From positions 1 through 34,014 of IMG/VR virus record IMGVR_UViG_3300048591_001067: a DNA stretch of 34,014 nt. The stretch is one strand, 5' to 3'. This document shows, piece after piece, positions 1 through 34,014 of the stretch (position 1 is its first letter; each line of letters starts with the position of its first letter). The notes under the pieces are model-generated. The model was not told where the DNA came from. It was given only the letters and a program-made list of their open reading frames with translations, and ran no database searches. A program made the translations under genes and the position numbers. This DNA comes from a virus.

Positions 1-150
1 AAAGAATACAGAAGTTATTAACTTCCAGTCACGTGCAGCTACATTAGGGAATAAATCTTCCCCATTAATTAGCTTAACAACACCTAAAGCTCCCATTGCA
101 ATTACTACAAAGGACATTGTTTTGAAAATCAAATTGAGCACTTTTTCCAT
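1..150 (-). CDS. Small membrane protein, partial (cut by left edge)
   Basis: An open frame reads leftward from an ATG at 150 and is still open at the window edge, giving at least 50 residues. It begins MEKVLNLIFKTMSF and continues with a hydrophobic stretch (about residues 7-27, rich in V, I, A, L and G) that looks like one membrane segment, followed by a polar part containing the residues NGEDLFPN. Nothing identifies a family. The near-palindromic element at 175-189 lies just upstream of its start and may control it. The frame is supported by continuity and sensible composition only; the C-terminus is not visible. Confidence 0.6.
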   Translation of the reverse strand, partial: MEKVLNLIFKTMSFVVIAMGALGVVKLINGEDLFPNVAARDWKLITSVFF

Positions 151-488
151 AAGTCTAAATATTTATTGATTAAAAGTTTTACGTTAAACCACACAAGAGC
201 AGTTACTATTAGAACTCTAACTTCTCTATATGGTATAAGAAAGAGAGAAAATCAAGTTAAGCGCCGGCGCGCAGGGAATGCCACTTTTGACAGTGACAAT
301 AATGGGTATTTATTGTAGAGGGTGCTTAAAAATTGGGTAAAAGGTGATAGTTTTAAATGAACTAATTTGACCCTGGGAACACATCTTTGCCACAAATATG
401 ATAGTACAATTTGAAGAGGGGCACGCACCCCGCCGCAAGAAAAATTGTACTAAAACTTTTAAGCATTATTGCGCACCCCTCTATATAT
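151..488. other. Gene-free stretch with operator-like element and GC-rich patch
   Basis: No convincing gene is seen here. The stretch contains the near-palindromic ACGT element at 175-189, a GC-rich patch around 262-276 (alternating GCGC/GGCG) that stands out from the AT-rich surroundings, and arms AGAGGGG (about 415) and CCCCTCT (about 476) able to form a long-range hairpin just beyond the end of the leftward gene at 489-1025. A segment near 283-291 (TTTT-GA-CAGTGACA) resembles one near 3541-3553 (TTTT-CGG-CAGTGACA), so the two intergenic regions may be related. Confidence 0.5.
175..189. promoter_or_regulatory. Near-palindromic ACGT element, copy 1
   Basis: AGTTTTACGTTAAAC is the exact reverse complement of the 15-mer at 3511-3525, and each copy is itself close to a palindrome (GTTTWACGTWAAAC). 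It lies 25 bp upstream of the ATG of the leftward gene ending at 150. Two copies in intergenic DNA suggest a binding site for a dimeric regulator; the regulator is unknown. Confidence 0.4.
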
Positions 489-1025
489 TTATTTCGTTAT
501 TATCTCTTTTACATAAACAAATTCAGCATAACAACCTTTAATTATTTTGCCTTTATTGTCAATTTTATTAAAAATGCGGTTAAATCGTTCATTGAACAAG
601 TCAAACCGTTTATCTGCTATAAAAGACAGATCGAAATCACTACGCAATAACACATCTTTTATGTTATCATCCTCCACATTTTCTAATATTTTGAGCCTAA
701 TTTTTTTGTCACCAAACTCATTATTTAGCCCTAGCCAAAAGGGGTCAGGATCCAAAATTCCCGGTAAAACAACTGGATTTTGACTAGTCAATTCTTGGCT
801 AGATTCAACTTTAGACAAAGGTTGCATACTAGCCGGTTTTTGACTAGGTTGACTAGATTGAACTTGACTAGGCTGACTAGGTTGACTAGATCCAATTTGA
901 TTTAGCTGTTCCCTTTTCAGTCGGTTTGCGACTATTTTACTGAAGCCATATTTTTCGGCTACTTTACCGTCAGATAATTTAAAGTCCTCTTCAGTTAAGA
1001 CTACGTTTATTTTCCCTTTTCTCAT
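489..1025 (-). CDS. Hypothetical protein with Ser-Gln-Pro-rich linker
   Basis: This is a 178-residue protein of unknown function. Residues about 1-40 are basic and contain LSDGKVAEKYGFSKIVANRLKR, a pattern compatible with a helix-turn-helix recognising an AEKYGFSK-type segment. Residues about 46-75 are a low-complexity linker built from S-Q-P and S-S-Q units. The C-terminal half (from about residue 85) looks globular, with charged helices. A small DNA-binding phage regulator is one possible reading; no family is recognised. The ATG at 1025 lies 18 bp downstream of the terminator of the preceding leftward gene, so it may be a separate transcription unit. The linker is encoded by the CTAG-dense repeat at 784-889. 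Confidence 0.7.
   Translation of the reverse strand: MRKGKINVVLTEEDFKLSDGKVAEKYGFSKIVANRLKREQLNQIGSSQPSQPSQVQSSQPSQKPASMQPLSKVESSQELTSQNPVVLPGILDPDPFWLGLNNEFGDKKIRLKILENVEDDNIKDVLLRSDFDLSFIADKRFDLFNERFNRIFNKIDNKGKIIKGCYAEFVYVKEIITK
784..889. repeat. CTAG-dense short repeats inside the Ser/Gln linker
   Basis: Eight CTAG tetranucleotides occur in 106 bp (784, 799, 829, 844, 853, 868, 877, 886), mostly as GACTAGGTT, GACTAGATT or GACTAGGCT units spaced 9 or 15 bp apart. The spacing in multiples of three keeps the reading frame and encodes S-Q-P units, so local duplication of a 9-bp unit explains most of it. Confidence 0.75.
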
Positions 1026-1043
1026 GATACATTATTTATTATT

Positions 1044-1077
1044 AAAAAGGAGCTGCACAACAATGTCATGCAACTCC
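1044..1077 (-). terminator. Rho-independent terminator
   Basis: Read leftward, GGAGTTGCA pairs with TGCAGCTCC (nine pairs, one U-G), followed by a run of T. It lies directly after the stop of the gene at 1107-1664 and before the ATG of the next leftward gene. Confidence 0.75.
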
Positions 1078-1106
1078 TCACCTTTAACCCCCTAACCAAA
1101 AAACTC

Positions 1107-1664
1107 TTACACTTCAATCAGTGTCCAATACTCGCAGTTATATCCTTGCAAACATTGGTACAAAGCGATCTCTTTACTAGCTGCATTTACTTTTAAACTC
1201 TTTAAGCGCTGTGCACTCTTTTTTATACCACGCTCTAAATAAGCAAATACAAAAGTCTTATCCTTGAAGTTTTCAACTTCTTCTGCAACTTGCGCAACTT
1301 GCGGCTCTACAACAGCACCATTGATACGCAACATCTCAGCATTTAACTGAAAGTATAGTTCAGGGGGGAACTGAACATATTTCTTTTTATTTACCCGCAG
1401 AATTATATCTTGATATTCTGGGGAAAATTTATCCAGATTAGATGCGCACCAAGATACTAAATCAGTAGTGCTTATAATAGTGCCAAGATTATCAAAACGA
1501 CTTTTAATCGTTTTAAAATATTTCTTCGACATTGCTTTGCCTAAGCAAATTCGATGCACTATTTGATAATCTGCTTCCAGCAACTGAGCCATAATGCTCT
1601 TACTGGTTTTCTCTACCGCAGCGGTTACATCCCGCTTTAGCATTAACTGTTCCATACTAACCAT
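1107..1664 (-). CDS. Hypothetical protein, 185 aa
   Basis: This is an unrecognised protein of about 185 residues. I prefer the ATG at 1664 (MVSMEQLMLKRD); the frame is open three codons further to a TTG at 1673, a less likely start. The N-terminal third is helical and charged, the middle carries W, Y and F residues, and the C-terminal part contains GIKKSAQRLKSLK and the residues ending in YCEYWTLIEV-like aromatics. It has no signal peptide or membrane segment. It sits between two clear leftward terminators, so it appears to be transcribed alone. Confidence 0.7.
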   Translation of the reverse strand: MVSMEQLMLKRDVTAAVEKTSKSIMAQLLEADYQIVHRICLGKAMSKKYFKTIKSRFDNLGTIISTTDLVSWCASNLDKFSPEYQDIILRVNKKKYVQFPPELYFQLNAEMLRINGAVVEPQVAQVAEEVENFKDKTFVFAYLERGIKKSAQRLKSLKVNAASKEIALYQCLQGYNCEYWTLIEV

Positions 1665-1686
1665 TTTGTACAATTTTTTTAGTTAT

Positions 1687-1718
1687 AAAAAAGGGATTGG
1701 AGGACTATCTCCAACCCC
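1687..1718 (-). terminator. Rho-independent terminator
   Basis: Read leftward, GGGTTGGAG pairs with CTCCAATCCC around a six-base loop and is followed by six T. It lies just beyond the stop of the MYG1-like gene. Confidence 0.8.
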
Positions 1719-1736
1719 AGCCCAAAAACCAGAAAT

Positions 1737-2528
1737 TTACCCAATCTGCCTATAGTCCTGCAGAATGTGTTTTGCGTGCGCAAGTGCAGAATCAAAATCT
1801 GCATACACAGCGAAAAAGTTATTTACACACTTTATTTGACCCTGCTCTCCCTTTAAATCAGGGATTGGCCAAATTTCGGAATCACGCGTAGTTAACCCAA
1901 CTGAAAACTCAGTTGTTTTACGAGAATCTGGGTGTATCATGAATCTGATACCAGCATCTCCAAATTCTTTCCAACCTTTTAGTGGATTAGATGCAGGGTT
2001 GTATAAAATACTACCATTCGCATAATGCGTCAGTGTTGGTAATATGTCTAAAGTTTCCTTAATCTCCCCAGCAAGCGTCAACATATGCTCAACTGTAGTA
2101 ACTGCAAACTCAAGTGCAGTTTTAAAATTAGGATAATTACGAATCAACCGATTAAATTCAGTTGGAACGATATCCCTTTGTTTAATCGCACTTACATCAA
2201 TCGCGGCCACTCTGCGAAAGAATGGTTCCAATACTACTGCTTGGTAATATGGCATATTGCGAGACACAAACTCTTCTAAAACCAGCCAATTAGAGCCAAG
2301 CAACTCTTTATTTTTGTCTTGGTGATGATCGTAATTGTTTAACAGAGGTTGATGACGTTCACCAACATCGACGATCCATACATTAGGATCATTGAATTCA
2401 TCCTCTGTGATTTCCCAACCACTTTTACGGATAATTTCATACTCATCAACATATACATGCTGAATTAGAGCAATTGCCAACAACTCGTCGGCATGAAACG
2501 CACCCGAATGCGTAATAATTTTCTTCAT
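1737..2528 (-). CDS. MYG1-like DHH-type metal-dependent phosphoesterase
   Basis: The 263-residue product matches the MYG1 (UPF0160) family. It starts MKKIITHSGAFHADE, the family's hallmark N-terminal metal-binding motif; VDVGERH near residue 55 and YDHHQ near residue 67 are the DHH-like metal ligands. MYG1 proteins are DHH-superfamily phosphoesterases, and eukaryotic members have been described as RNA exonucleases. Family members are usually about 300-350 residues, so this is a slightly short but apparently complete copy. As an accessory phage gene it could act in RNA or nucleotide turnover. It has its own terminator downstream and starts at a clear ATG (2528). The family call is firm; the substrate is unknown. 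Confidence 0.85.
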   Translation of the reverse strand: MKKIITHSGAFHADELLAIALIQHVYVDEYEIIRKSGWEITEDEFNDPNVWIVDVGERHQPLLNNYDHHQDKNKELLGSNWLVLEEFVSRNMPYYQAVVLEPFFRRVAAIDVSAIKQRDIVPTEFNRLIRNYPNFKTALEFAVTTVEHMLTLAGEIKETLDILPTLTHYANGSILYNPASNPLKGWKEFGDAGIRFMIHPDSRKTTEFSVGLTTRDSEIWPIPDLKGEQGQIKCVNNFFAVYADFDSALAHAKHILQDYRQIG

Positions 2529-2743
2529 TGTTACAATTTTTTAGAGGGTTAAAATAAAAATAAAGCGGTGGATATAAATACAGTCGCCTCAATGCACTCT
2601 TGATATATCACACCGCAGTTTCGTTGGCCACGAAAAAGGATTATTTGGCCAAGGAGATCTTCGGAAAACGCGCTCTTTATACATGCGCTCCCCGAAGAAA
2701 AAAAGGGAAAACCCACAGCCACCGAAGTGACTGTGGGAATGGG
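2529..2743. other. Intergenic region with two hairpins
   Basis: No gene is seen. Besides the terminator at 2701-2737, the segment 2658-2698 has arms TCTTCGG and CCGAAGA around an inner GCGC/GCGC pair, a second stable hairpin of unknown role that could lie in the 5' leader of the MYG1-like gene. Confidence 0.45.
2701..2737 (-). terminator. Rho-independent terminator
   Basis: CCCACAG and CTGTGGG flank an inner CAC-CGAA-GTG hairpin. Read leftward the hairpin is followed by TTTTCCCTTTT, just beyond the stop of the gene at 2744-3298. Confidence 0.7.
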
Positions 2744-3298
2744 TTAGGCTACTTCTACCAATGTACCGGGTACCGTGAACGGCTTTGCTTTTACCCAGTC
2801 AAACTGGGGAAGTGTTGCCTTCGCCCACTGTTGCAGTGGTTGCCATACCAGTGTCCTGTACTGGTTGCCGGGGTTGGGATCGTTAGCTGTTGCTTCGCGG
2901 AATGTGCCTTGGAGGGCTGTTAGCTTGTCTGCTAATGTTGTCCCATCGGGGGCGATGGCTTCGCGTGCAGGCTTGCGGCGCACAGCCATGATTTCACCTA
3001 CAAAGGCAGTTGGCTCTCCGGTTATTTTCATTGCAATTGCTGCTGCATTATCTGTCACAGCAGTATCAACAGTCACCGCTTGTTTAAAGCGGCGACCACT
3101 CATCATTGCTTTTCCTGTAGCACTTTCCAGCACAACCTGCGGCTCAGATGAATTACCAATTGTTGTTTGTTTCAGTAAAACAGTTGTACCTTTTGGGAAC
3201 ATGGTTGCTAATTCATCAGCTTCGTAGCCGAAGAGACCCAAGATATTCTCAGGTAATTCCTTGAAATTTTGCAGCGTAAATACATTTTCTTCGTTCAT
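2744..3298 (-). CDS. Hypothetical protein, 184 aa, locally GC-richer
   Basis: This is an unrecognised soluble protein. It begins MNEENVFTLQNFKELPENIL and is rich in A, T, V and G in the middle (about residues 40-110), suggesting a beta-rich or small alpha/beta domain, with a Trp- and Pro-containing end (residues VWQPLQQWAK, then KPFTVPGTLVEVA). Its base composition is visibly more GC-rich than its neighbours, which may reflect high expression (rapid-codon choice, as in the capsid gene) or recent acquisition. It ends 7 bp before a strong leftward terminator. Upstream lies a 410-bp gene-free region with the second ACGT element, a plausible long control region. Confidence 0.7.
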   Translation of the reverse strand: MNEENVFTLQNFKELPENILGLFGYEADELATMFPKGTTVLLKQTTIGNSSEPQVVLESATGKAMMSGRRFKQAVTVDTAVTDNAAAIAMKITGEPTAFVGEIMAVRRKPAREAIAPDGTTLADKLTALQGTFREATANDPNPGNQYRTLVWQPLQQWAKATLPQFDWVKAKPFTVPGTLVEVA

Positions 3299-3510
3299 GA
3301 TAAAATTTGTTAATTATTATAAAAAGTTACTACTCTGTCGAGGACCTGCAAAGGAGCAACCCCCCGACAAGGCCGAAGGGGGGGCGGTAGAAATACAGGG
3401 TTCGTCCACACCCCCCAACCACAATTTTTCAATTTCCAACTATCAATATTAACCATTTATTACATCCAACTTAAACCACTTTACAATAAACATCAAAGAT
3501 TAACACCACA

Positions 3511-3525
3511 GTTTAACGTAAAACT
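3511..3525. promoter_or_regulatory. Near-palindromic ACGT element, copy 2
   Basis: GTTTAACGTAAAACT is the exact reverse complement of 175-189. It lies in the divergent region, about 210 bp upstream of the leftward ATG at 3298 and about 190 bp upstream of the rightward gene. Confidence 0.4.
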
Positions 3526-3588
3526 CAATCACAGAACCAATTTTCGGCAGTGACACAACTACCCTAACTACTAAAATCTAAAACCAAT

Positions 3589-3619
3589 CCCCCCTTATTG
3601 ATAGGTGGGGGCTAATTTT
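3589..3619 (+). terminator. C6/G5 hairpin with T-rich tail
   Basis: CCCCCC pairs with GGGGG around an AT-rich loop and is followed by CTAATTTTTATT. No rightward gene is seen upstream, so it may end an unrecognised transcript from the divergent region or be a leader attenuator for the next gene. Confidence 0.4.
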
Positions 3620-3712
3620 TATTAAAGTACATTATATTGTAGATTTATTAAATGAGTTATTAAAATTTAGAGAATTATTTAGATATTTGCTGTGTTAATA
3701 TGTAAATAAGTG

Positions 3713-4153
3713 ATGATGAGAGAAAAGTCTTTTAGGATTTCACCCATTCTATTACCGGAAGAGGTGGCATTCGTACATAGTATACGAATAATTGATCCCG
3801 TGTTTGTGGGAATTGAGAACTACGAAAAAATTAAAAGTATTATTAAGAAGTATCCTGAGCATTTTCCTTGGGAAACTAAGTATAATTCGTTACCGGCAAC
3901 TGTGCATGAGGAATACAAGCGCAAGTTGGGGGAATTAGTGGGGGAATATTACCCTTTTGGGGAGACATCTGAGCAGTACGTTGAATTTCCTGACGAGTTT
4001 AATAGTCCGATGACTAGGGATGAGGTGACGGATAGTTTTAGGCAATTGGTGAGAATGCAGGAGCGAGATTATGAGTTTGAGTGTGCAGAATTGAAACTGT
4101 GGAACAGTCATTATTCGAAATATAAATTATATTATAGGAAAGCATGGATTTAA
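3713..4153 (+). CDS. Hypothetical protein, paralogue of the gene at 29503-29940
   Basis: This is a protein of about 146 residues with unknown function. The frame opens at a GTG (3710) directly followed by ATG codons at 3713 and 3716; I take the first ATG. The segment YPEHFPWETKYNSLPATVHE, followed by EYKRKLGEL, aligns with HPEYFPEEVEHRKNWASIPQ then SVHDAYKAELDEL in the product of the leftward gene at 29503-29940, and both end with an H/Y-YSKY(K/N) motif and aromatic residues. The two are therefore paralogues in opposite arms of the window. It is the first gene of a rightward trio, and its end overlaps the next gene by 10 bp. Confidence 0.75.
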   Translation: MMREKSFRISPILLPEEVAFVHSIRIIDPVFVGIENYEKIKSIIKKYPEHFPWETKYNSLPATVHEEYKRKLGELVGEYYPFGETSEQYVEFPDEFNSPMTRDEVTDSFRQLVRMQERDYEFECAELKLWNSHYSKYKLYYRKAWI

Positions 4154-4554
4154 AAGTGGAATTGTTGACAAAATTGGCTCTTGTACAAGAGGAGTATATT
4201 AAATTATTGGGAGATGAGCTAGATAGTATAGTCGGGTTGGCTCGTGCGCATGGTTGGGAGAGCTCAAATGTGGAGAGGGGGACTGAATTGAGACAAGAGA
4301 TGTCTAAGTTAAAACAGGATATTATAGATGAAGTAGTTTCAACAGTGAACTCAAGCACTGAAGAAGTGAAATTAGAGGTACTTGTGCCTACGAGTAGTTT
4401 TAGAGTTCATCGGCAAGTGTTGAAGAATAAGAATGAGTTGGGAGTGGATACTGTAGTGGAAACTCTGCAGCAGTTAGTTGTGTTGCCGAATGAGAGTGTG
4501 ATTTGGATGAATTTGCCGAGTATTACGGAAGAAGTGCAGTTTAATAAAGATTAA
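4144..4554 (+). CDS. Hypothetical protein, 136 aa
   Basis: This is an unrecognised acidic and helical protein. Residues 1-75 (from MDLKVELLTKLALVQEEYIK) look like two or three amphipathic helices, and the C-terminal part (from about 75) is richer in V and L and may be beta. It overlaps the preceding gene by 10 bp and ends 16 bp before the exonuclease gene, so the three genes look like one operon. Confidence 0.7.
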   Translation: MDLKVELLTKLALVQEEYIKLLGDELDSIVGLARAHGWESSNVERGTELRQEMSKLKQDIIDEVVSTVNSSTEEVKLEVLVPTSSFRVHRQVLKNKNELGVDTVVETLQQLVVLPNESVIWMNLPSITEEVQFNKD

Positions 4555-4570
4555 TAAATAAAGTTAGGAA

Positions 4571-5545
4571 ATGAAGAAATTATTTTTAGACACAGAGTTT
4601 ACAGGGCTTCAGCAAGATGCGAAGTTGATTTCAATGGGTATTACTACGCAAGAGGGGTTGTATTTTTATGCGGAGTTTAATGATTATGGTGATGTGGATG
4701 AGTGGATCGAGGAAAATGTGCTACCTAGTTTGGAATTCAAAGAGAAGCAATTTAGCATTACTAGGTTGGTGCCAGATATTATGCAGATTGGTCTTGGACA
4801 ACATTCAATTAGGATGTGCGGTAATTCTGAAGAAATTAAAGATGCACTTACGCGTTGGTTGTGGACATTTGGGAAAGTTGAAATTTGGAGTGATTGCTTG
4901 GCGTATGATTGGGTGTTGTTTTGTAATTTGTTTGGTGGTGCTTTGAATATCCCGCAGCAAGTGTACTATATACCCTATGATCTCAGTACTTTATTTAAGA
5001 TTTTGCATATTGATTCAGATGTGAATCGCGAAGAGTATGCAGAGTTGGTGAATGACCCTGCGAAGCAGAAGCACAATGCGTTGTGGGATGCTTATGTGAT
5101 AATGAAGTGTTGCAATAAGTTGTTAGGTGAGGGTGATGTTGAGGGTGATGAAAGCTTTGATAGTGCAGAGCCACTTGCTGTTGGTAGCGTATATCCGAGC
5201 ACTGTTCCAACGGTGTTTATTCCAGATACGAATGATATGTATGGCGGTGCTCACTTTTATACGTTTACAGATTCACTTGGTTTCAAGGATGGCGAGGCGC
5301 AATATGCGGATTCGATGCAAGCTTTGCAATTTGTGCAAAAGTCACCTGACGGTAAAATGGTTCCGGGTTTGCAGAGTGAACAATTGGTAATTGCGTTGTT
5401 GGACAGACATGCAAAATTAAATACGGCTTTTCCAAGTCCGCAGTATGATAAGATGAAACTTGGATTGGAAATGTTTTTAGAAGCTTGCCGAGAGCGCGTG
5501 GAAGAGCGCATTCAGCGTGGAGTGATGGGAGATTTGAAGAAATAA
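4571..5545 (+). CDS. DEDDh 3'-5' exonuclease with C-terminal helical-hairpin domain
   Basis: The 324-residue product begins MKKLFLDTEFTGL, the first DEDD exonuclease motif (D7, E9). SDCLAYDWVLFCNLF (about residues 108-122) fits the second motif and HNALWDAY (about 168-175) is the H-x4-D third motif, giving a DEDDh active site of the RNase T/RNase AS-like type seen in many phages. From about residue 215 there is an additional domain: YTFTD, LQFVQKSPDGKMVPGLQSEQ and the final CRERVEERIQRGVMG. This layout resembles small phage proteins ending in RxRxRGVEG that I associate, tentatively, with the Acb2/Tad1 hairpin family of cyclic-nucleotide sponges. The exonuclease call is strong; the second-domain call is inference. 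It is followed by a good terminator. Confidence 0.85.
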   Translation: MKKLFLDTEFTGLQQDAKLISMGITTQEGLYFYAEFNDYGDVDEWIEENVLPSLEFKEKQFSITRLVPDIMQIGLGQHSIRMCGNSEEIKDALTRWLWTFGKVEIWSDCLAYDWVLFCNLFGGALNIPQQVYYIPYDLSTLFKILHIDSDVNREEYAELVNDPAKQKHNALWDAYVIMKCCNKLLGEGDVEGDESFDSAEPLAVGSVYPSTVPTVFIPDTNDMYGGAHFYTFTDSLGFKDGEAQYADSMQALQFVQKSPDGKMVPGLQSEQLVIALLDRHAKLNTAFPSPQYDKMKLGLEMFLEACRERVEERIQRGVMGDLKK

Positions 5546-5582
5546 GGCTTACGGTGCTCTACTCTCAAGTTACCTCAAGAAG

Positions 5583-5607
5583 ACCCTCTTTACAGAGGGT
5601 TTTTTTA
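5583..5607 (+). terminator. Rho-independent terminator
   Basis: ACCCTCT-TTAC-AGAGGGT is followed by seven T, ending the exonuclease operon. Confidence 0.9.
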
Positions 5608-5614
5608 TTATTAG

Positions 5615-6547
5615 ATGAAAGTAGCGGGGATGATACTATATAAGAAATTTCAAAAGGCCGGAAAGATATCCAAGCCGGGAAAACAAAGAGAAAAAACTTA
5701 TTACAGCGAAGAGGAATACAAAAAAGCTCTGCAAGCTAGGCAGGACAGCACTACTTTAGCCGACAGCGGTAACAACCTTACTCGATATTTTCAAAACAAC
5801 CAAGATGTGAAATACACTGGTCATATACCTAACCCCAATAATTCCGGCATGTATCCGTTTGGGGTAGATGCCCAATATGCTAATACCATATATATTGACC
5901 GAACAAAATTTAATGTTGATAAACATTCTCCAAGGGATTTACAAAAGCCATATGAATTCCCCGGCGGATACGGCTCAAGTACGTCTTATAATGCATCATT
6001 TGTAAAACCCAAAGCAGTTTATGACCCCAAAACGGTGAAGGTTATCAAGGACAACAGCAATGAAATTACAATCAATACACCTTCCTATGCTGGCCCAAGG
6101 TGGAATGCACTAACACAGGAAGAGATATTTCCAGAGGGATATAATCAGTGGGAAATACCTGCGAGCAGAGTCAAAAGTAAAACTGATATAGACACCTCTA
6201 TGGATGTTTCTAAGAAACAGGAGGGAAGTGACTACTATTATACAACTACTCCGGGTGCTGAATTCCGGGTAGGTGTTTTTAAGTATCCTGTGGTTAACCC
6301 CGTACTATATAAAGCATCTACGGCAGTCCTTCAAGAATCTGCAACTCCTACACCCGCAACCCCACCGGAAGTCCCGAAAGAGAAGCTGCCCGTTTACAAA
6401 TTTACTATGTCTACTTCTGGTCAGCATGGTCATTATATAACAGATGATAAAGGTGAAACTAAATTTTATACTCCGGAGCAATATAGTCAGTGGCTTGCTG
6501 TTCCAGAAAATCGTAAAATATTTGACTACTCAAGAACGAAAAGATGA
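5615..6547 (+). CDS. Hypothetical protein with N-terminal MILYKK motif
   Basis: This is a 310-residue protein of unknown function. The frame begins MKVAGMILYKKFQKAGK; the segment from the second Met (residue 6) matches the exact N-termini of the next two genes (MILYKKGGK, MILYNKYQTGAK), so that Met at 5630 is an alternative true start. The rest is rich in Y, P, N and T with little helix, and has a proline-rich linker around residues 243-257 (TPTPATPPEVP). The composition suits an extended, secreted or virion-associated protein. Its stop overlaps the next start as ATGA, so the three MILY genes are translationally coupled. Confidence 0.7.
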   Translation: MKVAGMILYKKFQKAGKISKPGKQREKTYYSEEEYKKALQARQDSTTLADSGNNLTRYFQNNQDVKYTGHIPNPNNSGMYPFGVDAQYANTIYIDRTKFNVDKHSPRDLQKPYEFPGGYGSSTSYNASFVKPKAVYDPKTVKVIKDNSNEITINTPSYAGPRWNALTQEEIFPEGYNQWEIPASRVKSKTDIDTSMDVSKKQEGSDYYYTTTPGAEFRVGVFKYPVVNPVLYKASTAVLQESATPTPATPPEVPKEKLPVYKFTMSTSGQHGHYITDDKGETKFYTPEQYSQWLAVPENRKIFDYSRTKR

Positions 6548-6762
6548 TATTGTATAAAAAAGGTGGTAAGATAACAAAAGTGCCGTTATCTCAAGCAGAA
6601 TATGCTGAAATAAAGGCTCGTTTTGGTGAGATACAATGTAGTATAGGTAAAACTGATAAGGGCGAATTCTACGCATATACGCATAGAGCTAGAAGTAAAT
6701 TTTACCCAAGTATACAAGCATTACCAAAAGATAAAGTTGAATTTATAAGTTCTACCTCATGA
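6544..6762 (+). CDS. Small protein with N-terminal MILYKKGGK motif
   Basis: This is a 72-residue basic protein. It starts MILYKKGGKITKVPLSQAEY and has the same N-terminal tag as its neighbours, followed by a small domain with several Y, F and K residues. ATGA overlaps join it to the genes on both sides. No family is recognised. Confidence 0.75.
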   Translation: MILYKKGGKITKVPLSQAEYAEIKARFGEIQCSIGKTDKGEFYAYTHRARSKFYPSIQALPKDKVEFISSTS

Positions 6763-9170
6763 TATTATACAATAAATATCAAACTGGCGCTAAACTTTTG
6801 AATTTGCAGGGTGAGCAGCTAATTGCTTTGGCAAATAAACTGAAGCTTGATCAAACAAATGCACAAGTTCCAGCTATACAAGATAATACAAGTTCTCTTG
6901 TAAAGCCGTTACCGAACTATATGGTTGTTGAACCAACTTCAGCAGCACCAAAGCACACGATGGCAGCGCCTAATGGTTACAACACTCCAAAGAAGACTAG
7001 GTTTGAAAAAAACGTGGCGCAGCCAATTGCCAATGTTGCAGATAATATTCAGCGAACAATGTGGCAAGCTGCATATCCAATTTCAGCTTACAAAGGTGGA
7101 GTTACAAAAGATGGTCCAAAAAGTGCAGGTTTATTAGAATCTTTAAATCCAATAGCATCTATTGCAGAAAGCAGCAAGTCTTGGGCAGATTTTGCACAAG
7201 GCAAGGCAGATGTAAATGACTATGCTAACATGGCTGGTTCTGCAGCAGATGTGTTTATGCTTGGCAAACTCGGCGACATTGCGCAAAAGAGTTATGGTAT
7301 CGATCCAGCAGACTGGAATAATTTTTTAAAAGGTGGTTCAGAAAGTGTAACAATTTCTTCAAGCACTCAGAATGCAATAAACGGTGCTGGACCGTTGACG
7401 ACAGCCGATGCTTTCGAATTACCTATTGACATGTCTAAGAGACCTCCAACAAAAGAAGAACAATTAACGTCTTCAATTGGAAAGATATTTGATGATTTAT
7501 ATGAATCTGATGCTCCATTTTTTAGAGAATATTTTGCAGCACACACAGGTACAACTGCAGCAGACAAAGCCATTGCAGTGCATAATTATGCAATTTCACC
7601 TTTAAAGCTGGAATTAAAGTCTGTTCCTAAAAAGTTCACTGCTATCAGTGATGCTGCGATTTCCGAAGAATTTAGTAGTCTGCTTTCTAAGTACACACCA
7701 AAAACTAGCAGTGAGTTACCGTTCGGTTCCAATGAATATAATGGATCATTTGTTTTCGGGGGGCTAGCAAATAAATCAAAAAACTTATTTTCAATTGTAA
7801 AAAGGAATCCTGTATATGCAGCACCTACAGCGAATACGCTACAAAATTTACAAGAATTATCAAAAACGTATCCAGGGCTTGTCCCTGTGCAAGCAGAAGC
7901 TGAATTAATCCCCAATGCAGCTGTTTCGGAAGATATACGAAAATTAATTTCAGAATTATACCCACGTATTAAAAGTGAACACTCTGTTTCATTCTATGTG
8001 CAAAATTTAGCAGATGGACTGACAATGGAACAACTCAGGAACTCAAGAGTACCGGTTAGAAGGTTACTTACGAGAGAGGGTATCCAAGAAGCAATTGAAA
8101 CTATCGCAGCTTCGCAAGACCGTATTGGGTTAGATTTTCACGGAGAAAATTGGATGTTAGACCCAAGAACAGGTAAATTCTCATTCTTTGATGTGATGAA
8201 CCCCGGAGCACACACTGCACTAAATAATTATGAAGACTTCAAAGATCAGTTGATACGAACAATGACATACAACGATCTTAAAAATAGAGAATTACTTGTT
8301 CAAGATATGCCGACACAATTTGACATAGAAAAGGCACGTAATATAAATAGGAGCTATCTCAGAAGCTTGGGTTTAAAAAGCAGCACTATCGGATTAATAT
8401 TGAGCAAATTGTTTTCAGAAACTACAACTGAACAAAGTATGGAAAGAAAAAAAGGTGGTATATTGCTATATCAGCGCGGGGGTGGTTTTAAAGTAACTCC
8501 ACAACCCGTAGATAAAACTTATGATGGTATGGATAAAGCTTATAAAAAAGCAATTTCAGTCAAGCCACAGCATTTTACAATGCAAAATCCTGTAATGCCG
8601 CAAGATCAAACTGCTATACCACTTACGGGATTTCCAGCAGAAAAGCACGTAGATGAAGTTGCACAACCGGAAGAGTTTGACTTGAAGAAACACATGTATG
8701 CACTTAGCGGTGTTGAAAGTTCTTTTGGTAAAAATCTGTACAATCCAAACACCAGTGCCACAGGTCATTACCAGTTCTTATTCAACTTGATTAAAGACAC
8801 CACACTTGTTTCAGGAAAAACACGTGAAGAATTTGCAAATGATAAAGAGTTGCAAGATAAACTATTTGAAGAAATTTTCAATAATGGTGTGCGAAAGGAG
8901 CGCAGCACAAAAGATAGTATTGAAATGATCAAGCGAGATTATGCTGATATGGTAAAAATTCACGGTTTTGATGATTACAGCATAGCAGCTTTAATACACT
9001 TTTTAGGACGACAAGGAACACGACAATATATGGGATATCATCTCAAGAAAAAGATGCCATTAAAAGAAAGTAATCCGGGGCTTTATAAAAACGGTGTTCT
9101 TATAAATCACACCCCGGATGAATACATCTTAAAGTATAAGAAATACTTAGAAGAAGCTAGTTCGTTGTAA
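6759..9170 (+). CDS. Large multidomain protein: MILY tag, kinase-like motif, C-terminal lytic transglycosylase-like domain
   Basis: The product has 803 residues. It starts MILYNKYQTGAK, the tag shared with the two genes upstream. Residues about 100-180 are A/S/D-rich. Around 450-480, IGLDFHGENWMLDPRTGK followed by FSFFDV has the spacing of the catalytic loop and metal-binding motif of protein-kinase/APH-fold enzymes (D459, N464, D478). A second tag-like segment, KKGGILLYQRGGGFK, occurs near 565. The C-terminal 160 residues look like a lysozyme-like transglycosylase: LSGVESSFGKNLYNP with E653 as the likely catalytic acid, then SATGHYQFLF. Such proteins are typically carried in the virion to open peptidoglycan during entry. 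The kinase part could be degenerate: no clear glycine-rich loop is seen. Confidence 0.75.
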   Translation: MILYNKYQTGAKLLNLQGEQLIALANKLKLDQTNAQVPAIQDNTSSLVKPLPNYMVVEPTSAAPKHTMAAPNGYNTPKKTRFEKNVAQPIANVADNIQRTMWQAAYPISAYKGGVTKDGPKSAGLLESLNPIASIAESSKSWADFAQGKADVNDYANMAGSAADVFMLGKLGDIAQKSYGIDPADWNNFLKGGSESVTISSSTQNAINGAGPLTTADAFELPIDMSKRPPTKEEQLTSSIGKIFDDLYESDAPFFREYFAAHTGTTAADKAIAVHNYAISPLKLELKSVPKKFTAISDAAISEEFSSLLSKYTPKTSSELPFGSNEYNGSFVFGGLANKSKNLFSIVKRNPVYAAPTANTLQNLQELSKTYPGLVPVQAEAELIPNAAVSEDIRKLISELYPRIKSEHSVSFYVQNLADGLTMEQLRNSRVPVRRLLTREGIQEAIETIAASQDRIGLDFHGENWMLDPRTGKFSFFDVMNPGAHTALNNYEDFKDQLIRTMTYNDLKNRELLVQDMPTQFDIEKARNINRSYLRSLGLKSSTIGLILSKLFSETTTEQSMERKKGGILLYQRGGGFKVTPQPVDKTYDGMDKAYKKAISVKPQHFTMQNPVMPQDQTAIPLTGFPAEKHVDEVAQPEEFDLKKHMYALSGVESSFGKNLYNPNTSATGHYQFLFNLIKDTTLVSGKTREEFANDKELQDKLFEEIFNNGVRKERSTKDSIEMIKRDYADMVKIHGFDDYSIAALIHFLGRQGTRQYMGYHLKKKMPLKESNPGLYKNGVLINHTPDEYILKYKKYLEEASSL

Positions 9171-9474
9171 ATTCTACGTTAACTATCTCGCTGCCGACAG
9201 CACTGCTTGAAGTTGTGGTTATTGAATTCCAATTTGAAGTCAGATTGATACTATCACTAGTACCACTAGTACCAGTCAAGCTGGTGTAGTACGGAACAGA
9301 CCAAGGAGAAACATAATGTGGATACCAACTTACGATGGTTGCATTTGTTTCTAGTGTGAAATCTTTCCACGCATCATTTGGAAATTGTACCTTTAGAACT
9401 TTTATTAGCTCTCCTATTTTTGTGTTGGATAACACTTTAATTGTTTTTGATGAAAAATCAATTTGTAGTTTCAT
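9157..9474 (-). CDS. Hypothetical Thr/Ser-rich protein, 105 aa
   Basis: This is an unrecognised leftward gene, convergent with and overlapping the last 14 bp of the transglycosylase gene. The N-terminal half (MKLQIDFSSKTIKVLSNTK, then IGELIKVLKVQFPNDAWKDF) looks like an alpha/beta fold; the second half is rich in S, T, W and Y (for example SWYPHYVSPWSVPYYTS), as in short beta-structured virion appendage proteins. A TAAATTTG promoter box at 9505-9498 lies 23 bp upstream of its ATG, supporting independent transcription. Confidence 0.65.
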   Translation of the reverse strand: MKLQIDFSSKTIKVLSNTKIGELIKVLKVQFPNDAWKDFTLETNATIVSWYPHYVSPWSVPYYTSLTGTSGTSDSINLTSNWNSITTTSSSAVGSEIVNVEFTTN

Positions 9475-9497
9475 TATCGATTATTTTTATTATAGTG

Positions 9498-9505
9498 CAA
9501 ATTTA
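9498..9505 (-). promoter_or_regulatory. Bacteroidota -7 element (TAAATTTG)
   Basis: Read leftward, TAAATTTG fits the TAnnTTTG consensus and lies 23 bp before the ATG at 9474. The -33 part is not clear. Confidence 0.55.
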
Positions 9506-9514
9506 GAAATTTTA

Positions 9515-9546
9515 TTTTGAAGTTTAAAATTTCTTTATTATATTTG
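9515..9546 (+). promoter_or_regulatory. Bacteroidota promoter (TTTTG-N19-TATATTTG)
   Basis: TTTTG at 9515-9519 and TATATTTG at 9539-9546 are separated by 19 bp, an essentially ideal Bacteroidota sigma factor promoter. It drives the gene starting at 9576 and is back to back with the leftward promoter at 9498-9505. Confidence 0.85.
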
Positions 9547-9575
9547 CAATATTAAATCAAATATAATTAAATTAA

Positions 9576-9812
9576 ATGGAATTCAAACTAGCCAGACACA
9601 GTTCAGAGTTAAAACCGTTGGATATCAAAAACATAGCAACACGACCAATAATGGTAAAGTACGGCAAAGATGTTTTTAACTTCGAAACGCTGCTTGGTAT
9701 AAAGGAAACAGACGGTGTGTTTTTCGTTAAGCATACGAATGATTCAGCTCTTGCGGGTTCAGAAGATTTTGAAGAGCTGACAGCCGTTAGCACAGATTGC
9801 TTTGAAATATGA
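9576..9812 (+). CDS. Hypothetical protein, 78 aa
   Basis: This is a small unrecognised protein (starts MEFKLARHSSELKPLDIKN). It has no membrane segment and alternating hydrophobic residues suggesting a small beta or alpha/beta fold. It lies 30 bp downstream of a near-consensus promoter, and its stop overlaps the next start as ATGA. Confidence 0.7.
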   Translation: MEFKLARHSSELKPLDIKNIATRPIMVKYGKDVFNFETLLGIKETDGVFFVKHTNDSALAGSEDFEELTAVSTDCFEI

Positions 9813-10024
9813 AAGCACCTCAACTGAAGTTTAAAAGCAGGGCATTGGTAGACACTGATTCCAATCAGTTAATTATAATCTTAACGGAACCAGTATTAAA
9901 ATCTATGTATCAAGATTGCAAACACGATGCCATGTTGGGATTTCTCTATAGTAATGCCGTTGTAACTAATCAAGAGGGTAGGATGTTTTTACAGAGCAAG
10001 CGCCTCCTCATCTCGCAGTTCTAA
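9809..10024 (+). CDS. Hypothetical protein, 71 aa
   Basis: This is a small unrecognised protein starting MKAPQLKFKSRALVDTDSN, translationally coupled to the gene before it by ATGA. Its last 36 bp overlap the end of the leftward gene at 9989-10588, so the two transcription units converge without any spacer. Confidence 0.65.
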   Translation: MKAPQLKFKSRALVDTDSNQLIIILTEPVLKSMYQDCKHDAMLGFLYSNAVVTNQEGRMFLQSKRLLISQF

Positions 10025-10588
10025 CAAGATATCATCTAAAATTTCTAATTCGGATAATACAAATTTTTTGTTTTTTCCGAAGAATCGCTTAGGCCCTTTT
10101 TCATTAAAATCTGAAAGAACGCGATCTAGCTTATATTTGGGTATTTCTTCAGGATTTCTTTTTGCAATTGAGATACCCTCTTCTGAGTAGAATTTCACGA
10201 CTCTATGATCGTCACTATACCACTTTACGTAGGTGAGTCTATCTACAGTACCACGCTCAGGTAGTTTTAATACATCTAAAAATTTCATTCTAGATTTAGT
10301 ATAGTCTTTTATTAAAAGTGTGATGTTATCTTGAGTATGAACGGTTTCACCATAAAGAGGAAACGCGGCTCTATATACTATTCCAAATGCGAACACTTCT
10401 TTTAGTTTCTTCTTTTTAAAGTCTTTATTCAGTACCAATACAAGATCACCTGTTTCAAATTCGCTATAAGTTGTAACATAGTAATCATTCATCTTCATGT
10501 ATTGATTCTGTAATTTTATGATTTTCTGCCCCAAGGCTCGCATGGCTTTCTCAAATTCTTCAGGTGTGTGCTTGTCAGGATAAAACAT
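9989..10588 (-). CDS. Hypothetical protein, 199 aa
   Basis: This is an unrecognised protein of 199 residues if started at the ATG at 10588 (MFYPDKHTPEEFEKAMRALG). A longer frame opens at a TTG at 10609, but that codon is part of the TAAATTTG promoter box at 10614-10607 and so cannot be in the transcript. The product has a helical N-terminus, a central beta-rich part (for example DLVLVLNKDF, FGIVYRAAFPLYG) that could be a small barrel, and a charged helical C-terminus (ELEILDDILLELRDEEALAL). Confidence 0.75.
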   Translation of the reverse strand: MFYPDKHTPEEFEKAMRALGQKIIKLQNQYMKMNDYYVTTYSEFETGDLVLVLNKDFKKKKLKEVFAFGIVYRAAFPLYGETVHTQDNITLLIKDYTKSRMKFLDVLKLPERGTVDRLTYVKWYSDDHRVVKFYSEEGISIAKRNPEEIPKYKLDRVLSDFNEKGPKRFFGKNKKFVLSELEILDDILLELRDEEALAL

Positions 10589-10606
10589 ATTTATTACTTT
10601 AGGAAG

Positions 10607-10614
10607 CAAATTTA
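10607..10614 (-). promoter_or_regulatory. Bacteroidota -7 element (TAAATTTG), leftward
   Basis: TAAATTTG read leftward lies 18 bp before the ATG at 10588 and overlaps the only longer start candidate, which decides the start. It is back to back with the rightward box at 10648-10655. Confidence 0.6.
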
Positions 10615-10647
10615 GAAAAAATTTCTTATTATTAAAGGTTTTTTTAG

Positions 10648-10655
10648 TACATTTG
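10648..10655 (+). promoter_or_regulatory. Bacteroidota -7 element 4 nt before an ATG
   Basis: TACATTTG is followed by exactly 4 nt and the ATG at 10660. With transcription starting about 5 nt after the box, the mRNA would begin at or next to the start codon (leaderless). Confidence 0.65.
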
Positions 10656-10659
10656 CTCT

Positions 10660-10986
10660 ATGATAGTACTTAGTAGTTTTATCGCAGAACTTATGGGACC
10701 ACTCCAATTAAAAGAAGAAATTATACTCAACGTATTTGAGAACCTTTCCAAGTACAATATCACCGATATGGTGGAATTGAAATCACACTTAGAAAATAAA
10801 GATATCAAAGAGGAATTTATTCAAAGTATGGATGTCATGCTTAGTGAATTAATTCGATTAAAATTGATAGAATTAGGTAAAATACAGGTTGAGGAGTATA
10901 AGAATGAAAGAATTGAGAAGCGAGCTGCGCTCATCCCAGAAGTAGTAAATACGGGTAATAAACAAGAGTTTACATTTGAATTATGA
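10660..10986 (+). CDS. Hypothetical protein, 108 aa
   Basis: This is an unrecognised, mostly helical, charged protein (starts MIVLSSFIAELMGPLQLKEE). The ATG lies 4 nt after a TACATTTG promoter box, the leaderless arrangement also seen at 11353, 24216, 26429 and 27656. Its stop overlaps the next start as ATGA. Confidence 0.7.
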   Translation: MIVLSSFIAELMGPLQLKEEIILNVFENLSKYNITDMVELKSHLENKDIKEEFIQSMDVMLSELIRLKLIELGKIQVEEYKNERIEKRAALIPEVVNTGNKQEFTFEL

Positions 10987-11324
10987 TATACACAGTAAAA
11001 TTAAAAGACAGTCGTATAGAGACTGTAAATAAGTTGTTTGGAACTGGTGTGGGATTGCTGCACTCAAAAACTGAAAATACGATAGAAATTGAAAGTTCTT
11101 TAGAGTTTCTAGAATTTCTCTTATTGCTTGAAGGCAACGATAATATTGTAGGTGTAGTCCCGCCTATATTTCACAGCCTCGAAGTGTGTGCAGGAAAATA
11201 CATAAGAAGTATGTATTCTCATGCGGAAACAACACGAATTCTACAGGACACAATAAACGAAGTTATGGTGAAGTTCGACTTAGAATCGACCACTATGAAC
11301 ATTCAAGATGATATTACATCTTAG
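10983..11324 (+). CDS. Hypothetical protein, 113 aa
   Basis: This is an unrecognised small protein starting MIYTVKLKDSRIETVNKLFG, coupled to the upstream gene by an ATGA overlap. Alternating short strands and helices (SSLEFLEFLLLLEGNDNIVG) suggest a compact alpha/beta fold. The next promoter overlaps the region just after its stop. Confidence 0.7.
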   Translation: MIYTVKLKDSRIETVNKLFGTGVGLLHSKTENTIEIESSLEFLEFLLLLEGNDNIVGVVPPIFHSLEVCAGKYIRSMYSHAETTRILQDTINEVMVKFDLESTTMNIQDDITS

Positions 11325-11340
11325 ATTATACTTTTATTAT

Positions 11341-11348
11341 TATCTTTG
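11341..11348 (+). promoter_or_regulatory. Bacteroidota -7 element 4 nt before an ATG
   Basis: TATCTTTG is followed by CCGT and the ATG at 11353, giving a probably leaderless transcript. The -33 element is poor. Confidence 0.6.
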
Positions 11349-11352
11349 CCGT

Positions 11353-11502
11353 ATGAATGCAATTATAAATAAAAGTGCAACTAGAAGTAATTCTAAAGTG
11401 ATACTTAAACCAACTGCAAAGATATTGGTTAAAAGTAAAAAAAGATGGATCACATTTGAAAACAATGATCCATTTGCTGAAGAATTTTACATGCCGTTGT
11501 AA
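11353..11502 (+). CDS. Small basic protein, 49 aa
   Basis: This is a 49-residue, lysine-rich protein beginning MNAIINKSATRSNSK. The frame is open back to 11308, but the promoter box at 11341-11348 lies inside that extension, so the ATG at 11353 is the sensible start. The basic N-terminal two thirds are followed by an acidic end (FENNDPFAEEFYMPL). Function is unknown. Confidence 0.6.
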   Translation: MNAIINKSATRSNSKVILKPTAKILVKSKKRWITFENNDPFAEEFYMPL

Positions 11503-11564
11503 GCTTTAAAATAAAAAATGAATAAAGCACAGAGTTGTGCGGAGGATGTTTAATGCTGTAATTT

Positions 11565-11930
11565 ATGCCTAAAATTTGTAAACATGAGGGCTGCTCTAAT
11601 CCGGTTTTTTCAAATAATTTGTGCAAGTACCACACCCAGCCAAAAAAGAAAATATCTGTAAACAAACCTGTAAAGTCGGTAAGTAAAAAACAAGAAACTG
11701 TAAACCGAGAATACACACGCCTAAGAACTGCCTTCTTAGAAAAAGAATCTCGTTGTCGCGTTTGCTTACAACCCGCTACAGACATTCACCATGCAAAGGG
11801 ACGCGGTATTCACACGTTAGATACAACCACTTGGGTACCACTTTGCAGAGAACATCATAATTTTGTGCATGCAAATGAAAAGCTCGTTGCAGAAAGATAT
11901 CCTGAGTTATTTAAAATGAGAGGCTCTTAA
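11565..11930 (+). CDS. NinG-like HNH-type zinc-finger nuclease
   Basis: The 121-residue product has an N-terminal zinc-knuckle-like segment (CKHEGC, then NLCKYH, residues 4-23) and a C-terminal HNH-like core: CRVCLQP (about 72-78), DIHHAKGRG (about 82-90) and CREHHNFVHANE (about 104-115). The C-x2-C, IHH and H-H-x3-H pattern resembles the NinG/Rap family of phage lambda and small HNH proteins. Its place a few genes before the terminase fits known phages in which an HNH protein aids packaging or recombination. The metal-binding core is clear; the precise role is inferred. Confidence 0.75.
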   Translation: MPKICKHEGCSNPVFSNNLCKYHTQPKKKISVNKPVKSVSKKQETVNREYTRLRTAFLEKESRCRVCLQPATDIHHAKGRGIHTLDTTTWVPLCREHHNFVHANEKLVAERYPELFKMRGS

Positions 11931-11955
11931 AATTTTTCTTTATCATTTAGTCACT

Positions 11956-12078
11956 ATGATAAAGTATAACAAAGTAAGTGGTTGTAACTGTGGCGGTGTT
12001 ATCTATAAAAAAGGACTAGATCGCAGGGTAGTTACAAAAAGTATTTTGAAGAAACCTATTAAAAAACAAGATGGATAG
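11956..12078 (+). CDS. Very small Cys/Lys-rich protein with YKKG motif
   Basis: This 40-residue frame starts MIKYNKVSGCNCGGVIYKKG and continues with a basic tail ending in KKPIKKQDG. MIKYNK and VIYKKG echo the MILYKKGGK tag of the operon at 5615-9170, and SGCNCGG echoes the CNCG start of the protein at 19489. The stop codon lies within the first codons of the next gene (8-bp overlap), which suggests translational coupling. Confidence 0.55.
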   Translation: MIKYNKVSGCNCGGVIYKKGLDRRVVTKSILKKPIKKQDG

Positions 12079-12331
12079 TATGTTAGAAAATGAAAAAGTT
12101 TATTTCCACGCAGGAGATGTGGTGGAATTGAAACAAGAAGTTTCAAATAAACCAAGAATGGTTGTAGAAAAAGTTGAAAAGTTAACATTCAAAGATACAA
12201 TGTCAAATTCAACAAGCACAACTAAATTAATGGGAGTGCAGTGTTTTTGGTTTGACAGTATTGGGGCTTTGCAAAGAAGCAGATTTAACACGAAAGATTT
12301 AAGATTGTTGAGTAAAAACGCAGACAATTAA
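12071..12331 (+). CDS. Hypothetical protein, 86 aa
   Basis: This is a small unrecognised protein (starts MDSMLENEKVYFHAGDVVEL). Short strands such as GDVVELKQEV and RMVVEKVEKLTF suggest a small beta-barrel like those of SH3/DUF-type phage proteins. It overlaps the preceding small gene and is followed by the probable small-terminase gene. Confidence 0.65.
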   Translation: MDSMLENEKVYFHAGDVVELKQEVSNKPRMVVEKVEKLTFKDTMSNSTSTTKLMGVQCFWFDSIGALQRSRFNTKDLRLLSKNADN

Positions 12332-12353
12332 TGGTTAATTTAATAAGAATAAT

Positions 12354-12920
12354 ATGTTTAGACTTGATTTCAAGAATGATGAAGTTATATTAACACCTGA
12401 GTTTAAGTTAGCAAAAGAATTTGACAACATATTAAAGAAAGTACCAAAGAAGAGAGCAAACCAAATTTTGCTCTATATTTTTTTAATGTGTGATCGTTCT
12501 GATCAAAACTTACTTCGTGACGTTGAGGCGGTATTTAAAGAAGAACAATGCCTCTCCAGAGCATTTAACTCTGCTTCAACTAAATTCAGTGAAGATGAGC
12601 AGGCATTAATAGCAGATGCCATGACTGCATATCGTATTTTTAACGACACCCCAGAAGACCGCTTATTGCGGTCTATTGATTTAAAAATGGAACAGTTGAG
12701 TACAATGCTTAACAGCACCACGCCTGAAATACAACGAAACGTAAGTAAGGATAACAGTGTGAGTTTCTCTAGTAATTTGAAGATCATCACAGATGCCATC
12801 AAAGAAATTTCAAACTTAATGGCAACCAAGGAAAAGGTAACTGCAAATATCATGAAGTTAAAACTCAATAAACGCGAAAAAATTTCTAAACCAAGTTTAC
12901 TAGAATCAGGTAGGATTTAA
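12354..12920 (+). CDS. Probable small terminase subunit
   Basis: This is a 188-residue, mostly helical protein directly upstream of the large terminase gene and overlapping it as TAATG. The central part looks like coiled helices (for example LLRSIDLKMEQLSTML) and the C-terminus is basic. Position, size and helical make-up fit the DNA-recognition subunit, but no helix-turn-helix or other family motif is decisive. The upstream sequence AATAAGAATA-ATG resembles the A-rich leaders of other virion genes here. Confidence 0.5.
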   Translation: MFRLDFKNDEVILTPEFKLAKEFDNILKKVPKKRANQILLYIFLMCDRSDQNLLRDVEAVFKEEQCLSRAFNSASTKFSEDEQALIADAMTAYRIFNDTPEDRLLRSIDLKMEQLSTMLNSTTPEIQRNVSKDNSVSFSSNLKIITDAIKEISNLMATKEKVTANIMKLKLNKREKISKPSLLESGRI

Positions 12921-15127
12921 TGGCTAAGTATAATCGATTTGCATTAGATTTTTTACTTCGCACTGACGAGGGTAGAATATTTAATCATGATTTTGATGTA
13001 ACAGACTCTGTGCCGACTCTTACAGGTATAAGGGATAAAAATGCGCAGATACGGTTAATTGACTACTTAGTTTACAGACCAATTCCAAGAGCTTTAACTA
13101 AGTGGCAACGTCCTCCTAACGTACACCCTGAAAGTGTTCAAATGTTAGAGTGGTACGCAGAACTTGTAAAGGCTTTGCGTGAAGGTATAACTCTCAACGG
13201 TGAGTACTTTAATCCGTTCTTCGTGTACTGGATGAACGTATTTTGTTTTCCCGCTGTTGTTCTAGATGCCGATGGGGAGGTTACAGAAAATTTTGAGGAT
13301 ACAAACCCTATATATTGTAATATAGACAGGTATATCTTAGATATTATTTGGTTAGCAAATTTACAACGCAAGGATGTAGCCCTCATGGGGTTTCGTGGTT
13401 TTGGCAAATCATATTTATTTAGTTGCATTTTAGAATACTTTTATGCATTAAAGCCAAAGCAACATCTCATTGTAAGTTGTAGCACCGATGACCATGCCGA
13501 AGAAGCATTTAGTAAGATTGTAGACACGCTGCGCAGCACTGAGATGCGACACCCTGCATTAAAGCACAAAAAATTGAGAGATTCTTTAAAAGTAATTCTC
13601 TCAGGCGAAGAAGTGCTCACAGACGAAGGAAAAGAATATCGTGGATACTTGTCTAAAATAGAGCGCATTGTTTACGGACACAATCCCGGCGCAACGCGTG
13701 GTAGACGACCAAATGTACAGCTGATAGACGAGTTTGCCGCTTTCCCTTCACAACCCTCACCAGGATCTTTGACGAATTGTATTAGTCAGTCTAAGGGTTC
13801 TTGGAAAGTTATGGGTACCATTAAAAAGGCCATAGTGCTTTATGCTGGAACCGGTGGTTCTGTGAAAAATGAAGAGGCAGAAAAATTCTTTAGAAATCCA
13901 CGTGCATGGGAACTCATGGTAATAGATGAGTGGGGCGAAGAAACTGGTGTAATGATTCCGGTTCAACTAAAAGCCGGTGGTACGTGGGAAACAACAGGTT
14001 GTCCTAATATAAAACTAGGTTTAGAGAAAGAGTTACTTACTCGAAAGAACTTTGGTGATGACTTAGTTTCTTTGGCACAGCATTGTCAAGAGTTCCCTAT
14101 CAACATAAAGGAGATGTTTACCCGTAGAGGTAGCAATGATTTTGATCAAGATGCACTTGTAAACCAGCTGCTCCGCATTAAGCACGCAGAGGAGACAGTT
14201 ATAAAACCAAAGCTAGGATTTTTAGAGTGGATCAAAGACAATCACAGAAAGATAATAGGTGTAAAATTTGTAGAAAGTGCTAGAGGTGACTTTTTAGTTC
14301 TTGAAGAACCTGCGGTTGGACCGGACGGTCTGGGCTTTAAAGATTTGTATGTGGGCGGCTGTGACTCCATTGACCAAGGCAGTGCAGAATCTGTTATAGG
14401 TGATCGAGGTTCTAAACTAGCATTACTTATAAAAAAGAGAATAATTCCGGGACAATACTTTCAAACACTTTCTAATATATATGTGTGTTTGTATCTAAAA
14501 CGCAGTAAAGATGTGAGATATGATTACGACAATGTATTGAAAGCAGTTTATTGGTACAATGCAGACTTGAACATAGAATTTTCTAAGATAGACATTAGAT
14601 CATTCTTTCGTCAGCAAGGCTTTATGCATAAATTAATGCGGAGACCTGCAATTGCACGTCAAACTGCGGCTGCGAAATCAAACAATAATTTAATAGGTAC
14701 TCAAGCAACTCCTGAAATCATTGATCACCAAGATGCTAAAGTTAGAGATTACATCAGAGACAACTCTGATTTAATGTTTTTTGAACCGCAATTAGAAGAT
14801 TTGATTGATTACAAAAGAGAGAATCGAAAAAAACACGACTTAACGGTTGCAATGGGTTTGGCAGAAATGGCAGATGAAGAAAAACTTGGTGTCTTAGCAA
14901 AACCCCTGTCAAAGCCGGACGATGGTTATAAAATGTTTGGGTACTACAGAGACCCTGTTACAGGTTATAAAAAATATGGTGAAATTCCCAATAAAGCAAA
15001 GGATGAAATTGAAGAAACTAGACGCAGTGAACTAATTGCAAATACGCCTGTTCGTTGGATAGACGAAAGCGGCAACACTTATTTTGAAACAGTAGAACCA
15101 TTAAATAAAAAAGAAAATGATAGATAG
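12920..15127 (+). CDS. terL: Large terminase subunit (packaging ATPase and nuclease)
   Basis: The 735-residue product has both expected domains. The ATPase carries Walker A as GFRGFGKSY (about residues 157-165) and Walker B as NVQLIDEF (D270, E271). The nuclease part has the first catalytic aspartate in VGGCDSIDQGSA (D482, D486), followed by further acidic motifs. It pumps DNA into the prohead and cuts the concatemer, working with the small subunit encoded just upstream and the portal encoded just downstream. It overlaps the start of the GroES-like gene by 11 bp. Family assignment is firm. Confidence 0.93.
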   Translation: MAKYNRFALDFLLRTDEGRIFNHDFDVTDSVPTLTGIRDKNAQIRLIDYLVYRPIPRALTKWQRPPNVHPESVQMLEWYAELVKALREGITLNGEYFNPFFVYWMNVFCFPAVVLDADGEVTENFEDTNPIYCNIDRYILDIIWLANLQRKDVALMGFRGFGKSYLFSCILEYFYALKPKQHLIVSCSTDDHAEEAFSKIVDTLRSTEMRHPALKHKKLRDSLKVILSGEEVLTDEGKEYRGYLSKIERIVYGHNPGATRGRRPNVQLIDEFAAFPSQPSPGSLTNCISQSKGSWKVMGTIKKAIVLYAGTGGSVKNEEAEKFFRNPRAWELMVIDEWGEETGVMIPVQLKAGGTWETTGCPNIKLGLEKELLTRKNFGDDLVSLAQHCQEFPINIKEMFTRRGSNDFDQDALVNQLLRIKHAEETVIKPKLGFLEWIKDNHRKIIGVKFVESARGDFLVLEEPAVGPDGLGFKDLYVGGCDSIDQGSAESVIGDRGSKLALLIKKRIIPGQYFQTLSNIYVCLYLKRSKDVRYDYDNVLKAVYWYNADLNIEFSKIDIRSFFRQQGFMHKLMRRPAIARQTAAAKSNNNLIGTQATPEIIDHQDAKVRDYIRDNSDLMFFEPQLEDLIDYKRENRKKHDLTVAMGLAEMADEEKLGVLAKPLSKPDDGYKMFGYYRDPVTGYKKYGEIPNKAKDEIEETRRSELIANTPVRWIDESGNTYFETVEPLNKKENDR

Positions 15128-15755
15128 TTTGAAACCAATGCCAGATCGAATAATGGTAGAGATTATACCAGCTGAGATGGTAAATACTACATTAGTTATC
15201 CCTGTAATGGGATTGCAAAAAGTAAAAAATGACACTGAAATTGAAATAGTTTGTGCGAGAATTATTAGCTGTGGTGACTACGATCTAGAAAAGTATCAGA
15301 AGTTTAATCCCGGAGACCTAGTTCTTATGAGCGAATTTGCAGGTACGTATGTCGCAATGGAAGACCATTACGTAAAATTGGTACATCCTGACATGATTTT
15401 TGCCTTTACAAAAACACCAAAGATTTACAAGAAAGAATTTATGCCTGCGGGCAACAGAGTCTTAGTAAAAATTAAAATGGGGGAGTCACTCACCAAAAGT
15501 GGGTTGATACTACAAGGAGATTATCTGAAGAATAAACGAGATTCGCAATTATTTATCGCCTCTGTGTTGGCACTCGGTGAAAAAGTACCTGCAAGAAGTC
15601 TTGTAAAAGTAGGAAGTGAGATATTATTCGAGCCATTTGCAGGACAAGATCTTTACAAAGAAATTCCTAAAATAGTCGAAAATAAAAAGTTGTCCACTGA
15701 GTACATTTATCGAACCGTGTATTACAACGATATTGAGGCTGTTATAACTAGATGA
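15117..15755 (+). CDS. Tandem GroES-like co-chaperonin
   Basis: The 212 residues contain two repeats of a 10-kDa co-chaperonin pattern. Repeat 1 (about 5-97) has MPDRIMVEIIPAE, a loop, ISCGD, FNPGDLVLMSEFAGTYV and DHYVKLVHPDMIFAF. Repeat 2 (about 103-212) has PAGNRVLVKIKMGESLTKSG, LILQGD, VLALGE, VKVGSEILFEPFAGQDL and a final YNDIEAVITR. These correspond to the GroES elements DRVLVK, TxSGIILP, VxxVG, VKVGDxVLFxxYAG and DILAVI. Phage co-chaperonins such as T4 gp31 help the host GroEL fold the capsid protein. Two fused domains in one chain would form a ring with half the usual number of chains. The gene lies between terminase and portal and overlaps both. Confidence 0.8.
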   Translation: MIDSLKPMPDRIMVEIIPAEMVNTTLVIPVMGLQKVKNDTEIEIVCARIISCGDYDLEKYQKFNPGDLVLMSEFAGTYVAMEDHYVKLVHPDMIFAFTKTPKIYKKEFMPAGNRVLVKIKMGESLTKSGLILQGDYLKNKRDSQLFIASVLALGEKVPARSLVKVGSEILFEPFAGQDLYKEIPKIVENKKLSTEYIYRTVYYNDIEAVITR

Positions 15756-18082
15756 GAACTTTCACAAGTAATTACTTAATAAATGATCACTTAATCTCTG
15801 AAAAAGATAAAGAGACGTTTGAGTATCTGTCTGCAAAGATAGATTACTATATCATGCGCTTAGTTGGTTTAAAAAACAACGAGCACATACGAAAATGTCG
15901 CGATCTTTACGAAGGACATCGTGATCCGAAAGAGTACGCCTATTTGCAAGAGCAATATGGTTTAGAAACTCCAATGGATCTTAGGATGACTCCTCTAACA
16001 AAGACTAAGATAGATACATTAATAGGTATATTACTTGACTCTACTTACAAATACTATGTAACTTGTGCCGATTCTCGCAGCATTGAAGCTTCGGTAGAGC
16101 AACAACGGATGATAGTGATGCAAGCTTGCTTGCAAGAACACGAAAAGTTTCTCAAACAAAATTATAGCGTAGAAAAATTACAACACGAAATTGTAAAAAT
16201 AAAAGCAGACATTTCAGAAGACTTTATTTCTTCATTTGTAGAGGCTGCAATTGATTTAGTAGAATTTTTTAAATTCGACAATGCTACAGATCTATTACAA
16301 AAATTCAAGCAATTTGCTTTAGATGTATTGGTCACTGGTCACGGCTACTACAGAACTTTTGATGACCCATTCAGACAAGATCCGCAGCTTCAGATTATAA
16401 AACCAGAGAATTTATTTTATAATAAAAATACCAACGAACAGTACATAAATAACAGTCCAAGTATAGACGCAGTTGTCCACAGAGAATACATGACTAGAAG
16501 ACAAGTACTGTCTACTTACGGTCATTTAATGACTACTGACCAACGCGATGAGCTATTTGGAACTGGTACTGTAAACTTGGCTTCTGGTCGAGTAATTTTG
16601 TCTTTAGATGAGCTAGATTACAACAAGACTGAAAATCAGAGAACGGGGTCACAATTTACATTCGATCTTTATGATGCAATAGAAGTTTGTCATGTTGAGT
16701 TTCTAGCTTCAAATCCCGTAGAAGATCTCACAGATGAGCAACGTGAAACTTTTAAAGCCGTTGAAAATCCCATTAGATTTACAAGTGGTGCGACTTCAAA
16801 TGGTTATATAACAAATATAAACAAGCCACTGAAAGAAATAAAAGTTCTTTACAGAGAACAGCGTTATGAAGGTATTCGGATTGCCGGCTACATTTATGTA
16901 GGAATGGGTAAATCTAAATATGTAGAAAGAAGTCAAGATGAATTTTGGCGTGCTGGTTTTAGTTATGGTGGTTTAAGCTACAACTCTAGAAATGGTAAAG
17001 CGTACTCTCTTGCATGGGCGCTGAAAGATACACAAGATATGTATGATATTACAATGTTTCACAGAGATAATATCATTGCAAATTCTGGTGTTGACGGCTC
17101 TCGCGTAAATATGGCAGCGATACCAAAATTTTTAGGTAGTGAGCCAATGCAAAGGCTTTTGAAATTTCTAGCAATGCGAAAGCAGGGGGTTGAGTTGATA
17201 GACCCTACAGAAGAAGGCGCTGATTTGTTTCAACATTATGGAGATTTTCGTAATTCATTAAATGGACAAGCTATCCAAGCCCTAGATACAGTTCTAGAAT
17301 CGCTAGAAAAACAAGCAGATATCTTAACTGGAGTAAACCGATTTATGTACGGGGCGTTGGAAGAACGAGATGCTGTACAAAATGTGCGAAGCGGTATTAA
17401 ACAATCTTCTTTAGTTACAAAAGACCTACTAGATTTAATTAAGCACGGTAAGATGCAAATGCTGCATGGCTTGCTGAAAGTTGCAAAACACAAATATAAA
17501 ACAGCTAAACGTGGCGGATATATTATTGGCTTTAGACAGAAGTTATTCCAAGTATTGCCAGATGATTACCAGCATACGGACTACAACATCCAGCTTGTGG
17601 ATGACGATGAAATCAGAATTAAGCTGGCTAAGATTGAAGCGTTATTGTCAGAGTTTGCGAAAGCTCAATTAGTGGATCCAGAAATTCTACTAGAGTTAAC
17701 TGTAAGTGATTCTATAAATAATATTATTAGAATCGCTAAAAAGTCAATTAGAGAGTCACGTGAAAAAGCACAAAATCTGCAACAAGCAAACGACCAGCTC
17801 AAACAGATGGATCTTAAAATTAAAGAGCTTGAAAGTTCAATAGCACAAAAACAACAACAAGCAGACCAATTCCGTCAAAAAGAAGTTCAAATTAAAGAAA
17901 AAGAACTATTATTGAAACAGCAACAGCTTAAAGTTGACACTACTGCAAAAGAAAAAGAGCTTTCAAATGAAGTAGTGAAGATAAATCAAGATGCTGCCAC
18001 GGATCAAGAAAGGTTGGCATTGGAAAGAGAGCAATTATATTTATCAACAGGTGCATCTAAAGAGATAAGAAATGACTGGTAA
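15752..18082 (+). CDS. Portal protein
   Basis: The product is 776 residues. Position directly after the terminase block and length fit a portal. Internal signatures include LRMTPLTKTKIDTLIGILLD near residue 80 (entry to the core), alternating strands in the middle, and NRFMYGALEERDAVQNVRSG (about 525-545), the asparagine/glycine-containing region typical of portal cores. Residues about 665-755 are a long Q/K/E-rich coiled coil, an extended crown or barrel. It overlaps the GroES-like gene as ATGA and the following gene by 11 bp. The dodecameric portal is the DNA gateway and motor dock. Confidence 0.8.
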   Translation: MRTFTSNYLINDHLISEKDKETFEYLSAKIDYYIMRLVGLKNNEHIRKCRDLYEGHRDPKEYAYLQEQYGLETPMDLRMTPLTKTKIDTLIGILLDSTYKYYVTCADSRSIEASVEQQRMIVMQACLQEHEKFLKQNYSVEKLQHEIVKIKADISEDFISSFVEAAIDLVEFFKFDNATDLLQKFKQFALDVLVTGHGYYRTFDDPFRQDPQLQIIKPENLFYNKNTNEQYINNSPSIDAVVHREYMTRRQVLSTYGHLMTTDQRDELFGTGTVNLASGRVILSLDELDYNKTENQRTGSQFTFDLYDAIEVCHVEFLASNPVEDLTDEQRETFKAVENPIRFTSGATSNGYITNINKPLKEIKVLYREQRYEGIRIAGYIYVGMGKSKYVERSQDEFWRAGFSYGGLSYNSRNGKAYSLAWALKDTQDMYDITMFHRDNIIANSGVDGSRVNMAAIPKFLGSEPMQRLLKFLAMRKQGVELIDPTEEGADLFQHYGDFRNSLNGQAIQALDTVLESLEKQADILTGVNRFMYGALEERDAVQNVRSGIKQSSLVTKDLLDLIKHGKMQMLHGLLKVAKHKYKTAKRGGYIIGFRQKLFQVLPDDYQHTDYNIQLVDDDEIRIKLAKIEALLSEFAKAQLVDPEILLELTVSDSINNIIRIAKKSIRESREKAQNLQQANDQLKQMDLKIKELESSIAQKQQQADQFRQKEVQIKEKELLLKQQQLKVDTTAKEKELSNEVVKINQDAATDQERLALEREQLYLSTGASKEIRNDW

Positions 18083-19238
18083 TACTGCACAATTATATAA
18101 AAACTACAGTGGTTATTTAAATGACCCCAGGTTTCTGTTCCAAAAAACTCAAGCAGCTGTTTGTGCAACTATAGACCCTGCACTTAAGTGCATGCATCTT
18201 TCACACAATTTAAACTTTTCTGAAATTAAAAATTATATGGCAGGTTCTAAGCCTACAGCTCAGAACTATGTTATAAAGTTTTTGCTAACGTACAACGGGA
18301 TAGACAGTCCAACTTATGAAATTGGAGAATCTCTGATTTATGAGTACGACCAGTACACACAAAATCCAACTTATGTATTCGCACCACAGTCTCTTGTTTC
18401 GATGAATAGCCCAAATTTTGTTGGGTTAGATGCCGATTTGGGTAGAACTGTTGTGAAAGTAACACACGTCTTAGGTGGTGCTGGTTTGAATGACGAGATG
18501 AATTATACAGTGCGTTATAATGCTCCATTACTATACAGAGACCTTTACATAAATCAAGAAGATACTTGCGTTTATGTTGATGGTTGGTATTCACACTATG
18601 CTATTGCAGTTACTAATTACAGTACAAATACTGTCTACACAAAGGGTAGTATTATGGCTTTAAATATAGCTGCTTGGGATTCCGCGAAAACTTACCTTGC
18701 TAACGAAATAGTGACGCATAACGGCTATTTTTATAAATCTAAGATTGGAAACTTAACTACAGAACCAGAAGAAAATTCGAACAGTCAGTGGTTAAAGGGT
18801 AATGCAGCAAGTTACTTCTTTTTAAAGAATACAGATGTTTCTAAAAATTCTACTGTAGATCAAATTACAATGTCTGCAAGTGAATGGACAACAGAAATCC
18901 CCTTTAAAGAGTGGTATTTGTGGATGCGCCGCTTGGAATATGTTTTCAAGGAAGCAGATAAGAACAAATTAACACAAGGCCGTTATTTACAAACACAGTT
19001 TGTAGTTTACGAGGAATTAAGTAGGGCTGTTAAAAAAGAGACACAAAAGATCTGTGACTACTGTAAAGACGTGATGTTCTATGAATATAGTAGAATTGAA
19101 CCGTACTTAAAGTTGAGACAAAAGCGAGATTCATTAGAGTTCTTCTTTGAAGATTGTAACTTTAGAGTGATACAAGAATTACTGGAAAGTACCAGAGCCG
19201 CTTGTAAAAGCTGTAACGCCTTAATATGTTTTAATTAA
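18072..19238 (+). CDS. Virion-associated protein with a carbohydrate-binding-like segment
   Basis: The product has 388 residues and lies between portal and scaffold. Residues about 200-245 (AAWDSAKTYLANEIVTHNGY, then FYKSKIGNLTTEP and SNSQW) have the W-x-S-x-x-Y-x-x-x-x-x-V-x-x-x-G-x-x-Y pattern of CBM5/12 chitin-binding-like modules, which phages often use as sugar-binding decorations. The rest is unrecognised; the C-terminal part has a C-x2-C (ICDYC) and further cysteines. Virion role is inferred from position. Confidence 0.65.
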   Translation: MTGNTAQLYKNYSGYLNDPRFLFQKTQAAVCATIDPALKCMHLSHNLNFSEIKNYMAGSKPTAQNYVIKFLLTYNGIDSPTYEIGESLIYEYDQYTQNPTYVFAPQSLVSMNSPNFVGLDADLGRTVVKVTHVLGGAGLNDEMNYTVRYNAPLLYRDLYINQEDTCVYVDGWYSHYAIAVTNYSTNTVYTKGSIMALNIAAWDSAKTYLANEIVTHNGYFYKSKIGNLTTEPEENSNSQWLKGNAASYFFLKNTDVSKNSTVDQITMSASEWTTEIPFKEWYLWMRRLEYVFKEADKNKLTQGRYLQTQFVVYEELSRAVKKETQKICDYCKDVMFYEYSRIEPYLKLRQKRDSLEFFFEDCNFRVIQELLESTRAACKSCNALICFN

Positions 19239-19492
19239 TGCTGTATAATGCCCCTGCCATAAGAAACGAGATCAAAGTATCTAGAGCGCACATTGCAGTT
19301 AACACGCTGAAAAATGTACGTAAAACTTATATTTCAGGTGCAAACCGGGAATCGGATCAGCGTTATTTAAAAAATGAATTGATGTTGGCTTTGATTGAAG
19401 AAATTAATGACTGTGAGTTGGGTAGAACCTTTGAAGTTGACATGTATCTTGAAAACCTTGTCTCATGCTTAAAAAAACTTAGATTAAAATGA
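19238..19492 (+). CDS. Hypothetical protein, 84 aa
   Basis: This is a small basic, helical protein (starts MLYNAPAIRNEIKVSRAHIA) in the virion module. It overlaps the previous gene by one base (TAATG) and the next as ATGA, so it is tightly coupled to both. No family is recognised. Confidence 0.7.
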   Translation: MLYNAPAIRNEIKVSRAHIAVNTLKNVRKTYISGANRESDQRYLKNELMLALIEEINDCELGRTFEVDMYLENLVSCLKKLRLK

Positions 19493-19887
19493 GTAACTGT
19501 AATTGTGGAACAACTTGCAGTGGTAACTGCAGCGTACCTCAAGCTGACTGCTGCCTTTCTGTAAAAGTAGAGAGTACAAAGCCACTAGTGGAATTTTGTC
19601 TGGACGGCAAATCACATTATGAATATAGTATTAATGCAAGTACAGCACTTACTTTTGATACACCTTCTAATGTATTTGAAAATCAGATGTTTCTGCTCTA
19701 CATAAACAATACTATAGAACCTAATACGGTGACGCTAAGCGCCGGACACTTGTTTTTAGATGACTTGGCAAAGACTAAATTAATATTACCTGTAATAGGT
19801 GCTTATAAAATGGTTGGAACTTCTATTTCAGGAATTATCTATTGGAAAGTTTCTGATTTAAATACCAGCTATAGTTTAACAAATTAA
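19489..19887 (+). CDS. Small beta-rich virion-module protein with Cys-rich N-terminus
   Basis: The 132-residue product begins MSNCNCGTTCSGNCSVPQAD, with seven cysteines among the first 25 residues, which could bind metal or form cross-links. The remainder has alternating hydrophobic residues and many T, S and N, as in small jelly-roll or decoration proteins. The place before the scaffold and capsid genes suggests a head decoration or completion protein, but this is inference. Confidence 0.65.
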   Translation: MSNCNCGTTCSGNCSVPQADCCLSVKVESTKPLVEFCLDGKSHYEYSINASTALTFDTPSNVFENQMFLLYINNTIEPNTVTLSAGHLFLDDLAKTKLILPVIGAYKMVGTSISGIIYWKVSDLNTSYSLTN

Positions 19888-19898
19888 TGTTTAATATA

Positions 19899-19915
19899 AA
19901 AAAATAAGAAAAATG
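19899..19915 (+). promoter_or_regulatory. A-rich translation-initiation leader
   Basis: AAAAAATAAGAAAAATG, ending in the scaffold start codon, is repeated base for base before the gene at 22602. Bacteroidota favour such A-rich initiation regions over a strong Shine-Dalgarno. Confidence 0.6.
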
Positions 19916-21052
19916 TCAGATTACATTAGCTTAGATGATCTACACGAAAATGATGATGTCGAAGATATCATTGTAGATCCCAGTCCAAAATTAGATCCAG
20001 AACCGGATCCCAACGATGAATTTCAACTAGAACCAGAAGAAGATGACGACCCTGCGCCTGATCCAGATCCAAAGAAAGAGGGCGAAGAAGAAGAAGAAGA
20101 GGAAGAAGAAACAGAGTATGCATCAGGTGTAGAAAAATTTCTTTCGTTATTTAATATTGAGGGTGGTCAAATTACCTTTGAAGACGGCTCGACACACCAC
20201 TTTAATGATCTTACCCCAAAAGAACAATTTATAGTTCTTCGTAATCTAGCTGAAACTGCAAGACCAACAGTTGAGCAGGAGTTTGATTTAGATGAATATG
20301 AAATCGGTTTAATCAACTCGATTCGAAAGAGTAACAAACCAGTTAATGAGGCGATAAATGACTTAGTGAATGAGCGTGTAGAAAGCATTCTTGCCATGCG
20401 AGAGTCCACTTCGGAGGATTTCAATGAAATGCCAGATGATGCTATTTACATGCGCTGGTTGCTACAAAACAACCCTACATCAACTGAAGAAGATTTAGAG
20501 CACGATTTAGAAGCCGCAAAAAAGGCCAAGAGTTATTTGGCACAAGTGTCTAATATCAGAACTGGGATGATAAAGACACAAGAAGCAGCTATTGCGCAGA
20601 AAAATGCTGAAGCAAGAAATAAATCTTTTCAAGAATTAGAACAAGACCGAGCCGAAATAGTTGGTGTTGTAAAAAACATGACAGATGTTGCCGGTTATGA
20701 ATTAGATGATGCAATTAAAAACGATATACTTCAAGATATTTTAGAAGTAAATAGCGCAGGCGATTCTATTTTCTTAGAGAAAACCTTCTCAGATCCAGCT
20801 GTTCTATTTAAAACTGCGTGGCTATCTAAATATGGTGAAGACTATATCAACCAACTTTCCGATTACTATAAGCAACGTATAACTGAAGCATACAGGCGGG
20901 GTGTTGAGGAAACCAAGAATGGTATGCCTTCTAGACCAATTGCAGGTATGCGCAAAGATGCTAAAGCGGCTCCGGCTAAACCAAAAGCAGCAGTTTATAG
21001 CGATGATGACGACAGACTTGTAACCTTAGATGAATTACATGACACAGATTAA
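19913..21052 (+). CDS. Probable capsid scaffold protein
   Basis: This 379-residue protein directly precedes the capsid gene. It begins MSDYISLDDLHENDD, has a very acidic proline/aspartate/glutamate tract at about residues 24-70 (a run of glutamates around 57-65), then a largely helical body (for example AKKAKSYLAQVSNIRTGM) and a basic, alanine/proline-rich end with DDRLVTLDELHDTD. The N- and C-terminal SLDDLHE and TLDELHD motifs echo each other. Acidic, helical, capsid-adjacent proteins of this size are typically scaffolds removed during head maturation. Confidence 0.75.
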   Translation: MSDYISLDDLHENDDVEDIIVDPSPKLDPEPDPNDEFQLEPEEDDDPAPDPDPKKEGEEEEEEEEETEYASGVEKFLSLFNIEGGQITFEDGSTHHFNDLTPKEQFIVLRNLAETARPTVEQEFDLDEYEIGLINSIRKSNKPVNEAINDLVNERVESILAMRESTSEDFNEMPDDAIYMRWLLQNNPTSTEEDLEHDLEAAKKAKSYLAQVSNIRTGMIKTQEAAIAQKNAEARNKSFQELEQDRAEIVGVVKNMTDVAGYELDDAIKNDILQDILEVNSAGDSIFLEKTFSDPAVLFKTAWLSKYGEDYINQLSDYYKQRITEAYRRGVEETKNGMPSRPIAGMRKDAKAAPAKPKAAVYSDDDDRLVTLDELHDTD

Positions 21053-21105
21053 AAATTTTTTCTATAATACCAACCGAAGTTAAATTAAATTAAAAACACT
21101 TTACA

Positions 21106-22521
21106 ATGAGAGTAGTAGACCGTAAGACCGTGATGCAAAATATGGGTGGTGAGACACGTACCATTCAGAATTTTGGACAGTTTTTGGGTGAAAAACCCCA
21201 CAAACTAGGTCAAGTTATAACAATGTATCCACAACATTCGCTAGCAAACTTGACAGACGCTTTAAAAAACGTGTATATTAACCCCAAGAGTTCTGGTAGC
21301 TCTTTTGCACCTATCAACTCAATGGCAATTGAGTGGGATATTGATGTGAACTTTATTAAGAGAGTGCGTATCGCTACTAGCGTGGGTGGTACACCTGTTG
21401 GTAAAGAGGTTTTCAACCTAGAACTAGAAGAGCGTTACTACGACAAAAATGACACTTTTGCGCTTGAAAATCGCCAAATGCTTTTTGTGGTTGCCCCTCC
21501 AATTAAATTAGGAGATATGCGTTGGCAGTATCGCGTTGTTCTTACCGGTGACGGTCAGAAGAGCGTTGACGTAGCGTTTTTGCAAAAAGGTCGCCAGACC
21601 CGCTACCGTTCTAACTACTTTCCAGAACTTTCTGAACGTGGTTACACTAAATTCATCTCAAACACAGAAACTCATCGTAACTTTATTTCACGTCACCGTG
21701 CCGGTGTAGACTGGTCAGCTGACTACGCGATTCGCGAAGAGCTATATATTGAAATGGGTAAAGGCAAAAAAGAAGACCGTACTTACTTCAAATTAAATAA
21801 GAAAGAAAAAGAGTGTTTAGATCACTTCTTAGCTAGCCGCGAGGCAAGTAATCTTTTCTCAATTAGTAACTTTGACGTGAATGGTAAATGTCAAGACCAA
21901 GACGAAAAAGGTCGTGATATCCCAATGGGTGACGGTGTTATTCCACAAATTGAGCGCTATTGTGATAAATTTGCGTACTCAAATCTTACCACAGATATTT
22001 TTGAGGATGTAATGGCTTCTATGATTGAAAAGGCTGCAAAGCCAACTGGTAACGTATTTGCCGTAGTTTGTAACGAGCGTATGTACACTCAAGTAGGTCG
22101 CTTGCTTGCTAACGATTTGCGCTTCCGCGTTCCTGGAGATGGTTCTTACTTCTTCTCTAAAGAAGGTGGTAAAGTTAAAGTTGGCGCTGAATTCGATAGC
22201 TACACCTTCCAAGGTAATACTATTACATTCATGGTTAACCGCGCGCTTTCACAAGAATACGAACAGTATGGTTACGGTATCTTCTTAGATATCAGTGGCG
22301 ATACCACATCTGGTCGTCCAAATATCGCTTCATTTACACTTGAAGGTTCAGAAATGATCTCAGGTTCTTTGAACGGTATGGGTGGTCAAAATGGTAAAAC
22401 TTCAGGTGACATCTCTACACCGGTACACGGTTCTAGCTACCACTTGATCGGTTATTCTGGTACTGTGGTATTCAACCCTTACCAATCATTTATCCTAGAA
22501 GAGTCAGTAACTCTATTTTAA
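21106..22521 (+). CDS. Major capsid protein
   Basis: The 471-residue product follows the scaffold gene and precedes a strong terminator. It starts MRVVDRKTVMQNMGGE and alternates strands and short helices over its length, with FNLELEERYYDKNDTFALEN, FIKRVRIATSVGG and a final HLIGYSGTVVFNPYQSFILE, consistent with an HK97-type capsid of Bacteroidota phages. Its codon choice differs from its neighbours (many GGT, CGT, AAC and TAC codons), as expected for the most highly expressed late gene. The N-terminus shows no obvious separate delta domain. Confidence 0.85.
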   Translation: MRVVDRKTVMQNMGGETRTIQNFGQFLGEKPHKLGQVITMYPQHSLANLTDALKNVYINPKSSGSSFAPINSMAIEWDIDVNFIKRVRIATSVGGTPVGKEVFNLELEERYYDKNDTFALENRQMLFVVAPPIKLGDMRWQYRVVLTGDGQKSVDVAFLQKGRQTRYRSNYFPELSERGYTKFISNTETHRNFISRHRAGVDWSADYAIREELYIEMGKGKKEDRTYFKLNKKEKECLDHFLASREASNLFSISNFDVNGKCQDQDEKGRDIPMGDGVIPQIERYCDKFAYSNLTTDIFEDVMASMIEKAAKPTGNVFAVVCNERMYTQVGRLLANDLRFRVPGDGSYFFSKEGGKVKVGAEFDSYTFQGNTITFMVNRALSQEYEQYGYGIFLDISGDTTSGRPNIASFTLEGSEMISGSLNGMGGQNGKTSGDISTPVHGSSYHLIGYSGTVVFNPYQSFILEESVTLF

Positions 22522-22530
22522 TAATCAATG

Positions 22531-22566
22531 AAAGACTCCCTGAGACAGATTCAGGGAGTCTTTTTC
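22531..22566 (+). terminator. Strong rho-independent terminator
   Basis: AAAGACTCCCTGA pairs perfectly with TCAGGGAGTCTTT around a seven-base loop and is followed by T. It lies right after the capsid gene and would lower expression of the genes downstream. Confidence 0.95.
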
Positions 22567-22587
22567 TTTTCATTCAAATGTATAATT

Positions 22588-22604
22588 AAAAAATAAGAAA
22601 AATG
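22588..22604 (+). promoter_or_regulatory. A-rich translation-initiation leader
   Basis: AAAAAATAAGAAAAATG is identical to the leader of the scaffold gene at 19899-19915. Confidence 0.6.
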
Positions 22605-23438
22605 AATTTAAGTTTAAAACAACAAGAAAACGGTGCCCCTTCACAAAAGATAATTACTTTAAAATCTATCTATAATAAGGAGCAAAAAGCAACTATTCAG
22701 CCTGTAAAGGACGGTCTTGGCTGGTATCACGGGCTAAAAAGGCTGTCTGACGAAGACAAACGCGGTATGACTTACTTTGTCGAGCCTAGCACTAAGTTTA
22801 CAGTTAAACACGGCGTTTCATTTAATTTGAACAACCCTGTAGATGCAATGAATTGGAATTGGCTAAGTCATTCACCTCTTATTGCAGAGAATCTAGATGC
22901 TGCACAGAAGTCACATGTAGCTTGTTTCTACGTTCATCAAGAAGAAGTAGAAGAACAAAAAGTATTGTCGTTGGAACTGTTACTGCACAAGGCACGTACA
23001 TTTGTTTTCAACGATACCCCCGCAGACTTAATCAACCGAGTACGATTGCTCGGAACAGATATGTCAGCACAATCACATTTCAGCGTACAAAACTATTTAC
23101 TCAGCTTGTGCAAAACAGACAAAGGTGCGAGAAGAGTTATTGATGTATACGAAAATCCACATTTAGGTATCAAATTACGTTATTTCCAAGCTAAAGACAC
23201 TGGTGTAATTGAACACGATTACAAACACGGTATCATTCGCTTTGGCAATACCGTTTTGGGTATGAGTGACGAAGCTGCCACTGCTTATCTTGTAAATAAA
23301 GATAACAAGGCTGTTTTGGAGGCGATTGAAGCAGAGTTGCTAAATACTAATTTAGCTCCCGCAGGCTCTTACAGCCCAGAACCTAGTGCTGGTGATGAAG
23401 CTCCTGTATTAGAGTTTACAAAAGTAGGTAAGAAGTAA
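22602..23438 (+). CDS. Virion-module protein after the capsid gene, 278 aa
   Basis: This is an unrecognised protein. It starts MNLSLKQQENGAPSQKIITL; the middle contains WYHGLKRLSDEDKRGMTYFV and the C-terminus is an acidic, proline-containing tail (SYSPEPSAGDEAPVLEFTK). Its place between capsid and connector-like genes suggests a head or neck component. The strong terminator before it and its own A-rich initiation site imply expression below that of the capsid. Confidence 0.65.
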   Translation: MNLSLKQQENGAPSQKIITLKSIYNKEQKATIQPVKDGLGWYHGLKRLSDEDKRGMTYFVEPSTKFTVKHGVSFNLNNPVDAMNWNWLSHSPLIAENLDAAQKSHVACFYVHQEEVEEQKVLSLELLLHKARTFVFNDTPADLINRVRLLGTDMSAQSHFSVQNYLLSLCKTDKGARRVIDVYENPHLGIKLRYFQAKDTGVIEHDYKHGIIRFGNTVLGMSDEAATAYLVNKDNKAVLEAIEAELLNTNLAPAGSYSPEPSAGDEAPVLEFTKVGKK

Positions 23439-23445
23439 TTTGTAA

Positions 23446-24171
23446 GTGGCACTACAAACAGTATATCAATTCTTTGAAGGTGTTTTAATCGAGAACAACA
23501 AGGTTAAAGCACCTTCAATGTATCCACAGGATTTCATGTACTACTTGAATAAGTCAGTACAACAATACTGTAATTTAAGATATAACTTGTTTGACACTAC
23601 ACAACAACTGACCGATGACTTGCGCGTATTAGAGTTACACCCGCCAGTCTACACTGTCTTGAATATACCAATACCATTAGACTACTGGCATTTGACTGGT
23701 TGTAAGATTGTGCTTGAACCAACTGCAACCTACGCAAATAATTTAAAACTCTGTGGTCGGGATCCAAAGCAAAGTGAATCTGAAATAGAGGTAAAAAAAG
23801 TTACTTCTGATATAGAAAACGCAATTGTGCAGAATCCGTACTTACAACCAACAATCAGACAACCTTATTTGCAGTTTAAAAATGGTGAAATTCTAATTAA
23901 ATTAGGTACTTACGATACAAACAAACTTCAAGTAAGGGAAGTTAATATAAGTTATCTAAAGAAACCTCGCGTATATTCAGTACCAGATCTAGACTTAGCC
24001 AATCAAGGATTAAACTCTACATTGTTAGAATTTCCTGAGTATGTAAATAATGAGATCTTAAATGTATTCCTAAATCTTATTTTAGAACGTACTTTAGATC
24101 CAAGATTGCAAATGCATACTGCTGTAACACAGTCAGTTATGGATATGGCTACAATGGGCGGAAAAAAGTAA
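23446..24171 (+). CDS. Probable head-tail connector (neck/ring) protein
   Basis: The 241-residue frame starts at a GTG (23446) with a stop codon immediately upstream in frame, so GTG is the only early start. The N-terminal segment MALQTVYQFFEGVLIENNK, then PSMYPQDFMYYLNKSVQQYC, looks like a helical adaptor; FPEYVNNEILNVFLNLILER near the end is also helical. The general plan (helical N-terminus, beta centre, helical end) and position fit gp6-like adaptor or ring proteins of Bacteroidota phages. It is the last virion gene before the tRNA region. Confidence 0.6.
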   Translation: MALQTVYQFFEGVLIENNKVKAPSMYPQDFMYYLNKSVQQYCNLRYNLFDTTQQLTDDLRVLELHPPVYTVLNIPIPLDYWHLTGCKIVLEPTATYANNLKLCGRDPKQSESEIEVKKVTSDIENAIVQNPYLQPTIRQPYLQFKNGEILIKLGTYDTNKLQVREVNISYLKKPRVYSVPDLDLANQGLNSTLLEFPEYVNNEILNVFLNLILERTLDPRLQMHTAVTQSVMDMATMGGKK

Positions 24172-24181
24172 ATTTAAATTA

Positions 24182-24211
24182 TTGAAAGTTAAAAATTTTG
24201 TTTTATATTTG
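24182..24211 (+). promoter_or_regulatory. Promoter of tRNA cluster 1 (TTG-N19-TATATTTG)
   Basis: TTG at 24182-24184 and TATATTTG at 24204-24211 are 19 bp apart. The ATG of leader peptide 1 lies 4 nt after the box, so the transcript probably begins at the start codon. Confidence 0.9.
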
Positions 24212-24215
24212 CCGC

Positions 24216-24287
24216 ATGAAATCAATTAGCACATATACAAGTACGTTCGCAGCCTCTTATGAGGTGAAGTCGTATATACGTATCTGA
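24216..24287 (+). CDS. Leader peptide 1 of the tRNA attenuator (23 aa)
   Basis: This tiny frame has its own consensus promoter and a stop codon (24285-24287) placed inside attenuator segment 2. Residues 5-20 read STYTSTFAASYEVKSY; 15 of these 16 are Thr, Ala, Val, Ser, Tyr, Lys or Glu, exactly the amino acids of the eight tRNAs that follow (Thr, Ala, Val, Ser-UGA, Tyr, Lys, Glu, Ser-GCU). Both serine codon families (TCN and AGY) are used and both tRNAs-Ser are present. In the whole peptide 17 of 22 residues after Met match. The peptide itself probably has no function; its translation is the signal. Confidence 0.85.
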   Translation: MKSISTYTSTFAASYEVKSYIRI

Positions 24288-24341
24288 GGCTGCCTGTATA
24301 TACTTTCGCAAATAAGCCTCAGAAGTATCTGGGGCTTTTTT
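24249..24341 (+). promoter_or_regulatory. Four-segment transcription attenuator of tRNA cluster 1
   Basis: Segment 1 (GCAGCCTC, 24249-24256) is complementary to segment 2 (GAGGCTGC, 24286-24293). Segment 2 (TCTGAGGCT, 24283-24291) is also perfectly complementary to segment 3 (AGCCTCAGA, 24315-24323). Segment 3 pairs with segment 4 (TCTGGGGCT, 24328-24336) to make a terminator. This is the 1:2, 2:3, 3:4 logic of trp-type attenuators, with segments 1 and 2 in or at the end of the leader ORF. Confidence 0.85.
24314..24341 (+). terminator. Attenuator terminator hairpin (3:4), cluster 1
   Basis: AAGCCTCAGA pairs with TCTGGGGCTT (ten pairs, one U-G) around AGTA and is followed by T. It lies between the leader peptide and tRNA-Thr. 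Confidence 0.9.
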
Positions 24342-24367
24342 ATTGTTCATTGAAAATTTTAATTTAT

Positions 24368-24439
24368 GGCCGAATAGTTAAAGTGGAATAATGCTAGTTT
24401 TGTAAACTTGAGTTAAAGGTTCGATTCCTTTTTTGGCCT
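24368..24439 (+). tRNA. tRNA-Thr (TGT)
   Basis: Acceptor GGCCGAA pairs with TTTGGCC, the anticodon loop is TTTGTAA (anticodon TGT, reads ACA) and the T-loop is TTCGATT. CCA is not encoded. It is the first tRNA of cluster 1. Confidence 0.9.
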
Positions 24440-24460
24440 CAAAGTTGTTCTAAATAATAT

Positions 24461-24534
24461 GGGCCATTGGTGAAGCTGGCTATCACACCACTCTTGCAAA
24501 GTGGAGTCCTCGGTTCGAAGCCGAAATGTGTCCA
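24461..24534 (+). tRNA. tRNA-Ala (TGC) with a bulged acceptor stem
   Basis: The anticodon loop is CTTGCAA in a perfect CCACT/AGTGG stem, and the T-loop is TTCGAAG. The acceptor GGGCCAT pairs with ATG and GTCC only if the T at 24529 is bulged out. In that alignment the alanine identity pair G3-U70 and A73 are kept. An insertion or sequencing error are the alternatives. Confidence 0.8.
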
Positions 24535-24586
24535 CAAAAAGTAGTTACAAGTCAACACTTAATGACACAAGTGAAAATGTAACTGC

Positions 24587-24703
24587 TGCACTTAAAAACA
24601 GGGTAGGAGCAGCAGACCCGAAGATATATGGAGCAGTTAAAAGCTGCAAACACCTCTGCACGGTGTGATGTTTGAAAAAGCCATTTATCCGTTTTTAAGT
24701 GCA
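24587..24703 (+). ncRNA. Structured RNA segment between tRNA-Ala and tRNA-Val
   Basis: TGCACTTAAAAAC (24587-24599) and GTTTTTAAGTGCA (24691-24703) form a perfect 13-bp stem enclosing about 90 nt with further hairpins (GGGT/ACCC, GCAG/CTGC, and AAACA-CACC/GGTG-TGTTT). It has no T-loop or anticodon arm and no ORF. It would be excised with the tRNAs as a stable RNA. No known family is recognised. Confidence 0.6.
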
Positions 24704-24711
24704 AAATATAT

Positions 24712-24784
24712 ACGAGGTTCGTCTAGCGGCTAAGGCTTTTGGATTACAACCAAATAATCACAGGTTCGAGTCCTGTACCTCGTA
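24712..24784 (+). tRNA. tRNA-Val (TAC)
   Basis: Acceptor ACGAGGT/ACCTCGT is perfect, the anticodon loop is ATTACAA in a TTTGG/CCAAA stem (anticodon TAC) and the T-arm is ACAGG-TTCGAGT-CCTGT. Confidence 0.93.
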
Positions 24785-24861
24785 CAAAAGGATTGTGAGA
24801 CTCCGTTATGAGGCGGCATTTAAGGGTTGGCAGCTAAAACTCACTTAAACTAACCCTATCT
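24785..24861 (+). other. Spacer with interleaved complementary segments
   Basis: GTGAG (24795-24799) can pair with CTCAC (24840-24844), and AGGGTT (24823-24828) with AACCCT (24852-24857). The pairs interleave, which would make a pseudoknot. TTTAAG/CTTAAA is a competing pair. The segment lies between tRNA-Val and tRNA-Ser, with no tRNA features and no ORF. Confidence 0.4.
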
Positions 24862-24948
24862 GGAAAGACAAGCCAATAGCCGGTGGCCGCGCACTTGAAA
24901 TGCGTTAGGAGTTAATGACTCGTGGGGGTTGGATTCCCTCTCTTTCCG
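24862..24948 (+). tRNA. tRNA-Ser (TGA)
   Basis: Acceptor GGAAAGA/TCTTTCC, anticodon loop CTTGAAA (TGA, reads TCA) and a long variable arm as expected for Ser. The T-loop is TTGGATT, with G instead of the near-invariant C56, which should weaken the D-loop/T-loop contact. Confidence 0.9.
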
Positions 24949-24956
24949 CATAATAA

Positions 24957-25028
24957 GGGATAATGCCCAGGGCAGGTGAGACGGTCTGTAAAACCGAACT
25001 TCATGGACTTCGAGTGTCCTCTATCCCA
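24957..25028 (+). tRNA. tRNA-Tyr (GTA)
   Basis: Acceptor GGGATAA pairs with CTATCCC with a mismatch at the last pair; the anticodon loop is CTGTAAA (GTA) and the T-loop TTCGAGT. The variable region is short, unlike the long arm of typical bacterial tRNA-Tyr. Confidence 0.88.
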
Positions 25029-25042
25029 CTAATACGAATACT

Positions 25043-25189
25043 ATGAAAGTAAAAGTATGTACATGTAAACAGTGCAAAGGCTCTAAGGCTAACAAGAGTT
25101 CTAGCTTTAGAAAATTTTGGAAAAGATTAACGAACAAGAAAAGAAGAAAAGGTAATAACGATAAAATATTCAATTTATATTATGCTTGA
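25043..25189 (+). CDS. Small basic Cys-containing protein inside the tRNA array (48 aa)
   Basis: This 48-residue frame lies between tRNA-Tyr and tRNA-Lys. It begins MKVKVCTCKQCKGSK, with a C-x-C-x2-C cluster, continues with a strongly basic stretch (FRKFWKRLTNKKRRK, about residues 22-36) and ends in an aromatic tail (IFNLYYA). The composition points to a small zinc-binding or RNA/ribosome-binding protein. It has no own promoter in view and would be co-transcribed with cluster 1, thus under the same attenuator. Function is unknown; a role at the ribosome or on tRNA is only a guess from context. Confidence 0.65.
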   Translation: MKVKVCTCKQCKGSKANKSSSFRKFWKRLTNKKRRKGNNDKIFNLYYA

Positions 25190-25205
25190 AGTAGACAAGA
25201 TAACC

Positions 25206-25278
25206 GCCTTCAAAACATTGTTGGCGGATGTACCAGACTTTTAATCTGGGAAGCTGAGTTCGACTCTCAGTGGAGGCA
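25206..25278 (+). tRNA. tRNA-Lys (TTT)
   Basis: Acceptor GCCTTCA/TGGAGGC, anticodon loop CTTTTAA in a CCAGA/TCTGG stem, T-arm GCTGAG-type with loop TTCGACT. All arms are regular. Confidence 0.92.
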
Positions 25279-25290
25279 CAAAAATATAAC

Positions 25291-25365
25291 GCTCGGTTAG
25301 AATAGTTGGTCAAATTCGTATGCCTTTCACGCATAAGATCATGGGTTCAAATCCCATACCGAGTA
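25291..25365 (+). tRNA. tRNA-Glu (TTC)
   Basis: Acceptor GCTCGGT/ACCGAGT, anticodon loop CTTTCAC in a TATGC/GCATA stem and T-arm ATGGG-TTCAAAT-CCCAT. Confidence 0.92.
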
Positions 25366-25370
25366 CAAAA

Positions 25371-25454
25371 GGAAGATAAAATAGTTGGGTGACTATACCT
25401 GTTTGCTAAACAGTGGGTTCTTAAAAGAATGGGTTTCGAATACTCTGTCTTCCG
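25371..25454 (+). tRNA. tRNA-Ser (GCT)
   Basis: Acceptor GGAAGAT/GTCTTCC, anticodon loop TTGCTAA (GCT, reads AGC/AGT), a long variable arm and T-loop TTCGAAT. It is the last tRNA of cluster 1; its 3' end abuts the stop codon of the convergent HAD gene, and a CTTTTTATT run follows. Confidence 0.9.
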
Positions 25455-25838
25455 CTACTTTTTATTAAACAGGCCTTCTTTTTGAAGAAGGAATTCTATA
25501 TGATTCCAATCTACATAAGGTCTCTCAGAAACTTCTTTATTAAAAATTAAAGGTACACCAAGTGCCGCATCATCTATATATAGATTTGCATATGGTTTTG
25601 GGCTAGAAGTCCAAGTGTGCTGTGTAGGATTTTGATTAATTCCGAACAACGGGATCTCTAATTCCTTAAACCAGTTTACAGCATCATCTAAACCTTCCCC
25701 AGAACGCATTGTATGTAAAATTAATTGATGACCAGATTCAACAAGTCTCCGAAGCACCCAAGGCGCTCCTATTGGGGTTCCTATTTGCGGGAATTCATGA
25801 CTTACACAAGTTCCATCAAAATCTACAGCTATTATCAT
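25455..25838 (-). CDS. HAD-superfamily phosphatase-like protein
   Basis: The 127-residue product starts MIIAVDFDGTCVSHEFPQIG, the HAD nucleophile motif D-x-D-G-T (D6, D8). HTMRSGEGLDDAVNWF (about 42-57) carries the second-motif Thr and following Arg/Ser, and LYIDDAALGVP (about 91-101) is the acidic last motif. It has no room for a cap domain. Small cap-less HAD proteins of this type are common in Bacteroidota genomes and phages. It is encoded against the tRNA genes, between clusters 1 and 2, with its own TAAATTTG box 16 bp upstream. A 3'-phosphatase role in RNA repair (as in T4 Pnkp) is possible but unproven. Confidence 0.85.
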   Translation of the reverse strand: MIIAVDFDGTCVSHEFPQIGTPIGAPWVLRRLVESGHQLILHTMRSGEGLDDAVNWFKELEIPLFGINQNPTQHTWTSSPKPYANLYIDDAALGVPLIFNKEVSERPYVDWNHIEFLLQKEGLFNKK

Positions 25839-25854
25839 ATCTTATAATTTTCTG

Positions 25855-25862
25855 CAAATTTA
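25855..25862 (-). promoter_or_regulatory. Bacteroidota -7 element (TAAATTTG), leftward
   Basis: It is read toward the HAD gene, 16 bp before its ATG, and is back to back with the cluster 2 promoter. Confidence 0.55.
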
Positions 25863-25872
25863 AAATTTTTTA

Positions 25873-25902
25873 TTGAAAACTTGAAAATAATTTCGATATT
25901 TG
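25873..25902 (+). promoter_or_regulatory. Promoter of tRNA cluster 2 (TTG-N19-GATATTTG)
   Basis: TTG at 25873-25875 and GATATTTG at 25895-25902 keep the 19-bp spacing seen elsewhere; only the first base of the -7 box departs from consensus. tRNA-Met begins 4 nt after the box. Confidence 0.75.
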
Positions 25903-25905
25903 CGC

Positions 25906-25979
25906 AGCGAAATGGAGAAGCGGTCTATCTCATTACCCTCATAAGGTAAACATCGGGGGTTCGAATCCCTCTTTCGCTA
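25906..25979 (+). tRNA. tRNA-Met (CAT)
   Basis: Acceptor AGCGAAA/TTTCGCT, anticodon loop CTCATAA in a TTACC/GGTAA stem, T-loop TTCGAAT. The A1-U72 pair and the lack of three G-C pairs in the anticodon stem argue against an initiator. It precedes leader 2 and so escapes the attenuator. Confidence 0.85.
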
Positions 25980-25993
25980 CAAAAATATAAAAA

Positions 25994-26062
25994 ATGAAAA
26001 AAGGATTACAACATGATTTTCGCTTTGATGGCCAGCTGCCGTTAAGTTCAATCATGGGGTAA
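25994..26062 (+). CDS. Leader peptide of tRNA cluster 2 (22 aa)
   Basis: This tiny frame begins 14 nt after tRNA-Met, with an A-rich initiation region. Residues 4-17 read GLQHDFRFDGQLPL: all 14 are amino acids of cluster 2 tRNAs (Gly, Leu, Gln, His, Asp, Phe, Arg, Pro), and an internal Met near the end matches tRNA-Met. Several codons are the direct cognates (GGA, TTA, CAA, CAT, GAT, TTT, CGC). The stop codon immediately follows the GGGG that forms the antiterminator. Over the whole peptide 16 of 21 residues after Met match. Confidence 0.85.
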   Translation: MKKGLQHDFRFDGQLPLSSIMG

Positions 26063-26117
26063 TGTGACTAGTTCATTTTGTTAAGCACAAAGCCCCTGCG
26101 AAAGTTGGGGCTTTTTT
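26053..26117 (+). promoter_or_regulatory. Transcription attenuator of tRNA cluster 2
   Basis: The end of the leader ORF plus its stop (26053-26066) can pair with 26086-26098: CA/TG, GGGG/CCCC, U-G, an AA/AA internal loop and TGTG/CACA. This competes with the terminator helix AAGCCCC/GGGGCTT (26090-26096 with 26107-26113). A ribosome reaching the stop would cover the left partner and allow termination. Confidence 0.75.
26090..26117 (+). terminator. Attenuator terminator hairpin, cluster 2
   Basis: AAGCCCC and GGGGCTT form a 7-bp stem followed by seven T, four bases before tRNA-Pro. Confidence 0.88.
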
Positions 26118-26121
26118 TATT

Positions 26122-26196
26122 AGGGTAATGGGCTAATTGGGAAGCCACTATCTTTGGGCGATAGGCATCATGTGAGTTCGAGTCTCGCTTACCCTA
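26122..26196 (+). tRNA. tRNA-Pro (TGG)
   Basis: Acceptor AGGGTAA/TTACCCT, anticodon loop TTTGGGC in a CTATC/GATAG stem, T-arm GTGAG-TTCGAGT-CTCGC. Confidence 0.92.
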
Positions 26197-26205
26197 CAAG
26201 TATTT

Positions 26206-26278
26206 TGCCCTGTGGTGTAATTGGCAACACGTCTGGTTTTGGTCCAGAAGAGTAAAGGTTCGAGACCTTTCGGGGTAA
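26206..26278 (+). tRNA. tRNA-Gln (TTG)
   Basis: Acceptor TGCCCTG/CGGGGTA with the U1-A72 pair common in tRNA-Gln, anticodon loop TTTTGGT in a TCTGG/CCAGA stem, T-arm AAAGG-TTCGAGA-CCTTT. Confidence 0.92.
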
Positions 26279-26298
26279 CAGAGTTCTTTGAAATTAAT

Positions 26299-26382
26299 GC
26301 CGATGTGGTGGAATAGGGATACACGCTACACTTAGGATGTAGTTTCAGAAATGGAATGCAGGTTCGATGCCTGTCATCGGCA
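26299..26382 (+). tRNA. tRNA-Leu (TAG)
   Basis: Acceptor GCCGATG/CATCGGC, anticodon loop CTTAGGA in a CTACA/TGTAG stem, a long variable arm and T-arm GCAGG-TTCGATG-CCTGT. Confidence 0.92.
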
Positions 26383-26416
26383 CTGTATTTACTTATTATA
26401 ATTTCGATTCTTTTTG

Positions 26417-26424
26417 TATATTTG
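26417..26424 (+). promoter_or_regulatory. Bacteroidota -7 element 4 nt before the HNH start
   Basis: TATATTTG is followed by CTTT and the ATG at 26429. This gives a probably leaderless HNH mRNA and a possible attenuator-independent entry to the distal cluster 2 tRNAs. Confidence 0.65.
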
Positions 26425-26428
26425 CTTT

Positions 26429-27013
26429 ATGAAAGTAAATTGTAACAATTGCAGGAAGGAGTTTGATAAACAGCCATCACAAGTAGAGAAAAGCAGTCAA
26501 CATTATTGCTCTAGAAGTTGTGCTGCTACTTTTAACAACAAAAAATTTCCTAAAAGGAAGAAAGAACCCAGAGTTTACAAATTTAAAAGTAAAATTGTAG
26601 GTAGAGTAGAAATTGAGTGCGCTAACTGCGGTAAAAAGTTAAGTAGACAGTTAGCTCAAGCGTCTAAGAGCACAAATTATTGTGACAGAAACTGTCAACA
26701 TGAACACTGGGATAGGAAGAAAATATATGCGTGGTTGCATGAAGGATTAATTGAGTACAGAACAAAGAATTACGGAATGCCGATGTATATTAAACGATAT
26801 GTACATGCAAGAGATAAAAATTGTGTAGAATGTGGCCAAACAAACGAATGGAATGGTAAGCCATTGTCTTTACACGTTGATCACATAGATGGCAGAGCTA
26901 GTAATAATCGTCCTGAAAATTTGAGATTATTATGCCCGCACTGCCACTCGCAGACAGAAAATTTTGGAAGTAAAAATAAAAATTCAGACAGAGATTATAA
27001 GATATGGAAGTAG
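26429..27013 (+). CDS. HNH endonuclease inside the tRNA array
   Basis: The 194-residue product has two N-terminal zinc ribbons (CNNCRKEF with HYCSRSCAATFNN, residues 4-34; CANCGKKL with NYCDRNCQHEH, about 72-97) and a C-terminal HNH core: CVECGQ, LHVDHIDGRASNN, RPENLRLLCPHCHSQT (about 135-184). The ATG at 26429 is chosen because a longer frame from a TTG at 26414 would include the promoter. It sits between tRNA-Leu(TAG) and tRNA-Leu(TAA), the typical setting of a free-standing homing endonuclease, and is a paralogue of the gene at 28271. Confidence 0.88.
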   Translation: MKVNCNNCRKEFDKQPSQVEKSSQHYCSRSCAATFNNKKFPKRKKEPRVYKFKSKIVGRVEIECANCGKKLSRQLAQASKSTNYCDRNCQHEHWDRKKIYAWLHEGLIEYRTKNYGMPMYIKRYVHARDKNCVECGQTNEWNGKPLSLHVDHIDGRASNNRPENLRLLCPHCHSQTENFGSKNKNSDRDYKIWK

Positions 27014-27035
27014 AAGGCAATTTATGCCGGGTCAA

Positions 27036-27109
27036 GCCCCGGTAGTCCAAAGGAAGAGACAACAAACTTAAAATTTGTACAGGTATCAGTTCGAATCTGA
27101 TCTGGGGTA
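27036..27109 (+). tRNA. tRNA-Leu (TAA), short variable region
   Basis: Acceptor GCCCCGG pairs with CTGGGGT with G-U pairs, anticodon loop CTTAAAA in an ACAAA/TTTGT stem (TAA, reads TTA), T-arm ATCAG-TTCGAAT-CTGAT. The variable region is short for a leucine tRNA. Confidence 0.87.
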
Positions 27110-27125
27110 CTAATTAAATATATAA

Positions 27126-27198
27126 GGGATTATAGCTCAGTTGGTAGAGCGCAGCCCTGAAGAGGCTGGCGTCACTGGTTCAAATCCAGTTAATCCCA
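27126..27198 (+). tRNA. tRNA-Phe (GAA)
   Basis: Acceptor GGGATTA/TAATCCC, D-arm AGCTCAGTTGGTAGAGC, anticodon loop CTGAAGA in a CAGCC/GGCTG stem, T-arm ACTGG-TTCAAAT-CCAGT. Confidence 0.95.
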
Positions 27199-27207
27199 CA
27201 ATAAACT

Positions 27208-27279
27208 GGTTTGCGTAGTGTAATGGTTAGCACGTTACCCTGTCACGGTAATAGAGGGGTTCAAGTCCCACGCAGACCG
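27208..27279 (+). tRNA. tRNA-Asp (GTC)
   Basis: Acceptor GGTTTGC/GCAGACC with discriminator G, anticodon loop CTGTCAC in a TTACC/GGTAA stem, T-loop TTCAAGT. Two T-stem pairs are mismatched. Confidence 0.9.
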
Positions 27280-27290
27280 CAGTTTTATAT

Positions 27291-27363
27291 GGTGTTATTC
27301 GTCCAATGGTTAGGACGCAGTTTTGTGGTAGCTGAGATGACAGTTCGATTCTGTTATAACACC
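27291..27363 (+). tRNA. tRNA-His (GTG)
   Basis: GTGTTAT/ATAACAC acceptor preceded by the extra G-1 opposite C73, the histidine identity element. The anticodon loop is TTGTGGT in a CAGTT/AGCTG stem and the T-loop TTCGATT. Confidence 0.92.
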
Positions 27364-27367
27364 CAAA

Positions 27368-27441
27368 GAGTAAATTAACCTGTCATGAATTCAGTAGTCC
27401 TCCCCAAAAGTACATGATTAATGGAGGCGGTTAATTTACTC
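27368..27441 (+). ncRNA. Structured RNA segment between tRNA-His and tRNA-Gly
   Basis: GAGTAAATTAACC (27368-27380) and GGTTAATTTACTC (27429-27441) form a perfect 13-bp stem around 48 nt containing a further CCTCC/GGAGG pairing. No ORF or tRNA features are seen. The overall plan resembles the segment at 24587-24703, although the sequences differ. Confidence 0.6.
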
Positions 27442-27448
27442 CTTATTT

Positions 27449-27522
27449 GCAGGTAACGCATAAAGGGTGGTGCGCCAGTCTTCCAAACTGGAAAAGAGCC
27501 GGTTCGATCCCGGCTACCTGCT
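27449..27522 (+). tRNA. tRNA-Gly (TCC)
   Basis: Acceptor GCAGGTA/TACCTGC, anticodon loop CTTCCAA in a CCAGT/ACTGG stem, T-arm GCCGG-TTCGATC-CCGGC. Confidence 0.93.
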
Positions 27523-27529
27523 CAATTAA

Positions 27530-27609
27530 GGGGATGTAGCCGCCCTGCACTACGGATGCAGTAAGCGTAATTGGAGCTGTAAATGTTGGTTCGAATCCAA
27601 TCTTCCTCT
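27530..27609 (+). tRNA. tRNA-Arg (ACG) with abnormal D-arm position
   Basis: Acceptor GGGGATG pairs with CTTCCTC with one mismatch, the T-arm is GTTGG-TTCGAAT-CCAAT, and CTGCA-CTACGGA-TGCAG is a perfect anticodon arm for ACG. Only 8 nt separate the acceptor from the anticodon arm, so there is no room for a D-arm, while the 23-nt variable region contains AGC-GTAATTGGA-GCT, which looks like a D-arm. Confidence 0.65.
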
Positions 27610-27623
27610 CAATTTTTTTTATG

Positions 27624-27644
27624 ATACTTTCAAAAGTATTTTTT
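27624..27644 (+). terminator. Palindrome plus T-run before the cluster 3 promoter
   Basis: ATACTTT-CA-AAAGTAT is a perfect inverted repeat followed by five T. It may terminate cluster 2, or act as an operator, since it lies directly before the TATATTTG box of cluster 3. Confidence 0.5.
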
Positions 27645-27651
27645 ATATTTG
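27644..27651 (+). promoter_or_regulatory. Promoter of tRNA cluster 3 (TATATTTG)
   Basis: TATATTTG is followed by CGCC and the ATG of leader peptide 3, the same 4-nt spacing as cluster 1. The -33 part is weak. Confidence 0.8.
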
Positions 27652-27655
27652 CGCC

Positions 27656-27736
27656 ATGCAATCAAGGAGAAACAACAACATTAGAATTAATTCAATTTGT
27701 ATAAATTGGAGAAATAAGCTATTGGGGTTGTCTTGA
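27656..27736 (+). CDS. Leader peptide of tRNA cluster 3 (26 aa)
   Basis: This tiny frame starts 4 nt after a consensus -7 box. Residues 4-20 read RRNNNIRINSICINWRN: six Asn, four Ile, four Arg and one Trp, 15 of 17 matching the five cluster 3 tRNAs (Asn, Trp, CAU, Ile, Arg-UCU). Arginine is encoded only by AGA/AGG, as read by the UCU anticodon, never by CGN, and one Ile codon is ATA, as read by a lysidine-type CAU tRNA. The remaining Ser and Cys have no tRNA in this cluster. The stop codon lies just after the antiterminator segment. Confidence 0.85.
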   Translation: MQSRRNNNIRINSICINWRNKLLGLS

Positions 27737-27789
27737 GTGCAAAAAGTATTTATACTTAATCAACCCCTCCAGAAATGAAGGGGTTTTTT
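27724..27789 (+). promoter_or_regulatory. Transcription attenuator of tRNA cluster 3
   Basis: GGGGTTG (27724-27730, inside the last leader codons) is complementary to CAACCCC (27761-27767). The same CAACCCCT also forms the left arm of the terminator with AGGGGTT (27779-27785). A small AAGTA-TTTA-TACTT hairpin lies between them. The two helices exclude each other. Confidence 0.82.
27762..27789 (+). terminator. Attenuator terminator hairpin, cluster 3
   Basis: AACCCCT and AGGGGTT form a 7-bp stem followed by six T, seven bases before tRNA-Asn. Confidence 0.9.
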
Positions 27790-27795
27790 ATTTTT

Positions 27796-27867
27796 GGTTC
27801 TATCGTATAAGGGTTATTACGTGTGGCTGTTAACCACTTTATCTAGGTTCGATTCCTAGTGGAACCG
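27796..27867 (+). tRNA. tRNA-Asn (GTT)
   Basis: Acceptor GGTTCTA/TGGAACC with discriminator G, anticodon loop CTGTTAA, T-arm CTAGG-TTCGATT-CCTAG. Confidence 0.93.
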
Positions 27868-27873
27868 CAAAAT

Positions 27874-27945
27874 ACGTCTGTCGTACAACGGCTAGTACTC
27901 TGGTCTCCAAAATCAGCTACGAGGGTTCGAATCCTTCCAGACGTG
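27874..27945 (+). tRNA. tRNA-Trp (CCA)
   Basis: Acceptor ACGTCTG/CAGACGT with discriminator G, anticodon loop CTCCAAA in a CTGGT/ATCAG stem, T-loop TTCGAAT. Confidence 0.92.
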
Positions 27946-27950
27946 CAATT

Positions 27951-28023
27951 TGGCCTTTATCTTAATTGGTAGAGAATCATGCTCATAACATGGGATGTGT
28001 CGGTTCAACTCCGACAAGGCCAA
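27951..28023 (+). tRNA. tRNA with CAT anticodon, probably Ile2 (reads AUA)
   Basis: Acceptor TGGCCTT/AAGGCCA, anticodon loop CTCATAA, T-arm GTCGG-TTCAACT-CCGAC. It is a second CAT tRNA after the one at 25906. Its place next to tRNA-Ile(GAT), and a leader with an ATA codon but no internal Met, favour a lysidine-modified tRNA-Ile over tRNA-Met. Confidence 0.75.
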
Positions 28024-28029
28024 CTATAC

Positions 28030-28102
28030 TGGGCTGTAGCTTAATCGGGAAAGCATGTCGCTGATATCGACAAGAGAGTGGGATCGTAACCCGCCAGTCC
28101 AA
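28030..28102 (+). tRNA. tRNA-Ile (GAT)
   Basis: Acceptor TGGGCTG/CAGTCCA, anticodon loop CTGATAT in a TGTCG/CGACA stem. The T-loop is ATCGTAA, with A in place of the near-invariant T54. Confidence 0.88.
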
Positions 28103-28109
28103 CTATTTT

Positions 28110-28180
28110 GCCCTCATGATGTAATGGATGCATCTGAATCTTCTAAATTCATCGTATCGGTTCGACTCCGATTGAGGGTA
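28110..28180 (+). tRNA. tRNA-Arg (TCT)
   Basis: Acceptor GCCCTCA/TGAGGGT, anticodon loop CTTCTAA in a TGAAT/ATTCA stem, T-arm ATCGG-TTCGACT-CCGAT. CCA follows directly, unlike in the other tRNAs, and may be chance. It is the last tRNA of the array. Confidence 0.9.
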
Positions 28181-28270
28181 CCAATGACCACATACCCAAT
28201 GTTGGCAGCGGGGTTGAAATTTAGACAGAATTAAAAAATAATTTCTATTATTAGTTTCAAATCCTAAATG

Positions 28271-28813
28271 ATGGAAGTGGTTTGTAAACAATGCTTTAAA
28301 AAGTTTAATAAAAAATTAAGCGAAATTGAAAAATTTCCTAATCATTTTTGTAGCCGTTCTTGTGCAGCTTCTTACAACAACAAAGCAACTCCAAAGAGAA
28401 GAAAAAGACCGCCTATTTTAAAAAACTGTTGTAATTGTGGTACAACTCTTAAGCGAGCGATAACGGCTGCTAGCTATTGTTCAACTGGGTGTGTTAGAGA
28501 AAAAAATTACAAGACATATTTGTTGAAATATTTTAGAGGGGAGGTTGATGGAACTGTTGGTTCTAACTACCAGCTAAATAAGTATGTGAAAAGGTATGTT
28601 TTAGAAAGAGATAAGAGTTGTGTTATTTGTGGTGTAAACAATTTCTGGCAAGGTAAAAAATTAACATTGCAAATTGACCATATAGACGGAGATGTTTCCA
28701 ACGCGAACTTAGATAACTTAAGAGTAGTTTGCCCTAATTGTCATTCGCAAACGCATACATATGGTTCTAAAAATAAGAACACTAAGAGGAAACGCTATCT
28801 CGGCAAGCTCTAA
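28271..28813 (+). CDS. HNH endonuclease, paralogue of the one in cluster 2
   Basis: The product is 180 residues from the ATG at 28271 (MEVVCKQCFKKFNKK); an ATG one codon earlier (28268) is possible. It shares every domain with the protein at 26429: zinc ribbons CKQC with HFCSRSCAASYNN and CCNCGTTL with SYCSTGC, then CVICGV, LQIDHIDGDVSN and NLDNLRVVCPNCHSQT. It sits at the end of the tRNA array. Both copies look like free-standing homing endonucleases; the target sites cannot be read from the sequence. Confidence 0.87.
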   Translation: MEVVCKQCFKKFNKKLSEIEKFPNHFCSRSCAASYNNKATPKRRKRPPILKNCCNCGTTLKRAITAASYCSTGCVREKNYKTYLLKYFRGEVDGTVGSNYQLNKYVKRYVLERDKSCVICGVNNFWQGKKLTLQIDHIDGDVSNANLDNLRVVCPNCHSQTHTYGSKNKNTKRKRYLGKL

Positions 28814-28830
28814 ACAGCAGTTCAATTCTC

Positions 28831-28861
28831 TTTGTAGTCTCAGCACATTTTACTAAATTTG
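28831..28861 (+). promoter_or_regulatory. Consensus Bacteroidota promoter (TTTG-N19-TAAATTTG)
   Basis: TTTG at 28831-28834 and TAAATTTG at 28854-28861 are 19 bp apart, the closest match to consensus in the window. No ORF of note starts within 120 bp, so it drives an RNA or a long leader. Confidence 0.88.
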
Positions 28862-28865
28862 CAGC

Positions 28866-28965
28866 AGCTTACCCCAACTAAGGCTAGGGCTGCATGGAAC
28901 GCAGGAGACTGTAATATTTGTCTCCGGAGGGGTGAGGACCCTCGGCCCATTTTTACCTATTTTTC
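28866..28965 (+). ncRNA. Candidate structured non-coding RNA or long 5' leader
   Basis: The transcript from the consensus promoter can form GCAGC/GCTGC (28866-28893), GGAGAC/GTCTCC (28904-28925) and GAGGG/CCCTC (28927-28943) helices, followed by T-rich DNA. A six-codon frame at 28893 (ATG, then GAA-CGC-AGG-AGA-CTG-TAA) is present and may be chance. It could be a free RNA or the leader of the gene at 28990. Confidence 0.5.
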
Positions 28966-28989
28966 TATTATAGGACTAAATCATTAGCC

Positions 28990-29226
28990 ATGTGGATATT
29001 AATTGTGCCTCTCTCAGCTGTTACGCTTGCTCTTATAGCTATAGTTTTGAAAAAACAAGATTATGGTTTTAAAGAAAAAACAAATATAAATCCCCACAAC
29101 AACGCTGCGACTTCTTATTTCTGGATTAAAGACCAAAAATTAGGTACATGGCACGCATTTACTCGTTCTGAGAAAGAAAGAGCTATAAGCAGAGCAGCTA
29201 ATAATATAGAAGACTTGAAGAAGTAG
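28990..29226 (+). CDS. Small single-span membrane protein
   Basis: The 78-residue product starts MWILIVPLSAVTLALIAIVL, one clear N-terminal membrane segment, followed by KKQDYGFKEK and a polar soluble part containing SYFWIKDQKLGTWHAFTRSE, which reads like a small beta unit. The cell envelope is the likely location. It is the only protein gene downstream of the promoter at 28831-28861, with about 125 nt of structured leader between, and it converges with the leftward operon two bases after its stop. Confidence 0.7.
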   Translation: MWILIVPLSAVTLALIAIVLKKQDYGFKEKTNINPHNNAATSYFWIKDQKLGTWHAFTRSEKERAISRAANNIEDLKK

Positions 29227-29227
29227 C

Positions 29228-29503
29228 CTAACGGTATCCCAGATGTTTCAAGGGATTTTCCAATCTCACTTGCTTGTCTGCCCATGCCCTTAATATAGTT
29301 TCTTTTTCGGTAACAAAATTTTCTAATTCAGAATCCACTACGTACTGAGAATTAACTGGTTGCAGAAGACCGCCAACTGGTGAATAAACATTTACAGTAT
29401 GCCAGCGTTTTCCGTTTGGATGCCTTTCCGCTTTTGTATTAAATTCTACTTCAATCTTAAATTCATATTCTTGATATGTAAATGTTTTGCTTACTGATTT
29501 CAT
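29228..29503 (-). CDS. Hypothetical protein, 91 aa (last gene of leftward operon)
   Basis: This is an unrecognised small protein starting MKSVSKTFTYQEYEFKIEVE. Its start overlaps the preceding stop by one base (TAATG). The YQEYEFKIEVEFN segment and the pattern of its C-terminal helix resemble YRGRRVRIEIKLF and the C-terminal helix of the gene at 32338-32634, so the two may be distant paralogues. Confidence 0.7.
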   Translation of the reverse strand: MKSVSKTFTYQEYEFKIEVEFNTKAERHPNGKRWHTVNVYSPVGGLLQPVNSQYVVDSELENFVTEKETILRAWADKQVRLENPLKHLGYR

Positions 29504-29940
29504 TATTTATATGGATTATATATGTTATACTTACTGTAATATTTCTCGTGCAGCACTCTTTCTATTTGTTGCCGCTTTTCAAACAATATCTTTTGCTCTT
29601 TACGAAACTCTTCGTATTCCTCAAGATGCTCCATCCAATATGCCATGCCTTTGCCAAATGGTATAATTTCTTTTTCTCCGGTTTCTTTAAAATACAACTC
29701 ATCTAACTCCGCTTTATAGGCATCATGAACTGATTGCGGTATGCTTGCCCAATTCTTCCTATGCTCAACTTCTTCGGGAAAGTACTCTGGATGCTCTGCA
29801 ATGGCTTTGTCATATGTGCTCATGCCAATCGGCATACCCACTTGCCGATGCATCATTATAAGAGCTACGAGTGGTGGGATTGGTTTTTCTCTTTGCTCTA
29901 CACGCACTATCGGCTTGCGTTTGTGTCTAAAGAAACTCAT
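29503..29940 (-). CDS. Hypothetical protein, paralogue of the gene at 3713
   Basis: The 145-residue product begins MSFFRHKRKPIVRVEQREKP. The central HPEYFPEEVEHRKNWASIPQ, then SVHDAYKAELDEL, and the end YYSKYNIYNPYK match the protein encoded at 3713-4153. It overlaps both neighbours by 1-4 bases. Function is unknown. Confidence 0.75.
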   Translation of the reverse strand: MSFFRHKRKPIVRVEQREKPIPPLVALIMMHRQVGMPIGMSTYDKAIAEHPEYFPEEVEHRKNWASIPQSVHDAYKAELDELYFKETGEKEIIPFGKGMAYWMEHLEEYEEFRKEQKILFEKRQQIERVLHEKYYSKYNIYNPYK

Positions 29941-30125
29941 ATTAATTTAACTATTTGATCTATAAGTATATTAGCAGCGGCACCAACTAAAATTCCAACC
30001 CAGAATCGCTCATACGCGTATTTTTCAGCTGCCTCTTTAATACTGTCGATACAATCTTCATAACTGAGTTTATCGCTTTTGTACATCTTGACAGACAAGC
30101 TTATCATGTGAAGTAAATCTCTCAT
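29937..30125 (-). CDS. Small protein with C-terminal membrane segment
   Basis: This 62-residue protein starts at the ATG at 30125 (MRDLLHMISLSVKMYKSDKL); a TTG four codons earlier is less likely. The end FWVGILVGAAANILIDQIVK is hydrophobic enough for one membrane helix. The start follows the stop of the gene at 30127 by one base, and its stop overlaps the next start as ATGA. Confidence 0.65.
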   Translation of the reverse strand: MRDLLHMISLSVKMYKSDKLSYEDCIDSIKEAAEKYAYERFWVGILVGAAANILIDQIVKLI

Positions 30126-30126
30126 A

Positions 30127-30285
30127 TTACTCTTCAATCACAGTTTCAACGTCTCTCCACTCTGTTTTGCCATTTATTTTATTTACCCATTGCTGCTGCA
30201 ATACGTTTTTTCTAGAATAATCTTGCACTATCCTCAAATTCATCGTAGGCTCAATTATTACAACTTCATTTGCGTTTATCTCCAT
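30127..30285 (-). CDS. Hypothetical small protein, 52 aa
   Basis: This short frame runs from ATG 30285 (MEINANEVVIIEPTMNLRIV) to TAA at 30127. It fills an otherwise empty gap in the operon, overlaps the end of the upstream short frame by about 20 bp and abuts the next start as TAATATG. The continuous overlapping pattern supports it; no family is recognised. Confidence 0.55.
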   Translation of the reverse strand: MEINANEVVIIEPTMNLRIVQDYSRKNVLQQQWVNKINGKTEWRDVETVIEE

Positions 30286-30439
30286 TATTTACTTGTTTTA
30301 TTATTTCTTCTCCAATTCTCTTTTCCACACTTGGGCCATATACCACCCACTGATTTTCACCTCGATGCTTTTCATTATGCTCTTTCAAAGCACTTTCAAT
30401 AGCTTCTTTTAAATGATTGCCAGTATACAACTCAGACAA
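30266..30439 (-). CDS. Hypothetical small protein, 57 aa, TTG start
   Basis: This frame runs from a TTG at 30439, overlapping the stop of the upstream gene, to TGA at 30266. It contains HLKEAIESALKEHNEKHRGE and ENQWVVYGPSVEKRIGEE, a sensible helix-strand pattern. No in-frame ATG exists near the 5' end, so it would need the TTG and coupling to the upstream gene. Confidence 0.45.
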   Translation of the reverse strand: MSELYTGNHLKEAIESALKEHNEKHRGENQWVVYGPSVEKRIGEEIIKQVNNGDKRK

Positions 30440-30731
30440 GATAATTCAATATTTCCAATTCTTCAGCAGTTAACTCGCTTATAGGAAAATACACTACTCC
30501 AATATCTTCTTTGGGCACTTCATAATATAATCCCTGGTCATATAATTGAAAGATGAATTCAGCATCACAATATGCCCTGTTCAAAGGCTCCTTTTCTGAG
30601 TTTATTCTAAATCTTATTTTAACTGCTAAAGTTGGTTCTACGCGCATTTGTGCAAATGCTGTGTAAATAAAATAATGACCGGTTACGTCTTGGTCAAAGC
30701 GATATTTGTAAATTTTAGTTATTTGTTCCAT
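30432..30731 (-). CDS. Hypothetical protein, 99 aa
   Basis: This is an unrecognised small protein starting MEQITKIYKYRFDQDVTGHY, with alternating hydrophobic residues and an acidic C-terminus (ISELTAEELEILNYLV). It is coupled to the exonuclease gene upstream by a one-base overlap of stop and start. Confidence 0.7.
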   Translation of the reverse strand: MEQITKIYKYRFDQDVTGHYFIYTAFAQMRVEPTLAVKIRFRINSEKEPLNRAYCDAEFIFQLYDQGLYYEVPKEDIGVVYFPISELTAEELEILNYLV

Positions 30732-31501
30732 TATAATTTTATTAAAAATTCGTATAATTTCTTATTCCATCGTGCATCTTCAATAGCACTATGCTCATTA
30801 GTTTGCTTTGGGTAATTGTTGGAGCCTTTCATGACTTTTAATTTTTTATCAAGTGAAAATTCACCACCTAATACCCCAGGCTTTAAATCATCTCTTAAAT
30901 GCGCGTAATGAATAGTTGCTTTCTCATTCATTATCTGCTTGAGGTCAATGCAATACATTGGAAACCCATTTGGCAAATCAATCATCTTTCCAAAGAGCCA
31001 GCAGAACACAACCCAATCATAGTCAGCATAATAGCCGTAGAATTCAGGCTTGCTCTTATAAGTATCGTGATACTTATCTTCATCTGTTTGATTGTATACA
31101 AACTCTTTTATTTCTCTTGCTATTTGCTCATTTGTCTTGCCATGCTTAGCAGTAAATTTCTTTAAATTTTTAAGTGTAAAAACTTTATCGTTTACTGCGG
31201 GCATAGATATATTTGATTTTTTATATCCTTCATAAAGAAATTCTTGAAATATAGGCTTTAATACGTTTTCTCTGATCCAATGAACTTTTACGTTTGTTTT
31301 ATTGTCATTTAAATCGTATTTTTGCAGTAACTCATGTCTATCCCAAGCTTCCTTCAAATTGAAATCCTTGCTCACAGCATAGTACTCTCTACCATCTTCA
31401 GCTACAATTCCAATAGAAATCAAATCTATTGTAGGCTTGGTATACCCAAATAAAGTCTTTTGCGGCCCCTCTAAAAACTCGGTATCTAAATAGTATTTCA
31501 T
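30731..31501 (-). CDS. DEDDh 3'-5' exonuclease (RNase T/RNase AS-like)
   Basis: The 256-residue product begins MKYYLDTEFLEGPQKTLFGY (D6, E8, first motif), with IDLISIGIVAEDGREYYAVS next, YYADYDWVVFCWLFG (about 156-170) as the second motif and HSAIEDARWN (about 238-247) as the H-x4-D motif. This is the same family as the exonuclease at 4571, but it lacks the C-terminal hairpin domain and has a longer middle. The likely substrate is RNA or short DNA 3' ends. It sits in the leftward operon of small unknown genes. Confidence 0.87.
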   Translation of the reverse strand: MKYYLDTEFLEGPQKTLFGYTKPTIDLISIGIVAEDGREYYAVSKDFNLKEAWDRHELLQKYDLNDNKTNVKVHWIRENVLKPIFQEFLYEGYKKSNISMPAVNDKVFTLKNLKKFTAKHGKTNEQIAREIKEFVYNQTDEDKYHDTYKSKPEFYGYYADYDWVVFCWLFGKMIDLPNGFPMYCIDLKQIMNEKATIHYAHLRDDLKPGVLGGEFSLDKKLKVMKGSNNYPKQTNEHSAIEDARWNKKLYEFLIKL

Positions 31502-31503
31502 AA

Positions 31504-31875
31504 TTAATAGATATTATTCCTCATATTACTGAGAGTAAGTTGAGCCACGCTCCTCATTATTTCTGCAAACATTTGTGGTGCAGCTGCCACAAGGACCTGC
31601 TCTAGATAGGGTGTCATTTCCTGTCTATTCTTTTCGCTATTCCAATGATAATACAAATTAGGAGCATTTACAAGTTCATTTTTAAGATTCTCTGCAACGA
31701 GTTTCCTTAATTCTTCTTTTGCTATCTTTTCAAAGTCATTTGCCCAAAAATCCTTTACAATTTTATCTACTTCTGTATTTAATACATCTTCTGGAATTAG
31801 ATTTAAAAATGCTTCTTTTGTCTTACTAACTACCTGCTCTCTAAAATCAGGTAAATTCATTAATGTGTTACTCAT
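31504..31875 (-). CDS. Hypothetical helical protein, 123 aa
   Basis: This is an unrecognised, almost fully helical protein (starts MSNTLMNLPDFREQVVSKTK), with charged amphipathic repeats and a C-terminal segment YLEQVLVAAAPQMFAEIMRS that could form a helical bundle. It ends 2 bp before the exonuclease start. Confidence 0.68.
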   Translation of the reverse strand: MSNTLMNLPDFREQVVSKTKEAFLNLIPEDVLNTEVDKIVKDFWANDFEKIAKEELRKLVAENLKNELVNAPNLYYHWNSEKNRQEMTPYLEQVLVAAAPQMFAEIMRSVAQLTLSNMRNNIY

Positions 31876-31876
31876 A

Positions 31877-32335
31877 CTACAATAAATTAGGGTTCAACAA
31901 TTCATTAGGTATAATATCTTTGATTCTAATTACAGGGATACTTTGGCTGAGTTCACTCTCATTGAAGAAGATGCCGCCCTTTCGGCTATCCACTAAAGTC
32001 TCATCATACTTCATCACGAACATATTCAATAGTAATGTATTCACTACTTGAGTTTCCCTAAATTTAAATCGCGCTTCCTTAAAACTCTCGGCATATTTTT
32101 CATCATTCCAATTTGGCCCACTGCTAGGCCGCTTAGGGTCAAATTCTACATTATGCCGCATTACAGAGAATGTGCCGGGCTTGTTCATTAGTTCATATTG
32201 TGCCCAATATTCCACCTTCTCATACATCATCCCATTTTCACAAATATACAACTCTTTCTTCTCCAAGAATTTGAAGTTGTCGTGCATCTCAATTACCCTT
32301 TGAAATGCAAAATTCTTTTCTGTTTGCTCTATCAT
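31877..32335 (-). CDS. Hypothetical protein, 152 aa
   Basis: This is an unrecognised protein (starts MIEQTEKNFAFQRVIEMHDN). The centre has several aromatic residues (YEKVEYWAQYEL) and a basic/proline segment (DPKRPSSGPNW). Genes on both sides are 1-2 bp away, indicating one operon. Confidence 0.68.
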   Translation of the reverse strand: MIEQTEKNFAFQRVIEMHDNFKFLEKKELYICENGMMYEKVEYWAQYELMNKPGTFSVMRHNVEFDPKRPSSGPNWNDEKYAESFKEARFKFRETQVVNTLLLNMFVMKYDETLVDSRKGGIFFNESELSQSIPVIRIKDIIPNELLNPNLL

Positions 32336-32337
32336 AT

Positions 32338-32634
32338 TTATTCCATTAAAAATCCTTGTTTTTCTAGTTCTAATTCTAAATCTGTTTTATTTTCTGTTTT
32401 GTCTAAATTCCTATCTAAGTATTTCTTAAAATCCGCAATTTCTCGTTGCAGTAAATCCAATAAATATGCATCATTTGCAATTGAGTAATATTCCAAACAG
32501 TACTCCTTGTTATCCGTTAAATTTAATTTGTGAAAAGGTTCACTTTGCCCCTGAAGCTGCACAAATAATTTTATTTCAATTCTAACACGTCTTCCCCTGT
32601 ATTCAATCTCCTTAGTCATTATTTTATTCTTCAT
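32338..32634 (-). CDS. Hypothetical protein, 98 aa
   Basis: This is an unrecognised protein starting MKNKIMTKEIEYRGRRVRIE; the second Met (32619) is an alternative start that avoids the 11-bp overlap with the upstream gene. It has a beta-like N-terminus and a charged helical C-terminus (FKKYLDRNLDKTENKTDLEL), and is a possible distant paralogue of the gene at 29228. Confidence 0.67.
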   Translation of the reverse strand: MKNKIMTKEIEYRGRRVRIEIKLFVQLQGQSEPFHKLNLTDNKEYCLEYYSIANDAYLLDLLQREIADFKKYLDRNLDKTENKTDLELELEKQGFLME

Positions 32635-32821
32635 TTTGTTTCAATTTAAAGATATCTTCAATTCCCGCAGTGCTCATGTTCCCCTTAGTACCCACTATAA
32701 ACATTTTACCTATGCCGATTTTACGTGAAAACTCTTCGGCTGCCTTGCTTATGTCTCTTTGAAGGTTTGTCTCAAAGATAGTAACCAACGTCAATTCTGG
32801 TTTTTTACCGTCAATCATCAC
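32624..32821 (-). CDS. Hypothetical protein, 65 aa
   Basis: This is an unrecognised small protein starting MMIDGKKPELTLVTIFETNL. Residues 30-50 (FSRKIGIGKMFIVGTKGN) suggest a strand-helix unit. It lies 4 bp after the upstream stop and overlaps the next gene by 11 bp. Confidence 0.62.
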   Translation of the reverse strand: MMIDGKKPELTLVTIFETNLQRDISKAAEEFSRKIGIGKMFIVGTKGNMSTAGIEDIFKLKQNEE

Positions 32822-32825
32822 TTAT

Positions 32826-33209
32826 TTAAATTAATAAACTCTTCAATTTACTATAATCCAAATTAATAGTTAACTTCTCCCCACAACTAAACATAATTGT
32901 AGAGTCACGATCATTCTCAGCCGGATTAAAAGATACAATATCATCCAAATCAATAGATATCATCACCCACTCAAAATCATCGTCATCGGGTTCACTTTTA
33001 CCCAAGAGTTTATTTAAGCTCTCATCTGCACTATAAAACCTAGCCTTGCATTCTATAAAGTTTCTTTCTTTCATACCTGTTTTTTCATTTTTATAATACC
33101 AATTACCTTCCTTATCTTTAACTACTTCGTTACTACCCATGCCAGTAGCTTTCATAAACTCTTGAGCATCTTTTACTTGCTGTCTAAAGTTAATTATTAC
33201 CTGCTCCAT
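32826..33209 (-). CDS. Hypothetical protein, 127 aa
   Basis: This is an unrecognised acidic protein starting MEQVIINFRQQVKDAQEFMK. The centre contains KDKEGNWYYKNEKTGMKERN (beta-hairpin-like) and an acidic patch (SEPDDDDFEWVM). It overlaps the upstream gene by 20 bp. Confidence 0.68.
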   Translation of the reverse strand: MEQVIINFRQQVKDAQEFMKATGMGSNEVVKDKEGNWYYKNEKTGMKERNFIECKARFYSADESLNKLLGKSEPDDDDFEWVMISIDLDDIVSFNPAENDRDSTIMFSCGEKLTINLDYSKLKSLLI

Positions 33210-33576
33210 CTCTTAATTTTAAATGTTCTTCAAGCAATTCATCTCTATAAACAGTCCAGGCATATCTTAGTGCCTCTTGCTCTGAATTAGATAACCTAAA
33301 AAACACATCGGGAACGCCTGCATGTTGCACCCTATTCTCACACAACCTTCTCAGCATATCCCTATCATCTTTAAATCTGATAAAGTTTTCTTTCTGTAAT
33401 TTAGAATACTCATTGTAAACCACTTCCCTTAAAACTATCTCCTGCAATATCCTGATATTGTGCTTATCTCCCAGCAATCGCTCTGCAGTAGCGCTGCTCA
33501 TGGGCTTTACTACCAACTCATTTACATAGGCAACCGCCGTGTCTTGACTTAATCTCTCTTGTATATTTGTCACCAT
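33190..33576 (-). CDS. Hypothetical protein, 128 aa
   Basis: This is an unrecognised, helical, charged protein starting MVTNIQERLSQDTAVAYVNE. It has no membrane segment. It begins one base after the stop of the partial gene at the right edge, so it belongs to the same operon. Confidence 0.68.
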   Translation of the reverse strand: MVTNIQERLSQDTAVAYVNELVVKPMSSATAERLLGDKHNIRILQEIVLREVVYNEYSKLQKENFIRFKDDRDMLRRLCENRVQHAGVPDVFFRLSNSEQEALRYAWTVYRDELLEEHLKLRDGAGNN

Positions 33577-33577
33577 T

Positions 33578-34014
33578 CTATAATTTATAATTTACTAATG
33601 CCTTCATATTTTTATAGTTATAAAATCTTTCATTGGCTAATGCGGATAAGTGATAAAATACTTCTTTTAGATCAATAATTCTTTGGTTATTCTTCTCCAC
33701 ATTTATTAGACCAAATTCTTTTAAATACTGCTCATGTGCTTGTAAAGTATAGTGATTATTACCAGCCAGCTTACGCAAATCAGTTTCACTTTTAAACTTC
33801 AAAACACCATTCTCATTAGCTTTTATTTTCATATTTAATCTTAAAATAAATAATTTGAATTCTATAGACACAGGTGCAAATAGTAAACCATCTGGTACTA
33901 AATAATCTTGCACGTGATTATAAATATGCTTAACTTTATAGATTCTAATTCTATCCTCAACTCTATCTAATATTAAATCACCATTATCTACTAAATTTTT
34001 AATAAACCACCCTG
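33578..34014 (-). CDS. Hypothetical protein, partial (cut by right edge)
   Basis: The leftward frame ending at 33578 stays open to the right window edge, so at least 145 residues are present and the true start lies outside. A GTG at 33913 is internal: the residues upstream (for example NLVDNGDLILDRVEDRIRIY and KVKHIYNHVQD) read as good protein. The middle KFKSETDLRKLAGNNHYTLQ and HEQYLKEFGLINVEKNNQRI resembles a winged-helix-type segment, so a DNA-binding or replication-initiator-like role is possible but unproven. It is the first gene of the visible part of the leftward operon; the operon promoter is not in the window. Confidence 0.65.
   Translation of the reverse strand, partial: GWFIKNLVDNGDLILDRVEDRIRIYKVKHIYNHVQDYLVPDGLLFAPVSIEFKLFILRLNMKIKANENGVLKFKSETDLRKLAGNNHYTLQAHEQYLKEFGLINVEKNNQRIIDLKEVFYHLSALANERFYNYKNMKALVNYKL

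Follow-up and report, generated by a model that had tools for sequence, protein, structure and literature searches.

tRNA operons in the window

The window, i.e. the whole stretch of 34,014 nucleotides analysed (positions 1 to 34,014 of IMG/VR record IMGVR_UViG_3300048591_001067), is part of the genome of a distant crAss-like phage, as indicated by a Pfam Crass_capsid match for the major capsid protein (2.4e-16) and by crAss-related PHROG matches for portal (9.7e-40) and terminase (1.3e-34). Three short ORFs, three intrinsic terminators and three tRNA clusters, which the first-pass annotation had placed at this locus, were all confirmed at their positions; these and the other features described below lie on the plus strand, and the leaders are taken from the ORF list.

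The Bacteroidota promoter consensus is TTG..TAnnTTTG, and a promoter of this type, assigned by consensus, precedes operon 1 at 24182–24211, with TTG at 24182–24184, 19 nt, and TATATTTG at 24204–24211. The ATG of leader 1 (MKSISTYTSTFAASYEVKSYIRI, 23 codons, 24216–24287) starts 4 nt past the TATATTTG box, and the leader 1 mRNA is therefore probably nearly leaderless. Terminator 1 (24314–24342; arms 24314–24323 and 24328–24337, followed by a T-run) is followed by tRNA cluster 1 (24368–25454), which encodes Thr(UGU), Ala(UGC), Val(UAC), Ser(UGA), Tyr(GUA), Lys(UUU), Glu(UUC) and Ser(GCU). The Tyr (24957) and Ser(GCU) (25371) tRNAs were missed by ARAGORN and by the Rfam tRNA model and were found separately.

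Leader 2 (MKKGLQHDFRFDGQLPLSSIMG, 22 codons) is located at 25994–26062, and terminator 2 (AAGCCCCTGCGAAAGTTGGGGCTT plus a T-run, 26090–26118, with the arm pair ending at 26113) separates it from cluster 2 (26122–27610), which contains Pro(UGG), Gln(UUG), Leu(UAG), Leu(UAA), Phe, Asp, His, Gly(UCC) and a probable Arg(ACG), with an HNH gene (26432–27013) inserted after Leu(UAG). The Arg(ACG) tRNA, at about 27528–27610, was called by no program; inspection by eye shows an anticodon arm and a T arm but an odd D arm, and for these reasons it is regarded only as probable. Its status changes just one residue of the leader 2 match described below. Upstream of leader 2, and outside its control, the sequence and a tRNA search revealed a promoter-like GATATTTG (25895–25902) and a tRNA(CAU) (25906–25980), a placement that the earlier annotation does not mention.

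The operon 3 promoter resembles promoter 1. Its -7 box, also TATATTTG, is located at 27644–27651, 4 nt before the ATG, and the region 27629–27665 matches 24189–24225 of the promoter 1 region at 81% over 37 nt. Leader 3 (MQSRRNNNIRINSICINWRNKLLGLS, 26 codons, 27656–27736) is followed by terminator 3 (27762–27790, arm pair ending at 27785) and by cluster 3 (27796–28183), which encodes Asn, Trp, tRNA(CAU), Ile(GAU) and Arg(UCU).

Competing terminator and antiterminator structures

Each leader in the window ends 25–27 nt before its intrinsic terminator, with the tRNA cluster next, and the 5' arm of each terminator has an alternative pairing partner where the leader ORF ends. For leader 1, the ORF-end segment (region 2, the 5' arm of the antiterminator) spans 24282–24292 and overlaps the stop codon; its duplex with the terminator 5' arm has an energy of -16.2 kcal/mol (p=0.001 versus dinucleotide shuffles) and also forms in the 24265–24326 fold, and an upstream segment (region 1, GCAGCCTC, 24249–24256) is an alternative pairing partner of region 2. 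Region 2 of leader 2 (26055–26061) pairs with the 26090–26099 arm (GGGGU/GCCCC). This duplex is weak taken alone (-10.0 kcal/mol, p=0.32); the 26050–26101 fold contains the antiterminator at -12.9 kcal/mol, and region 1, CATGATT (26012–26018), can pair with AATCATG (26050–26056). Region 2 of leader 3 (TTGGGGTTG, codons 23–25, 27722–27730) pairs with CAACCCC of the terminator 5' arm (p=0.03; the 27716–27773 fold has an energy of -17.2 kcal/mol, z -2.9).

The same arrangement was found in a collection of 25 leaders (20 of them non-orthologous) drawn from contigs of environmental origin and from cultured flavophages. The order of short ORF, stop codon, 21–32 nt, terminator and tRNAs is kept in 23 of the 25, so that the short ORFs are conserved as architecture while their peptide sequences diverge. 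The earlier proposal that each terminator competes with an antiterminator overlapping the end of the ORF also held for the leader set, in which antiterminator pairing exceeds dinucleotide shuffles with a combined p=4e-16; taken alone it is weak in three leaders, namely leader 2 of the window (W2, p=0.32), L102B (0.20) and phi4B (0.69).

Nascent-RNA folding was carried out with a ribosome mask stalled at codon 8 or placed at the stop codon. Mean modelled antiterminator pairing was 0.71 with the ribosome stalled at codon 8 versus 0.20 with the ribosome at the stop, and mean modelled terminator pairing was 0.67 versus 0.90; the modelled ribosome at the stop fails to block the antiterminator in 7 of the 25 leaders. 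The reversed logic, in which stalling leads to termination, was rejected, as every leader has its sensing codons upstream of region 2.

Leader composition and tRNA content

The first-pass annotation had proposed that each leader is made of the amino acids of its own cluster, with matches of 15/16, 14/14 and 15/17. These fractions depended on a core chosen by eye; with the core bounded instead by the antiterminator RNA pairing they become 17/21, 14/19 and 15/20 (17/22, 15/21 and 15/25 for the whole ORFs), and the tracking itself holds. All seven cluster 1 amino acids are present in the core of leader 1 and all eight cluster 2 amino acids in that of leader 2. The summed core match of the three window leaders is 2.30 as arranged and at most 1.16 in any other arrangement.

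Across the 20 non-orthologous leaders, which represent eight phage groups, the own-cluster core match was 0.714, versus 0.318±0.050 when permuted, and none of 200,000 re-pairings was as high. The whole-ORF match (0.594 versus 0.315 permuted) gave the same count of 0/200,000, and the observed within-phage pairing of leaders and clusters was the best of 31,104, in agreement with the earlier view that composition is not independent of tRNA content. Fifteen of the 20 cores contain the full set of cluster amino acids and the other five miss only Met; the fraction of cluster amino acids present in the own core was 0.96 versus 0.47±0.07 permuted. The agreement reported earlier extends to codon families: CGN codons accompany an Arg(ACG) cluster in 6/6 cases and AGR codons an Arg(UCU) cluster in 8/8 (Fisher p=3e-4), including leader 3, all four of whose Arg codons are AGA or AGG. 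The parts that do not match are the opening few codons (frequently MKT or MKK) and the codons inside region 2. Exceptions are two eroded clusters behind which the leader lags, still naming the lost tRNAs (L023B, with only Arg left, and L035, with only Ala and Gln left), and the leaders L054A and L054B, which carry Thr and Gln codons with no such tRNAs in the cluster.

Judged from sequence, the cognate-codon leader design is one that recurs in several unrelated phage groups, and the leader-bearing phages have a tRNA complement that spans most or all of the amino acids, divided among two to three separately sensed operons. Cultured representatives, all with marine flavobacterial hosts, are Cellulophaga phages phi4:1, phi38:1 and phi10:1 and Tenacibaculum phage Gundel_1. 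These were located via their tRNA arrays and not via leader peptide similarity; tblastn of the leader peptides against cultured phages gave no matches, as expected if composition and not sequence is kept. Leaders that precede the same cluster in different phages can be dissimilar in sequence yet alike in composition: phi4:1, phi38:1 and L102 have common tRNA sets, and their leaders A and B share only 3–6 of about 15 residues. The leader T-runs of phi4:1 (KC821632) are located near 87184, 88158 and 89915, and the corresponding stretches of phi38:1 (KC821614) are 35253–35420, 36744–36920 and 37987–38140.

A pattern consisting of promoter and start codon, blind to composition, retrieved 11 IMG/VR stretches. 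Six had an ORF of fewer than 40 codons, and all six had a terminator 25–30 nt past the stop followed by tRNAs; the five with longer ORFs had no tRNAs nearby. Two matches to a QHNAFY-leader pattern (L063 and L064) were dropped as chance, with no tRNAs there, and a doubtful candidate leader in MT835492 (L104) was excluded from the count. IMG/VR searched with the terminase and the 241-aa protein adjoining cluster 1 yielded no relatives; the genome collection yielded a single related contig (L108, in a Sulfuricurvum MAG). Clusters lacking a leader were also found (L025, L026, L029, L053, L057 and L103), as were many phage tRNA arrays without one (crAss001, DAC15, T4, Myrna, PAU and several relatives).

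Probable attenuation of tRNA genes and its possible trigger

Leaders of the trp, his, leu, thr and ilv operons attenuate transcription of amino-acid biosynthesis genes via ribosomes, and the E. coli pheM leader peptide controls phenylalanyl-tRNA synthetase (pheST). The standard attenuator design of biosynthesis operons is outlined in PMC1183508. The phage loci have a short upstream ORF with start, stop and a promoter recognized by consensus only; regulatory codons cognate to the operon product, here tRNAs; an intrinsic terminator that separates the leader from the structural genes; and an antiterminator, strong as a set, that uses the terminator 5' arm and would be exposed on ribosome stalling. 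We consider it highly probable (about 0.9) that the leaders are ribosome-mediated attenuators, in which a shortage of any one charged tRNA of a set is sensed and the genes for that set are switched on. What the sequence itself shows is a short ORF of cognate codons, a terminator, two pairings that exclude each other, and the reappearance of this design in unrelated phages.

We infer translation, stalling, readthrough and the nature of the trigger, which would be a loss of tRNAs or an excessive codon demand, and not a lack of amino acids. Polymerase would start just before the short ORF (further upstream for leader 2), and ribosomes would translate 15–20 initial codons decoded by the tRNAs encoded downstream. 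With all charged tRNAs plentiful, the ribosome would reach the stop and cover or pass region 2, the terminator about 27 nt on would fold, and transcription would end before the tRNA genes. If any one tRNA were scarce, the ribosome would stall upstream of region 2, which would then capture the terminator 5' arm and let polymerase continue into the tRNA genes. Each leader would thus act as an OR gate over its controlled set, missing tRNAs causing the same tRNAs to be made, so that production of a set probably awaits a shortage of one of its members at the ribosome.

That the associations arose by chance is vanishingly unlikely. Small ORFs are frequent (72 of at least 20 codons in 4.8 kb) and commonly precede terminators, and AT-rich phage codon usage favours matches, but the permutations refute this explanation and the discovery set was picked blind to composition. 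Alternatively, the ORFs might be genuine small genes encoding trans-acting peptides, the tRNA match being a by-product, and some are indeed annotated as hypothetical proteins (phi4:1 gp075; phi38:1 gp066 and gp071); the divergence of peptide sequence with retained composition among same-cluster phages, the isoacceptor match at the codon level and the near-constant terminator geometry make this very improbable.

Other alternatives accept the attenuators and differ in the signal. Classical attenuators sense amino-acid supply, and a leader ribosome could not distinguish an uncharged from a missing tRNA, so that the signal might be amino-acid starvation or a general translation slowdown, with the tRNAs mere operon cargo. 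We regard this as unlikely: extra tRNA is no cure for amino-acid shortage, amino-acid sensing does not call for sensed and encoded tRNA sets that agree even in the Arg isoacceptor, and the phages spread their tRNAs, which span most or all of the amino acids, over two to three separately sensed operons. The same switch could instead serve as a demand sensor in each infection, silencing the tRNA genes for as long as the host tRNA pool satisfies the codon demand of the phage, and playing no part in countering defences that cut tRNAs; we give this reading somewhat less than an even chance. It needs the identical switch and sensors, a phage with codon usage unlike that of its host would meet shortage in every infection, and its sole difference from a defence role is the trigger.

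For attenuators that answer tRNA loss, the trigger may be tRNA cleavage or host shut-off. The two to three operons, covering nearly all amino acids, each with a multi-tRNA sensor, might then form a widespread phage surveillance circuit for inducible, piecewise replacement of the host tRNA pool upon its destruction, e.g. by defence anticodon nucleases or by host RNA decay in infection, a proposal that we put forward tentatively, at slightly under even odds. If true, this would be the first case in which tRNA genes are controlled through the decoding that their own products carry out, and a phage counter-defence responding to damage and not to a weapon.

Like the phage leaders, the trp, his, leu, thr and ilv leaders have regulatory codons in a short ORF, an antiterminator and a terminator that exclude each other, and the terminator placed ahead of the structural genes; they respond to one or a few amino acids and govern the enzymes of their synthesis, whereas the phage leaders would sense 4–10 amino acids and control tRNA genes. 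In pheM-pheST, shortage of charged tRNA in the leader likewise raises a component of tRNA charging, but for one amino acid and with a synthetase as output. T-box riboswitches also sense tRNA status and act by transcription antitermination; unlike the phage leaders, they bind uncharged tRNA directly by a specifier loop, with no leader translation. No T-box family match was detected in the window at E up to 1, and no Rfam amino-acid leader (Trp, His, Leu, Thr, Phe) scored above gathering, the only match being Phe_leader RF01859 at 27679–27791 (25.8 bits versus a gathering score of 55, E=0.38). The T4, Myrna, crAss001 and DAC15 arrays resemble the window in their clustered tRNA genes, some with interspersed homing endonuclease genes; no short cognate ORF with terminator was found ahead of them (T4 by annotation only).

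As predicted from the sequences, what is new here is that the attenuator output is tRNA genes and that the sensed set is the encoded tRNA set. Consistent with the first-pass annotation, which knew of no system of this design, no earlier description of tRNA genes so controlled was found in the literature searched, with preprints and most subscription journals lying outside its coverage. The leaders bear on the purpose of large tRNA arrays in phages and on the control of such arrays, as they would spell, in the phage's own codons, the tRNA shortage that each array answers. They may be useful as natural multi-input tRNA sensors, as a direct readout of tRNA depletion in infection and as a search signature, and their predictions are testable in laboratory pairs, namely Cellulophaga baltica with phi4:1, phi17:2, phi38:1 or phi10:1, and Tenacibaculum with Gundel_1.

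Leader ORFs and tRNA clusters in the window

Judged by its sequence, the 34 kb IMG/VR virus record is from a distant crAss-like phage; in profile searches its capsid protein matched Pfam Crass_capsid, and matches to PHROG families were obtained for the portal and terminase. About 23 tRNA genes are located in three groups at 24.2-28.2 kb, and each group is preceded by an ORF of 22-26 codons (24216-24287, 25994-26062 and 27656-27736 for leaders 1, 2 and 3), followed after 25-27 nt by an intrinsic terminator. A Bacteroidota-type TATATTTG box is located 4 nt before the start of leaders 1 and 3. The tRNA(CAU) gene preceding leader 2 is outside leader 2 control and carries a separate GATATTTG box.

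Leader 1 contains codons for Thr, Ala, Val, Ser, Tyr, Lys and Glu, which are all seven cluster 1 amino acids, leader 2 contains all eight cluster 2 amino acids, and leader 3 contains Asn, Ile, Trp and Arg, which belong to cluster 3, its Arg codons being solely AGA/AGG. So that the core was not picked by eye, RNA pairing set its bounds: it runs from codon 2 up to where the segment pairing with the terminator 5' arm begins. With these bounds, 17/21, 14/19 and 15/20 core codons of leaders 1, 2 and 3 matched their own clusters.

Leader composition among phages

Three leaders apiece were found in Cellulophaga phages phi4:1, phi17:2 and phi38:1, two in Tenacibaculum phage Gundel_1, two (seen by program) in Cellulophaga phage Calle_1 and one in Cellulophaga phage phi10:1; the records of these cultured phages assign them to different genera or families (Lightbulbvirus, Pervagoviridae, Assiduviridae and Pachyviridae). 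The phi10:1 leader core, WSYSCFSYSF, consists of exactly the five amino acids of its tRNAs: Tyr, Trp and Phe together with Ser(UGA) and Cys, the last two identified by reading. Related contigs were collected from IMG/VR by capsid searches and their tRNA regions were read, which yielded further leaders, every one agreeing with the cluster behind it: QHNAFYFQPMAF (followed by Pro, Met, Ala, Tyr, His, Phe, Gln); LRTLLERCLWLE (followed by Glu, Leu, Leu, Leu, Trp, Cys, Arg(ACG)); SINTINNTGKVDSR (followed by Arg(UCU), Lys, CAU, Gly, Asp, Asn, Ser, Ser, Thr, Val); and DIATIVRVGGIDKISSGGTVAG, with a match of 22/22 (followed by Ala, Lys, Ile, Gly, Met, Asp, Thr, Ser, Val, Arg(UCU)).

The first-pass annotation had claimed that leader composition tracks the downstream tRNAs and had proposed permutation as the check, and the claim held: among 20 non-orthologous leaders the own-cluster core match was 0.714, compared with 0.318±0.050 after re-pairing, and the whole-ORF match was 0.594, compared with 0.315, neither being reached in any of 200,000 permutations. 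When re-pairing was confined within phages, the true arrangement ranked first of 31,104. The core contains every amino acid of its own cluster save Met in five cases, a natural exception because tRNA(CAU) may be an initiator or an Ile-AUA reader, and Arg codon type agreed with the tRNA-Arg isoacceptor in all 14 independent cases. Leaders A and B of phi4:1, phi38:1 and phage L102 have only 3-6 of about 15 residues in common despite common tRNA sets, while leader C is more similar (13/16 residues, phi4:1 versus phi38:1). Leader composition is thus kept where the peptide sequence diverges. These three phages, from different families, also divide their tRNAs among three operons in the same way (Pro-Glu-Gln-His-Leu-Arg(CGN); Ala-Lys-Ile-Gly-Met-Asp-Thr-Val-Arg(AGR); Tyr-Ser-Asn-Trp-Phe-Cys), a grouping reminiscent of one based on the first base of the codon.

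In a blind search, a DNA pattern for the promoter and start codon (GTTNTATNTTTGCNNTATGAAAACAA) identified 11 IMG/VR stretches. The six with an ORF of <40 codons all had a terminator 25-30 nt past the stop, then tRNAs; tRNAs were absent at all five with a longer ORF. The six represent five distinct leaders, one being that of Gundel_1 itself, and the new leaders also fit their clusters, for example RLHLEQLEQP with its cluster of Pro, Glu, Gln, His, Leu, Leu and Arg(ACG). Blind-set leaders other than Gundel_1 were excluded from the permutation statistics.

Two clusters (that of L035, and the one behind leader B of L023) have lost most of their tRNAs, yet the leaders still name them; in L035, Pro is missing from both leader and tRNAs. 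The leaders of another relative, L054, include Thr or Gln codons without corresponding tRNAs. Such clusters appear to be decaying or undergoing rearrangement. No leader was found at the tRNA arrays of crAss001, DAC15, Myrna and PAU, nor, judged by annotation, of T4, and the design is therefore not universal. Leaders were also absent from the tRNA regions of contigs L053 (890-2690) and L057, where numerous tRNA genes seem to be broken up or rearranged and contain repeated segments resembling CTTAGAAAA.

Predicted switch and its possible trigger

In all leaders, a segment that begins near codon 17 and ends shortly after the stop (region 2) is predicted to pair with the terminator 5' arm, and as a set this antiterminator pairing was stronger than in shuffles (p=4e-16, 20 leaders). 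Between the orthologous leaders of L027 and L052 (leader C), the pairing CCGGAGGUU/AGCCUCUGG is replaced by CCGGGGGUU/GGCCCUUGG, with both sides changed. When nascent RNA was folded with a ribosome footprint at codon 8 or at the stop, mean predicted antiterminator probability was 0.71 and 0.20, respectively, and terminator pairing 0.67 and 0.90. In window leaders 1 and 2, an upstream region 1 is able to pair with region 2.

By sequence and predicted folding, the leaders are built like ribosome-mediated attenuators whose output is tRNA genes. We infer that they are translated, stalled upon and read through. A ribosome stalled at any cognate codon would expose region 2, and the leader would therefore act as an OR gate for the tRNAs of its cluster. 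The trigger may be codon demand during infection, or the loss of host tRNAs via anticodon nucleases or RNA decay. An answer to amino-acid starvation fits poorly as the purpose of the leaders, because extra tRNA supplies no amino acid.

The switch itself is classical, being that of known attenuators, from which the phage leaders differ in their tRNA-gene output and multi-tRNA self-matching input; these two features are, as far as could be found, undescribed. The literature searched, whose coverage excluded preprints and most subscription journals, yielded no description of leader-peptide attenuation acting on tRNA genes. The description paper of Calle and Gundel gives tRNA counts and contains neither the word "leader" nor the word "attenuation" (PMC8776804).

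Other features of the window

A tRNA(CAU) gene is located immediately upstream of the second leader, outside the attenuator, in two phages (window 25906-25980; L054, minus strand near 10480). A probable tRNA-Arg(ACG) gene, whose D arm is unusual and whose variable region is long, was identified by reading at 27528-27610; ARAGORN and the Rfam tRNA model both failed to call it. HNH endonuclease genes lie between or after the tRNA genes (26432-27013 and 28268-28813), the former carrying its own TATATTTG-type promoter, and similar genes also interrupt the arrays of L054 and Gundel_1. An opposite-strand gene inside the tRNA region (25455-25838, minus strand) matched PHROG 1238, annotated as phosphoheptose isomerase (E 6.7e-31). 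Long inverted repeats, such as GAGTAAATTAACC..GGTTAATTTACTC, occur in tRNA spacers (24534-24711 and 27365-27448), and similar spacer hairpins are present in relatives (L023). The gene at 1737-2528 (minus strand) encodes a protein containing the N-terminal portion of MYG1-family exonucleases (Pfam PF03690, 8.2e-13).
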